Below are positions 1-64,000 of a stretch of DNA of 64,000 nt, one piece after another. Both the position numbers and the translations under genes were made by a program. The notes under the pieces are model-generated. The model had not been told where the DNA came from and made no database searches. It worked only from the letters and a program-made list of their open reading frames with translations. Origin of the DNA: an uncultured Pelagibacteraceae bacterium (lineage in GTDB: Bacteria > Pseudomonadota > Alphaproteobacteria > Pelagibacterales > Pelagibacteraceae); assembly GCA_902523095.1 (NCBI GenBank), contig CABYYE010000003.1:1-64000 (forward strand), read 5' to 3'. Each line of letters begins with the position of its first letter. The first letter of the stretch is position 1.

Positions 1-123
1 TTTTTTTAAGCTGACTTTATATCTAAGATTTCCATCTTTAATTCTTACGTCTTTTACGTATAAATTAATAATTTCCTCCTCAAGAGACTTTTTAACAACT
101 TCAACTTCTGGTAATTCTGGCAT
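1..123 (-). CDS. mutM: Formamidopyrimidine-DNA glycosylase, N-terminal fragment (runs off the window)
   Basis: Reverse complement from cat at 121-123 reads MPELPEVEVVKKSLEEEIINLYVKDVRIKDGNLRYKVSLKK; MPELPEVE is the hallmark N-terminus of MutM/Fpg. Confidence 0.9.
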   Translation of the reverse strand, partial: MPELPEVEVVKKSLEEEIINLYVKDVRIKDGNLRYKVSLKK

Positions 124-134
124 ATAATTTATTT

Positions 135-839
135 ATGAAAAACACTATTCAAGATAAAACTAAACTAGTCAATTCTGTATTTACAAAAGTTTACAAAAAA
201 TATGATTTAATGAATGATTTAATGTCACTAGGAGTGCATAGAATTTGGAAAAATAAGTTTTTAGACTGGATGAATCCGCAATTAAATAATAGTTTGATTG
301 ATGTAGCGTCTGGTACAGGTGATATTGCGAAGCTTTTTTCTAATAGAATAAAAAACTCTGGAAATATAGTATGCCTTGAGCCTAATAAAGATATGTACAA
401 AATAGGAAAAAATAATTTAAAGAAATTTTCGAATGTTAAATGGCATTTAGCATCAGCAGAAAAATTGCCTTTTAAAGATAATTCTTTTGACTTTTACTCA
501 ATTAGTTATGGTATGAGAAATGTTTCTGACATAAATTTGACTTTAAAAGAGGCTTTTCGAATTTTGAAACCTGGAGGACGATTTATGTGTTTAGAATTTT
601 CAAAGATAAATAATGAAATTTTGAACTCTTTTTATCAAGAGTACTCAAAGATAATTCCAATAATTGGCAAATATATCGTGGGTTCCTCTAAACCTTACGA
701 TTACTTAATAAAAAGTATTAATGATTTTCACTCTCAGGAAGAATTAGAGGATCTAATTAAAAAAAATGGTTTTTACGAAGTAGAGTTTAGAAATCTCTCA
801 GGTGGTATATCTGCTATACACTCCGGATGGAAAATTTAG
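135..839 (+). CDS. ubiE: Ubiquinone/menaquinone biosynthesis C-methyltransferase
   Basis: SAM methyltransferase motifs (LIDVASGTGDIA, ISYGMRNVSD, RILKPGGRFMCLEFS); followed by ubiB. Confidence 0.95.
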   Translation: MKNTIQDKTKLVNSVFTKVYKKYDLMNDLMSLGVHRIWKNKFLDWMNPQLNNSLIDVASGTGDIAKLFSNRIKNSGNIVCLEPNKDMYKIGKNNLKKFSNVKWHLASAEKLPFKDNSFDFYSISYGMRNVSDINLTLKEAFRILKPGGRFMCLEFSKINNEILNSFYQEYSKIIPIIGKYIVGSSKPYDYLIKSINDFHSQEELEDLIKKNGFYEVEFRNLSGGISAIHSGWKI

Positions 840-2405
840 ATGTTCAATAGAGTTTTTCAATTATTTAAAATTGCAAGGAAATTGTCAACATCAGGTGCTG
901 TAGATACTATTGACCAGTTGTACCAAGTGCCATTTGTTATTAAAATTTTTTTTAGTACTTTGTCATTAGGATCAAAAAGAAAAATAATTAATGATAACAA
1001 AAATCCAGGCGATAAGTTATGTATTGCCCTTGAAGGGATGGGAACAACTTTTATAAAGTTAGGACAATTTTTAGCAACAAGACCAGATATTATAGGTGAT
1101 GATTTAGCAAAAAGTTTAGAGAAACTACAAGATAAGCTCCCTGCTTTTGATACTATTGACGCAAAAAAAATTATTAAAAAAGAAGTAGGTGAAAAACAGT
1201 TTGCGGATATAATTGAATTGAGTGAGCCAATAGCAGCTGCTTCAATCGCTCAAGTTCATATAGCTAAACTAAAATATCAGGATGGAGTTAAAAACGTAGC
1301 AATTAAAATTTTACGTCCAAACATAGAAAAATTATTCAATGAGGAGTTGGATGCGCTATTATTGTTCGCATATATAATCGAAAATTCAATTTCAAAAGCA
1401 AAAAGACTTAAGTTAGTCGAAGTTGTTCATTTGCTTCGAGAGATTACTAATATTGAAATGGATTTGCGTTTCGAAGCTGCGGCAGCGAATGAACTATATG
1501 ACAATACAAAATATGACCAGGGTTTTAACGTTCCTCAAATTTATTGGAATTATACTTCAAGGAGAATTTTAACATTGGACAAGGTGGAAGGTATTTCTAT
1601 TCGTGAACATGAAAAATTAAAAGAATATGGTATAAATTTAAAATTACTAGCTGAAAATTTAATACAACACTTTTTGAAACAAGCTGTGAGAGATGGTTTT
1701 TTTCATGGTGATATGCACCAAGGAAATCTATTTGTAGATAAACAAGGAAACATAATACCAGTTGATTTTGGTATTATGGGTAGATTAGATAAAAATAATA
1801 GAAAATTTTTGGCAGAAATTTTGTATGGTTTTATTCAAAGAGATTACGTTAAAGTGGCAGAAGTTCATTTTCAAGCAGGTTTGGTGCCGATTAATGCCTC
1901 TAAAGAGGAGTTTGCTCAAGCTTTGAGATCAGTTGGTGAACCAATATTTGGTCAATCTATCAAGGATATATCTGGTGGTAATTTATTAGCTCAGCTTTTT
2001 GAGATCACAGAAAAATTTAATATGCCAACTCAGACACCATTATTGATACTTCAAAAGACTATGGTTGTAGTAGAGGGAGTAGCGAGAAGATTGTATCCTG
2101 ATACTAATATATGGGAAGTTTCGAGACCAGTATTAGAGGATTGGCTAAAAAAAGTTAAAAGTCCAAAATCAACATTTGATACAGCAATTAATACGTCTGC
2201 TGAAATAATTAAAAGAATTCCAGATTTTCCTGAATTTATGGATAAAGCAAGCTATGCTCTTCAATTAATGGCCGAGGGTAAACTAAATTTAAAGGTTGGA
2301 AATACAAAAAATTTGGAAGTGGAACAAATGAAATTAAAAAATTTCAGGAACAATATAGTTATAGGTTTTTTAGGTATTGTAATTTTCTCTTTATTAGTAT
2401 TTTAA
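840..2405 (+). CDS. ubiB: ABC1/UbiB-family atypical kinase in ubiquinone biosynthesis
   Basis: EGMGTTFIKLGQFLATRPD, HGDMHQGNLFVD, VDFGIMGRLD motifs; C-terminal TM segment. Confidence 0.95.
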   Translation: MFNRVFQLFKIARKLSTSGAVDTIDQLYQVPFVIKIFFSTLSLGSKRKIINDNKNPGDKLCIALEGMGTTFIKLGQFLATRPDIIGDDLAKSLEKLQDKLPAFDTIDAKKIIKKEVGEKQFADIIELSEPIAAASIAQVHIAKLKYQDGVKNVAIKILRPNIEKLFNEELDALLLFAYIIENSISKAKRLKLVEVVHLLREITNIEMDLRFEAAAANELYDNTKYDQGFNVPQIYWNYTSRRILTLDKVEGISIREHEKLKEYGINLKLLAENLIQHFLKQAVRDGFFHGDMHQGNLFVDKQGNIIPVDFGIMGRLDKNNRKFLAEILYGFIQRDYVKVAEVHFQAGLVPINASKEEFAQALRSVGEPIFGQSIKDISGGNLLAQLFEITEKFNMPTQTPLLILQKTMVVVEGVARRLYPDTNIWEVSRPVLEDWLKKVKSPKSTFDTAINTSAEIIKRIPDFPEFMDKASYALQLMAEGKLNLKVGNTKNLEVEQMKLKNFRNNIVIGFLGIVIFSLLVF

Positions 2406-2411
2406 TTAAAT

Positions 2412-3641
2412 ATGACATTAAAAAATAAAAAAATTCTACTAATAATTGGTGGAGGAATATCAGCTTACAAATCTCTTGATTTAATAAGATTATTAAAAAA
2501 AAATGAAATTAATATAAAAACTATTATTACTAAGAGTGGTAGAGAGTTCGTTACCCCTTTGTCTGTAACTACTTTAACAAAAGGTAGAACTTATGAAGAT
2601 ATTTTTGATACAAAAACTGAAGCTGAAATTGATCACATATCATTATCCAGATGGGCAGACTTAATCGTTGTATTGCCTGCCACAGCAAATTTTATGACTA
2701 AATTAAGTATTGGTAAAGCTGAAGATTTAGCTACCACAGTTTTGCTAGCTTCAAATAAAGATATTGCTTTAGTCCCAGCTATGAATGTTAGAATGTGGCT
2801 GCACAAAGCTACACAAAAAAATTTCAAAATTTTGCAGGATTATGGGTACGATTTTATTGGACCTGAAAAAGGTGAAATGGCTTGTGGTGAATATGGTGAA
2901 GGAAAAATGTCAAGCCCTAGACAAATTTATTCTTATATCAAAAATTATTTTGACAAAAAAAATTTAATGAAAAATAAAAATTTTAAAGCTCTTGTAACTG
3001 CTGGACCTACAAGAGAATATTTGGATCCAATCAGATATATTTCAAATGAGTCAAGTGGTAAACAAGGCTATGAAATAGCAAAAGCTCTTGATAAATTGGG
3101 CATTAAAACCAAGTTAATATCTGGCCCATCTAATAATGTAGCTAATAAAAACATAAAAGTTAAAAGCGTAATTTCAGCAAAAGATATGATGGATGAAGTA
3201 AAAAAATCTTTGCCTGTAGATATAGCTGTTTGTACTGCAGCTGTTGCTGATTATAGACCATTAATTAAAAGTAAAAACAAATTAAAAAAAAGTAGTTCTA
3301 ATATCATAAATTTAAAACTAGAAAAAAATTCTGACATACTCGAATTTTTAAGTAAAAATAATAAATTTAGACCAAAAATAGTAGTAGGTTTTGCTGCAGA
3401 AACAGAAAACATAATTCATAATTCAAAAATTAAAATTAAAGAAAAGTACTGTGATTTAATCATAGCCAATGACGTCTCTAAGAAAAATAGAGGTTTTAAT
3501 TCTGATTACAACAAAGTATCTATTATAGATAAAAATGGAAAGATTCATTCGATTCCAAAAAATAAAAAAAGTTTTATTGCTAATACAATTGCAAAAAAAA
3601 TATTAGATAAGCTTTTAGTGGATGACAAAAATATTAATTAA
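2412..3641 (+). CDS. coaBC: Bifunctional phosphopantothenoylcysteine decarboxylase/phosphopantothenate-cysteine ligase
   Basis: Flavoprotein N-domain (GGGISAYKSLDLIR, PAMNVRMW) and ligase domain (VTAGPTREYLDPIRYISNESSGKQGYEIA). Confidence 0.95.
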   Translation: MTLKNKKILLIIGGGISAYKSLDLIRLLKKNEINIKTIITKSGREFVTPLSVTTLTKGRTYEDIFDTKTEAEIDHISLSRWADLIVVLPATANFMTKLSIGKAEDLATTVLLASNKDIALVPAMNVRMWLHKATQKNFKILQDYGYDFIGPEKGEMACGEYGEGKMSSPRQIYSYIKNYFDKKNLMKNKNFKALVTAGPTREYLDPIRYISNESSGKQGYEIAKALDKLGIKTKLISGPSNNVANKNIKVKSVISAKDMMDEVKKSLPVDIAVCTAAVADYRPLIKSKNKLKKSSSNIINLKLEKNSDILEFLSKNNKFRPKIVVGFAAETENIIHNSKIKIKEKYCDLIIANDVSKKNRGFNSDYNKVSIIDKNGKIHSIPKNKKSFIANTIAKKILDKLLVDDKNIN

Positions 3642-4062
3642 AAGACTTACTAAAAAAGTAGATTTGCCCAAATATGAGACGAGTGGATCTTCTGGTATGG
3701 ACTTATCCGCAAATGTAGAGTCTACGATTTATTTGGAACCTGGCAAAATTGCAATAATTCCCACAGGTTTAGCCTTATCTGTACCTAAAGAATTTGAGAT
3801 ACAAATTAGACCAAGATCGGGATTAGCTGCAAAGCAAAAGATAAGTGTTTTGAATACTCCAGGGACTATTGACTCTGATTATAGGGGAGAAATTAAAGTT
3901 ATTTTGATTAATCATGGAAAAGAAACTTTTAAAATTGATAAAGGGCTTCGTATAGCTCAAATGGTTTTATGTCCAGTCGTGCATGCGCAAATTGAAGAGG
4001 TAGATGATTTAAATAAAACAAAACGTGGTTCGGGTGGATTCGGGTCAACTGGAATCAAATAA
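3622..4062 (+). CDS. dut: dUTP pyrophosphatase
   Basis: SSGMDLSA, RPRSGLAAK, PGTIDSDYRGEIKV, GSGGFGSTG motifs; start overlaps coaBC end by 20 nt. Confidence 0.96.
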   Translation: MTKILIKRLTKKVDLPKYETSGSSGMDLSANVESTIYLEPGKIAIIPTGLALSVPKEFEIQIRPRSGLAAKQKISVLNTPGTIDSDYRGEIKVILINHGKETFKIDKGLRIAQMVLCPVVHAQIEEVDDLNKTKRGSGGFGSTGIK

Positions 4063-4806
4063 ATGAAAGATAATATTAAACAATTTGAAAGATTTGAAAA
4101 ACAAATAATCTTAAAAAAGATTGGTTTTATAGGTCAAAAAAAGATTAATTCAGCAAAAATTCTGGTTATAGGTTTAGGAGGTTTAGGTTGTCCTCTTATT
4201 ACATATCTTGCTAATTCTGGTGTTGGAAAAATAGGTATTGTTGATTTTGACAAAGTCGAAATTACAAACTTAAACAGACAGACTTTATTTAATACATGTG
4301 ACTTAGGTAAATTTAAAAGTGATTGTGCTAAAAAGGCAATAGGTAAAATTAACAAAAAAGTGAATGTTGTTTCCTACAAAGAAAAATTAACAAAAAAAAA
4401 TATAAAAAGAATATTTAAAAATTTTAAAATTATTTGTGATGGTACTGATAATTTTGAAACTAGATATCTTATTAACGATTACTGCGTTAAAAATAAAAAA
4501 ATTTTAATTACATCTGCAATTAGCAAGTTCGATGGGCATTTAATGAAGTTTAATTTTAATAAAAAAAGTCCATGCTATAGATGTTTTATGCCAGAAAAAC
4601 CTCTATTAGAGAATAATTGTCAAGCAGAAGGGATATTTTCTCCAGTTGCAGGCATAATGGGCTCATTGCAAGCTAGTGAAGTTTTAAAAACTATTATAAG
4701 TGCCAGGGATGATTTGAATGGAAACTTAGTAGTATTTAATGCATTGAAAACTGAATTCAGAAAATCAATTATATCTATAAATCCACATTGCATCAACAAA
4801 TGTTAA
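4063..4806 (+). CDS. ThiF/MoeB/HesA-family adenylyltransferase
   Basis: GLGGLGCPLITYLANSGVGKIGIVDFDKVEITNLNRQ, DGTDNFETRYLIND, CYRCFMPEKP. Confidence 0.85.
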   Translation: MKDNIKQFERFEKQIILKKIGFIGQKKINSAKILVIGLGGLGCPLITYLANSGVGKIGIVDFDKVEITNLNRQTLFNTCDLGKFKSDCAKKAIGKINKKVNVVSYKEKLTKKNIKRIFKNFKIICDGTDNFETRYLINDYCVKNKKILITSAISKFDGHLMKFNFNKKSPCYRCFMPEKPLLENNCQAEGIFSPVAGIMGSLQASEVLKTIISARDDLNGNLVVFNALKTEFRKSIISINPHCINKC

Positions 4807-5246
4807 AGATTTTTATCAAAATAATTATTTTAATTTTCATAAATAATTTTGCTTTTGCAAATGATGAATATTTTTTAACACTTCGCTATGATAAAGTTAA
4901 TTTAAGGCAAGGACCTTCTAAAGAGTATCCAATTAAAATTTTTTATAAAAAAAAATATTTACCAGTTTTGGTTCAAGATAAGTCTGACAACTTTAGGAAA
5001 GTAAGAGACCATGAAAATAATACTGGTTGGTTACATATTTCTCAACTCTCCAAAAAAAAGGCCGCTATAGTAATTACTAATAAATTGATAATGTTCAAAA
5101 ATCCGACAAAATACTCTAGACCAATTGCAATTTTAGAGAATGGGCGTCTTATAAGAGTAATTAAATGTAAAGAAAGTTGGTGTAAGGTAAAAACTGATAA
5201 ATATAAGGGTTGGTTGGATAAAAAAAGCTTATGGGGATTGCTTTAG
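4788..5246 (+). CDS. Secreted bacterial SH3-domain protein
   Basis: Signal-like N-terminus and SH3b repeats (VNLRQGPSKEYPI, GWLHISQLS, GWLDKKSLWGLL); start may be the internal Met at 4800. Confidence 0.75.
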   Translation: MHQQMLKIFIKIIILIFINNFAFANDEYFLTLRYDKVNLRQGPSKEYPIKIFYKKKYLPVLVQDKSDNFRKVRDHENNTGWLHISQLSKKKAAIVITNKLIMFKNPTKYSRPIAILENGRLIRVIKCKESWCKVKTDKYKGWLDKKSLWGLL

Positions 5247-5497
5247 TTTTTGATTCTGTAAGCAACTTTAGACGCCCAAAATTTATCTAATAAGAAATAC
5301 CATATTGCATTAGCTAGTGGTTCTACTATTGCATCTGTAAGAGCTACAGTAAACGAAACATCTGCGATAGACATTAAGACAATAATTGCAATCGCAAAAT
5401 GTCCTATTGTATAGACAATTGTTCTTAAAATTGAACCTTTGTTATTTTTATAAATATTTTTGACTGCGGTAAATATTCCTTGAGTAAATTCTACCAT
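5243..5497 (-). CDS. DUF2061-like small membrane protein
   Basis: 84 aa with two hydrophobic segments and the pattern RTIVYTIGHF...DAIVEPLANAIWYFLLDKFW. Confidence 0.55.
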   Translation of the reverse strand: MVEFTQGIFTAVKNIYKNNKGSILRTIVYTIGHFAIAIIVLMSIADVSFTVALTDAIVEPLANAIWYFLLDKFWASKVAYRIKN

Positions 5498-5507
5498 AAT
5501 TTAAAGT

Positions 5508-7697
<2,190 letters not shown>

Positions 7698-7716
7698 TTA
7701 TTGGTTTATTATCTAC

Positions 7717-7745
7717 TTTATAATTATTCTAAACTATAAAGTCAA
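7717..7745 (-). promoter_or_regulatory. Predicted katG promoter with overlapping Irr/PerR-like operator
   Basis: Minus strand TTGACT (7740-7745), 17-nt spacer, TATAAA (7717-7722); inverted repeat TTTATAA-TTA-TTCTAAA at 7717-7733 (plus strand) covers the -10 and part of the spacer. Confidence 0.6.
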
Positions 7746-7754
7746 TATATAGGG

Positions 7755-8177
7755 CTAGTTTTGAAGTCTTATTACAACTTCAAGATTTTTGATTTTTTTT
7801 CCTTTTGGTGGATTAGGAACTTTGCTTAATTTTACTTGGTTATAATTAATATCAGTAAGCTCTTTAGTTCCTTCATCATAAAAATGGTGGTGCGACTTAA
7901 TGTTCGTATCGTAATAACTTTTATTTTTACTAGTTAAAATTTCTTTCAAATATCCAGCATTAGTAAATGCTTCTACTGTGTTATAGATTGTTGCTAAAGA
8001 AATTTTTTCACTCCCATTCTTATTAATTTTCTTATTCAAAGTTTCAACTGTAAAATGAAAAGTTTTATTCTTATCAAATAACTTTTTAGCTATTAAAATT
8101 CTTTGTTTTGTGGGTCTAAGGCCTGAACCTCTCAATTTATTTATAATATTGTTTTTTTGGTTCATAAACTTAGTCAT
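7755..8177 (-). CDS. irr: Fur-family transcriptional regulator, Irr-like
   Basis: GLRPTKQRILIAKKLF, SLATIYNTVEAFTNAGYLKEI, YYDTNIKSHHHFYDE, C-terminal LEVVIRLQN; pattern typical of alphaproteobacterial Irr. Confidence 0.75.
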   Translation of the reverse strand: MTKFMNQKNNIINKLRGSGLRPTKQRILIAKKLFDKNKTFHFTVETLNKKINKNGSEKISLATIYNTVEAFTNAGYLKEILTSKNKSYYDTNIKSHHHFYDEGTKELTDINYNQVKLSKVPNPPKGKKIKNLEVVIRLQN

Positions 8178-8247
8178 TTATTGATATATTTAACAATTAT
8201 TTATATAAAATTGTATATAAATCAAGTAAAAACTACTAACTTAACCT

Positions 8248-8751
8248 ATGCAAAAAAATAGCTTTAATTACGAAGAGTTAATTGCTTGTGGAAAGGGAGA
8301 TTTATTTGGTGAAGGGAATGCAAAACTACCGTTGCCTCCTATGTTAATGTTTGACAGGATAACCGAAATAAAAAAAGATATTGGTGAATTTAAAAAAGGT
8401 TTTATTAAAGCAGAGTTAGATATTAAAGATAATTTATGGTTTTTTGATTGTCATTTTAGAAATGATCCAGTTATGCCAGGTTGTTTAGGTTTAGATGCTA
8501 TGTGGCAATTAGTTGGCTTTTTTTTAGGATGGGTAGGAGAACCTGGAAAAGGAAGAGCTTTAGGTGTTAATACAGTCAAGTTTACTGGAGAAGTTCTTAA
8601 AAATGTCAAGTTAGCCACTTATGAAATAAATATGAAAAGAATTTTAAAAAAAGAGGGTGCAGTAGTAGGGTTAGCTAATGGTATATTAAATGCGGATGGA
8701 AAGAAAATTTATAGCGCAGAGAATTTGAAAGTCGGTTTATTTAAATCATGA
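8248..8751 (+). CDS. fabA: 3-hydroxydecanoyl-ACP dehydratase/isomerase
   Basis: [45 protein letters not shown]. Confidence 0.96.
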
Positions 8752-9959
8752 AACGGGTAGTAATAACAGGTCTTGGGATAGTATCTTGTCTTGGAAATAA
8801 CCAAGATGAAGTTTACAAATCTCTTTTAAATTCAAAATCAGGAATTTCTTTTTCAGAAGAATATAAAGAATATAACCTAAAAAGTAATATTCATGGAAAA
8901 CCTAAAATTAAGCTTGAAGATCATGTTGATAGAAAATTTATTAGGTTTATGGGTCCAGGTTCAGCTTATAACTTTATATCGATGAACGAAGCTGTAAAAG
9001 ACTCTGGCTTGGAAGAAAAAGATGTTAGTAATATTAGTACTGGAATGATTATGGGTTCTGGAGGCCCTTCAATAGAAAATGTCATTTTGGCAGCAGATAA
9101 AACAAGAGAGAAAAATCCAAAAAGAATGGGACCCTTTGTTGTACCTAGAACAATGTCTAGCACTGCTTCGGCTACATTAGCCGTTCCTTTTAAAATCAAG
9201 GGAGTTAATTATACAATTAGTTCTGCATGTGCAACAAGTGGTCACTGTATAGGTAATGCTATGGAGTTAATACAACTCGGTAAGCAGAAAATTATTTTTG
9301 CTGGTGGTAGCGATGAAGTTCACTTTGCGATGACAGCTATGTTTGATGCAATGACTGCTCTATCATCTAAATATAATAATACGCCTGAAAAAGCTTCGAG
9401 ACCTTATGATAAAACGAGAGACGGGTTTGTTATTTCTGGCGGTGGGGGCGTATTAGTCTTAGAAGAGTTTGAACATGCAAAAGCAAGAGGTGCAAAAATT
9501 TATGCTGAACTTTCTGGTTATGGAGCAACTTCTGACGGTTTCGATATGGTGGCTCCCTCTGGTGAAGGTGCTGTACGATGTATGAAAATGGCTTTAGCAA
9601 CTGCAAAAAATAAAATTGATTACATAAATACACATGGTACTTCGACACCTGTGGGTGATATAACTGAACTAAAAGCAGTCGGTGAGGTATTCAAAGAATA
9701 TAAACCTAAAATTAGTTCTACAAAATCTTTGGCTGGCCATTCACTTGGTGCTACTTCAGTACACGAAGCTATCTACTGCTTGATAATGATGAAAAATAAT
9801 TTTATAGCTGCTTCAGCTAACATCACTGATATGGACGATGAAGCAAAAAAATATCCAATCATAAGAAATGTTGAAAAAGATGTAACTTTAAACTCTGTTA
9901 TGTCCAATAGCTTTGGTTTTGGTGGAACTAATGCAACTTTAGTTTTTGAAAAGGTTTAA
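8748..9959 (+). CDS. fabB: Beta-ketoacyl-ACP synthase I
   Basis: [51 protein letters not shown]. Confidence 0.95.
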
Positions 9960-9961
9960 AA

Positions 9962-10747
9962 ATGAATTTGATGAAAGGTAAAAAAGGATTAATCATGGGC
10001 GTTGCCAATGAGCGCTCTATCGCATGGGGTATTGCGCAAAAACTAGCTGCCTCAGGCGCTGAACTTGCTTTTACATATCTAGGAGATGCGTTAAAAAAGA
10101 GAGTAATCCCACTTGCGGAAAAATTAAATTCAAATGTAACTTTCAGTTGCGATGTAGAAAAAAAGGAAGAAATAATAAAACTATTTGAAGATATCAAGTC
10201 AAAATGGGGTCAGATTGATTTTGTAATACATGCTGTAGCATTTTCAGATAAATCAGAATTATCAGGAGAATATTTAAATACAACCAGAGAAAATTTTTTA
10301 AAAAGTATGTTAATTTCTTGTTTTTCCTTTACAGAAGTAGCTAAGGAAGCTTCAAAAATTATGAAAGAAAACGGTAGTATGCTCACACTAACTTATGAAT
10401 CTACAAAAGCAATACCGAACTATAATGTAATGGGTGTTTGTAAATCTGCTCTTGAAGCAAGTGTAAAATATTTAGCTAGAGATTTGGGTGCTAAAAAAAT
10501 AAGGGTTAATGCTATAAGCGCAGGTCCTATCAAAACACTTGCTGCTTCTGCTATCGGTGATGCTAAATTTTTATACAAATGGAATGAGGATCATTCTTTT
10601 TTAAAAAGAAATGTAGATATAAATGATGTTGGAAATTCAGCTTTATACTTAACCAGCGATCTTGCTGCAGGGGTAACTGGCGAAATACATTATGTTGACG
10701 CTGGATATAATAAAGTTGGAATGCCTAATCCTAAAAATATATCCTGA
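9962..10747 (+). CDS. fabI: Enoyl-ACP reductase (NADH)
   Basis: GVANERSIAWGIAQKLAASGAELAFTYLG; C-terminal SDLAAGVTGEIHYVDAGYN. Confidence 0.96.
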   Translation: MNLMKGKKGLIMGVANERSIAWGIAQKLAASGAELAFTYLGDALKKRVIPLAEKLNSNVTFSCDVEKKEEIIKLFEDIKSKWGQIDFVIHAVAFSDKSELSGEYLNTTRENFLKSMLISCFSFTEVAKEASKIMKENGSMLTLTYESTKAIPNYNVMGVCKSALEASVKYLARDLGAKKIRVNAISAGPIKTLAASAIGDAKFLYKWNEDHSFLKRNVDINDVGNSALYLTSDLAAGVTGEIHYVDAGYNKVGMPNPKNIS

Positions 10748-10801
10748 CTTGCAAAGGTTGCATACCTAATCCTAAATAAAAATAGTTAAATCAATAAAAA
10801 A

Positions 10802-11317
10802 ATGAAGAACTTAAATAAAACAGTAAAAGAAAAAATTGATAATTTTTTTGATTGGATAAAAGGAGCAGAATTAATTGAGCTAAAAAGTTGTGATATAAGC
10901 GAGGATCCTGTTAGACCCGAGCTCGATGTAAAATTTAGAACTGAGTATGGACGTAAAATCTATGGAGTTAGATACAAAAAAGAAATTTGTGCCATTATGT
11001 GTTTCGGATTTACAAATGATATTCCAAAAACAGTTGAAGAATTAGATTTGATGACTAAAGATGCTTTTTTACAAGGTACTTTAAGAGATCAAAATGTTGG
11101 TAAAATAGCCATAGCGTATACTGTCTGGTCTAAAAAAAAAGGTGGAGGCAAATTAATTGTTAAAGAAGTATTTAAAAAAGTCAAACAATCAAATCATTTA
11201 AATAGATTAGTCACTTTATCTCCACTAACCGAAATGGCTAGAAGTTTTCATTTGAGAAATGGAGCTTTTGAACTTCAAATAAATGAAAAAACTCAAAACT
11301 TTGAATACAAAATTTGA
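10802..11317 (+). CDS. Uncharacterised protein, possibly GNAT-like
   Basis: 171-aa ORF; C-terminal pattern NRLVTLSPLTEMARSFHLRNGAFEL resembles a GNAT tail; no clear acetyl-CoA loop. Confidence 0.5.
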   Translation: MKNLNKTVKEKIDNFFDWIKGAELIELKSCDISEDPVRPELDVKFRTEYGRKIYGVRYKKEICAIMCFGFTNDIPKTVEELDLMTKDAFLQGTLRDQNVGKIAIAYTVWSKKKGGGKLIVKEVFKKVKQSNHLNRLVTLSPLTEMARSFHLRNGAFELQINEKTQNFEYKI

Positions 11318-11321
11318 AATT

Positions 11322-13394
11322 TTAAGCTACAGCTTGCTTGATAGATAGTTTGACTTTACCTCTGTCAAAACCTACAACTTTTACTGAAACCTCGTCGCCT
11401 TCTTTCACAACATCTCCTACTTTTGCAACTCTTTTAGCTGCAAGTTCTGAAATATGAACTAATCCATCTTGTTTTCCCAAAAAGTTTACAAAAGCTCCAA
11501 ACTCCATAATCTTGACTACTTTGCCTTTGTAGATTTTACCCATTTCAGGTTTAGCAATAAGACTTTTAATAAACTCCAATGCCTTATTTCTCGACTCTTC
11601 ATCTGGAGCAGCAACTGTAACTTCTCCGGTATCTTTTACATCTACTTTTGCCCCTGAAGTCTCAACTATTTCTCTGATTGTTGCTCCACCTTTACCTATA
11701 ACAGTTGCAATGTCTTTTTTATCAACTTTTATTGTTTCCATTTTAGGTGTGTGTTTAGAGAATTCTTTTCTTGATGAGTTTAAAGCTTTATTCATTTCTC
11801 CTAAAATATTTTCTCTCCCTGCCTTAGCCTGATCCAAGGCTTTCTCCATAATTTCAAATGTAATTCCAGTAATTTTAATATCCATTTGAAGAGAGGTAAT
11901 TCCATCTTTAGTTCCGGCCACTTTGAAATCCATGTCACCTAAATGATCTTCATCTCCTAAAATATCTGATAGGACAGAAAACTTTTCACCTTCCTTGATT
12001 AGACCCATAGCTATTCCAGCTACTGGTTCTTTTATAGGCACACCAGCATCCATTAAAGATAAGGAAGTTCCACAAACTGTTGCCATTGAGGACGATCCAT
12101 TTGATTCTGTAATTTCAGAAACAACTCTTAAAGTATAAGGAAAATTTTCTTTTTTTGGTAAAGATGATTTAATAGCCCTCCAAGCTAATTTTCCGTGACC
12201 AATTTCTCTTCTTCCAGTACCAATTCTTCCACATTCTCCTACTGAGAATGGAGGAAAATTATAATGAAGCATAAAATTTGATCTTTGCATTCCGTCAAGG
12301 CTTTCTAATCTTTGTTCGTCATCAGCCATACCTAAAGTAGTAACCACCAAAGCTTGGGTCTCACCTCTTGTGAATAATGCTGAACCATGAGCTCTAGGTA
12401 ATACACCTACTTCACATTTAATTTGTCTTACATCTGCTAGGCCTCTTCCATCAATTCTTTTTTTATCTTTTAAAATTGCTGTTCTAACTATATCCTTTTC
12501 TAGTGACTTCAATTGAGCCATAGCTTGATTTTCTGTTATTTTCTCATTCTCTGCGAACATCTCTTTACATTTAGTGTCTATTTCTGAAATTGCTGTTGAT
12601 CTTTTCTTCTTATTGGTTTCTTGGAATGCTTTTCTCAGGTCTTTTTCAAAAGTACTAGCAATTTTTTTTTTAAGATCTGTGTGGTCTATCTCTTCAACTT
12701 CCCATTTAGGTTTTCCTGCTTTTTTGACTAAACTTTCAATTGCTTTAATTACTGGTAAAAAATTTTCATGTCCAAACTTTACTGCATTTAGCATAGTTTT
12801 CTCAGTTAATCCCATAGTTTCAGACTCTACCATTAAAACAGCATCTTTTGTTCCAGCCACGACTAAATCCAATTCAGAGTCTTGCAGTTCTGTTGGGGAT
12901 GGATTTAATAAATATTTACCATCTCTAAATCCAACTCTGCTCGCAGCAATTGGCCCTTGAAATGGTAGACCTGATATAGCTAAAGCTGCTGAAGAAGCAA
13001 TTATAGATAAAATATCTGGTTGATTTTCTCCGTCATAGGATAATACTGTGGGCAATAATTGTACTTCGTTCATAAAACTTGAAGGAAATAAAGGTCTAAT
13101 TGGTCTATCGATTAATCTGGAGATTAAAGTTTCTGCTTCGGTTGGTCGTGCCTCTCTTTTAAAGTAACCGCCTGGAATTTTTCCTGCTGCATAATATTTT
13201 TCCTGATAATTTACAGACAGAGGAAAATAGTCTTGTCCATCTTTTAAATTTTTAGCACCAACAACAGTAGCTATTACTACTGTCTCACCACATGTTGCTA
13301 TTATCGCTCCATCAGCTTGGCGAGCAATTTTTCCTGTTTCTAAAATTATTTTTTTTCCATTAATTTCTATTTCTTCTTTATGAATTTTGAACAT
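11322..13394 (-). CDS. pnp: Polyribonucleotide nucleotidyltransferase
   Basis: 690 aa; RNase PH domains, KH ([21 protein letters not shown]) and S1 ([30 protein letters not shown]). Confidence 0.98.
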
Positions 13395-13654
13395 TATTTC
13401 CTTATATTTAATTTTTTAATTACTTTTTGATAAGACTCCGGATTTTTTTTTTGTAAATATACAAGAAGTTTTTTTCTTTTATTTACTGACTTTGTAAGTC
13501 CTAAAGTCGAATGTTTGTCTTTTTTAAATTTCTTAAAATGATCTGAGAGTTTGGTAATTTTATCTGTTAACAAACCAATTTGTATTTCAGTTGAACCAAC
13601 ATCCTTATTGTGAGTAGCAAGTGAACTAATTGTATCTTTTTTTTTCTTTATCAT
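13394..13654 (-). CDS. rpsO: 30S ribosomal protein uS15
   Basis: [59 protein letters not shown]. Confidence 0.97.
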
Positions 13655-14024
13655 TTACTTTTATTTTTTTTATTATATTTTCTATTTTCTCAGCGTATTC
13701 AAATGAGTTATCTTCAACAAATTTTAATTTAGGAAGAAACTTAATATCTAGTCTTTTAGACAGGGCTTTTCTAACAAGATGAGCGTAATCAGTCAAGGTT
13801 CTTACTGTTTCTTTCAAATCTATACCACCTAAAGGTATTACGTATATTCTTGCTGTTTTTAAGTCAGGAGTCATTCTTACCTCAGTAACAGTAATTAATT
13901 TTGAATTTATTGATGGAATTTTAGCCTCATCTCTAATAAATATTTGACCTAGATTTTGTTTTACTAATTCACCAACTCTTAGTTGTCTTTGACTATATAT
14001 TCTCTGTGAAGTTTGATCGTTCAT
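13626..14024 (-). CDS. rbfA: Ribosome-binding factor A
   Basis: SQRQLRVGELVKQNLGQIF, VRMTPDLKTARIYV, LVRKALSKRLDIKFLPKLKFVEDNSFEYAEKI; overlaps rpsO by 29 nt. Confidence 0.93.
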   Translation of the reverse strand: MNDQTSQRIYSQRQLRVGELVKQNLGQIFIRDEAKIPSINSKLITVTEVRMTPDLKTARIYVIPLGGIDLKETVRTLTDYAHLVRKALSKRLDIKFLPKLKFVEDNSFEYAEKIENIIKKIKVNDKEKKRYN

Positions 14025-16207
14025 TATATACTTCTTTGGATTTGCTCGGCTTGATAAGACTCAATTACATCCTTTTCTTTAAAATCAATAAAGTCCTTTA
14101 TACTAATTCCACATTCAAGTCCTGTACCAACTTCCTTAACTTGATTTTTTTCTCTGTAAATACTCTGAATTTCGCCGCTATAAACTACTACACCATCTCT
14201 TATTACTCTAGCTTTTGATTTACTTTTTATTTCCCCATTTAATACTTTAGAACCAGCAATTTTACCTGCGTTTGATACTTTAAAAATTTTTTGAATTTCT
14301 GCAGAACCTAGTACAGTCTCTTTTATGTCAGGCTCTAATAATCCTGATAAAGATTTTTCCACGTACTCTAAAGCTTCATAAATAATATTAAAATATTTAA
14401 TATCAATACTTTGTTCCTCAGCTAATTTTTTAGCCTCTCTGTTAGGTTTTACATTAAAACCTATTAAAATTGCGTTAGATGCCTTAGCTAATGTAACATC
14501 GGTTTCATTAACCATACCAATATCAGATAAAATGATTTTGGCTTCTACTTCATCATGTTCAATATTATTTATAGCAGTTTTCAAAGCCTCACTTGATCCC
14601 TGGACATCAGATTTAACAATAATATTTAATTCATCTTTCCCCTTAATATTTTCGAAAAGAGTGGTTTTATCTTTTGCAATAACTTTATTTTTTGTAAAAT
14701 TAATTTTTTTATAATTAGATATTTCTTTTGCTTCTGCTTCATTTTCTGTAACTTGAAATTCTGCGCCAGCCACAGCAGTATTATTCATTCCCAAAATTTC
14801 TACCGGCATTGAAGGTAATGCTTCATCAATATTTTTACCTTCATAATTGATCATAGCTCGAATTTTACCCCAAGTATCTCCGCAAACAAAATAGTCACCT
14901 TTTTTTAATTTTCCATTGCTGATTAAAATTGTTGATACAGGTCCTTTGCCTTTATCAATTTTTGACTCAATCACAACACCTTTAGCTATTCCTGAAAATG
15001 AAGCTTTTAAATCTAAAATTTCAGATTGAAGTAAAATACATTCTTTTAACTTGTCTAAATTAATTTTTTTCAAAGCTGAAACTTCAACAAATAGTGTATC
15101 TCCACTCAAATCTTCAGCAATAAGCTCATATTGCATCATTTCGTTTTTTATCTTACTAATATTTTTTTCTGGCAAATCACATTTATTAATTGCAACTATA
15201 ATTGGAACTTTTGCGGCTTGAGCGTGTTTAATAGCTTCAACAGTTTGAGGTTTTATTCCGTCATCGGCTGCAACAACTAAAACGACTATATCTGTTATTT
15301 TTGAGCCTCTTGCTCTCATCTCAGTAAAGGCTGCATGACCAGGGGTGTCTATAAATGTTATCACATTTTTCTTCTCAGTAGTGACTTGGTATGCGCCAAT
15401 ATGTTGTGTGATACCACCATATTCCCCAGAAACAACGTTTGTATCTCTCAAAGAGTCTAATAGTGATGTTTTTCCATGATCAACATGTCCCATAATTGTA
15501 ACTACTGGCGGTCTAACTTTAATCTCACCTTCTAATTTTTGTTTTGTTTTTCCTACTTCTAAAGTGGGTTGATCTTCTAAAATTGGTTTGTGACCAAACT
15601 CTTTTACAATGTACTCGGCAGTATCTTTATCTATATTATGATTTATCGTTGCAATTACTTTCATATTTAACAAAAATTTAATTATATCACTTGATTTCTC
15701 AGCCATTCGATTTGATAGTTCTTGAATCGTTATTTGCTCTGGAATTTTTACATCTCTAAGTACTTTTTTAAATTCTTTTTTTTCCTCATTCTCAGGCTTA
15801 ACTTTTTTTTCTTTTAACCTAGCTCTCTTAACAGAGGCTAGACTTCTCTGTTTGATTTCTATTTCCTCAACATTTAAAGCTCGAGAAACTGTTAATTTAA
15901 AATCTCTTTTATCTACTGGACTTTTTAATTTAAGTTTGCTTTTACCAGTTGGTTTGTTTTCTTTTTTTATAAAATCTTTAGTAGCTTGTTGTTCGACAAA
16001 TTTTCTTGCAAAATTCTTTTTCTTAGCAATCGGATTTACTGAATTTATTGGGCTTTGATTATATTTACCAAAATTTCTTTCGTTTCTAGTATTTTTTTTT
16101 TTATCAATAGAAAAAGATTTTTTACCTCCAGAGTCGATGCTAGTGGTATCTATTTTCTTTTTTAAACTAGATGAAATAGTTAATGTTTTTTTTTTATCTT
16201 TGCTCAT
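14024..16207 (-). CDS. infB: Translation initiation factor IF-2
   Basis: PPVVTIMGHVDHGKTSLLDSLR, DTPGHAAFTEMRARG, NKCDLP G motifs. Confidence 0.98.
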   Translation of the reverse strand: MSKDKKKTLTISSSLKKKIDTTSIDSGGKKSFSIDKKKNTRNERNFGKYNQSPINSVNPIAKKKNFARKFVEQQATKDFIKKENKPTGKSKLKLKSPVDKRDFKLTVSRALNVEEIEIKQRSLASVKRARLKEKKVKPENEEKKEFKKVLRDVKIPEQITIQELSNRMAEKSSDIIKFLLNMKVIATINHNIDKDTAEYIVKEFGHKPILEDQPTLEVGKTKQKLEGEIKVRPPVVTIMGHVDHGKTSLLDSLRDTNVVSGEYGGITQHIGAYQVTTEKKNVITFIDTPGHAAFTEMRARGSKITDIVVLVVAADDGIKPQTVEAIKHAQAAKVPIIVAINKCDLPEKNISKIKNEMMQYELIAEDLSGDTLFVEVSALKKINLDKLKECILLQSEILDLKASFSGIAKGVVIESKIDKGKGPVSTILISNGKLKKGDYFVCGDTWGKIRAMINYEGKNIDEALPSMPVEILGMNNTAVAGAEFQVTENEAEAKEISNYKKINFTKNKVIAKDKTTLFENIKGKDELNIIVKSDVQGSSEALKTAINNIEHDEVEAKIILSDIGMVNETDVTLAKASNAILIGFNVKPNREAKKLAEEQSIDIKYFNIIYEALEYVEKSLSGLLEPDIKETVLGSAEIQKIFKVSNAGKIAGSKVLNGEIKSKSKARVIRDGVVVYSGEIQSIYREKNQVKEVGTGLECGISIKDFIDFKEKDVIESYQAEQIQRSI

Positions 16208-16215
16208 GTTGCAAT

Positions 16216-17766
16216 CTACTTATATACAATACCTCTAGCAGCCATTATCAAATCATCTGCTTCTTTTCTAGATAATGAAAATTCTTCAAGATATCCCTCT
16301 ATTCTAATTTTTTTTCCTTTAATTTCATCAAAACCACCTATTAATTCATCGGAAGATAAATCGGCAAAATCAGATAGTTTTTTAATATTTTTTTGTCCTA
16401 AAATTACAAGCATCCCTTGGGTCATACCTTTTAAGTTTATAAGACCATCTTCTACACCAAGCTCTTTTAACTTCTCAGCTACTGCTTCCTTCTCTTTAAT
16501 TAAATTTTCTTTTGACCTTTCAATAAGTTCCTTAGCTGTATCTTCATCAATTGCATCAATTTTTGAAATATTTTCTGGAGTAGATTGAGCAATATCCTCA
16601 ATACCTTGGAAACCCTCTGAAACTAGCAGTTGACCTAACGTTTCATCAACTTCCAGATTTTTTATTAAATTTTCTGTTCTATCTTTAAATTCAGCTTGTC
16701 TTCTCTCAGAGTCCTCTTTATCAGTTAATATATCTATTTCATAATTTGTAAGTTTAGAGGCTAGTCTTACATTTTGACCTCTTCTACCTATCGCCTTACT
16801 CAAATTTTCTTCAGTTAGGATCACATCAATTCTTTTATTTTCTTGATCTATTAATACTTTCTGAATTTCTGCGGGAGATAAAGACTCTGAAATTAGGGTT
16901 GGTAAATCTTCAGTCCATTTAATAATATCAATTTTTTCTCCATGTAATTCATTTACAATTGTCTGAACTCTGCTTCCTCTCATTCCTACACAAGCACCAA
17001 CTGGATCTATTGAAGCATCTTGTGAATAAACACAAATTTTTGCTCTACTTCCTGGATCTCTAGCTACAGACTTAATTTCGATTGTTCCTTCATATATTTC
17101 TGGTACTTCTTGAAAAAAAAGTCTCGCAAGAAATTGGGGGTGAGCACGTGAAAGAAAAATTTGATGACCTTTAATTTCTTTTTTTACTTCGTAACAGTAT
17201 GCTTTAATTCTATCTCCAGCTTTAAGAATTTCTCTAGGTATCAATTCATCTTTTTTAACAACTCCTTCTGCTTTTCCTAAGTCTATAATAATATTACCAT
17301 ACTCGAGTCTTTTAATTATTCCGCTTAAAATTTGACCTTGTTTATCAATAAAATCTTGATACTGCCTGTCCTTTTCAGCTTCCCTTACTCTACTACTAAT
17401 TACCTGTTTTGCACTTTGAGCAGCTATTCTACCAAAATCAATTTGAGGAAGTTCTTCAAAAATTTTTTCTCCAATCTTTAAATTGTCGCTCTTATTGTCT
17501 ATTTTTTTTGCATCATTCAAGGTTATTTCTCTAGCTGGATCTTCTACCAACTCTACAATACTCAAGACTTTTTGAATTTTTATTTCACCACTTTCCCTGT
17601 CAATTGTTACTTCTATATCATTATCATTACCGAATTTTGTTAGAGCAGCTTTTTGAATGGCGCTTTCCATTGATCCAATGACCAGTTCTTTATCTATAGA
17701 TTTTTCATTAGCGACTGCATCTACAATCCTGAGTAATTCTAATTTATCTAAACCTCTATTTAACAT
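16216..17766 (-). CDS. nusA: Transcription termination/antitermination protein NusA (start chosen at MLNRGLDK; the longer ORF starts at 17802)
   Basis: S1/KH domains (GACVGMRGSRVQTIVNELHGEKIDII, AIGRRGQNVRLASKLT); AGGAG ribosome-binding site just upstream of the 17766 start. Confidence 0.95.
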   Translation of the reverse strand: MLNRGLDKLELLRIVDAVANEKSIDKELVIGSMESAIQKAALTKFGNDNDIEVTIDRESGEIKIQKVLSIVELVEDPAREITLNDAKKIDNKSDNLKIGEKIFEELPQIDFGRIAAQSAKQVISSRVREAEKDRQYQDFIDKQGQILSGIIKRLEYGNIIIDLGKAEGVVKKDELIPREILKAGDRIKAYCYEVKKEIKGHQIFLSRAHPQFLARLFFQEVPEIYEGTIEIKSVARDPGSRAKICVYSQDASIDPVGACVGMRGSRVQTIVNELHGEKIDIIKWTEDLPTLISESLSPAEIQKVLIDQENKRIDVILTEENLSKAIGRRGQNVRLASKLTNYEIDILTDKEDSERRQAEFKDRTENLIKNLEVDETLGQLLVSEGFQGIEDIAQSTPENISKIDAIDEDTAKELIERSKENLIKEKEAVAEKLKELGVEDGLINLKGMTQGMLVILGQKNIKKLSDFADLSSDELIGGFDEIKGKKIRIEGYLEEFSLSRKEADDLIMAARGIVYK

Positions 17767-17778
17767 TATGTTGCTCCT

Positions 17779-17805
17779 AAAAAAAAATGGGCTAGTGCCC
17801 ATTTT
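17779..17805 (-). terminator. Rho-independent terminator-like hairpin between metK and nusA
   Basis: Minus strand AAAATGGGC-ACTA-GCCCATTTTTTTTT: perfect 9-bp stem, 4-nt loop, U-tract, ending about 12 nt before the nusA ATG. Confidence 0.8.
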
Positions 17806-17859
17806 GATGTTCTCCAGTTATTAAGTATTACTTAATTGAAAATTATGGTTTTTTCAAGA

Positions 17860-19020
17860 TTACTGATTAAATAATTCAGATTTATCTGTTTTTTCCCAAG
17901 TAAATTCGCCCTTATTTGAAGGTTTTCTTCCAAAATGTCCATATGCAGAAGTAACCTCATATATTGGGTTGTTCAATCTTAACATCTCCCTGATACCTCT
18001 CGGGGAAAGGTCAAAATTCTGTTCAATTACCTTTTTTGCTTTTTCAACCTTGTTTTCATCACCATTATTTAATTTTAAAAAAATCGAAAGTGGTTTTGAA
18101 ACACCTATGGCATAAGCAAGTTGAATTAAACATTTGCTTGATAGACCTGAAGCCACAATATTTTTGGCTAAATATCTAGCTGCGTACGCAGCAGATCTAT
18201 CAACTTTTGTTGGATCTTTTCCTGAAAATGCTCCTCCTCCATGAGGAGCTGCTCCACCGTATGTATCTACAATAATTTTTCTACCAGTAAGACCAGTGTC
18301 TCCATCTGGGCCACCAATAATGAATTGCCCAGTTGGATTTATATATATTTCTTTAGAATCCAAATCCTCTAAATATTTCTCAGGAATTGATTTTTTAATA
18401 TATGGTAAGATTAATTCTTTTACTTTTTCTTGATTCAAATCCTCAGAATGTTGAGAAGATATCACAACGGAAATAACTTTTTTTGGTTTATCATTTTCAT
18501 AAAGCATAGTGACTTGACTTTTGGAATCTGGCTCTATTCCTTTTAAAGTACCTTGCTTTCTATCTTGAGCCATCAATCTTAAAATTTTGTGTGAATAATA
18601 AATAGGAGCAGGCATTAAATCTTCCGTTTCAGTACAAGCATAACCAAACATAATTCCTTGATCTCCCGCTCCATCATCTTTATTGTCCTTTGAATCTACA
18701 CCCATTGCTATATCAGAGGATTGTTCGTGCAAGAACAAATCTATTTCTGCTGTCTTCCAGCTAAAACCTTTTTGATCATAACCAATATCCTTAATGCAAT
18801 TTCTAACTTTGTTTATAATGTCATCTTTTGAAATTTTTGGACCTCTTGTTTCTCCCGCTAAAATAACTTTATTTGTAGTTGTAAGTGTTTCACAAGCTAC
18901 CCTTGAGAAAGGATCTAGAGATAAATATTTGTCGACAACCATATCTGATATCCTATCACACACTTTATCTGGGTGTCCTTCGGAAACTGACTCGCTAGTA
19001 AATAGATATTTATTGTTCAT
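17860..19020 (-). CDS. metK: S-adenosylmethionine synthetase
   Basis: [54 protein letters not shown]. Confidence 0.98.
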
Positions 19021-20579
19021 CGTTTTTTTTTAAAAATTAAAAAGATAATTAAATATGTAATTAAAAGAACAAAAAATATCAAATCATTTTTGTTTTTTTG
19101 ACTCTCTTTTAAAATTGGAACTTTTATCTCAATATTTCCAGCCTCACCAACATTAAGTTTTTTAATAATTTGACCTTTGTTGTTGATTATAGCGCTTATT
19201 CCCTTATTTGCTGACCTTAATAAATAAGAGTTGTTTTCAATAGATCTAAATATTGCTTTAGCAAAATGCTGGTATGGGCCATACGTATTCCCAAACCATC
19301 CATCTTCGGAAATATTAATTATTAAATTTGTTTTATTATTTGCTTTTTGAGTTAAACTAGGAAAAATAATCTCATAACATATTAAGGGTAAAATACTTAA
19401 ATAATCTAAATTGTAATTTTTTTGTAAATTTCCCTTAGAAAAAGAGCCACGACCCTGGGTTATCTTTTTAAATCCTGCTTTATTTAAAGAGTTTTCAAAT
19501 GGTAAAAACTCCCCAAATGGAACTAATTTTCTTTTATTGTATTTGTATAAGATTTCAAATCTGTTATTTACAACAACAAAACTATTAAAATAGGCGTCTG
19601 TAGAGGGGTCTAACGTATTAATACCAAATATTATTTTATGTTTATCATTAAAATTATTAATAAATAAATCTTTAAATATAAAAATGTCATCATAACTATA
19701 TCCGGTTGATATACCTTCAGGCCATATAAATATTGTTTTTTGTTTTGAATCAGGGTCACTCAATTTAATTAATCTTTTTAATTGAGTTTCAACCTCTTTA
19801 ATAGAGAGATTGTACTTTAAATCAAAATCTGGAGATATTACTTTAAAATAAATTTTATTCTTATCCTCAATATAATTTAGCAAGCTTTTATTTTTATTAA
19901 TTTCATATGTTCCATATATATAAATAGAAAAAATAGTTAGTAGAGTTGAACTAAAAATAATAATTTTATTGCTGAAATTAGTTTTAAAAAAAATTATTGC
20001 AGGAATTGTAAATATTGTAATAATCAACAGATTAAAAGCAAATAAACCTATTAAGTTTAATATTTGTAATAATTCAGTCAGCCAAGATAGGCTGTAACTC
20101 CAAAGATTCCAGGGAAAACCTGTAAGTATTTTACTTCTTAAATAATCAGTTAATGCAAACGATGCAGAAAATAATAGTAAAGATGGAAAATTATAATTAA
20201 GATACCGACCAATAATTAGTGTGGTAATTCCAGTAAATAAACAAAGAAATAAAGGGATCAAAAAAATTGCAAACGGAATCAAATATCTAAAATTTTCGTC
20301 AAATGTTAATGAATGCGAAATCCAATATATACCACTTAAAAAAAAACCATAACCAAAAGTTAAACCAGCAATAAAAAAATTTATCAAAAAAGGTTTTTTT
20401 CTATAAATACTTTTGGATTTTTTATTAACGTAAACCAGTATCAAAAAATAAGCTGGTAATAAAAAAAAATTGATAATTGTTAAATTAAAAGGTTGAAACG
20501 ACAAAACACTTAATAAACCTAAGATAAATGGTGCTAAATATAATATAATAAATTTATTATTAAAAAATTTACTCATCAT
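19017..20579 (-). CDS. lnt: Apolipoprotein N-acyltransferase
   Basis: Multi-TM N-terminus plus nitrilase domain ([46 protein letters not shown]). Confidence 0.93.
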
Positions 20580-21033
20580 TTAATATATCTAAATATTTTT
20601 TTTCAACTTTATGCATCTTTTTATAATCTGATTCTTTTTTATGTAGATGGCCAAATAGATGTACTAAGCCATGCACCCATAATTTATTGAAGTTATTTTG
20701 AAACTCTATATTATAATTTTTTTTTTTTATCTTATTTAAATTGATGATTATATCGCCTAAATAAACTTCTTTTTTTAATTTAATCATTTTTTGTAATTGA
20801 TTTTTATTATAAAAAGGGAAAGACAAAACATCTGTAGACTTGTTTTTTTTTCTAAATTTATTATTTAATTTTCTAATTTCCTTTGTATTTGACAAAACTA
20901 GCGAACATAGAAATAAAATTTTTTTTTTTTCCCTTTTATTAATTTTAGATATCTTTTTATTTATGAATATTTGTGGTTCTCTTAAGTATTTTTTCCAGGC
21001 AATGTTACTTAAAAGTACATTAATTTTTATCAT
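20569..21033 (-). CDS. ybeY: Endoribonuclease YbeY (start chosen at MIKINVLL; longest ORF begins at 21075)
   Basis: KNKSTDVLSFPFY and the zinc motif HGLVHLFGHLHKKESDYKKMHKVE. Confidence 0.9.
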   Translation of the reverse strand: MIKINVLLSNIAWKKYLREPQIFINKKISKINKREKKKILFLCSLVLSNTKEIRKLNNKFRKKNKSTDVLSFPFYNKNQLQKMIKLKKEVYLGDIIINLNKIKKKNYNIEFQNNFNKLWVHGLVHLFGHLHKKESDYKKMHKVEKKYLDILNDE

Positions 21034-22024
21034 TAATGTTTTTTTTTTGATATGCCTTGATAATTTTTGAAACAAGAGGGTGTCTTACAACATCAGTATG
21101 ATCAAATTCTATTATTTTAATTTCATCTAAGTTTTTAAGAATATCTCTTGATTTAATTAATCCAGATTGTGATTTATTAATAAGATCGATTTGAGAAGGA
21201 TCGCCATTTACAACAAGTTTTGAATTCTCTCCAATTCTAGTTAAAAACATCTTAATCTGAGTTTCTGTAGCATTTTGAGCTTCATCTAAAATCGCAAAAC
21301 AATTTTTTAATGTTCTGCCCCTCATAAATGCTAAAGGAGCAATTTCAATTTCTCCAGTCTCTATTTTTTTGTCAATTTTTTCTGCTCCAAATAGTTCGTA
21401 AAGTGCATCATAAAGTGGTCTAAGATATGGATCAACTTTTTCCTTCATGTCTCCAGGTAAAAAACCCAATTTTTCACCTGCTTCAACGGCTGGTCTAGAA
21501 AGAATTACTCTTTCAATTTTCTTTTCAATTAATAAGGTAACTGCTACCGATACTGCTAAAAAACTTTTTCCAGTTCCCGCAGGTCCAAGAGACATAGTAA
21601 TTGCATTCTCTTTCAAAGCTTTTATATATTCTGATTGTTTTCCGGATCTAGCGATTACCGATTTTCTTGGAGTTTTTATTAATTGTTGAAAGGATTTTAT
21701 GTTTGACTCTTCTTCTTTCATGTTTTTTTTTACAGATAATAATATATCTCCTTTTTCAATTAAACTAGTCAAAGCGTATTTATCAATTAAAAATTTTATT
21801 GCATCTGAAAATACTTTTAAATTTGTCTCTTTCCCCTTGCATGATATCGAATTTCCTCTAAAGAAAATATTTGTTTTAGTAAGTATTTCTAGTTCTTTTA
21901 AATTTTGATTAAATTGGCCAACTATTGATTGCAACATTTCATTGTTATCAATTTGTATGTTTATAGTTCCTTTATCTATTTTTCTAATAATTAAATTTTG
22001 ATTAAGTTTACTTATTTTCGACAT
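21020..22024 (-). CDS. phoH: PhoH-family ATPase
   Basis: SLGPAGTGKSFLAVSVA, VILSRPAVEAGEKLGFLPGDMKEKVDPYLRPLYDAL, CFAILDEAQNAT. Confidence 0.95.
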   Translation of the reverse strand: MSKISKLNQNLIIRKIDKGTINIQIDNNEMLQSIVGQFNQNLKELEILTKTNIFFRGNSISCKGKETNLKVFSDAIKFLIDKYALTSLIEKGDILLSVKKNMKEEESNIKSFQQLIKTPRKSVIARSGKQSEYIKALKENAITMSLGPAGTGKSFLAVSVAVTLLIEKKIERVILSRPAVEAGEKLGFLPGDMKEKVDPYLRPLYDALYELFGAEKIDKKIETGEIEIAPLAFMRGRTLKNCFAILDEAQNATETQIKMFLTRIGENSKLVVNGDPSQIDLINKSQSGLIKSRDILKNLDEIKIIEFDHTDVVRHPLVSKIIKAYQKKNINDKN

Positions 22025-22030
22025 AGTTAT

Positions 22031-23365
22031 TTATGCAGCGTACTCTATAGCTTTGTTTCCAAATATAATATCTCCGAATAAAGTATTTTGATTACATTTC
22101 TTTATTTTTACAGTTCTTATTTTTCCTACTAGGTTACTCTTACTACTTACTATAACAGGGTTATAATGCTCGTCTCTTCCAAAATATTTAAATTCATCTT
22201 TGACTTTGTTTTCAAACAGAACCTTAGAATAAGAATTAATTAAGCCTACTTTATAATTTTTTTTGATTTTTTCAGCTATTTTTTGAAAAATAAGTAATCT
22301 ACGCTTTGCTGTTAAGTTATCTATTTCCTTTAAATTAGCAGCTGGGGTACCTGGTCTTGGGCTAAAAATAAAAGAATAAGAATTTATGAAATTTATATCT
22401 TTAAGTAAAGAAACTGTTTTTTCAAAATCTTCATTTGTCTCACCTGGATAAGCAATGATAAAATCACTAGAAAATTTCATGGATCGTTTTATAGTTTTTA
22501 ATTTATTAATTATTTCCATATATTCTTCTATCGTGTGATTTCTATTCATATCTTTCAAAATTTTTGTTGATCCGCTTTGTACTGGTAAATGAAGCATAGG
22601 CATTAATTTTCTTAAATTATTGTGTGCTAATATCAAATCGTCTGTAAAATCTTTTGGATGAGAAGTTGTATAACGAATTCTTCTCAAACCTTTAATTTCA
22701 TTAAGTGAAATTAAAAGATCTGATAAACGTTTACCTTCAAATTCATACGCATTAACATTTTGACCTAAAAGTATTATTTCTTTAGAGCCGTTTTGGACAA
22801 GCTGTTTTGCCTCGGAAATTATTTCAGAAATTGATCTTGAGTACTCAGGACCTCTCGTATAAGGAACTACACAAAATTTACAAAATTTATCACAGCCCTC
22901 TTGAATCGTTAAATAAGATGAAATTTTGTTACTTGAATTTTTAACCGTATTGAGTGTATCAAATTTTTCTATTGTTTCAAATTCTGTGAAATTTTTTTTT
23001 TTGGATTTATTTTCTAAAGATGAAATTATATTATTAATACTATGATAAGATTGTGGTCCAATTACTGCATCAATGTATTTTTCTTTTTTGACTAATACAT
23101 CTCCTTCAGCTTGTGCTACACATCCTGTAATAAGAACAATAGGTTTTTTTCTACCTCTAAAAATTTTTTTTACCCTTCCCACCTCGTGGTAAACCTTATC
23201 TGTAGCTTTTTCTCTAATGTGGCAAGTATTTAAAATGTAACAATTTGCTTCTTCTATATTTTTAGTGAGATTAAAATTAATTTTTTTTGTTAAATCAACA
23301 ATACGATTACTATCGTATTCGTTCATTTGACAACCTAGTGTTTTAATAAAAATTTTTTTTGACAA
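22031..23365 (-). CDS. miaB: tRNA-2-methylthio-N6-dimethylallyladenosine synthase
   Basis: TLGCQMNEYDSNRI, QEGCDKFCKFCVVPYTRGPEYSR radical-SAM cluster, TRAM-like C-terminus. Confidence 0.96.
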   Translation of the reverse strand: MSKKIFIKTLGCQMNEYDSNRIVDLTKKINFNLTKNIEEANCYILNTCHIREKATDKVYHEVGRVKKIFRGRKKPIVLITGCVAQAEGDVLVKKEKYIDAVIGPQSYHSINNIISSLENKSKKKNFTEFETIEKFDTLNTVKNSSNKISSYLTIQEGCDKFCKFCVVPYTRGPEYSRSISEIISEAKQLVQNGSKEIILLGQNVNAYEFEGKRLSDLLISLNEIKGLRRIRYTTSHPKDFTDDLILAHNNLRKLMPMLHLPVQSGSTKILKDMNRNHTIEEYMEIINKLKTIKRSMKFSSDFIIAYPGETNEDFEKTVSLLKDINFINSYSFIFSPRPGTPAANLKEIDNLTAKRRLLIFQKIAEKIKKNYKVGLINSYSKVLFENKVKDEFKYFGRDEHYNPVIVSSKSNLVGKIRTVKIKKCNQNTLFGDIIFGNKAIEYAA

Positions 23366-23366
23366 A

Positions 23367-23786
23367 TTATTTCTTAATTTTTGAACCGTAAAGTTCTAAT
23401 TTATGATCAACTAATTTATACCCTAGTTTATTGGCAATTTTTTCTTGGAGCGCTTCAATATCTTTATCTACAAATTCTACTATTTCTCCACTATTTATAT
23501 CGATAAGATGGTTATGGTCGTCATTTATTTCATATCTAGCTTTCCCAGCTTTAAAATCATGTTTTATTAAAATTCCTGCTTCTTCGAAAAGTTTTACAGT
23601 TCTGTAAACTGTAGCAATACTAATTTTATCATCAATTGTTGAAACACGTTTATGTAATTCATCTACGTCTGGATGATCTTTAGATCCATAAATTTCTTTC
23701 GATTCAGAAAGAACCTTTGCAATAACTTTTCTTTGATCGGTGAGTCTAACACCTTTCTCTTTACATTTTTCTTCAATAGTACTCAT
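23367..23786 (-). CDS. fur: Fur/Mur-type ferric uptake regulator
   Basis: GVRLTDQRKVIAKVL, ISIATVYRTVKLFEEAGI, DDHNHLIDINSGEIVEF. Confidence 0.88.
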   Translation of the reverse strand: MSTIEEKCKEKGVRLTDQRKVIAKVLSESKEIYGSKDHPDVDELHKRVSTIDDKISIATVYRTVKLFEEAGILIKHDFKAGKARYEINDDHNHLIDINSGEIVEFVDKDIEALQEKIANKLGYKLVDHKLELYGSKIKK

Positions 23787-23796
23787 TTTTTATAAC

Positions 23797-24183
23797 TTAA
23801 CTTAAATATGTTAGTTTTATCAAATTTTTTTCTATTAAATCTCTATTAATTAAAAATTCAATGTTTTCAAGGTTAAATTGGGGTAAATCTGAATTTTTAA
23901 ATCCAAAAAGATTAACTTCTTTAGTTATTTTTATTCCTTTAGCTACAGATAATGCTGTTCTAATTGTTGAAAAACTACCTGGCCCGCTGTTAATTAATAC
24001 TGAAAAATTATTATCTATTTTTACTTTGTGCTTATCTAATAAATTTAATATGGTTGTAACTAATTCTTCATTATTTTCAATTTTTGTTTGAAAATTATGG
24101 ATAATAAAATTATTATTTATTTTTAAACCAATTTTATCTTGATTGCCTGTGCAACTAATTATTAAAAAATTATTGATTTTCAT
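23797..24183 (-). CDS. tsaB: TsaB-like t6A biosynthesis protein, short form
   Basis: INSGPGSFSTIRTALSVAKGI matches the TsaB signature; only 128 aa; position upstream of fur/miaB fits alphaproteobacterial synteny. Confidence 0.75.
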   Translation of the reverse strand: MKINNFLIISCTGNQDKIGLKINNNFIIHNFQTKIENNEELVTTILNLLDKHKVKIDNNFSVLINSGPGSFSTIRTALSVAKGIKITKEVNLFGFKNSDLPQFNLENIEFLINRDLIEKNLIKLTYLS

Positions 24184-25201
24184 AATATCTTTTATGTTTT
24201 TATTTAATCATAGTAATTTATATTCAACAACTTTAGAGAAGAATATAAAAGATTTCGGAATAATTTCATTAATGTATCATAGATTTGAGGAAAATAAATA
24301 TCCATCAACAAATATCAAAATTGAAGATTTTAAAAAACACCTTAGTATCATACAAAATCAAGATATACAGTTCATCAATCCTACTAATTTCAGTAATGAA
24401 CTCGTATCCAACAAATCTCAAAGAAAAATTTTATTAACTATTGACGATAGCTTTTTGTCTTTTTATCAAAATGCTTGGCCTATTTTAAAAAGAAAAAAGA
24501 TTCCTTTTATTCTTTTTGTTAACACTAGGGAAGTTGGTTCATTTAATTACATGTCTTGGGAACAAATAAGAGAGATAAATAAGTATAATTTTGTGGAAAT
24601 TGGAAACCATAGTCATTCACATGAGTATCTAGTAGACGAAGAGCCATCTGTTATAAAAGATGATATAGAAAAATCAATATCTATCTTTAAAAATGAGTTA
24701 GGAAAAAATTCTGAATTTTTTTCTTATCCATTTGGTGAATACAGTTTAGAATTTAAAAAAATTATAAAGTCATTTAAGTTTAAATATGCGTTTGGCCAGC
24801 ACTCAGGAGTAATTGATGAGACCAAAGACAACTTTGAACTTCCAAGATTTCCAATTAACGAAAAATATGGTGATTTGAAAAGATTTAAAACTTTAACTAA
24901 AACCTTACCATTGAAATATAAAAGTATTTTACCAAATGAAAAATATTTATCCGATAACGATAATCCACCAAATGTAAAGATAGAATTTTTCGATAATATA
25001 AATAATTTAAATCTTATTAATTGTTATTCAAATGAAGGTAATAAGTGGAGGAACTCAAAAATCAAATTTAGTGATAAAAACAAACTTGAAATATTTATAG
25101 AGGAAAAGTTTGTTGGAGAGAGAGGTCGTATTAATTGTTCTGTCAAAGAAAATGGCGGATATTGGAGATGGCTTGGGATTCAATTTGTTTTAGCTGATTA
25201 A
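24143..25201 (+). CDS. Polysaccharide deacetylase-family secreted protein
   Basis: Signal-like N-terminus, ISLMYHRFEE, LTIDDSFLSFYQNAWPILKRKKIPFILFV, EIGNHSHSHEYL, FFSYPFGEYS. Confidence 0.85.
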   Translation: MPVQLIIKKLLIFIISFMFLFNHSNLYSTTLEKNIKDFGIISLMYHRFEENKYPSTNIKIEDFKKHLSIIQNQDIQFINPTNFSNELVSNKSQRKILLTIDDSFLSFYQNAWPILKRKKIPFILFVNTREVGSFNYMSWEQIREINKYNFVEIGNHSHSHEYLVDEEPSVIKDDIEKSISIFKNELGKNSEFFSYPFGEYSLEFKKIIKSFKFKYAFGQHSGVIDETKDNFELPRFPINEKYGDLKRFKTLTKTLPLKYKSILPNEKYLSDNDNPPNVKIEFFDNINNLNLINCYSNEGNKWRNSKIKFSDKNKLEIFIEEKFVGERGRINCSVKENGGYWRWLGIQFVLAD

Positions 25202-25202
25202 A

Positions 25203-26702
25203 TTACAAATCTAATTCTTTTTTTGCAACAGAATTAGCCAATTTAACTAGCTCAAAATCCATTAGTTTATTCTGAGTAATAATTTGTTCCAATATTTTTG
25301 TATATTCACTTCCAGTCTGTGCATAATTTTCTAAAGTATTAGTTAAATCCAGACCAATTATTTTTTTTCTTTTCTTTCTTAATGCTTCCCTTTTCTCTCT
25401 AAATTTTGAGTAACTTTTGTGAGTATTTAAATTATTTTTATAAGCTTTTACGGATGCGCGAAGAATTGGAAATCTTAAAATTTTATGGTTTTCTGATTTC
25501 TCTTTCATCAGTGGTTCTATACCTTTTCCATTCCAAGTCCATTGACCGAATATTGCGTTACCTTCTAATGCAAATCGTGATGTACCCCAACCACTCTCTT
25601 TAGCAGCTTGAGCTAAAGCTATTGATGTTGGAATAATATCCATTCTTCTTCGAAGTTCGTTTACGTCCATTTTCTTCACTTTATATTCTAAGAATTTTTG
25701 TTTTAACCACTGTTTGTTTTCTTCGCTCGACATCTTTTTTACAATTATCTTTTTTAGTGTTAATCGATCATCTAAAATTTTTTCATTTTCAGCCACGATC
25801 AATGGGAGAACAATCTTTATAAATGTCTCTTTTTTTAACCTTACGTTTTGAATTTCATCTAAGTCTTTAGGGAATTGTGTAAAATAAATTGGTTTTACTG
25901 TCTTCTCGTATCTTACTTTATTTAAATCATAGTTCACATCTTTAAATAAACTCAAAACAGTCTCTGTTTTTAGATTTAAATCTGGTAAAATTAATTCTGT
26001 AACTTTTTCTTGTTTTTTAATGTTTGTTTTAGGTTTTGTTTTCTCAACTTTTTGTTTTTTTTCTACTTTTTTTTCTACTTTTTTATTTTCTAGGTTATCT
26101 TTTTTTGGTTTTTTTATTTTGCTTTCAATTACTGGATCTTTATTTGACTTTTTTAAATCATTGTAAGTAGCAATACCTGATATGGCAATTGTTAAAACAG
26201 CAGCCACTACAAAGAAAGTGGCAATTATTTTACTTGTTTTATTTTTGTTAATTTGCTGATGATAAATTCCACTAAATAAATCGGTAAATATATTTCCAAA
26301 AAAACTATATAAAGTAGAACCAATTTTTGGTATTATGTTTAGAACTCCAATACCTGCGTTACCCATTACTCGCCATAGCTTCAAAAAAAAACTTGATATT
26401 GATCTTGAACTGTCTTCTTTAAAGTAACCAATTCTTCTTGAGACTTTATTTACTGTTTTAGAAGAATCATCTTTAAAGTCGTCAATTTTCTTAGAGACTT
26501 TGGACAACGGTTTAGAAAAATTTTCTTTAAAAAAGGTTGTTTTAAAATCTTTAGGAATAACTATTTTATTTTTTCTTAAAATTAATTCTAGTTGTCCTGT
26601 GGTTAAATCTTTTCTGTTTTTAAGATAATCTTTTATTTCTTTAACATCATATATTTGTGCTAATTCTATTAACTTTTCTTTGTAACTTATATTTTTTTTC
26701 AT
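25203..26702 (-). CDS. Bax-like glucosaminidase-domain membrane protein
   Basis: C-terminal PTSIALAQAAKESGWGTSRFALEGNAIFGQWTW...GSEYTKILEQIITQNKL; N-terminal soluble region, one TM and a KKVEKK linker. Confidence 0.75.
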   Translation of the reverse strand: MKKNISYKEKLIELAQIYDVKEIKDYLKNRKDLTTGQLELILRKNKIVIPKDFKTTFFKENFSKPLSKVSKKIDDFKDDSSKTVNKVSRRIGYFKEDSSRSISSFFLKLWRVMGNAGIGVLNIIPKIGSTLYSFFGNIFTDLFSGIYHQQINKNKTSKIIATFFVVAAVLTIAISGIATYNDLKKSNKDPVIESKIKKPKKDNLENKKVEKKVEKKQKVEKTKPKTNIKKQEKVTELILPDLNLKTETVLSLFKDVNYDLNKVRYEKTVKPIYFTQFPKDLDEIQNVRLKKETFIKIVLPLIVAENEKILDDRLTLKKIIVKKMSSEENKQWLKQKFLEYKVKKMDVNELRRRMDIIPTSIALAQAAKESGWGTSRFALEGNAIFGQWTWNGKGIEPLMKEKSENHKILRFPILRASVKAYKNNLNTHKSYSKFREKREALRKKRKKIIGLDLTNTLENYAQTGSEYTKILEQIITQNKLMDFELVKLANSVAKKELDL

Positions 26703-26703
26703 A

Positions 26704-27252
26704 TTAACTTGCTTCTACTGAGTTTACTTCTTTAACATAATGTTTGAGTATGTTTTGCACCCCTTGTTTTAATGTCATTAATGAGCTTGGACACCCTGAA
26801 CAACTTCCTTGCAAATTTACCTTTACTACTCCGTTTTCAAACGACTGAAATTTGATATCTCCACCATCTCTTGCTACAGCCGGCCTAACTTTTGTATCTA
26901 AGACATCTATAATTTTTTTTATTGTCTCATCATTATTTAAATCTTTTTTTTCTTTTTCAATTTTAGCTTTTAAGATTGGTTCTTTGTTATTTTCAAAATA
27001 ATCATTAATATGCGATATGACCATGGGTTTTAGTTCATCCCAAGATATATTTTCTTTTTTTTTTACTGATAAAAAATTTTTTGAAAGCAAAACTAATTCC
27101 ACGCCATTGAAACTAAGGAGTTCTTTAATAAATTGATTAGAAATTTTACTTATATCATCTCTTTTGTATTCTTCAGTCCCTATATCCGAAATAGTTTTTT
27201 CGGATAAAAACTTTAATGAATTAGGATTAGGGGTTAATTCAGTTTGTATCAT
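26704..27252 (-). CDS. nfuA: NifU/Nfu-family iron-sulfur carrier
   Basis: N-terminal Nfu domain (MIQTELTPNPNSLKFLSEKTI); C-terminal VRPAVARDGGDIKFQSFENGVVKVNLQGSCSGCPSSLMTLKQGV. Confidence 0.9.
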   Translation of the reverse strand: MIQTELTPNPNSLKFLSEKTISDIGTEEYKRDDISKISNQFIKELLSFNGVELVLLSKNFLSVKKKENISWDELKPMVISHINDYFENNKEPILKAKIEKEKKDLNNDETIKKIIDVLDTKVRPAVARDGGDIKFQSFENGVVKVNLQGSCSGCPSSLMTLKQGVQNILKHYVKEVNSVEAS

Positions 27253-27264
27253 TAAGATTTTATA

Positions 27265-28269
27265 TTATATAAGACCAACTTTTTCACGTATATTTTTGAG
27301 GTTATCTTCAGCTATAAGTTGTGCTTTTTTTGATCCTTCGCGTAATATACTTGATAAATAAGACTTATCGTCCATCAATTTATTTATTTCTTTTCCTACT
27401 GGACAAATTTGCTCAATTAAAAGTTCAGTTAAATTTTTTTTTAGAAAGGAATATTCTTTTCCACTCATTTCAGCTAAAACTTTTTCTAAAGTCTGATTTG
27501 ATAATTCAGAGTATAATGTCAAGAGATTTAAAGCTTCTGGTTTTCCATTTAAAGACTTTAAATTATCAGGTATAGAAGCTGAGTCAGACTTAGCTTTTTT
27601 AATTTTTTTTGTGATTTCATCTTCACTATCTTTTAAATTGATTCTTGAATAATCTGATTCTTCTGACTTACTCATTTTTTTTAAACCATCTCTAAGACTC
27701 ATTACTCTTGAAATATTTTTTGATATCAACGGTTCTGGCAAAGGGAAAAAATTTTCACAATTAAAATCTTTATTAAATTTTTGAGCAATATCTCTTGAAA
27801 GTTCCAAATGTTGTTTTTGATCTGCTCCTACTGGTACGTGGGTTGCTTTATAAAGTAAAATATCTGCTGCCATCAAATTTGGGTAAATGTAAAGTCCAAC
27901 GCTAGCTTTTTCCTTGTTAGAACCAACCTTATCTTTAAACTGTGTCATTCTATTAAGCCATCCAATTCTTGATACACAATTTAAAATCCAGGCTAATTCG
28001 GCATGACCAGAAACTGAGGACTGATTAAAAATTATACTTTTCTTAGGATCAAGTCCCATTGCTAAAAAACAAGAAGTAGTCTCTAAAGTATTATTTTTTA
28101 ATATTTTAGGATTTTGAAATATAGTTATCGCATGCAAGTCTACAACACAGTAAATGGACTCCATTTCTTGCTGAAGAGAAACAAAATTTTTTAAAGCACC
28201 TAAATAATTACCTAAGTGTAAATTTCCTGTTGGTTGTACGCCAGAAAAAGCTAATTTTTTTTTACTCAT
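27265..28269 (-). CDS. trpS: Tryptophanyl-tRNA synthetase
   Basis: SGVQPTGNLHLGNYLGAL, VGADQKQHLELSRDIA, KMSKSE. Confidence 0.97.
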   Translation of the reverse strand: MSKKKLAFSGVQPTGNLHLGNYLGALKNFVSLQQEMESIYCVVDLHAITIFQNPKILKNNTLETTSCFLAMGLDPKKSIIFNQSSVSGHAELAWILNCVSRIGWLNRMTQFKDKVGSNKEKASVGLYIYPNLMAADILLYKATHVPVGADQKQHLELSRDIAQKFNKDFNCENFFPLPEPLISKNISRVMSLRDGLKKMSKSEESDYSRINLKDSEDEITKKIKKAKSDSASIPDNLKSLNGKPEALNLLTLYSELSNQTLEKVLAEMSGKEYSFLKKNLTELLIEQICPVGKEINKLMDDKSYLSSILREGSKKAQLIAEDNLKNIREKVGLI

Positions 28270-28270
28270 G

Positions 28271-29818
28271 CTAATTTGTTTTAAAATTTTTAGTTTTTAA
28301 TATTCCAATTAGATAACATGATATCAAATAAACACCTGCAACAAAACCAACAATTGATATTAAATAAATTGATTTGTATTTATATTCGTAATCTAGATAA
28401 TCAGAAAAGATATCTAATCCAAAAATTAAGATAAACCCCATTAAAATTGTGCATAATAATATTCTAAAACAATTATTTGATAAGTATTTTTTCAACAGTA
28501 AATATTTGTTTTTATTTAAAAGAAATACATACACTATAACCCCGATCCAGGTCGTTAATGACGTTGCAATAGGTATTATTATAAAGCCTACTTTATTAAA
28601 TAAAGATATGCTTAAAAATATATTAAGTATAACAACGAACAACGAAATATAAAAAGGATATTTAGTATCATTTCTTGCAAAATAAAAATTTGATAAAATT
28701 TTTATCAAAGCAAAAGCTGGAACGCCGTAACCGAAATATCTTAAAGCTTCTGCAGTTATAGTAACATCTTCTTTAGAAAAAGAGCCGTATCCAAACAAAG
28801 CGCTTGTAATTTCTTCTGATGCAATTATTAATCCCACACTTGCTGGTAATGATAATAAAAGTGACAACTCAATTGACTTACTTTGAATGTTAGAAATTTT
28901 TGAAACATTTTTTTGTTTAAAAGCTTTTGATAAAGCAGGCAATGAAACTGTTCCAACAGCAATTCCTGCTAGAGCTAAATTTATTTGATAGACTCGGTCC
29001 GCATAATATAAGTATGAAACTGCCCCTGTTTCAAAAGAAGCAATAATTGTACCGACTAAAATATTAATTTGAGTAACGCCAGAAGAAAGAACACTAGGTA
29101 AAAGTTTTTTAAAAAAAAATCGAACTTTGTTATTAATTTTTTTTTTAAATTCAATAGATGGCTTATAATATCTTTTTGTACAATAAATTAAAAATATTAA
29201 TTGTATTACTCCCGAAAGCGTTACTCCGTAAGATAATTGTTTTGCAAAATTTAAATCAAAAAAATATGATGAGAGCAATGCGATAATTAATATAAAATTT
29301 AGTATAATGGGAGCTGCTGCTGCAGCTGCAAATTTATTGTATGAATTTAATATTCCAGAGAAAAAAGATGATATTGTTACAAATAATAAAAATGGAAAAG
29401 TTATTCTTGTAAGCTCAACTGTAAGATCAAACTTTTGAGTCTCTGCTAAAAATCCTGGAGCTATAAGATATACTAAATATGGAGCAAATATTTCAACTAT
29501 TAAAATTATAAAAAGTAGAATTAAAATCAATAAACTAAAAATTTCATCAGCAAATTTTTTACCATTCTCTTTACTTTTACTTTTGGCTGAAATGTAACTT
29601 GGTATAAATGCTGCGTTAAAAGTTCCCTCTGCAAATAATCTCCTAAAAGTGTTAGGTAGTCTAAAAGCCACAAAAAAGGCATCCGCAAAAATTGACGCTC
29701 CCAAAAATATTGCAATTAATATATCTCTGAGGTAGCCTAATACTCTACTTAATAAAGTATAAATGCTAAAAATATAAGTTGATGATAATAAATTCATAAA
29801 ATCTAAATTAAGCCACAA
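28271..29818 (-). CDS. murJ: Lipid II flippase MurJ/MviN
   Basis: Polytopic; LSRVLGYLRDILIAIFLGAS.ADAFFVAFRLPNTFRRLFAEGTFNAAFIPSY. Start may be internal. Confidence 0.95.
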   Translation of the reverse strand: MWLNLDFMNLLSSTYIFSIYTLLSRVLGYLRDILIAIFLGASIFADAFFVAFRLPNTFRRLFAEGTFNAAFIPSYISAKSKSKENGKKFADEIFSLLILILLFIILIVEIFAPYLVYLIAPGFLAETQKFDLTVELTRITFPFLLFVTISSFFSGILNSYNKFAAAAAAPIILNFILIIALLSSYFFDLNFAKQLSYGVTLSGVIQLIFLIYCTKRYYKPSIEFKKKINNKVRFFFKKLLPSVLSSGVTQINILVGTIIASFETGAVSYLYYADRVYQINLALAGIAVGTVSLPALSKAFKQKNVSKISNIQSKSIELSLLLSLPASVGLIIASEEITSALFGYGSFSKEDVTITAEALRYFGYGVPAFALIKILSNFYFARNDTKYPFYISLFVVILNIFLSISLFNKVGFIIIPIATSLTTWIGVIVYVFLLNKNKYLLLKKYLSNNCFRILLCTILMGFILIFGLDIFSDYLDYEYKYKSIYLISIVGFVAGVYLISCYLIGILKTKNFKTN

Positions 29819-29870
29819 ATAATAATTAAATAGTGCAAAACATAATTTATATTAAATGTTCTCAAATTAA

Positions 29871-32147
29871 ATGACAAAAAAATCTAAAATTGACCATTAT
29901 ACAGATAAAGAAGCATTAGATTTTCATATAAAGGGAAAGTCAGGCAAAATTGAGATACATTCATCTAAACCATTAACTACAAAAAGAGATTTATCACTGG
30001 CTTATTCACCAGGTGTTGCGGCTCCAGTAAAAGAAATTTCAAAAAATCCAGAAAGTGTTTTTGACTATACAAGTAAAGGAAATTTAGTTGCTGTTATAAG
30101 TAATGGATCTGCTATATTAGGATTAGGGAATTTAGGATCATTAGCATCAAAACCTGTAATGGAAGGTAAATCTGTTTTGTTTAAAAGATTTGCTGATATA
30201 GACTCAATTGACATTGAAATTGATAATAACGATGTAAATTCTATAATTGAAACAATAAAAAATATTGCTGGCACATTTGGTGGTATAAATCTCGAAGATA
30301 TAGCGGCACCAGATTGTTTTATAATTGAACAAAAACTTAAAGAAGTTTTAGATATACCAATTTTCCATGATGACCAACATGGAACAGCTATAATTACTAC
30401 TGCAGCCTTAATTAACGCTTTGGATATCTCAAAAAAAAAGATTGAAGAAGTAAAAATAGTTGTTAATGGAGCAGGAGCTTCTGCTCAAGCCTGCTCAAAC
30501 CTTTTCAGAAGTTCAGGAGTTAAAAGTGAAAATATTATAATGTGTGACAGTAAAGGAATTATTTTCAAAGGTCGAGATAATGTTGATCAATTTAAATCTG
30601 CATTTGCAATAGAGACAAATCTTAGAACTTTAGATCAAGCAATGAAAAATGCAGATGTTTTTTTAGGACTATCTGCCAAAGATGTTGTTAGCAAGGATAT
30701 GATAAAATCTATGGCAAAGAATCCAATAATTTTTGCTTGTGCTAATCCTGATCCTGAAATTAAACCAGAGCTTATCAATGAAGTAAGATCTGATGCTATT
30801 ATTGCTACTGGAAGATCTGATTATCCAAATCAAGTAAACAATTTAATTGGTTTTCCTTACATATTTAGAGGTGCGTTAGATGTAAGAGCAAAAGTAATAA
30901 ATGAAGAAATGAAGGTTGCTGCTGCTAAAGCAATAGCTTTATTAGCTAGAGAAAATGTTCCAGATGAAGTTGTATCTGCATATGGTGGTGATAGACCAAA
31001 ATATGGAAAAAAATACATAATACCTTCAACATTTGATCCTAGATTAATTAGTATTATACCAGCTGCTGTTGCAAAAGCTGCGATGGAGAGTGGTGTAGCA
31101 AGAAAGAAAGTTTTAGACCTAGAGATTTACAAAGATCAGTTAAAAAATAGATTAGACCCATCTATGTCTTTAATGCAAGGAATAAATGCCAAAGTAAGAA
31201 AGAATCCAAAAAAAGTAATTTTTGCAGAAGGTGAAGATGAAAATATGCTTAAAGCAGCTGTTGAGTTTGGAAAAAACAGACTTGGTAAACCAATTCTTAT
31301 AGGAGCTGAAAAAAGAATAAAAGAGCAATTAAAAAATATTGGTTTAGATGAAAATTACAAAATTGAAATAATTAATTCTACTGATAAAGAAAAAAGAGAA
31401 AAATACGTTAAATTTTTATATAAAAAATTACAACGTGAGGGACAATTAGAACGTGATGTTGATCGTTTGGTTAGAAATGATCGTATAGCATGGGGATCAT
31501 CAATGATAGCATGTAAAGATGCTGATGCCATGGTAACTGGAAATATAAGACATTACGCAGCATCAATAGAAAAATTAAAAAAAGTGGTTGAGGCTAGACC
31601 TGGAGAAGAAATCTTTGGTATGACAATGATCAATGCTAAAGGAAAAACTATACTTGTCGCAGATACAAATGTGCAAGATTTTCCCTCTGCTCAAAGATTA
31701 GTAAATGTATCTAAGTCTTGTGTAAGAGTTGCTCGATTATTTGGGTTCGATCCAAAAGTAGCTTTTCTATCACACTCAACCTTTGGTAAACCAGTTTCAA
31801 AAAATACAAAACATGTTAGAGACGCAATTCAATTGCTTAAAAATGAGAATGTTGATTTTGATTTTGACGGAGAAATGCAACCAGATGTGGCCTTAAATCC
31901 AATATATCAAGAGATTTATCCTTTTTCAAAAATTGTCGGTAAAGCGAATATTTTGATAATGCCGGCATTACATAGTGCAGCTATCTCAACAAAACTAATG
32001 AAAGTTTTTGGTGGTGCAAAATTAATTGGACCATTGTTAATCGGATTAGGATTACCAATCGAAGTTGCTCCTTTGAGATCAAGCACATCTGATATCTTAA
32101 ATTTAGCGTCTATAGCTGCTTATTCATCACATGTCATAGACTATTAA
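29871..32147 (+). CDS. maeB: NADP-dependent malic enzyme with phosphotransacetylase-like C-terminal domain
   Basis: LAYSPGVAAPVKEI, FHDDQHGTAII, VNGAGASAQACSNLF; 758 aa with PTA-like C-terminus. Confidence 0.95.
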   Translation: MTKKSKIDHYTDKEALDFHIKGKSGKIEIHSSKPLTTKRDLSLAYSPGVAAPVKEISKNPESVFDYTSKGNLVAVISNGSAILGLGNLGSLASKPVMEGKSVLFKRFADIDSIDIEIDNNDVNSIIETIKNIAGTFGGINLEDIAAPDCFIIEQKLKEVLDIPIFHDDQHGTAIITTAALINALDISKKKIEEVKIVVNGAGASAQACSNLFRSSGVKSENIIMCDSKGIIFKGRDNVDQFKSAFAIETNLRTLDQAMKNADVFLGLSAKDVVSKDMIKSMAKNPIIFACANPDPEIKPELINEVRSDAIIATGRSDYPNQVNNLIGFPYIFRGALDVRAKVINEEMKVAAAKAIALLARENVPDEVVSAYGGDRPKYGKKYIIPSTFDPRLISIIPAAVAKAAMESGVARKKVLDLEIYKDQLKNRLDPSMSLMQGINAKVRKNPKKVIFAEGEDENMLKAAVEFGKNRLGKPILIGAEKRIKEQLKNIGLDENYKIEIINSTDKEKREKYVKFLYKKLQREGQLERDVDRLVRNDRIAWGSSMIACKDADAMVTGNIRHYAASIEKLKKVVEARPGEEIFGMTMINAKGKTILVADTNVQDFPSAQRLVNVSKSCVRVARLFGFDPKVAFLSHSTFGKPVSKNTKHVRDAIQLLKNENVDFDFDGEMQPDVALNPIYQEIYPFSKIVGKANILIMPALHSAAISTKLMKVFGGAKLIGPLLIGLGLPIEVAPLRSSTSDILNLASIAAYSSHVIDY

Positions 32148-32148
32148 T

Positions 32149-32727
32149 TTACATTTTATTTCGGCTTAGTTCAGATATTAGATAAATTGATGGAATGACT
32201 TTATCAACATCAAAGATTTTATTAGCCTCTTTCATGACCTCTTTTTTTTCTTCAATGTCCGTAGCTATACCAAAAATATAAATATGTTTATTAATAGTTT
32301 CTAGAGTATAGTTTCTCGCTTTAGTTTTTTTATTGAAAACTAATGCAGATCTTAATTGACTAGTAATTAAAATATCTTTCGCAGTACTTTTAAAGTTAGT
32401 TTGACCTTTTATTGTAATTGCATTTTTTACTGATCTTACTCCTTTAGTTTCCCAGGCAAGTTTTGTAATTCTTATTTTTTCTTCAGGCTCATTAACTTTA
32501 CCAGATAAAAAAATTCTTCCATCTATAACTTCTGATTGAACAGTTAAAAAATATTTTTTTTCAGTTAACGCTAATCTTGCAGATAAATTTTTTTGCATAA
32601 TTGTGTCATCAATTTGCATACCAATAGTTCTTGGATCAAAAGTAATATCAACTCCAGTTCCGAATCTCCCAACTGATGTACATGAAACCAATAAACAAAT
32701 TAAGATAAAACTAATTATTATTTTCAT
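32149..32727 (-). CDS. BON-domain lipoprotein
   Basis: Lipobox LLVSCTS; two BON-like repeats. Confidence 0.85.
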   Translation of the reverse strand: MKIIISFILICLLVSCTSVGRFGTGVDITFDPRTIGMQIDDTIMQKNLSARLALTEKKYFLTVQSEVIDGRIFLSGKVNEPEEKIRITKLAWETKGVRSVKNAITIKGQTNFKSTAKDILITSQLRSALVFNKKTKARNYTLETINKHIYIFGIATDIEEKKEVMKEANKIFDVDKVIPSIYLISELSRNKM

Positions 32728-33553
32728 TTTTTTTAATTTCTAAACATATTTTATATATTTTTTTTTTACTCATTTTTTCAGTATCAAATATCATTTCTAC
32801 AACATCTTTTAATCTATAGTTTTTTAAGTATTTCTTTGCTTTTTCTATTATTTTTTTTTCATCAAAAAAATCATCTTTAATATTTTTTTCTGATATTACA
32901 ATAGTTAACTCACCTTTTAATCGAGTTTTAAACATCTTAATTTCATTGACTTTTTGTCTATAAAATTTTTCGTGCAATTTCGTAATTTCTTTAGCTATAA
33001 AAATTTCTCTTTCAGAAAAAAATTTCTTAAATACCTTTAAATAAAAATTTATTTTTATGGATGGTACAAAAAATACTAGGGGGAAGCTTACGTCTCTTAA
33101 ATTAGATAAAGTTTTTTGTAATTCTTTTTCTTTTTTAGGTAAAAAACCATAAAAAAGAAATTTATCTTTAAATCCAGATATGCTCATCGAAGTAGTAATC
33201 GCCGAAACCCCAGGAATAGGTATGATGTTTATTTCCTCTTCAATACACTTTTGGATTAATATTCTTCCTGGATCTGAAAGAAGAGGTGTGCCAGCATCTG
33301 AGATTAAAGACAAAATTTTGCCTTCATTTAAATATTTTATGATCTTATCAAGTTCTTTTTTTTCGTTAAACTTGTGATAAGAGATTAATTTTTTTTTGAT
33401 ATCTAAGTGATTTAATAATTTTAAGGAGTGTCTTGTGTCCTCACATAGAATTATATCGGTTTTTTTTAGAACCTCAATAGCACGAACTGTGATATCGTCT
33501 AAGTTACCAATTGGTGTTGACACAACATATAAACTTTTAGAAAGTAATTTCAT
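32711..33553 (-). CDS. rsmI: 16S rRNA 2'-O-methyltransferase RsmI
   Basis: LYVVSTPIGNLDDITVRAIEVLKKTDIILCEDTRHS, LISDAGTPLLSDPG, PGVSAI. Confidence 0.96.
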   Translation of the reverse strand: MKLLSKSLYVVSTPIGNLDDITVRAIEVLKKTDIILCEDTRHSLKLLNHLDIKKKLISYHKFNEKKELDKIIKYLNEGKILSLISDAGTPLLSDPGRILIQKCIEEEINIIPIPGVSAITTSMSISGFKDKFLFYGFLPKKEKELQKTLSNLRDVSFPLVFFVPSIKINFYLKVFKKFFSEREIFIAKEITKLHEKFYRQKVNEIKMFKTRLKGELTIVISEKNIKDDFFDEKKIIEKAKKYLKNYRLKDVVEMIFDTEKMSKKKIYKICLEIKKNENNN

Positions 33554-33556
33554 TTT

Positions 33557-34711
33557 ATGAATAAAAAAATTTTTATTATAATATCTTATATATTTCTTTT
33601 TTTTAATTCCAGTTTATCAAGTTCTGAAGATAACAATACACTCAAAGTCGGTCTTTTAGCTCCGTTGAGTGGAGAATATAAGAAATTGGGTGACTCATTA
33701 ATGTACTCTTTGCAATTAGCTCTTGGTGAAATAAATGATAAAAATGTTCATATTATTCCTAGAGACTCTGGCTCTAATGACAAAGATAAATTAAATAATG
33801 CCATTAAAGAAATACGTTCACAAGGAGTTTCTGTAGTAATTGGGCCTATCAATAATAGTGACTTTAATGAGGTAAAAAAATTTAGTGATATGGTTTTTAT
33901 CTCACCATCTAATATTAATCCTGAGTTTCAAAATAATATCATAAGTATTGGTGTTAGTTTTGAGTCACAAATAAAAGCACTAAAGAAATTTATAAATAAT
34001 CAAAAAAAGAAAAAGACTGTAATTCTTTTACCAAAAAATCAATACACAGATCTCATAGAAAAAAAATTAAGTGGATTGGATATGAAAAATTTTAAGATTT
34101 TTAAGTATAGTTCTGATCCTAAAGTTTTAACAGGTGAAATAGAGGTACTTACTAATTATTCTCAAAGAAAAAGAAATTTACAAATCAGAAAAAAAATTTT
34201 TGAGGATAAAGAAGATGAACAATCAAAACGTGAGCTTAACAAACTCGAACAAAAGTATACTTTGGGCGATGTGAATTTTGACTCGGTTATAATAATTGAC
34301 TTTGGTAGTAGTTTAAAAAGTGTACTAACCTCACTAGTATTTACAGATGTGGACCAAGATAAAGTCTTATTTACTACTTTAAATCAATGGTTTGATGAAA
34401 GTATTTTTTACGAGAACACAGTTAAAAAATTATATTATCCTTCGATTAACCTTAAACAGTACAAAAAATATAAAAAAAAATACTTTAATACTTTCAAAGA
34501 TTATCCAAGCGAAATAACTATTCTTGCTTATGACGCTATAGGACTAATTTATTATGCTTGGAAAAAAAATGGTAATTTAAGCGGTGTAAAAGATTTTGCT
34601 TTTAAAGGTAAAATAAAAGGTAAAATTGGTACTTTTAGTTTTGATAATAGAAAAATAATTCAAGACTTGCATATTTATAAAGTAGAAAATAAAAAATTTA
34701 CAAAGTTTTAA
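33557..34711 (+). CDS. Periplasmic ligand-binding/LpoA-like penicillin-binding protein activator
   Basis: Signal peptide then KVGLLAPLSGEYKKLGDSLMYSLQLALGEI; position next to rsmI is a common arrangement. Confidence 0.8.
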   Translation: MNKKIFIIISYIFLFFNSSLSSSEDNNTLKVGLLAPLSGEYKKLGDSLMYSLQLALGEINDKNVHIIPRDSGSNDKDKLNNAIKEIRSQGVSVVIGPINNSDFNEVKKFSDMVFISPSNINPEFQNNIISIGVSFESQIKALKKFINNQKKKKTVILLPKNQYTDLIEKKLSGLDMKNFKIFKYSSDPKVLTGEIEVLTNYSQRKRNLQIRKKIFEDKEDEQSKRELNKLEQKYTLGDVNFDSVIIIDFGSSLKSVLTSLVFTDVDQDKVLFTTLNQWFDESIFYENTVKKLYYPSINLKQYKKYKKKYFNTFKDYPSEITILAYDAIGLIYYAWKKNGNLSGVKDFAFKGKIKGKIGTFSFDNRKIIQDLHIYKVENKKFTKF

Positions 34712-35276
34712 CTCTTCTCTTTAGTCTTTTAAAAGCGATATATCTATGATCCATCATAATCTTTTTATTTTTACTCATTTGACTAAAAGTTAATTGACTA
34801 GAATTAGGTATAAATATAGGATCGTAACCAAAACCTTTATTTCCAAGAATTTTTTTTGAGATCACACCTTTTATCACTCCAATTTCTGTACAAATTTTTC
34901 TTTTTTTTGAAATATAAGTTAAGCAACATACAAATTTTGCACTTCTATTTTTTTTTGGTTTCATTTTTTTTAAAATAAATTTCATTGCTTTTCGAAAACT
35001 TCCATGCTTTTTAGCCCATCTGGCTGAAAAAATTCCAGGATTTCCATTTAAAGCTTTTATGCATAAACCTGAGTCATCTGAAATAATTGGTATATTTGTA
35101 TATTTAGAAAAATATTTAGCTTTTAATTTTGAATTTGCTACAAAGGTTTTACCTGTCTCTTTTGGGCTTTTAATATTAAGCGATTTTGGTGAGATTTTTT
35201 TTATATTTTTTGATAGCAAAAAGCTAATTTCTTTAAACTTACCTTTATTATGAGTGCCTACTAAAATTTTTTTCAT
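34698..35276 (-). CDS. rdgB: Non-canonical purine NTP pyrophosphatase
   Basis: KILVGTHNKGKFKEI, ISDDSGLCIKALNGNPGIFSARWA, GFGYDPIFIP. Confidence 0.94.
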   Translation of the reverse strand: MKKILVGTHNKGKFKEISFLLSKNIKKISPKSLNIKSPKETGKTFVANSKLKAKYFSKYTNIPIISDDSGLCIKALNGNPGIFSARWAKKHGSFRKAMKFILKKMKPKKNRSAKFVCCLTYISKKRKICTEIGVIKGVISKKILGNKGFGYDPIFIPNSSQLTFSQMSKNKKIMMDHRYIAFKRLKRRVKTL

Positions 35277-35320
35277 TAGTATCTAGTAATTTAAACTTTA
35301 GACACTATATAGCAGTTATT

Positions 35321-35905
35321 ATGGGACTAGATAATCAAAAAGAAGTTGAAAAAAAAGAAAATATTGAAGAAAAACCAGATGAAAAAAGTCCTGAAAAATC
35401 GGTTTCTGTGGAAGAAAAACTTGAGATTTCAGAAGATAAACTATTAAGATCTCTGGCTGAAATTGAAAACCAGAGAAGAAGATTTGAAAAAGAAATAAAA
35501 GATGCCTTTGAATTTGGTTCATTTAATTTTGCAAAAGAAAGCCTGGCTATATTAGATAATTTGCAAAGAGCTAAAGAAGCAATAAAAAACGATCAAATTT
35601 TAAAATCAAATAAAGATCTCGATCGATTTATAGAAAATATTACAATTATAGAAAAGGACCTTACATCAATTTTTGAAAAGAATAGAATTATTAAGATTAA
35701 TACAAATCAGAAAAAATTCGATCCTAACTTACATCAAGCTATGTCTGAAATAGAGAACTCTGAAGTGGATCCAGGAATTATCTTAGCAGAGATACAAGCT
35801 GGCTACATGTTGGGTGATAGGCTTTTAAGGCCTGCTTTAGTCAGTATAGCAAAGAAGATAGTGAATAAAAAACAAGAAAATACGGAAAAAAAAGGCAATA
35901 AATAA
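35321..35905 (+). CDS. grpE: Nucleotide exchange factor GrpE
   Basis: RSLAEIENQRRRFEKE, FDPNLHQAMSEIE, VLAEIQAGYMLGDRLLRPALVSIAKK-type C-terminus; precedes dnaK. Confidence 0.95.
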   Translation: MGLDNQKEVEKKENIEEKPDEKSPEKSVSVEEKLEISEDKLLRSLAEIENQRRRFEKEIKDAFEFGSFNFAKESLAILDNLQRAKEAIKNDQILKSNKDLDRFIENITIIEKDLTSIFEKNRIIKINTNQKKFDPNLHQAMSEIENSEVDPGIILAEIQAGYMLGDRLLRPALVSIAKKIVNKKQENTEKKGNK

Positions 35906-35906
35906 C

Positions 35907-35934
35907 CTTGTAGAGATGAAAAAAGCACCCATAT
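35907..35934 (+). promoter_or_regulatory. Predicted RpoH (sigma-32) promoter for dnaK
   Basis: CTTG at 35907-35910, 17-nt spacer, CCCATAT at 35928-35934; dnaK ATG at 35964. Confidence 0.65.
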
Positions 35935-35963
35935 ACAAGTAGTAAAATAAAGGAATAAAAATT

Positions 35964-37892
35964 ATGAGCAAAGTTATAGGAATAGATTTAGGAACCACAA
36001 ACTCATGCGTAGCGATTATGGATGGGTCACAAGCTAAAGTTCTAGAAAACACAGAGGGAGCTAGAACAACACCGTCTGTTGTTGCATTTTTAGAAAAAGA
36101 AGAAAAGCTTATTGGTCAACCTGCAAAAAGACAAGCGGTTACAAATGCTGGTGACACAATTTTTGCAGTAAAAAGATTAATTGGTAGAAAATTTGACGGT
36201 CCATCTGTACAAAAAGATATATCAAAGGTCCCTTACAATATTGTTAAATCGGAAAACGGAGATGCTTGGGTTGAAGGAAAAGGCAAAAAATATTCTCCTT
36301 CACAAATATCTGCTTTCATCTTACAAAAAATGAAAGAGACGGCTGAGAAATATTTAGGTCAAGCAGTTACAAAAGCAGTAATAACTGTTCCAGCATATTT
36401 TAATGACTCACAAAGACAAGCAACTAAAGATGCTGGTAAAATAGCTGGATTAGAAGTTTTAAGAATTATTAACGAACCAACTGCAGCCTCACTAGCTTAC
36501 GGTTTAGATAAAAAAGGTGGAAAGAAAATAGCTGTTTACGACTTAGGTGGAGGAACTTTTGACATATCTATCTTAGAAATTGGTGATGGTGTATTTGAGG
36601 TAAAATCTACTAACGGAGATACCTTCTTAGGTGGTGAAGATTTTGATGATACTATAGTTGAATATCTTGCATCTGAATTTAAAAAAGACAATGGAATTGA
36701 TTTAAAAACGGATAAACTTGCATTACAAAGATTAAAAGAAGCTGCAGAGAAAGCAAAAATTGAACTCTCGTCTGCTGCTCAAACTGAAATAAATCTTCCA
36801 TTTATTACAGCAGACAAGTCAGGACCTAAACATCTAAACCTTAAATTTACGAGAGCTAAACTTGAAGCTTTAGTCCAATCACTTGTTGATAGAACTTTAG
36901 AGCCATGTAAAATAGCTTTGAAAGACTCCGGTTTTTCAGCTGCTGAGATAAATGAAATAGTTTTAGTAGGTGGAATGACTAGGATGCCTAAAATTATTGA
37001 AACGGTAAAAAACTTTTTTGGTAAAGAACCTAATAAAAGTGTTAACCCAGACGAAGTTGTTGCAATGGGTGCAGCTATTCAGGGTGGTGTTCTTCAAGGC
37101 GATGTAAAAGATGTTTTGTTGTTGGACGTTACGCCTCTTTCTCTAGGAATTGAAACACTTGGAGGAGTTTCTACAAAGCTAATAGAAAAAAATACCACTA
37201 TACCAACGAAAAAAAGTCAAGTTTTCTCGACCGCAGAAGATAATCAACCTGCTGTGTCTATAAGAGTTCTTCAAGGAGAAAGAGAGATGGCGGCTGATAA
37301 TAAAATTTTAGGTAATTTTGAATTAGTTGGATTACCTCCTGCACCAAGAGGAACACCTCAAATTGAAGTGACGTTTGATATCGATGCTAACGGTATCGTT
37401 AATGTTTCTGCTAAAGATAAAGGAACAGGAAAAGAGCAAAAAATACAAATTCAAGCATCTGGAGGTTTGTCAGATGAAGAAATACAAAATATGGTAAAAG
37501 ATGCAGAGGCAAACAAAGAAGCTGATAAAAAGAAAAGAGAAAGTGTAGACGCAAGAAATCAAGCAGATAGTCTAGTTTTTTCTACTGAAAAAAGTCTAAA
37601 AGAACATGGAGATAAAATCTCTGCTGAAGAAAAGAAAGCAATTGAGAACGGAATTGCAGATCTTAAAAAATCTTTAGAAGGTACAGATATAGAAGATATA
37701 AAGAAAAAAACACAAAGTTTAATACAGGCTTCTATGAAACTTGGTGAAGCAGTATACAAAAGCCAACAAAAACCTGACGCAAAAGCTCAGGGCAAAGAGG
37801 GTAGCAAACCTGATGATAAAGATAACGTTGTGGATGCAGATTTTGAAGACGTAAAAGAAAAAAAAGAAGAAGATAAAGAAAAAAGCGCCTAA
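35964..37892 (+). CDS. dnaK: Molecular chaperone DnaK
   Basis: [49 protein letters not shown]. Confidence 0.99.
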
Positions 37893-37915
37893 GATAATTG
37901 TAAAGGAGACGTCCT

Positions 37916-39034
37916 GTGACAAAAAGAGATTACTATGATGTCCTAGGTGTAACTAAATCGGCATCAAAAGACGAAATCAAAAAATCTTACAGAAAATTAG
38001 CATTAAAATTTCATCCAGATAAAACTAAAGGTGACAAAACATCCGAAGAGAGATTTAAAGAAGCTAGCGAGGCATATCACATTCTTTCTGATGATAAAAG
38101 AAAAGCAAACTATGATCAGTTTGGTCACGCAGCATTCGAAGGCTCAGGTGGAGGTCAAGGGTTTGGGGGGTTCGATACATCATCTTTCTCTGATATTTTT
38201 GAGGATTTTTTTGGAGATTTTGGTGGAGGAAATGCCTCAAGAAGGACTAGTAATAGAGGAAATGATTTAAGATATGACGTGAATATTAGTCTAGAAAATG
38301 CTTACAAAGGTTTGGAAAAAAATGTTCAGTATACAACATCTAAAAAATGTTCTTCTTGCAACGGAAGTGGTGCTGCAAAAGGATCTAAACCTATAAAATG
38401 TAGTTATTGTGCTGGAAGGGGGAAGGTTAGAACTAATCAGGGTTTTTTTACGATTCAACAAACTTGTCCTCAATGCGGTGGATATGGAGAAACGATAGGT
38501 AGCCCATGTAAAAATTGTGGTGGAAATGGAAAAAATCAAGGTAGTGAAAATGTGACGGTAAAGATTCCAAAAGGAGTTGATGACGGAACTAGAATAAGGT
38601 TGTCTGGGAAAGGAGAGGCTGGTTCCAAAGGTGGATCTAGTGGTGATTTGTATTTATTTATTTCAATTGATAATCACAATATTTTTAAAAGATCAGAAGA
38701 AAATCTTTATTACGAACTTCCGATTACGTTTTCTAATGCAGCATTAGGAACAACAGTAGAGGTTCCTTCAATAGATGGCGGAAAATCTAAGATTAAGATT
38801 CCTGCTGGTACACAGCATGGTAAACAATTTCGATTAAAAGGAAAAGGAATGCCGATATTGAGAAGAAGTGCGTATGGTGACCTTTATATAAGAGTCGTTA
38901 CCCAAGTACCTTCTTCCCTTTCTAAAAGACAAAAGGAAATTCTTGAAGAGTTTAATGAAATAGAAAACAATAAACCGGACCCGGTTATTAAAAGTTTTTT
39001 TGAAAAAGCAAAAAAATTTTGGAAGAGTTCATAA
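37916..39034 (+). CDS. dnaJ: Chaperone DnaJ (GTG start)
   Basis: [12 protein letters not shown], four CxxCxGxG-type zinc repeats; AAGGAG upstream of the GTG. Confidence 0.98.
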
Positions 39035-39057
39035 TTTAAGTGGAAAGTCATCAAATT

Positions 39058-39207
39058 ATGTCTGCAATATTCCTATTTGCGGTGCTAGTTTTGATTTTAC
39101 CTGGTTTTTTATCTACAAATAATAAGATTAAACAATTTGTTCAAAATATATCTATTTGGGCTATGATAATTCTTGTAATTATTGTACTTATTTATTTTAT
39201 TAGATAA
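39058..39207 (+). CDS. Small membrane protein (49 aa), not in the ORF track
   Basis: ATG to TAA reads MSAIFLFAVLVLILPGFLSTNNKIKQFVQNISIWAMIILVIIVLIYFIR; stop overlaps dapB start (TAATG); GTG at 39040 is an alternative start. Confidence 0.65.
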   Translation: MSAIFLFAVLVLILPGFLSTNNKIKQFVQNISIWAMIILVIIVLIYFIR

Positions 39208-39983
39208 TGAAAAAAATCAATTTAGCTATTACGGGATGTATGGGAAGAATGGGTCAACAATTGATCAAATCTTCTAAAACAGATAAAAATTTTAAATTAG
39301 TATCACTAACAGAAAATAGAATAGTTAATAAAAAAATATCTGGTATTAAGCCTGTTTTAAACACTATTAGTGCGTTTAAAAAAGCAAACGTTATAATTGA
39401 TTTTACAATTCCTAAATGTACTTTTCAAGTTTTGGAAATAGCTGCCAAATATAGAAAGAAAGTTGTTATAGGTACAACTGGTTTCTCTAAAAAAGAAGAA
39501 GAATTAATAAAAAGATATTCCAAAAAAATTCCCATCCTCAAATCTGGAAATATGAGCATAGGAGTAAATTTGTTGATGTATTTAACAGAAATAGCTTCAA
39601 AATCACTAGGAAAAAATTTTTTAAGTAAAGTATATGAAGTTCATCATAAACATAAGAAAGATTATCCATCTGGTACTGCTTTGATGCTTGGAAAAGGTAT
39701 TGCTACTGGGAAAAATAAAAATTTTTATAGCTTAATTGGAAAAAAGTATCTTAATAATAAATCGTTTCCTTATGGCAAAAAAATAAATTTCAACTCCATT
39801 AGAAAACAAGAAGTTATAGGTGAGCATAAAGTGATGTTTTCTAGTGGAAAAGAAATTGTGACATTAAATCATGAATCCTTTGATCGTGCCTTATACTCCG
39901 AAGGTGCTTTGGCAGCTGCTAAATGGTTAATGAGTAAAAAACCAGGACTTTACTCTATGAGAAATCTTTTGAATTTCAAATAA
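39207..39983 (+). CDS. dapB: 4-hydroxy-tetrahydrodipicolinate reductase
   Basis: ITGCMGRMGQQLI, IGTTGFSKKEE, VHHKHKKDYPSGTAL. Confidence 0.96.
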   Translation: MKKINLAITGCMGRMGQQLIKSSKTDKNFKLVSLTENRIVNKKISGIKPVLNTISAFKKANVIIDFTIPKCTFQVLEIAAKYRKKVVIGTTGFSKKEEELIKRYSKKIPILKSGNMSIGVNLLMYLTEIASKSLGKNFLSKVYEVHHKHKKDYPSGTALMLGKGIATGKNKNFYSLIGKKYLNNKSFPYGKKINFNSIRKQEVIGEHKVMFSSGKEIVTLNHESFDRALYSEGALAAAKWLMSKKPGLYSMRNLLNFK

Positions 39984-40004
39984 AATTTTCATAAACTTTA
40001 AATA

Positions 40005-40658
40005 ATGAATAATTTAAAAAAATCAAAAATTATTCTGAGTCTACTAAATAAAACTTATCCAAGGGTACCTACACCACTAAACTATAAAAACACTTTTACT
40101 CTTTTAATTTCTGTTTTACTTTCAGCTCAATGTACTGATGTCAATGTAAATAACGTGACTAAGAATATTTATCCAAAATATAATAAGCCTGAACACTTTG
40201 TGAAATTGGGTAGAAAAAACATAGAAAATTTAATAAAACGGATTGGCATCTTTAGGATTAAAGCTAAAAGTATTTTTTATTTATCAAAAATACTAATCGA
40301 AAAACACAAAGGTAAAGTTCCAAAGACCTATGAAGAACTTGAACAGTTACCTGGGGTAGGACATAAGACAGCTAGTGTAGTGATGTCACAAGGTTTTGGT
40401 TACCCAGCTTTTCCTGTGGACACTCATATTCATAGACTTGCTCAAAGGTGGGGTCTAACAAATGGAAAAAATGTTATACAAACAGAAAAAGATTTGAAAG
40501 GAATATTTCCAAAAAAATACTGGAACAGGCTTCATTTACAAATAATCTGGTATGGTAGAGAATATTGCAAAGCTAGAGATTGTTATGGAATAACTTGTAA
40601 AATTTGTAAAAGCTGTTATCCAAATAGAAAAAGACCAATTAAAACAATAAAAGCATAA
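40005..40658 (+). CDS. nth: Endonuclease III
   Basis: LLSAQCTDVNVN, LEQLPGVGHKTASVVMSQGFGYPAFPVDTHIHRLAQRWG, C-terminal 4Fe-4S cysteines. Confidence 0.96.
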   Translation: MNNLKKSKIILSLLNKTYPRVPTPLNYKNTFTLLISVLLSAQCTDVNVNNVTKNIYPKYNKPEHFVKLGRKNIENLIKRIGIFRIKAKSIFYLSKILIEKHKGKVPKTYEELEQLPGVGHKTASVVMSQGFGYPAFPVDTHIHRLAQRWGLTNGKNVIQTEKDLKGIFPKKYWNRLHLQIIWYGREYCKARDCYGITCKICKSCYPNRKRPIKTIKA

Positions 40659-40665
40659 TCTTTAT

Positions 40666-41598
40666 ATGAAGGTAATAGGAATTGGGAACGCCATAGTAGA
40701 TGTTATTTGTAAAGTTGATGAAACTTTTTTGACTGATAATAAATTAACTAAGAGTACTATGAAGCTTGTTGATAAAAGTGAATTTAAAAAATTACTATCA
40801 AACCTTAAAATTGAAAATACTGTGTCTGGTGGTTCTGTAGCAAATTCTATAGTGGGTCTTTCACAATTAGGAAATGAAGTTGGTTTCATTGGTAAAGTAA
40901 GTGACGATGAGCTTGGCGCTAAGTACGAAGAAGGGTTAAAAAAAGAGAATGTAAGATATTTTTATTCAAAGAAGAAAGAAGAAATTCCTACTGGAACTTG
41001 TTTAATCTTAATAACTCCCGACTCTGAGAGAACTATGGTCACTTTTCTTGGAACTGCTGGGAAAATTAGTGACAGCGACATAGATATAAATGCTATAAAA
41101 AAAAGTGAAATTTTATTTCTTGAGGGTTACCTTTGGGATGAGGGTGAACCAAAAAAAGCTTTTGAAAAAGCTATTCTAAATTCTAATAAAGTAGCTATGT
41201 CTTTGTCTGATTTGTTTTGTGTAGAAAGACATAAACTTCATTTTTTAGATTTAGTAAAAAATAAATTAGATATAATTTTTGCAAATGAACAAGAAATTAT
41301 TTCATTAATTGATGCAAAAAAATTTGAAGAAGTAGTTGATTTTTCAAAAAAAATAAAAAAATTAATAATTATTACGCGTGGAGAAAAAGGAGCAATAGCA
41401 GTCAATGGGGATGAAGTTGCTGAATGTTCAGCTAAAAAAGATCTTGAAATTAAAGATTTAACAGGAGCAGGAGATTTATTTGCTGGTGGTTTTCTTCACG
41501 GAAATATTAATGGCAAAACATTAAAAGAAAGTTTAAACAAAGGTACTGAAATGTCCTCAAAAATTATTCAAACTGTTGGAGCAAGGCTTAATCTATGA
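40666..41598 (+). CDS. PfkB-family sugar/adenosine kinase
   Basis: GIGNAIVDVICKVDE, GGSVANSIVGLSQLG, DLTGAGDLFAGGFLHG. Confidence 0.9.
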   Translation: MKVIGIGNAIVDVICKVDETFLTDNKLTKSTMKLVDKSEFKKLLSNLKIENTVSGGSVANSIVGLSQLGNEVGFIGKVSDDELGAKYEEGLKKENVRYFYSKKKEEIPTGTCLILITPDSERTMVTFLGTAGKISDSDIDINAIKKSEILFLEGYLWDEGEPKKAFEKAILNSNKVAMSLSDLFCVERHKLHFLDLVKNKLDIIFANEQEIISLIDAKKFEEVVDFSKKIKKLIIITRGEKGAIAVNGDEVAECSAKKDLEIKDLTGAGDLFAGGFLHGNINGKTLKESLNKGTEMSSKIIQTVGARLNL

Positions 41599-41624
41599 TT
41601 AGATTTTTTTAGAGATAATTTAAA

Positions 41625-41732
41625 CTAAGTTTTTTTTCTTTTAAAACTCCCTTTTCCTTTTTTTGGCTTAATGACTCGTTTGCGATATTTTTTTGTAAAT
41701 AAATCTATTGCAATCTTATTTCGTTTTTTCAT
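41625..41732 (-). CDS. Putative minimal ArfA-like alternative ribosome-rescue factor (35 aa), not in the ORF track
   Basis: Reads MKKRNKIAIDLFTKKYRKRVIKPKKGKGSFKRKKT; the segment YRKRVIKPKKGKGSFKRK resembles [18 protein letters not shown] of E. coli ArfA; ATG overlaps the upstream gene's stop (ATGA). Confidence 0.7.
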   Translation of the reverse strand: MKKRNKIAIDLFTKKYRKRVIKPKKGKGSFKRKKT

Positions 41733-42355
41733 AATGAGTATCCGTCTTTATTATTAAAAATAAATTTTTCGTCATTAAATTTTGATTTAATTTTTTTCCT
41801 AAGCCTATATATATGAGTTTCAACTGTATGGGTATCGGCATCATCTGAATATTTCCAAACTTGATTTAGAATAAAATTTTTACTTAAAGATCTATCATTA
41901 GTAATAAATAATTCCAATAACTGTATTTCTTTTTCAGTTAAGAAAATAAAATTTTCTTTATCTATAAGTTTTTTTTCATTTTTATCTAAAAAGTAATTTT
42001 TAATCTTTATAGAAGAATTTTTTGAAAAACTCTTTTTAATAATTGAGTTCTCAATTATAGAATTTAGGTCTAAAATACTTATTGGTAATTTGATCTTCTC
42101 GTTAAATATTTCAAATTTATTAAAAGTTTTACTGAATAATAATATTTTGATTTTAGAAGAATTTTTAATATTATTTAATATCGAAATATCTTTAAAAATA
42201 TTATCGTGACACAAAAGTATATCTTGATTTTCAAGTGATTTATTATCAAAACCTTTATCCGCAATAATTAAATTAAAATTTAAATGATCTTTAAGTTCCA
42301 GCAATGAAGTGTTAAAGTTTTTTGAACCTAAGGATAAAACATTAATTTTATGCAT
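41729..42355 (-). CDS. OmpR-type winged-helix regulator with a poorly conserved receiver-like N-terminus
   Basis: C-terminal LTEKEIQLLELFITNDRSLSKNFILNQVWKYSDDADTHTVETHIYRLRKKI...DGYSL is Trans_reg_C-like; the N-terminal part lacks a convincing phosphoacceptor motif. Confidence 0.8.
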   Translation of the reverse strand: MHKINVLSLGSKNFNTSLLELKDHLNFNLIIADKGFDNKSLENQDILLCHDNIFKDISILNNIKNSSKIKILLFSKTFNKFEIFNEKIKLPISILDLNSIIENSIIKKSFSKNSSIKIKNYFLDKNEKKLIDKENFIFLTEKEIQLLELFITNDRSLSKNFILNQVWKYSDDADTHTVETHIYRLRKKIKSKFNDEKFIFNNKDGYSL

Positions 42356-42841
42356 ATTTTAATAAAAAATAAAAAATTATCTTTTAAACACTATAAAGTA
42401 AAATGTGCAGTTGGTAAAAGAGGAATTGGTATCAAAAGAAAAGAAGGTGACAAAATTACGCCAAAAGGCCAATTTAAAATATTAAATATTTTATATAGAA
42501 AAGATAGGGTTCCCAAATTAGTTTCTAAAATAAAAAAAAAACCTATAAAAAAAAACTTTGGTTGGTGTGATGACCCAAAATCTAAGTCTTATAACAAACT
42601 TATTAAATTTCCTTTCAAACATAGTGCCGAGAAACTTTTTAGAAAAGATAATATTTATGACATCATTTTAGTTTTAAACTTTAATTCAAAACCAGTAAAT
42701 AAAAATAAAGGTAGTGCTATATTTATTCATGTTGCTAAAAGAAATTATAAAAACACATTAGGATGCATTGCAGTAAATAAGATAAATTTAATAAAGATGA
42801 TAAGGATTATTGATAATTCTACAGTTGTTAAAATTAGTTAA
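42350..42841 (+). CDS. L,D-transpeptidase (YkuD-like) family protein
   Basis: KRGIGIKRKEGDKITPKGQFKI, GSAIFIHVAKRNYKNTLGCIAV with catalytic His/Cys pattern. Confidence 0.85.
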   Translation: MHILIKNKKLSFKHYKVKCAVGKRGIGIKRKEGDKITPKGQFKILNILYRKDRVPKLVSKIKKKPIKKNFGWCDDPKSKSYNKLIKFPFKHSAEKLFRKDNIYDIILVLNFNSKPVNKNKGSAIFIHVAKRNYKNTLGCIAVNKINLIKMIRIIDNSTVVKIS

Positions 42842-43488
42842 GATCTATTACCAAAAATTAAGCTTCCAATTCTTAAATAAGTAGCTTTGTATTGTAATGC
42901 ATCTAAGTAATCAGCGGACATACCCATACTTAATTCTTTTAAATCTAATGAACTATTTAATTCACTTAAACTTTGGAAATATTTTTTACTATTATTGTCA
43001 TTTGGTGGAATAGTCATTAAGCCGATTATATCCATTTTTTTTTCTTTAGTGCAATAAGTATAAAAGGCATCAACTTCATCATATGGAATACCAGATTTTT
43101 GAATTTCCTTGCCTATGTTAACTTGAATAAAGTATTTGATAGACTTATTTAAATTTTCTTGAGCGTTGCTAAGAATATCTGCAAGTTTTTGAGAGTCTAA
43201 AGAATGTATATAATCAAAAATTTCTGCAGCTTTCTTGGCTTTATTACTTTGTAAACCACCTACCATATGTATTTTAAGATCTTTTTTATTCTTTTTAATT
43301 TCACTCCACTTAACTTCTGCTTCTTGAACTTTGTTTTCACCATAATGAGTGTGTCCGTGTTCTATTAAAGGCTTTATGTGGGCTAATGAAAAAGTTTTGC
43401 TAACGGCAACAATTTTTACGTTATTGGCTGAATTAACTTTTTTTATATTCAGTTTTATTTTTTCAAATCTTTCGACTATGTTATGCAT
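42838..43488 (-). CDS. yggS: PLP homeostasis protein, YggS/PROSC family
   Basis: VKIVAVSKTFSLAHIKPLIEHGHTHYGENKVQEAEVKW, HMVGGLQSNKAKKA, LSMGMSADYLDAL. Confidence 0.94.
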   Translation of the reverse strand: MHNIVERFEKIKLNIKKVNSANNVKIVAVSKTFSLAHIKPLIEHGHTHYGENKVQEAEVKWSEIKKNKKDLKIHMVGGLQSNKAKKAAEIFDYIHSLDSQKLADILSNAQENLNKSIKYFIQVNIGKEIQKSGIPYDEVDAFYTYCTKEKKMDIIGLMTIPPNDNNSKKYFQSLSELNSSLDLKELSMGMSADYLDALQYKATYLRIGSLIFGNRS

Positions 43489-44064
43489 ATGTTTATTAAT
43501 AAAAAAAAATATTTTTTAATAATAGAAAGTATCAGAGATATTGATTTAAGTAATTTAAAACTTTTCAATAAATTTGTAATAATTTACAGAAATCACAATA
43601 AAATAGATAATCTCAACAAATTGTTGGATTTCAGAAAGAAATGCAAAATTAAAAAAATCGACTTTTATGTAGCAAACAACCCCGGACTTATGGTGTTATT
43701 AAAGGCTGATGGTTTATATATATCATCTTACAGTCAAAGCTTAAAGTTTTTAAAATTTAAGAAAAACCAATTCAAAATAATAGGTTCTGCTCATAATATT
43801 AAAGAAATTAATTTAAAAAATAAACAAGGATGTAAATACATACTTACTTCGAGACTATTTAAAACAGATTATAAAAACAAAATTGGATATTTAGGATCCG
43901 TAAAGTTTAATTTACTAAATTTGATGAGAAATGAAGATTTAGTTCCTTTGGGAGGGATAAAGATGTTTAATTTAAATAAACTTAACTACGTCAACTCAAA
44001 TTCAATTGCTTTATTGTCAGAAATAAAAAAAAAGCCGGCTAAAATATTTAGCCGGCTTTTTTAA
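43483..44064 (+). CDS. ThiE/TenI-like protein (thiamine-phosphate synthase fold), possibly divergent
   Basis: KADGLYISS, IIGSAHNIKEI, YLGSVKFNLLN, VPLGGIKMFNLNKL; catalytic signature weakly conserved. Confidence 0.65.
   Translation: MHMFINKKKYFLIIESIRDIDLSNLKLFNKFVIIYRNHNKIDNLNKLLDFRKKCKIKKIDFYVANNPGLMVLLKADGLYISSYSQSLKFLKFKKNQFKIIGSAHNIKEINLKNKQGCKYILTSRLFKTDYKNKIGYLGSVKFNLLNLMRNEDLVPLGGIKMFNLNKLNYVNSNSIALLSEIKKKPAKIFSRLF
44028..44062. terminator. Bidirectional Rho-independent terminator
   Basis: AAAA-AGCCGGCTAAA-ATA-TTTAGCCGGCT-TTTTT: perfect 11-bp GC-core stem flanked by A and T tracts, between convergent thiE-like and porin genes. Confidence 0.92.
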
Positions 44065-44084
44065 TTTAGTAACTTAAGTGTTAA

Positions 44085-45140
44085 TTAAAACGCTAAAGTT
44101 ATAGCAAGTAATGTTTGGTCTTCGTCTACCGCAGTTGTCGAGTAATTATTGTTGTCGTGTGAATTTCTCGATAGCGCTAAAGTCATACCACCCATGTTAT
44201 ATGCAAGCTGTATACCTGTTGATTTTTGCTCAACATCTACAGTTGAATCAACTACGTAATTAGCTTCTGATTTCTCAACTTCGTAAGAAACTGTGAAATC
44301 ATCGTTAATTGCTAAAGCAGCTGACATGTTTGTCTGGTCTAAATACTCAATACCAGTATTTGCATCATCAGCAACTAGGTTTGCTCTGTAACCTTTTGAG
44401 TAACCAACTGATAAGTTGCCCATAGCATATGTTGCATAGTAAGCACCTGATTCAGCATCTTGGTCTCTCTTGTTAGCACCTTGCTTATCAAATGTATTGT
44501 AAGAAGCACCAATTTTCAAACCATCAATTGGAGCAGCGTCTACACGGTAAGCAGTCATTGATCTACCAGCATATGCTGCAGCACCTTCTCCCTGCACTCC
44601 ACCAGCATTATTTCCACTACCGTTAGCAGTGTCTAAGTCTGGAGCGTAACCAATTTTCGCTGTAATACCGAACGGCAACAAGTCTGCTGGCGTGTGGTAT
44701 TGTACGTTGTTGTACGTATCAATTGAGTAGTTATCTGTTGTACTAGATGGATCACCTGAGTCAGTTGGTCTTGAGTAAGCTGACTTAGAAGCCGCATCTT
44801 CAGCATCTAGACCACCTTCTAAGATAAATACACCGACTGTTCCGTAAGGAGTAGTCATTTTAATTGCTGTATCATCGTTAGTAGCGGCACCACCTGTTGC
44901 TGTGTCAGCTGGGTCTAACTCCATAGAGTATGACCAAGTGTAACCAGCATCAGTTTCACCAGATGCAGTAAAGTTTAATTCGTTTGTTATACCTAAACCT
45001 TTACCTTTGTTGCCTCCAGTTAGAATGTTGTAAGTTGCTTTCGCAGTACCACTAACACCTAACTCACCAGCTTTTGCTGATACAACTAGTAAAGAAGCTG
45101 AAGTTAACATAACGAATAACGTTTTGATTATGTTTTTCAT
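44085..45140 (-). CDS. Outer-membrane porin
   Basis: Signal peptide (MKNIIKTLFVMLTSASLLVVSAKA), Gly/Asp/Thr-rich beta-barrel pattern ending in a C-terminal Phe. Confidence 0.85.
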   Translation of the reverse strand: MKNIIKTLFVMLTSASLLVVSAKAGELGVSGTAKATYNILTGGNKGKGLGITNELNFTASGETDAGYTWSYSMELDPADTATGGAATNDDTAIKMTTPYGTVGVFILEGGLDAEDAASKSAYSRPTDSGDPSSTTDNYSIDTYNNVQYHTPADLLPFGITAKIGYAPDLDTANGSGNNAGGVQGEGAAAYAGRSMTAYRVDAAPIDGLKIGASYNTFDKQGANKRDQDAESGAYYATYAMGNLSVGYSKGYRANLVADDANTGIEYLDQTNMSAALAINDDFTVSYEVEKSEANYVVDSTVDVEQKSTGIQLAYNMGGMTLALSRNSHDNNNYSTTAVDEDQTLLAITLAF

Positions 45141-45160
45141 ATTTTTCCTTTGTTATTATT

Positions 45161-45176
45161 AGTTAAATATTTAACT
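45161..45176. promoter_or_regulatory. Palindrome in the porin 5' leader
   Basis: AGTTAAATATTTAACT, perfect 16-bp palindrome 21 nt upstream of the porin start codon. Confidence 0.45.
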
Positions 45177-45339
45177 GGACCGAAAATATTCTATTTAAAT
45201 CAGCATTTCTAATGGGATTTATTAAATCGACCTTATTTGTTACTAGTGTTGCATTTTTACCACTATAATTTATGCAGTGTTTTAGACCTAAAATAGTTGG
45301 TTTTAACTATTTATCAATGTTATTTAATAGGTAATTTAA

Positions 45340-45867
45340 ATGATGAATCTACTAAAAATATCACTTTTTTCACTTATCTTAATTTCTCTTATTAGTTGTG
45401 GGGGATTCGAAAAAGTGGATTTAAGAAAAACTCCTGTGAACATGCAAGAAAGAGCCAAAAAAAATGTAGAGGAGGGACAAGGGACTTCTATACAAAGTAT
45501 GATAAAACGTCGAGGAGGAACTAATTATGAGTTTAGTACATCTAATCCTTTGTGGAGAGCCTCTTTAGAAATTTTGGATTTCATACCAATGACTACGGTA
45601 GATTACTCTGGAGGAATGATTATTTCAGATTGGTATACTGATAATAATAAGAATAATGAGTCTATAAAAATATCTATTAGATTTCTTTCTAATGAGGTAC
45701 GTTCTGATAGCTTAAAGATTATAGTTCATAAAAAAACTTGCCAAGCAAATTTAAATTGTAGAATTTCGCTCCTTAATAATTCTAAAATTGGTCTAGAATT
45801 ACAAGGCACTATAATAAGAAAAGCCGCTTTATTCGAAAAAGAAAGTAAAAAGAAAAAGAAAAAATAA
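45340..45867 (+). CDS. DUF3576-like lipoprotein
   Basis: Lipobox LISCGGF, then NPLWRASLEILDFIPMTTVDYSGGMIISDWY; located before leuS. Confidence 0.8.
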   Translation: MMNLLKISLFSLILISLISCGGFEKVDLRKTPVNMQERAKKNVEEGQGTSIQSMIKRRGGTNYEFSTSNPLWRASLEILDFIPMTTVDYSGGMIISDWYTDNNKNNESIKISIRFLSNEVRSDSLKIIVHKKTCQANLNCRISLLNNSKIGLELQGTIIRKAALFEKESKKKKKK

Positions 45868-45873
45868 ATTTTA

Positions 45874-48393
45874 ATGGAACGAGTTAATTTTCAAGAAATT
45901 GAAAAAAAGTGGCAAAATAAATTCTCATCTATAAAGCTTTATAATAAAAACGGGAAAAAGTTTTATTGTCTAGAAATGTTTCCTTATCCATCAGGTAAAA
46001 TACACATGGGACATGTAAGAAATTATACAATAGGCGATGTATTGGCTCGTTATAAATTTATGAAAGGTTTTAATGTTTTGCATCCCATGGGTTGGGATGC
46101 TTTTGGATTACCAGCAGAAAATGCAGCTCGTATAAATAAACTTAATCCAAAAAAGTGGACAGAGGAAAATATTGATACTATGCGTAAACAACTTAAAATG
46201 CTTGGTCTTTCAATTGATTGGGATTTAGAGGTATCAACTTGTGATGAAAGCTATTACAGACATCAACAAGAGCTATTTATTGATTTCTACAATTTAGGAC
46301 TTGTTTCCAGAAAGGAGACATACGTTAATTGGGACCCCGTTGAAAAATCAGTTCTTGCAAATGAACAAGTAATAAATGGAAAAGGATGGAGATCAAATGC
46401 AGTTGTTGAAAGGAAAAAACTTTCACAGTGGTTTTTTAATATAACTAAATTTTCAAAAGAACTATTAGATGAATTAAATAAATTGCCTGGCTGGCCAGAA
46501 AAAGTAAAATTGATGCAAAAAAACTGGATTGGAGAGTCAATTGGGTGTGAATTAAACTTTGAGATTCATGATCGGAAAGACAACTTAAAAGTTTTCACTA
46601 CTAGGCCAGATACAATTTTTGGTGCAAGTTTTATAGCTGTATCAGTTGATCATGAAATATGTAAGAGTTTTCAGAATAATTCAGATTTTAATAATTTTAA
46701 AAATGAATGTTCAAAAATTGGAACCACCGAAGAAGCCCTTGCAAACGCTGAAAAATTAGGTTTTTTTACTAATTTATATGTAAAGCATCCATTCATAAAA
46801 AATAAAAAACTGCCAATTTATGCGGCAAACTTTGTTTTGATGGATTATGGTAATGGTGCGATATTTGGGTGCCCAGCTCATGATCAAAGAGATTTCGACT
46901 TTGCGACAAAATATAAATTACCAATAATTAGAGTTATAAAGGATGTCGCTGCTGAAGATAAATCTGAGATGAAAGAAGCTTTCACCGGTGATGGTAAAGT
47001 AATTAATTCTGAATTTCTAAATAATTTATCTATAGTTGATGCAAAAAAAACTATTATTAATAAGATTACTGAAAAAAAAATTGGTAGTAAGAAAATTTTG
47101 TTTCGATTAAAGGATTGGGGTATATCACGACAAAGATATTGGGGTTGCCCTATTCCTATGATTTACTTAGAAGATGGATCAGTTGTTCCAGTTGAAAAAA
47201 GTGAATTACCTATCAAGCTTCCTGATGATGTAGATTTGAATTCTGCTGGAAATCCGTTAAAAAACCATCCAAATTGGAAAAAAACTATTCATAAAGCAAC
47301 AGGCAAACCAGCGGTTAGAGAAACAGATACTTTAGATACATTTGTTGACTCATCGTGGTACTTTTTGAGATTTTGTTCACCTAACTGTACTAGCGCTCCT
47401 TTTGAAACCAAAAATGTCAACTATTGGATGCCTGTCGATCAATATATTGGAGGTATAGAACATGCAATTTTGCATTTGCTATACTCAAGATTTTTTATGA
47501 GAGCAATAAACAAAAATAATGAAGAGATCAAAACAAAAGAACCTTTTAAAAATCTATTTACTCAAGGTATGGTTTGTCATGAAACTTATATGGACTCGAA
47601 AGGAAGTTGGTTATATCCAGAAGATGTAGAAAAAATTTCTCAATTAAAAACTGTAAAAAAAACTGACGGTTCTAATGTAAAAGTTGGTCCATCTGAATCA
47701 ATGTCAAAATCAAAAAAAAATACAGTAGACCCAGAGACAATGATAAAACAATACGGGGCAGACTCTGTTAGATGGTTTATATTATCCGACAGTCCCCCAG
47801 AAAAAGATGTGCAGTGGTCAGATAGAGGCGTTGTTTCAGCTAACAAATTCCTTCAAAAAATATGGAATTTAAATTATACGGTGCTCAATAAAAACAATAA
47901 TTCACAAAATGATAAACAAAGTGAATTATTTAAGAAAAAAATTGATATTTTTATTTTTAAAATTGATAAATCTATAAATAATTTTCAATTCAATGTGGCT
48001 ATAGCACAATTTTATGAAGTCTATAAATTTTTCAATGAAACAATTAAAAAAAATATTAATAGTCAAATTGTAAAAGAATGTTTAATCAAAATTATGAAGC
48101 TAATGCTGCCTTTCACTCCTCATTTGTCATATGAATGCCTTACAAATCTTGGTTGTAAAGATTTTAATGAATGGCCAATAATTGATAAAAAAGTTTTGGA
48201 AGAAATAAATATTAATATGGTTGTTCAAATTAATGGGAAAACAAGAGAAGTTTTAAGTGTAAATAAAGATCTAGATGAAAGATCAATAACCTCACTAACA
48301 AAAGTGTCTGAAAAAATAAAAAAATACTTAAGTAACAAAAAAATAAAAAAAACTATTTTTGTTAAAAATAAGATAATCAATTATATTATTTAA
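45874..48393 (+). CDS. leuS: Leucyl-tRNA synthetase
   Basis: [43 protein letters not shown]. Confidence 0.98.
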
Positions 48394-48398
48394 AAATA

Positions 48399-48878
48399 AT
48401 GAAAAAAAATTTTTTTAAATATTCATTTCTTGTTATACTTCTTTTCCATACTGGTTGTGGTTTTGAGGTAATTAATCAAAAAAAAATTTTTAATTTTTCA
48501 ATTAAGCAAATCAATACTGAGGGAAATAAAAGAATAAGTCAAAAAATTAAGTATAACTTATTATCGCTTTCAAAAAAAGAAGCTCCAAATAATTTAATTA
48601 TAAGCATTAAAACAAAAAAAGGTAAAGCTGTAAAAGAAAAAAATATTCAAAACGAAATAACAAAATATCAGGTAAGCTTGGAAGTAGAAATTACTTTAGA
48701 TTACTATGGAAAAAAGATTTTTTCTGAGAAAGAAAGTTATAATGTCAATGGTGATTTCTCAGTCGCAAGTATTCACTCGACTACTTTAAACAATGAAAAG
48801 AAATTAATTGATAACTTAGTTGAGAACGTGTCAAAGCAAATTATAAATAAGATTTCACTTAGATTAGATGATATTTAA
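48399..48878 (+). CDS. lptE: LPS-assembly lipoprotein LptE-like
   Basis: Lipobox FHTGCGFEV; position between leuS and holA. Confidence 0.75.
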   Translation: MKKNFFKYSFLVILLFHTGCGFEVINQKKIFNFSIKQINTEGNKRISQKIKYNLLSLSKKEAPNNLIISIKTKKGKAVKEKNIQNEITKYQVSLEVEITLDYYGKKIFSEKESYNVNGDFSVASIHSTTLNNEKKLIDNLVENVSKQIINKISLRLDDI

Positions 48879-49881
48879 AAATTATATACTCGAACAAAAT
48901 CCAAGTACGATTGTAAAATATAAGATGTTTCTTTTTTACGGTGAAAATTTGGGATTGCAAAGAGATTTTAAAGAAAATATTAAAAATCTTAACAAAGATA
49001 CAGAGATAATAAGATTATATCAGGATGAGATTTTAAAAGACGCAAATATTCTAAGAACAGAAGTCTTTAATAAGTCATTATTTGAGGAAAAAAAAATTAT
49101 TATTATTGAACAAGCGACCGATAAATTGCTTGATATTATTGAGGAAATTGAAGAAGAAATACAAGATGAAAAAATATTAGTTTTTTCAGAAAAACTAGAA
49201 AAAAGATCGAAACTTCGAAATTTTTTTGAAAAAAATAAAGGTTGTGGTGTAACGGCTTGCTACAACGATAACGAAATTACAATTAGAAGAATAATAACAA
49301 ATAGGCTTAATAAGTTTGATGGATTAACTACTCAAATTATAAATTTATTAATACAAAATACTAACCTTGACCGAAATAAAGTAATTAATGAAATTGAGAA
49401 AATTGAAAGCTGCTTCCTAAGTGAAAAATTGGAAATACAGAAAATTGAGGAATTGCTTAACATTAAAACTAATGAAGATTTTAGTAATTTAAGAGATGAG
49501 GTGCTTAATGGAAACAAATCTAATACTAACAGATTACTAGCTGACACAGATTTGATTCCTGAAAATAATATATATTATATAAATATAATTAATCAAAGGC
49601 TTAATAAATTAAAAGAAATTAATGAGTTAAAAAAAAATAACACAAATGTAGAGACACTTATATCGAATTTAAAACCACCAATTTTTTGGAAAGATAAACC
49701 TATAATCATTAATCAATTAAGAAAGTGGGGGAAAAATAAAATTAGAGAAGCTTTACAAAAAACTTATAAAATCGAAATTCAAATCAAATCTGACCCTTCT
49801 GTAAGAAAAGATCTTTTAATAAAAAATTTACTTGTTGATTTGTGTTGCTCTGCTAATTCCGTTTTAACAAATTTGAAATAA
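48868..49881 (+). CDS. holA: DNA polymerase III subunit delta
   Basis: MFLFYGENLGLQRDFKENI, EKRSKLRNFFEKNKG; HolA-like length and context. Confidence 0.88.
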   Translation: MIFKNYILEQNPSTIVKYKMFLFYGENLGLQRDFKENIKNLNKDTEIIRLYQDEILKDANILRTEVFNKSLFEEKKIIIIEQATDKLLDIIEEIEEEIQDEKILVFSEKLEKRSKLRNFFEKNKGCGVTACYNDNEITIRRIITNRLNKFDGLTTQIINLLIQNTNLDRNKVINEIEKIESCFLSEKLEIQKIEELLNIKTNEDFSNLRDEVLNGNKSNTNRLLADTDLIPENNIYYINIINQRLNKLKEINELKKNNTNVETLISNLKPPIFWKDKPIIINQLRKWGKNKIREALQKTYKIEIQIKSDPSVRKDLLIKNLLVDLCCSANSVLTNLK

Positions 49882-50719
49882 ATTCAAATTGTTCTAAATC
49901 TTTATACATAATAGTTATTTTTCCAGAATTATTCTTTTTATTAATTATTGTAACATTTAGACCCAAATTAGATTGTATAATATTCTGTTGTTCAATAATA
50001 TTTGCATCTAGTCTAATTTGTCCAGATTTTTGAGGGCTCTTTTTTTGTCTAACTAATACTTCAACACTTCTAGCACTTAAATTTTTAGCAACAACTTCTT
50101 CAGCTATATTAGTAGCACTAGGTAAACCTATTAGTGGTCTTGCTTGACCAGCTGTTAAATTTCCTTCTTCGATCATAGCTATGACATCCTTTGGTAATGT
50201 TAATAAACGAAGAGTGTTGCTAATATGACTTCTGCTCTTAGACATAAATTTTGCGATTTTCTCATGATCGTAACCGAATTCATCTTGTAGCCTCGAGTAA
50301 CCCTTTGCTTCTTCTATTACATTTAAATCATCACGCTGTATATTTTCTACAATAGCTACTTCTAATGACTCATTGTCATCCAGATCTAAAACTATAATAG
50401 GAACTTGGTGTAATCCGGCTCTTTGAGCGGCGAGCCATCTTCGTTCACCAGCAACAATTTCAAATCTACCTGGATCTACTTTATCTTCCCTGACCGCTAT
50501 CGGCTGTATGACACCGTTTTTTTTAATAGAATTTGAAAGTTCGGTCAGTTTATTCTCATCAAAATGTGCTCTAGGTTGATACTTGTTAGGACTTAAATCG
50601 CCAATATTTGCTTTAAGTGAATTAGATTTTTTTGTCTCATTTTTTAAGGTTTTTTCCTTAGTATCACCAAATAATGCATTTAAACCTCTACCTAACCCTT
50701 TTTTTTTTATTTTGCTCAC
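49853..50719 (-). CDS. parB: Chromosome partitioning protein ParB
   Basis: KKGLGRGLNALFGD, NKYQPRAHFDENKLTELSNSIKKNGVIQPIAVR, GERRWLAAQRAGL, HTH region. Confidence 0.97.
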   Translation of the reverse strand: MSKIKKKGLGRGLNALFGDTKEKTLKNETKKSNSLKANIGDLSPNKYQPRAHFDENKLTELSNSIKKNGVIQPIAVREDKVDPGRFEIVAGERRWLAAQRAGLHQVPIIVLDLDDNESLEVAIVENIQRDDLNVIEEAKGYSRLQDEFGYDHEKIAKFMSKSRSHISNTLRLLTLPKDVIAMIEEGNLTAGQARPLIGLPSATNIAEEVVAKNLSARSVEVLVRQKKSPQKSGQIRLDANIIEQQNIIQSNLGLNVTIINKKNNSGKITIMYKDLEQFEFISNLLKRN

Positions 50720-51516
50720 GCTGCACTTTCTACATTACTGCTTGATTTTGAAATTATTTCCTCAGCTAACTTAAAGTAAGATTTGCTACCTAAACAGGAT
50801 TTATCATAGATAACACAAGGCAAACCATGCGACGGTGCCTCAGATAATCTTACATTTCTTGGTATTACTGTCTTATATACTTTTTCCTTAAAATAATCTC
50901 TAGCCTCTTTATCTACTTGGGATGACAATTTATTTCTTTTATCAAACATAGTTAGTAATATCCCCTTAACTTTAAGTTTTGGATTTAAGTTTATTTTAAT
51001 TCGGTCAATCGTTTTAACTAACTGCGTTATACCCTCTAACGCGAAAAATTCAGTTTGTAACGGCACTAGTAATTCATTAGATGCTACTAATGCCATTATA
51101 GTAAGTAAGCTTAATGATGGTGGGCAGTCTATGAAAATATTATCATATTTTGATAAAAGGGTATTTTCGCTTTCGAGTATTTCTTTTAATACGAAAGCTC
51201 TATTCGAGTCGTTTGCAGTTTCAACTTCCAAACCAGAAAGATTTACATTTGAACCTATTATATCTAATTTATTAACTTCAGTTTTTTTAATCGCCTCACT
51301 AATTGTTATTTTTTTAATTAACAAATTATAAATATTTTTATTTTCATCATTGTTTGAACCGCCAAGACCTGTCGTTGCATTTCCCTGAGGATCTAAATCT
51401 ATAATCAAGTTATTTTGACCCAAAATGGACAATGAGGAAGCTAAATTTATAACTGTTGTAGTTTTACCAACTCCTCCCTTTTGGTTAATAACTGCTATTA
51501 TATTTTTTTTTTTCAT
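50716..51516 (-). CDS. parA: Chromosome partitioning ATPase ParA
   Basis: INQKGGVGKTTTVINLASSL, DLDPQGNATTGLG, DCPPSLSLLT. Confidence 0.97.
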   Translation of the reverse strand: MKKKNIIAVINQKGGVGKTTTVINLASSLSILGQNNLIIDLDPQGNATTGLGGSNNDENKNIYNLLIKKITISEAIKKTEVNKLDIIGSNVNLSGLEVETANDSNRAFVLKEILESENTLLSKYDNIFIDCPPSLSLLTIMALVASNELLVPLQTEFFALEGITQLVKTIDRIKINLNPKLKVKGILLTMFDKRNKLSSQVDKEARDYFKEKVYKTVIPRNVRLSEAPSHGLPCVIYDKSCLGSKSYFKLAEEIISKSSSNVESAA

Positions 51517-52130
51517 TTTTTTACTTCGATTATTAAAATTTTTGATTTTTTGTCCGTCATACTACTCTCTAATTTATATCTGTAATTTGAATTTAAAGAT
51601 ACTCTATTAATCTCCTTTTCTGCATTTTTACCCTTTAATATGATAAATTTATGATCTTTTTTTATCATTTCACGTGAAATTTTAATTAATTCTTCAATTT
51701 TCTTAAATGCTCTACACACAATTAACTCATTAAAGTTATCTTCCTCATAAACATTGTTAAATATATCAAAATTAATATTTAACTTTTCTCTGACTTTTTC
51801 TAAAAATCTTCTTTTTATTGGAGATTTTTCATATAATTTCACGTGAAACTTGTAATTCTCACCAAATATAGACAATATTACGCCAGGCAAACCTGCTCCA
51901 GAGCCTAAATCAGAGATATTCTTATCTTTATCAATATCAATAAATTTAATTATTTGGGCACAATCCAGAATGTGGCGACTCCAAATGTCTAATTCTGTAC
52001 TTTTTCCTATATAATTGTGGTCTTTATTAGCGTCTAAAAGCATAGAAACATAAGTCTTGAGCTTTTTTATGGAAGATTCACTAAATGATAAATCGTTTTG
52101 AAGAGTATTAATTAATTTTATCTCCTGCAT
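51513..52130 (-). CDS. rsmG: 16S rRNA (guanine-N7) methyltransferase RsmG/GidB
   Basis: WSRHILDCAQI, ISDLGSGAGLPGVILSI; between parA and mnmG. Confidence 0.94.
   Translation of the reverse strand: MQEIKLINTLQNDLSFSESSIKKLKTYVSMLLDANKDHNYIGKSTELDIWSRHILDCAQIIKFIDIDKDKNISDLGSGAGLPGVILSIFGENYKFHVKLYEKSPIKRRFLEKVREKLNINFDIFNNVYEEDNFNELIVCRAFKKIEELIKISREMIKKDHKFIILKGKNAEKEINRVSLNSNYRYKLESSMTDKKSKILIIEVKK
51666..51681. promoter_or_regulatory. parS-like site 1
   Basis: CATTTCACGTGAAATT, containing the perfect TTTCACGTGAAA core of parS. Confidence 0.88.
51835..51850. promoter_or_regulatory. parS-like site 2
   Basis: AATTTCACGTGAAACT, containing the perfect TTTCACGTGAAA core of parS. Confidence 0.88.
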
Positions 52131-53998
52131 TAAGCAGTAACTCTATAGCCTAGTTTTTTTATGTGTGAAAGTAGAATAATAATAGCAGCAGGTGTAATAC
52201 CATCAATTCTTGAGGCCTGGCCTAAAGTTTTAGGTCTAATTTTTTTAAGTTTGCTTTTAATCTCGTTAGACAAACCACTTAATAATTCATAATTTATGTC
52301 TATTGGTATTAAGACTGATTCGTCTTTTTTAAAAGAAATAATATCTTTAGATTGTCTTTCGAGATAACCAGAATAATGAGCATCAATTTCAACCTGCTTA
52401 TCTAATGCAGGTCCAAAGTCAGGTACTCTATTAAATATTTGCCTTATTTTTGCCATATTCAAATTTCTTTGACCTATGATTTCAAAGACAGATCTTTTGA
52501 CGCCATCCATGGCTATTTTAATATCATGTTTTTGTGCTTGGTTAGGAGTTAAAGTATTTTGTTTTAAAGAATTAATAAGACTTACAATTTTGGTTTTTTT
52601 TTCTAAAAATAATTTTTTTCTATTTAACTCAATTAGATTTAAGTTTATTCCAAGTTGAGTTAAACGCTGATCAGCATTGTCTGCCCTAAGAGTTAGTCTG
52701 TACTCTGCTCTTGAGGTAAACATTCTATATGGTTCTGAAACACCTTTTGTAATCAGATCATCAATCATAACACCAATATAGGAAGTTGAACGATCTAGTA
52801 TAAAATCACTTTTTTTTTGTACTTTTAACGCAGCATTAATACCTGCCATTAATCCTTGAGCAGCAGCTTCTTCATATCCTGTAGTACCGTTGATTTGACC
52901 TGCTAAAAAAAGTGAATTAATTTTTTTTGTCTCTAATGTTGCTTTCAGCTCTCTAGGATCAACATAATCATACTCTATTGCATAACCTGCTCTTTTCATT
53001 TTAACTTGCTCTAAACCTTTGATTTTAGCCAATATTTTAAGCTGTATCTCCTCTGGTAATGATGTAGATATACCATTTGGGTAAATAGTGCTGTCCTTTA
53101 ATCCTTCGGGCTCAAGAAAAATCTGATGCCTTTCTTTCTCTTTAAACTTAACAATCTTATCTTCTATTGAGGGGCAATAACGTGGCCCTACACCCTTTAT
53201 ACTTCCTGAATACATCGCACTACGAGAAATATTTTCACTAATAATTTTATGTACTTCACTATTAGTATATGTCATTCCACATTTAATTTGCTTATTACTA
53301 GTTTTTTTAGTTTTAAAGGAAAAGTAATAATGATCATTGTCTGCAGGCTGCATCTCCAATTCATCATAGTTAATTGAATCACCATCTAATCTTGGAGGGG
53401 TTCCAGTCTTTAATCTTCCAATCTGCATTTCAAACTTTGCTAGTTGTTCGCTCAATCCCGTAGATGGTTTTTCATCGTACCGCCCCGCTGGAATTTTCTT
53501 TTCACCTATGTGAATTAGGCCATTTAAAAAAGTGCCAGTAGTTAAAATAACTTCTTTGGTTTTTATTTCTCTACCACTATTACACACAAAACCTATTATC
53601 TTATCTTTATCAAACAAAAATCTTATAATAGGATCAGCTATTACTTCTAAATTTTTATAATTTAGCAAAATTTTTTGCATGTGTTCTTTGTATAGAGCTC
53701 TATCTGACTGAGTTCTTGGCCCTTGAACAGCTGGACCACGACTTCTATTTAATAACCTAAACTGAATACCAGATTTATCAGCAACAACGCCCATCACTCC
53801 ATCTAAGGCGTCAATTTCTCTTACAAGATGACCTTTACCCAACCCTCCAATAGCTGGATTACATGACATTTCTCCAATGGTCTCAATTTTATGTGTAAAA
53901 AGTGCAGTATTTACGCCCATTCTAGCGGAAGCAGCGGCAGCTTCACATCCAGCGTGACCACCTCCTACAACTACTACATCATAGCTCTCTTTTGTCAT
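52130..53998 (-). CDS. mnmG: tRNA uridine-5-carboxymethylaminomethyl modification enzyme MnmG/GidA
   Basis: [59 protein letters not shown]. Confidence 0.98.
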
Positions 53999-54040
53999 AA
54001 ACTGAATGTAACGGTCTAAATTGAGATTACAAGTGCTATT

Positions 54041-55369
54041 TTATTTACCTATACAGAAGTCTTTAAAAATAGATCCAAGTATTTCCTCTACATCGACTTT
54101 GCCAACAATACTGCCCAGATGACGCGTAGTCATTCTTAAATCTTCAGCAGCTAATTCTAAATCTTTGTTTTGATCTTTCTTAAGAAACTTATCTATTTCT
54201 TTTAAACATTCATTTAACTTTGTCCTGTGTCTTTCTCTTGTAATTAATGTGCTGTTATTTGATAAATATTTCTTACTTAGTTTGTCCTTAATAAGATTTA
54301 TTAACTTATCAATGTTTTTATTATTTTTGATTGAAGCTAAAACTGTCTCAACTTCAAATATATGATTTGGCTTTTCTAAAATATCTGATTTATTTAAAAG
54401 TATAATAGAGTCCTTATTAACCATCTTTCTGATTTCATTATTAATATTTTTTGAAGAATTATCTATAACTACTATATTTAAATCTGCATCTTTAGATTTT
54501 TTTAATGCTAGAGAAATCCCTTTTTTTTCAACTTCATTTTTTGCTTCTCTGATGCCAGCCGTATCAGAAAGAATAACAGGATAACCATCTAAATTAAGAT
54601 ATGTTTCTATCACATCCCTAGTTGTACCAGCTTCATCTGAAACAATCGCAACCTCTCTCTTAGAAAGTAAATTTAGTAATGATGATTTTCCTGCATTTAC
54701 TTCCCCGGTTATTGAAACCCTGAAACCATCTCTGATTTTTTCTCCTATCTTATTATCCTCTAAAATATTAGTTATTTCGGAATGAATTTCTTTAATAATT
54801 TTATGTGTATCTTTCAAAACGTTTTTAGGTAAATCTTCATCTGCAAAATCTATTTTTGCTTCGATAAAGGCTAGTGATTTCACTATTTTTTCTCTCAAAT
54901 CATTATAATAATTTGACGCGTTTCCTTGAACTATTTTAACTGCCTGTAGTCTTTGAAGTTCTGTTTCTGAATGAATTAAATCTCCAATACTTTCAGCTTT
55001 TAATAAATCTATTTTATCATTTTGAAAAGCTATTTTTGTAAATTCACCTGGCTCAGCTAACCTGCAATTTTCTTGTTCTGATAAAACCTTAAGTAAAGCA
55101 TTAATTACTGAATTGCTTCCATGTATTTGAAATTCTGCAAGATCCTCTCCGGTGTAGCTATTAGGTCCTGGAAACCACAATAATAAAGCTTCTGGGTCTA
55201 TGACGTCACCTTTTTTTGGATCATAAAATTTACAAAAATTTACCTCGTTCGATTTTATACTCTCTAATTTAGTTAGATTTTTACAAATTTTTAATGTTTC
55301 TTTGCCAGATAATCTCACTATAGCTATTCCTGAAGGTCCTCTACCTGATGATAAAGCATAAATATTCAT
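54041..55369 (-). CDS. mnmE: tRNA modification GTPase MnmE/TrmE
   Basis: ALSSGRGPSGIAIVRLSG, GEVNAGKSSLLNLL, DTAGIREA, C-terminal FCIGK. Confidence 0.98.
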   Translation of the reverse strand: MNIYALSSGRGPSGIAIVRLSGKETLKICKNLTKLESIKSNEVNFCKFYDPKKGDVIDPEALLLWFPGPNSYTGEDLAEFQIHGSNSVINALLKVLSEQENCRLAEPGEFTKIAFQNDKIDLLKAESIGDLIHSETELQRLQAVKIVQGNASNYYNDLREKIVKSLAFIEAKIDFADEDLPKNVLKDTHKIIKEIHSEITNILEDNKIGEKIRDGFRVSITGEVNAGKSSLLNLLSKREVAIVSDEAGTTRDVIETYLNLDGYPVILSDTAGIREAKNEVEKKGISLALKKSKDADLNIVVIDNSSKNINNEIRKMVNKDSIILLNKSDILEKPNHIFEVETVLASIKNNKNIDKLINLIKDKLSKKYLSNNSTLITRERHRTKLNECLKEIDKFLKKDQNKDLELAAEDLRMTTRHLGSIVGKVDVEEILGSIFKDFCIGK

Positions 55370-55373
55370 TGAG

Positions 55374-56480
55374 CTATAGAGACAGGCCTTGATTAGAGAT
55401 TATTTTAGTAAATTCTTTTAATGTTTTGTTTTTTTTTATATTTTTTATAATTATATTTTTAAATGGATCTAGATATTTATTTTGTTTAAAAAAAGTGTGA
55501 GTGGCATCTACACCTAGACTTATAAAAATATTTTCTGGTTTTCGACTATTATAGAAATCATTTAAAGCATAACTATTTTTTATAGAAATACCTAGTCCTG
55601 AATAATATTTAATAATTTCCTTTAACTTTTTTATATCCCTTAAAACTAAATTAAAACCTTGTCCGGCTACAGGATGAATTGTATGAATTCCTTCACCTAA
55701 AACTAAAAAATTTTTTTTATAATATTGCTTTCTTAGAGCAAGTAAAATTGGATAAGATTGGATATTAGTTAATTTAATATTTTGTTTTTTTAATAGTTCA
55801 ATAAGTTTTTTTTTAATTAGATTATTAATTATTTTTGAGTTTATCTCATAAAATGTTTTTTGAAGACTCCAAACAAATGAAAAATAATTTTTAGAAAAAG
55901 GCAAAATAGCTAATGGGCCCTCCTTTAAAAAAAATTGACTTGTATTTAATATTCTAAAGTTATGTTTTACATAGCCTGTGACTGCTATTTCATTATAATC
56001 CTTTTTAATAGATCGTGAATTTATTATCTCATTATAAATTTTTGATTGTCTACCCAAACAAAGGATAGTTAAATCATAACTTTTAAATTCTTCCAAGTTT
56101 TTTACTTCTTTTCTAATTAATTTAATTTTTTTGTTAAATATTTCCTTCAGTAAAATTTTTTTAATTTTATCATTTTCAAATACATACATAAGATTAGAAT
56201 TCTTTTCATTAAGGTTTAAGAAATTTATTTTTTCCCTATTCGTTTCATAAAAGAGTTCTATATTTTTTGAAGGCCAAAATAATTTATGATTAAAATTATT
56301 GATATTCTCTTTTATAAAATTGAAATTTGTTTCTGATATAGCGGTTGTTCTTTTATCTTGGTTTTTTGCCCCTTTTTTTGCTATCAAATTCACCTCTATT
56401 CCAGGAATTTGACCTAACACTACAGCGGTCATTAACCCTGAAAGACCGTCACCAACAATGCATATTCTCTGTTTATTCAT
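55374..56480 (-). CDS. UbiH/UbiF/VisC-family FAD monooxygenase (start chosen at MNKQRICIVG)
   Basis: RICIVGDGLSGLMTAVVLGQ, LVLGEGIHTIHPVAGQGFNLVLRDI; the longer ORF to 56669 would run into ftsK. Confidence 0.85.
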   Translation of the reverse strand: MNKQRICIVGDGLSGLMTAVVLGQIPGIEVNLIAKKGAKNQDKRTTAISETNFNFIKENINNFNHKLFWPSKNIELFYETNREKINFLNLNEKNSNLMYVFENDKIKKILLKEIFNKKIKLIRKEVKNLEEFKSYDLTILCLGRQSKIYNEIINSRSIKKDYNEIAVTGYVKHNFRILNTSQFFLKEGPLAILPFSKNYFSFVWSLQKTFYEINSKIINNLIKKKLIELLKKQNIKLTNIQSYPILLALRKQYYKKNFLVLGEGIHTIHPVAGQGFNLVLRDIKKLKEIIKYYSGLGISIKNSYALNDFYNSRKPENIFISLGVDATHTFFKQNKYLDPFKNIIIKNIKKNKTLKEFTKIISNQGLSL

Positions 56481-56536
56481 ATTAGAATTTTTAACAATTT
56501 CATAAAAATGATAAAAAGTACATAAAACGATTCGAA

Positions 56537-58621
56537 ATGAATACAAACTTTTTAGACAGTTTAACAAATTTTTTAAAAAAACGAACCTTTGAATTGCTAG
56601 GATTAATCTTAATTTTAACAAGTTTAGCTTTAGCAATCGCTTTTTCAACATATTCTCCAGAAGATCCATCTTTCATATATGGAGATAGGGATTATGAAAT
56701 CCAAAATTTTTTTGGAATTTATGGAAGTAGCATTGCAGATTTTCTTTTACAAAGTTTTGGTCTAGTTTCTTTTTTGATACTTCTCAATTTTTTATTTTGG
56801 GGATTGAATTTAATTATAAAAAAAGAATTAAAGAAAATAACACTCAAACTATTTTTAGTAGTATCTTATTTAATAATTGGAACTGTTTTTTTTTATATCT
56901 CTTTTGATAATTCATTTTGGTTGATTGACAATGGAAACTCAGGATTTGTTGGAAAGATTATCTATAATATTTTGAATACTTGGATCCCTTGGATTGATAA
57001 CAACTATTTTATTTATATCTTACTTTTATTAACTTTAATATCTTTCTCCATCTCAGCTGATTTGAACTTTGATAAATTATTTTCTTTTATCAGATTTATT
57101 TTCAAAAAAAATAAAGTTCAGGAAATTAATTTAGATTCAAATTATGTTGTTACAACAACGGAAGAAATAATTGATGAAAAACCTCAACAGTCCTTTTCAT
57201 TTGAAACCAATAATAAAACTCGTAAAAATGTTAATATACCAAAAGTAAAATATAATTTGCCAGATATAAATTATTTAGAAAAAAATTTAACAAAGTTAAG
57301 TATTAAAGACCCAAATAAAAATCGCCCAGGTGCCACCTTTATGGAAAAAATTTTACTGGATTTCGGTATTGATGGTAAAATTAAAACTATCAATAATGGG
57401 CCTGTTGTAAGTTTATATGAATTTGAACCGGCTCCTGGTGTGAAAGTTTCTAAAATAATAAATTTATCAGAAGATTTAGCCAGAAATACAAGCTCTACAT
57501 CAACAAGAGTTTCTGTGATACCTGGAAAAAATACCGTCGGAATAGAGATACCGAATGAAGAAAGAGAAAGCGTAACCCTAAGAGAGATAATTTCATGCGA
57601 TAAATTTCAAAAAAAAGATATAAAGCTTCCCATAGCTCTCGGAAAAAGTATTTCTGGAATACCAATAGTAGGTGATTTAACTTCTATGCCTCATCTGTTA
57701 ATTGCTGGTACTACGGGTTCAGGTAAGTCTGTTTGTATCAATACAATAATTGTTTCTTTGCTTTACAAACTTAGCCCAGATCTTTGTAAATTTATCTTAA
57801 TTGATCCAAAGATGTTAGAACTTTCTACTTATGAAGGCATACCTCATTTGTTAACTCCGGTAATTACGGACGCAAAAAAAGCTACATCAGCACTATCGTG
57901 GACAGTAAAAGAAATGAATAGCAGATACAAACTTATGAGCAAAGTAGGAGTGAGAAATATTGATGGTTATAATTCTAAACATAAATTAAAAATGCCTTAC
58001 ATCGTGGTGGTTGTAGATGAAATGTCTGACCTAATGTTAGTTGCAGGAAAAGAAATTGAAAGTTATATTCAAAAATTGTCTCAAATGGCTCGTGCAGCAG
58101 GTATTCATATTATAATGGCTACACAAAGACCTAGTGTTGATGTAATTACCGGTACGATAAAAGCTAACTTTCCTACAAGGATATCTTTTCAGGTAAGTTC
58201 TAAAATAGATAGTAGAACAATTCTAGGAGAGCAAGGAGCTGAACAGTTATTAGGTAAAGGTGATATGTTATTTATGTCATCAGCAAATAGAATTGTAAGA
58301 ATTCATGGTCCTTATGTTTCTGAACAAGAGATAGAAAAAATAACAAACTCATTAAGAGCACAAGGAGAGCCAGATTATATGGAAGAAATTACTTCACAAG
58401 AGACAATCGAGAATTCTTTAACACCTGGTAGTGAAGGTGATGAGGATGAATTATTCAATCAGGCTCTGGAAATTATTAAATCTGAAGGTAAAGCTTCTAC
58501 AAGCTTTTTACAGAGAAAATTACAAATAGGATACAATAGGGCCGCTAGAATCATTGATATGATGGAAGATAAAGGTATTGTAAGTAAAGCAAATCATGTT
58601 GGTAAACGTGAAGTTCTTTAG
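56537..58621 (+). CDS. ftsK: DNA translocase FtsK
   Basis: N-terminal TM segments, LIAGTTGSGKSVCINTII, IDPKMLELSTYEGIPHLLTPVITD, C-terminal gamma domain. Confidence 0.97.
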   Translation: MNTNFLDSLTNFLKKRTFELLGLILILTSLALAIAFSTYSPEDPSFIYGDRDYEIQNFFGIYGSSIADFLLQSFGLVSFLILLNFLFWGLNLIIKKELKKITLKLFLVVSYLIIGTVFFYISFDNSFWLIDNGNSGFVGKIIYNILNTWIPWIDNNYFIYILLLLTLISFSISADLNFDKLFSFIRFIFKKNKVQEINLDSNYVVTTTEEIIDEKPQQSFSFETNNKTRKNVNIPKVKYNLPDINYLEKNLTKLSIKDPNKNRPGATFMEKILLDFGIDGKIKTINNGPVVSLYEFEPAPGVKVSKIINLSEDLARNTSSTSTRVSVIPGKNTVGIEIPNEERESVTLREIISCDKFQKKDIKLPIALGKSISGIPIVGDLTSMPHLLIAGTTGSGKSVCINTIIVSLLYKLSPDLCKFILIDPKMLELSTYEGIPHLLTPVITDAKKATSALSWTVKEMNSRYKLMSKVGVRNIDGYNSKHKLKMPYIVVVVDEMSDLMLVAGKEIESYIQKLSQMARAAGIHIIMATQRPSVDVITGTIKANFPTRISFQVSSKIDSRTILGEQGAEQLLGKGDMLFMSSANRIVRIHGPYVSEQEIEKITNSLRAQGEPDYMEEITSQETIENSLTPGSEGDEDELFNQALEIIKSEGKASTSFLQRKLQIGYNRAARIIDMMEDKGIVSKANHVGKREVL

Positions 58622-59165
58622 AAATATATTCTTGATTTCAGTTTTTTTTTTACTGCCAACAAATTTATATGCTGATGAAAAAAAAAGAATAACTTCTCAA
58701 TTAAGTAACTTAAATTCTTTAGAATTCACTTTTGATCAGTTAATTAATGGGAAAATAGAAAAAGGCAATTGTCTTTTAGAATTTCCTGGAAAATTAAGAT
58801 GTAATTACTTTGATAACAAACAAAAAGAGTTGGTAATTAATAATAAAAGATTAGCAATAACCCAGAAAAGATATAATAAAACTTATTATTATCCAGTTTC
58901 AAAATCTCCATTCTTAAATATTCTTTACAAAGATAAACTTTTAGAAATAATAAAGTCTGGTAAATTAGAATTAACAGATCAGATGATAAAACTTATTTAT
59001 TTAGGTGATAATGAAATGGAAATTTATTTCGATAGAAAGAGCCTAGACTTAAAAGGCTGGCAAATTATTGATCAATACAACAATAATATAAATTTCTTCC
59101 TAAATATTGTTGCTAAAAATGACATTTTTAAAAAAGGCACCTTTAAATTTCCTGAAATTAATTAA
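58608..59165 (+). CDS. lolA: Outer-membrane lipoprotein carrier LolA-like (GTG start chosen; longest ORF begins at 58596)
   Basis: Signal peptide then LNSLEFTFDQLINGKIEKGNCLLEFPGKLRCNYF; downstream of ftsK. Confidence 0.8.
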   Translation: MKFFRNIFLISVFFLLPTNLYADEKKRITSQLSNLNSLEFTFDQLINGKIEKGNCLLEFPGKLRCNYFDNKQKELVINNKRLAITQKRYNKTYYYPVSKSPFLNILYKDKLLEIIKSGKLELTDQMIKLIYLGDNEMEIYFDRKSLDLKGWQIIDQYNNNINFFLNIVAKNDIFKKGTFKFPEIN

Positions 59166-59668
59166 GCTACAAAATCAATTTCTTCTTCTTTAAAAATTTC
59201 GAAACCTTTTGATTTATAATTTTGCAAAGCGTGCTTATGATCTAAACTACAGGTGTGAACCCACATTTTTTCTGGATTTTTTCTAGACGCACTAGCAATA
59301 GCGTGGTTTACGAGCGTGGATCCTAATTTTAAACCTCTAAATTCTTTTAATACTCCAAGGTTTATAAGTTCTACTTCGTTTGAGTCAGGGTGATATTCCT
59401 GCTCATAATATCCAACTAGATCTTCGTCTTTTTTAAGAAAGTGAGTTTCTAAATTTCTATTTGTAACATAATTTACCCATTCACTATCAGACCATAATAA
59501 TCTGTCTCTCCAATAGTGATCTACTCCTATTTGTTTATAGAAAAATTTATTTAAATGAAAATTGTGTTTATCGTCTAATATAATTTTATAGTTTTCTGGT
59601 AGATTTAGATCAATCGTTTTTGAAAAATCCTTAATCTCTAAAAAATACCTTTTTACCCTAGAAATCAT
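59162..59668 (-). CDS. GNAT-family N-acetyltransferase
   Basis: VELINLGVLKEFRGLKLGSTLVNHAIASA acetyl-CoA loop, HTCSLDHKHALQNYKSKGFEIF. Confidence 0.85.
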   Translation of the reverse strand: MISRVKRYFLEIKDFSKTIDLNLPENYKIILDDKHNFHLNKFFYKQIGVDHYWRDRLLWSDSEWVNYVTNRNLETHFLKKDEDLVGYYEQEYHPDSNEVELINLGVLKEFRGLKLGSTLVNHAIASASRKNPEKMWVHTCSLDHKHALQNYKSKGFEIFKEEEIDFVA

Positions 59669-60024
59669 TAGCTTACCATCTTCCCAATCTTTTCACCTGC
59701 AAAAATATGAAAATGTAGATGAGGGACTTCTTGTCCTCCATCACTACCAATATTTGTTAGAGCCCGATAACCTTTATCTTTTGCACCCATTAGATCTGCT
59801 ACGTGAGTGACAGCTTTATTTAGTTCAACAATCTCTTTATCAGAGGCTTTATTATTAAAATCATCTAGATCTATATACTCACCTTTAGGTATTACTAATA
59901 CATGTACTTTTTTTTGAGGATTAATGTCATGAAAAGCTAAAACATAATCGTTTTCATAAACTTTCTTGCAAGGAATTTCTCCTCTAATAATTTTCGCGAA
60001 TATATTTTTATTATCGTAGCTCAT
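59668..60024 (-). CDS. HIT-family hydrolase (HinT-like)
   Basis: IFAKIIRGEIPCKKVYENDYVLAFHDINPQ, GGQEVPHLHFHIFAG. Confidence 0.95.
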   Translation of the reverse strand: MSYDNKNIFAKIIRGEIPCKKVYENDYVLAFHDINPQKKVHVLVIPKGEYIDLDDFNNKASDKEIVELNKAVTHVADLMGAKDKGYRALTNIGSDGGQEVPHLHFHIFAGEKIGKMVS

Positions 60025-60293
60025 TTTTGTCTTTTATTAAGTTCACTCATTACATCTTCTATCTTGATATTATTAGCTTCAAGATAAACCATCAAATGAT
60101 AAATTACATCTGCTGCTTCGTGTATTTTATTGGAGTCTTGTTCTACAGCTTCTATTAATTCTCCTACTTCTTCTTTAACTTTTGCAACACTTAAACTTTT
60201 ATCGTTAAGAAGTTTATTCGTATAAGATTTATCAGGAGAGGAGTTTTTTCTCTCCCTAATGACTTTCATTAACTGTTCTAGATTTTTAAACAT
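60021..60293 (-). CDS. hisE: Phosphoribosyl-ATP pyrophosphatase
   Basis: SYTNKLLND, VKEEVGELIEAVEQDSNKIHEAADVIYHLMVYL. Confidence 0.93.
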   Translation of the reverse strand: MFKNLEQLMKVIRERKNSSPDKSYTNKLLNDKSLSVAKVKEEVGELIEAVEQDSNKIHEAADVIYHLMVYLEANNIKIEDVMSELNKRQK

Positions 60294-60294
60294 T

Positions 60295-61053
60295 TTATAA
60301 TCTTACTGAAACATTCTTGGAATTCAAATATTCTTTGGCTTCCTTAATTTTATATTCACCGTAGTGAAAAATAGATGCTGCTAAAACTGCACTAGCTCCA
60401 CCTTTGATTATACCATCATATAAATGGTCTAAAGCCCCAACGCCGCCAGAGGCAATAACAGGAATATTAGTGGTGTTTGTAATTTCTTTTAATAGATCAA
60501 CATCATAACCGGACTTTGTTCCGTCTCTATCCATGGAAGTTATTAAAATTTCTCCAGCTCCATTTGATTCTACTTGTTTTGCAAACTTTACCGCATCAAT
60601 ACCTGTTTTATTTCTTCCACCATGAGTAAAAACTTCCCATTTATTATCTGAAACTTTTTTAGCATCTATGGCTACAACAATACATTGAGAGCCAAACTTT
60701 TTAGACGCCTCTTTAACAAAACTAACGTCCTTAACAGCAGCTGTATTTATAGAAACCTTATCAGCGCCAGCTAATAACAAATCAGTAATATTTTGAATAG
60801 TTCTTACGCCACCTCCAACCGTTAAAGGAACAAAACATTCTTTTGCAGTTTTTCTTACAATATCAATAATTGTCTCTCTATTTTCATTTGATGCTGTGAT
60901 ATCTAAAAAACAAATCTCATCAGCTCCACCTTCGCTATAAATTTTAGCTTGTTCGACTGGATCTCCAGCATCTTTAAGTTCAACAAAGTTTATTCCCTTA
61001 ACAACTCTGCCATTTTTAACATCAAGACAAGGTATAATTCTATTTTTTAACAT
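60295..61053 (-). CDS. hisF: Imidazole glycerol phosphate synthase subunit HisF
   Basis: [50 protein letters not shown]. Confidence 0.98.
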
Positions 61054-61174
61054 TTTTTTTCTTTTTTACTTTACTTGGTAACAATCTTTTATTAACTGCT
61101 CTAGCTCTTTCTGAAAAACCAAGTTTTTCTCCATTTCTTATTTTACGTCTTATCGTAGATAATTTTGCAACCAT
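61040..61174 (-). CDS. Putative small basic protein (44 aa) between hisA and hisF, not in the ORF track
   Basis: Reads [47 protein letters not shown] 1 nt after the hisA stop, 3' end overlaps the hisF start. Confidence 0.55.
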
Positions 61175-61175
61175 T

Positions 61176-61898
61176 TTAATCAATCTCCATAGCTAACTCA
61201 TTGAGTTTAATATCGCCATCATAAATAGCTTTTCCAACTATTATACCTTCGATTTTTTTATTATTTAATTCTTTCGCTTTCTTAATATCGTTAATTGAAG
61301 AAACTCCACCTGAAATAACAACAGGACAACTAGAAATCTCAGAAATTATTACCGTATCACTTAAGTTTGGGCCTGATTTCATTCCGTCCCTATTAATGTC
61401 AGTATAAATAATCCTGCTAACACCGAAGTCATTAATTTCTCTCAAAAAATCTATAGTTTTAATATTTAAATTCTCTTTCCAACCAGATACAAAAAGATTT
61501 CCATCTTTTGCATCTAGTCCTAAGGCAATTTTATTTTTAAATTTGTTACAAGCTTCTTTAAGTAATTCTTTATTTTTAATAGCGCCACTACCTAAAATTA
61601 CTTTTTCAACACCTATATCGATATATTGTTTAATGCTACCTAGAGATCTGACGCCACCACCTATTTCAATCTTTAAATCATATTTGTTTACTATTTCTTG
61701 AATAATATCTAAATTAACCATCTTTCCAGTTAATGCACCATCCAAATCAACAATGTGTAAATTTTTAAAGCCATGGTCTTTATATTTGCCAGCTTGATCA
61801 ATAGGTGAAGTTTCATATTCAGTTTTGTTTTCAAAGTCTCCTTTAATTAATCTTACGCACTTTTTATCTTTGATGTCTATAGCAGGGAATATTTTCAT
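61176..61898 (-). CDS. hisA: Phosphoribosylformimino-5-aminoimidazole carboxamide ribotide isomerase
   Basis: FPAIDIKDKKCVRLIKGDF, IEIGGGVRSLGSIKQYIDIGVEKVILGSGA, YTDINRDGMKSGPN. Confidence 0.97.
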   Translation of the reverse strand: MKIFPAIDIKDKKCVRLIKGDFENKTEYETSPIDQAGKYKDHGFKNLHIVDLDGALTGKMVNLDIIQEIVNKYDLKIEIGGGVRSLGSIKQYIDIGVEKVILGSGAIKNKELLKEACNKFKNKIALGLDAKDGNLFVSGWKENLNIKTIDFLREINDFGVSRIIYTDINRDGMKSGPNLSDTVIISEISSCPVVISGGVSSINDIKKAKELNNKKIEGIIVGKAIYDGDIKLNELAMEID

Positions 61899-61904
61899 CT
61901 TTTT

Positions 61905-62534
61905 TTATAAATTAATAAAGTTTTCAATTATTTTTAATCCTGTTTTATCACTTTTCTCTGGGTGAAATTGTGTTCCAAATAAATTATCTTTTTCAACTGA
62001 GCAGACAATCTTTGATGAATAATCAGTTGTTGCTGAAATGACTGATTTATCCTCAGGAATAAACTCATAACTGTGAACGAAATACATATGAGATTTATTT
62101 TTAATGTCTTTAAATATCTTACTTTCTTTTTGAATTTCAATTTCATTCCAACCAATATGTGGAAGTTTAAATTTTCCGTTTTGATTATCAATTCTTGATA
62201 CTTTTCCAGCGATCCAACCTAGTCCTTTTGTTTTTGCTTCCTCATAGCCAATATCTGCAAACATTTGTAATCCTACGCAAATTCCTAATAAAGGTTTCTT
62301 ATTTGTTATTGCGAATTCTTTAAGTGTATCAACTAATCCGTCAATGTTATTAAGAGAGTCAACACAGCTTTTAAATGAACCTTGCCCTGGTAAAACAATC
62401 TTGTCGCTAGACTTGATCTTCTTGATATCTGAAGTTACCTCTAAATTAACTTTACCTTTAGCGACCTCTGTAAAAGAATTTATGACAGAGCTAATATTGC
62501 CCGATTGGTAGTCAACAATTGTGACGTTCATCAA
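61905..62534 (-). CDS. hisH: Imidazole glycerol phosphate synthase subunit HisH
   Basis: IVDYQSGNISSV, LPGQGSF, LLGICVGLQMFAD, FGTQFHPEKS. Confidence 0.97.
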   Translation of the reverse strand: MMNVTIVDYQSGNISSVINSFTEVAKGKVNLEVTSDIKKIKSSDKIVLPGQGSFKSCVDSLNNIDGLVDTLKEFAITNKKPLLGICVGLQMFADIGYEEAKTKGLGWIAGKVSRIDNQNGKFKLPHIGWNEIEIQKESKIFKDIKNKSHMYFVHSYEFIPEDKSVISATTDYSSKIVCSVEKDNLFGTQFHPEKSDKTGLKIIENFINL

Positions 62535-62536
62535 AT

Positions 62537-63127
62537 TTAAATAGAGCCTTTTGTCGAAGGTATGGAGTTTTTAATTCTTTTATCTATAGCTAAAGCGTCC
62601 TTTAGTGACCTAGCTAATCCCTTATAACAAGACTCAATCTTGTGGTGACTATTTTCACCGTAAATGTTTTCAATATGCAAAGTAACACCAGCGGATTGCG
62701 AAAACGCTTGAAACCACTCTTTAAATAATTCTGTATCCATCTCACCTAATTTTTCTACTGGCAAATTAACTTTCCAAATTAAGTAAGGTCTGTTTGACAC
62801 ATCAATCGATACTCGGCTTAAAGTTTCATCCATCGGAATCATTGTAGATGCATATCTAGTAATTCCTTTTCTATTGCCTGCAGCTTTTTTTATAGCTTCA
62901 CCAATAGCGATACCCGTATCCTCTGTAGTATGGTGCAAATCAATATGTGTGTCACCCTTAGCATTAACATCTATATCTATTAAAGAATGTTTAGATAGCT
63001 GCTCTAGCATGTGGTCTAAAAAACCTATACCAGTTTTGATCTTGTATTTTCCTTTGCCGTCTAGATTAACCGCGACAGAAATACTTGTTTCTTTTGTTTT
63101 TCTCGTAATTTTTGCTTTTCTTTTCAT
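62537..63127 (-). CDS. hisB: Imidazoleglycerol-phosphate dehydratase
   Basis: [46 protein letters not shown]. Confidence 0.98.
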
Positions 63128-63186
63128 AAACTAAGTCGATTTATCTTTGATATATATTTAAATAACCATTTTATCAATAAATCACT

Positions 63187-63216
63187 ATTGAAGATCTGAA
63201 ATTAATCTCCACATAT
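63187..63216 (+). promoter_or_regulatory. Possible RpoH-type promoter for hslVU
   Basis: ATTGAAG (63187-63193), 15-nt spacer, CCACATAT (63209-63216); near the CTTGAAA/CCCCATNT consensus. Confidence 0.45.
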
Positions 63217-63222
63217 AACATT

Positions 63223-63762
63223 ATGAATACAGCTGAAAAATGGCATGGTACAACGATTGTATTGCTTCGAAAGAATGGGGAAACCGTTGTGGCAGGAGAT
63301 GGGCAGGTTAGTCTTGGAAATACTGTTTTAAAAAGTAAGGCTAAAAAAGTTAGAAAGATAGAAAATAGAGGAGTTATAGCTGGATTTGCAGGATCTACCG
63401 CAGACGCATTAACTTTATTTGAAAGGTTAGAGGCAAAACTTGAAAAGCACGCAGGAAATTTACAAAGAGCAGCTGTAGAGTTGGCCAAAGATTGGAGAAG
63501 TGATAAGTTTTTGAGAAGACTTGAAGCTTTAATGGCTGTAGCAGACAAAAATCATAGTTTTATAATTTCTGGAACTGGGGATGTATTAGAGCCTGAAGAT
63601 GGAATAATTGGTATAGGATCAGGAGGCAATTATGCTTTAGCGGCTGCAAAAGTTTTAGCAGAAACTGATATGAAAGCAGAAGATATAGCGAGAAAATCTA
63701 TTAAAGTTGCTTCTGATATTTGTGTTTTTACTAACAACAACGTAACAGTAGAAAAAATTTAA
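63223..63762 (+). CDS. hslV: ATP-dependent protease peptidase subunit HslV
   Basis: [42 protein letters not shown]. Confidence 0.98.
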
Positions 63763-63763
63763 T

Positions 63764-64000
63764 ATGACAAAATCTGGGAAAGTAACAAATTTAAATTTAG
63801 TTAAAAATTCTAAAATACAAAATTCAAAAGTTAGCGCTCTCTCACCTAGAGAAATAGTTTCTGAATTGGACAGATATGTGATAGGTCAAAAAGAAGCTAA
63901 AAAAGCAGTTGCAGTTGCCCTAAGAAACAGATGGAGAAGACAGGCTTTATCGGATGAAATGAGAGATGAAGTTTTACCTAAAAATATATTAATGATTGGT
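63764..64000 (+). CDS. hslU: ATP-dependent protease ATPase subunit HslU, N-terminal fragment (runs off the window)
   Basis: [56 protein letters not shown]. Confidence 0.95.

Follow-up and report, generated by a model that had tools for sequence, protein, structure and literature searches.

The promoter of katG in the window, by which we mean the whole 64,000-nucleotide stretch of Pelagibacteraceae DNA analyzed here, contains an inverted repeat that is probably the operator of the adjacent Irr protein, which would repress katG by promoter occlusion. Direct support comes from conservation of the operator across SAR11 bacteria, its position in the promoter, its co-occurrence with Irr, and the exchange of the controlled gene among relatives; Irr binding, repression, and the signal are what we infer. 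The role of this one local regulator thus appears to have persisted through several exchanges of the enzyme under its control.

A predicted Irr operator overlaps the katG promoter

In the window, irr lies directly upstream of katG on the same strand (Table 1), and katG (ATG at 7685) is read from a minus-strand TTGACT-N17-TATAAA promoter. As claimed in a sequence-only reading of this DNA, a 7-3-7 inverted repeat with one mismatch, TTTAGAATAATTATAAA on the minus strand at 7733–7717, lies over this promoter, covering the −10 element and 11 bp of the spacer. The repeat extends to a 21-bp 10-1-10 inverted repeat (7735–7715) with two mismatches and a one-base center, and the box would be better described as a putative 7-1-7 Fur-family operator, TTAGAAT-A-ATTATAA.

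Table 1. Features of the irr-katG locus and their positions in the window
Feature	Position	Strand	Remarks
fabA	8248–8751	+	divergent from irr; followed by fabB, fabI; conserved locus anchor
irr, Irr-type Fur-family regulator, 140 aa	7755–8177	−	NCBIfam IrrA 149.7 bits; Pfam FUR 65 bits
−35 element TTGACT, katG promoter	7740–7745	−	17-bp spacer to −10
Predicted operator, Irr/ICE-type, AGTTTAGAAT-A-ATTATAAAGT	7715–7735	−	unique at 21 bp in genome; conserved across SAR11
Operator core TTTAGAA-N3-TTATAAA	7717–7733	−	inside 21-bp form
−10 element TATAAA within operator	7717–7722	−	17 bp from TTGACT
katG, catalase-peroxidase, 725 aa	5508–7685	−	TIGR00198 1013 bits (cutoff 770)
DUF2061-like membrane protein, 84 aa	5243–5497		23.0 bits (cutoff 23.1)

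Within the 886-kb genome to which the window belongs, the 17-bp Irr consensus occurs at five sites with at most one mismatch; apart from the katG site, all four lie within reading frames or at their ends. When up to three mismatches are allowed, the 21-bp form has a single site, at katG, and a reversed control pattern of that form gave no matches in the same genome. At two to three mismatches, the motif is enriched in neither the window nor the genome, so that a single copy of the box is by itself modest evidence and it is conservation that makes the case; for the same reason, a broad Irr regulon is unsupported.

The box is conserved across SAR11

Absence of the repeat upstream of katG orthologues had been named beforehand as what would refute the proposal, and the box was found there. 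Among 127 distinct irr loci of the order with a gene X in the slot after irr (71 with katG type A, 7 with type B, 17 with type C, and 32 with rubrerythrin, rbr), TTTAGAAN3TTCTAAA precedes X at 126 with at most two mismatches, at all 127 with at most three, and at 114 with at most one. Shuffled spacers, which served as the control, gave two or fewer mismatches in 0.6% of cases and one or fewer in 0.05%. For 45 divergent promoters, chosen to have a difference of 35% or more in their flanks, the consensus is TTAGAAY-n-ATTMTAA, and information content is ∼1.6 bits at box positions versus 0.41 in the flanks. The window matches the ICE box with one mismatch, and a perfect TTTAGAATGATTCTAAA is present in many rbr promoters of a second family of the order (f2). 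The box covers the −10 and spacer, except in f2, where it can immediately precede the −35. In one katG type A subclade (L009–L024), a conserved TTGACAGTTTGTCGCTTG stands ahead of the box and there is no TTGACT at normal spacing.

Could conservation of the box reflect a strong promoter or mere inheritance of the spacer rather than an operator? The −10 element does lie inside it and the locus is syntenic throughout, but conservation runs through the spacer, where sigma-70 makes few base contacts, while the flanks are unconserved. Moreover, the motif is also found in reverse ahead of the −35, in front of irr, and, in f2, at a distance from the −10, and katG promoters of genomes that have no Irr lack it. 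We consider this explanation extremely improbable.

The sequence-only reading had likened the box to both Irr and PerR boxes. Irr, and not PerR, held up as the cognate family, and the resemblance of one half-site to PerR boxes is accounted for by its second role as the −10 element. At base 13, boxes located 3′ of the −35 have A, giving TATAAA or TATATA, in 103 of 103 cases (including the few without a recognizable −35), and boxes located 5′ of it have C, the canonical Irr letter, in 40 of 40, counts that come from related sequences and are not independent events. Since the base depends on the side of the −35, the PerR-like half is the promoter's own −10.

The 40 boxes immediately 5′ of the −35 also bear on whether Irr activates instead of, or besides, repressing, in which case the f2 box before the −35 and the upstream paired box would be activator sites. 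Irr can activate in a position-dependent manner (PMC7762939), and rbr is upregulated under iron limitation in P. ubique (PMC2864753). However, the sole box of the window and of all katG type A and type B promoters covers the −10 and spacer, a position from which a bound protein should obstruct polymerase, and we regard activation as unlikely.

A second box precedes irr itself, with at most one mismatch, at 25 of 71 katG type A loci, 3 of 7 type B, 10 of 16 type C, 14 of 15 rbr, and 0 of 17 f2 loci. The irr promoter of the window has no such autoregulatory box, the best candidate having four mismatches. Two other sequences were observed in the irr-fabA spacer (8178–8247): TACTTGATTTA, retained in most f1 relatives examined and perhaps containing an irr −35 (TTGATT), and, in the clade of the window, the near-palindromic TTTATATACAATTTTATATAAA, which lies where other clades carry the Irr autobox.

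The box accompanies Irr and the circuit looks local

Twelve genomes contain katG without detectable Irr (completeness 57% for G003, 74% for G005, 87% for G024, and 95–100% for the others), and in 11 of the 12 the box is missing, the best matches to a permissive consensus having two to four mismatches. In G005, irr has been lost from between fabA and katG, and a degraded box remains, with one mismatch. G050, which carries irr and katG on separate contigs (1 and 14, respectively), has a box with one mismatch at katG; as this is a many-contig draft genome, its katG contig could be foreign. The katG tree offers four independent contrasts between presence and absence of Irr, with the box following Irr in three and showing no difference in one, and with only four contrasts this test is unable to reach significance. 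Nine Irr-bearing genomes gave nine exact matches, eight of them ahead of X or of irr itself within the irr locus and the ninth inside a gene; nine Irr-less genomes yielded one exact match, away from katG.

Most of the 12 Irr-less katG genomes retain Fur, yet lack the box at katG, which argues against the idea that Fur (encoded at 23367–23786 in the window) binds the box rather than Irr. Binding by Fur would fit the 7-1-7 architecture, which is common to Fur-family boxes, and M. gryphiswaldense Fur binds its own katG promoter (PMC3251581). A Fur-like palindrome, TTGATAATARTTATCAA, also adjoins the ICE in f2. Nevertheless, the box matches the Irr ICE, and does so perfectly in f2, making Fur a very improbable cognate. 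As to the palindrome itself, in f2 loci L120–L149 it closely follows the irr stop codon, with 6 bp separating it from the downstream ICE of the rbr promoter, and suggests possible dual control.

Spread of the box to other iron or heme genes, which the sequence-only reading had proposed to look for, was not seen in motif scans of the genome of the window and of nine Irr-bearing genomes. Judged by these scans, the circuit looks local, consisting of irr and its neighbor.

The slot after irr holds katG or rubrerythrin

Across SAR11, as in the window, fabA adjoins irr, and the gene order fabI-fabB-fabA/irr-X is constant in those loci of the genus that have irr, usually with the DUF2061 gene next. 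The same slot is found across the family and in f2. X is katG of type A (∼90%–95% identity to that of the window), B (∼69%), or C (∼53%), or a rubrerythrin-RFO-DUF3501 operon. The DUF2061-like gene begins 10 bp after katG in the window and also follows katG in most relatives; it is possibly an operon partner of katG or a mere neighbor.

We sampled 158 genomes of the order, all at least 85% complete except that of the window, at 75%. Of these, 53 contain rbr, 96 contain katG, and none contains both; independence would predict 32 genomes with both, although these genomes are related to one another. The distribution of rbr and katG over the Irr tree requires at least six changes, three of which are forced by well-supported branches. 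Among the best 30 Irr loci of a class-wide sample, rubrerythrin is nearby in 26 and directly after irr in 25, and an ICE-like sequence with at most two mismatches lies between irr and rubrerythrin in ∼16, with perfect ICEs in L259 and L261. Since irr-rbr adjacency is common across Alphaproteobacteria, the Irr switch would be old and katG a later replacement for rbr under its control. The parsimonious reading is that a putative ancestral irr-ICE-rbr module had its rbr swapped for katG in SAR11 lineages.

A few loci depart from this pattern. Searches of G021, a 94% complete genome of the same genus, found no irr, katG, or rbr, as would fit a genome in which regulator and target were lost together. 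At L123 and L125 (genomes G196 and G208), irr is followed by a perfect ICE and then by a reading frame of ∼65 aa that is neither rbr nor katG. At L193, a frameshift or sequencing error divides the katG downstream of irr into reading frames of 348 and 393 aa; its box is intact.

The regulator is an Irr-type protein with PerR-like metal ligands

Profile searches bear out the earlier identification of the upstream neighbor as an Irr-type Fur protein, with IrrA by far the best-scoring family. The IrrA score of L092 is 146.3 bits. That of the window protein is 0.3 bits below the NCBIfam equivalog cutoff of 150, a shortfall that counts against the operator reading, as does the failure of R. sphaeroides Irr to bind its katE promoter (PMC3413700). 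Relatives of irr with up to 93% identity occur in Pelagibacteraceae single-cell genomes, and SAR11 PRT-SC02 has one with 78%, which places the window in SAR11.

Site residues H41, D90, H96, H98, and D109 of the window protein match H37, D85, H91, H93, and D104 of PerR, and all five metal ligands are invariant in 127 of 127 SAR11 and 30 class Irr proteins. B. japonicum (Bradyrhizobium) Irr shares all five, so these ligands are not diagnostic of PerR; its oxidation occurs at the His that matches PerR H37 (PMC4700492). Membership of the window regulator in the PerR family was considered and rejected: the CxxC structural zinc pair is missing, the protein containing no Cys and having D and T at the columns of B. 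subtilis PerR C96 and C99, and PerR models score at most 65.6 bits (PerRB) against cutoffs of 180–250. The two flanking His residues of the HHH/HxH cluster, HHH in the window, are likewise invariant in the 127 SAR11 and 30 class proteins.

What signal does Irr sense?

KatG requires heme, which counts in favor of a classical heme-Irr circuit, in which apo-Irr would repress katG at low heme and heme binding at HxH would release it, such that KatG is made only when heme is available. The conserved His cluster is in line with this, and R. leguminosarum Irr leaves DNA upon heme binding at HxH (review PMC7762939). However, rubrerythrin, the alternative occupant of the slot, is without heme, the window Irr has no Cys and hence no Cys-type heme regulatory motif, and no box was found at heme or iron genes in our scans. 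In addition, iron limitation of P. ubique raises rbr (SAR11_0399) mRNA 1.57-fold and SAR11_0401 protein 2.21-fold, and irr does not respond to iron (PMC2864753). SAR11_0401 would be DUF3501 if the rbr-RFO-DUF3501 order of relatives holds. Repression by heme-free Irr would predict the opposite of this rise, which agrees with a metal-bound repressor or with activation; the effects are small.

Taken together, local repression of katG by Irr, as first proposed, gains from the conserved box and its co-occurrence with Irr, whereas a plain heme signal is at odds with the P. ubique rbr data. We judge heme binding by Irr to be a possible but less likely signal, and favor the PerR-like site as the sensor, through metal-catalyzed oxidation or demetallation, a reading to which we assign an even chance. 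It is possible, if still somewhat speculative, that in SAR11 Irr does the work of a PerR, as a metal-loaded repressor that senses peroxide and whose local regulon consists of itself and an adjacent, exchangeable scavenger, either di-iron rubrerythrin or heme-containing KatG.

Proposed mechanism and implications

In the mechanism that we propose, an Irr dimer on 7715–7735 would cover the −10 and half of the katG promoter spacer, blocking RNA polymerase, and inactivation of Irr would allow katG to be transcribed. The same Irr-operator pair would control the rubrerythrin-RFO-DUF3501 operon in relatives, with katG genes of three types having presumably taken its place on several occasions under a retained regulator and operator. 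In several clades, that of the window excluded, an additional box in front of irr would confer autoregulation.

No other bacteria are as abundant in the surface ocean as SAR11, which dominate the heterotrophs there, and their peroxide defense bears on the help given to catalase-poor neighbors such as Prochlorococcus. Our analysis gives the location of katG, its probable control, and its status as an alternative to rubrerythrin in one regulated slot, which makes its regulation testable in cultured strains and with synthetic promoters. It also provides a clear case in which an operator outlives exchange of the gene it controls.

Comparison with known systems

Our search of open-access papers found no report of direct control of katG by Irr; a 2006 reconstruction of alphaproteobacterial regulons may predict an irr-rbr/irr-katG site. 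According to a recent survey, most of the offshore genera of Pelagibacteraceae carry katG (PMC12636525), and rubrerythrin has been described in a few SAR11 genomes (PMC11366302); the available parts of these two papers make no link to a regulator.

The SAR11 circuit shares its regulator family with the Irr/ICE systems of Bradyrhizobium, Rhizobium, and Rhodobacter; the fabBA-irr-rbr neighborhood occurs in many Alphaproteobacteria, and the same TTTAGAA-N3-TTCTAAA box is present in f2. Control of peroxide and iron detoxification genes by Irr is already known from Rhodobacter, and the SAR11 circuit shares this link, exemplified in R. sphaeroides by the rubrerythrin-like mbfA and the peroxidase ccpA (PMC3413700). 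Unlike these systems, the SAR11 circuit looks local and is predicted to control a catalase-peroxidase directly, whereas R. sphaeroides Irr leaves katE unbound (PMC3413700); further, the window protein lacks a Cys heme motif and one half-site of its box is the −10.

With the PerR regulons (Bacillus katA/ahp/mrgA; Leptospira PerRA/PerRB), the circuit has in common the H-D-H-H-D site, the proximity to peroxide scavengers, and one PerR-like half of the 7-1-7 box. It differs in that the window protein scores far higher as Irr and the two Cys that would align with C96 and C99 are missing.

Finally, the slot of rbr-bearing SAR11 holds the same gene set as the aerobic-type rubrerythrin-RFO-DUF3501 operon, for which the available part of the source paper mentions no regulator (PMC5114695). 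The difference is that katG took the place of that operon in the lineage of the window, under the same operator.
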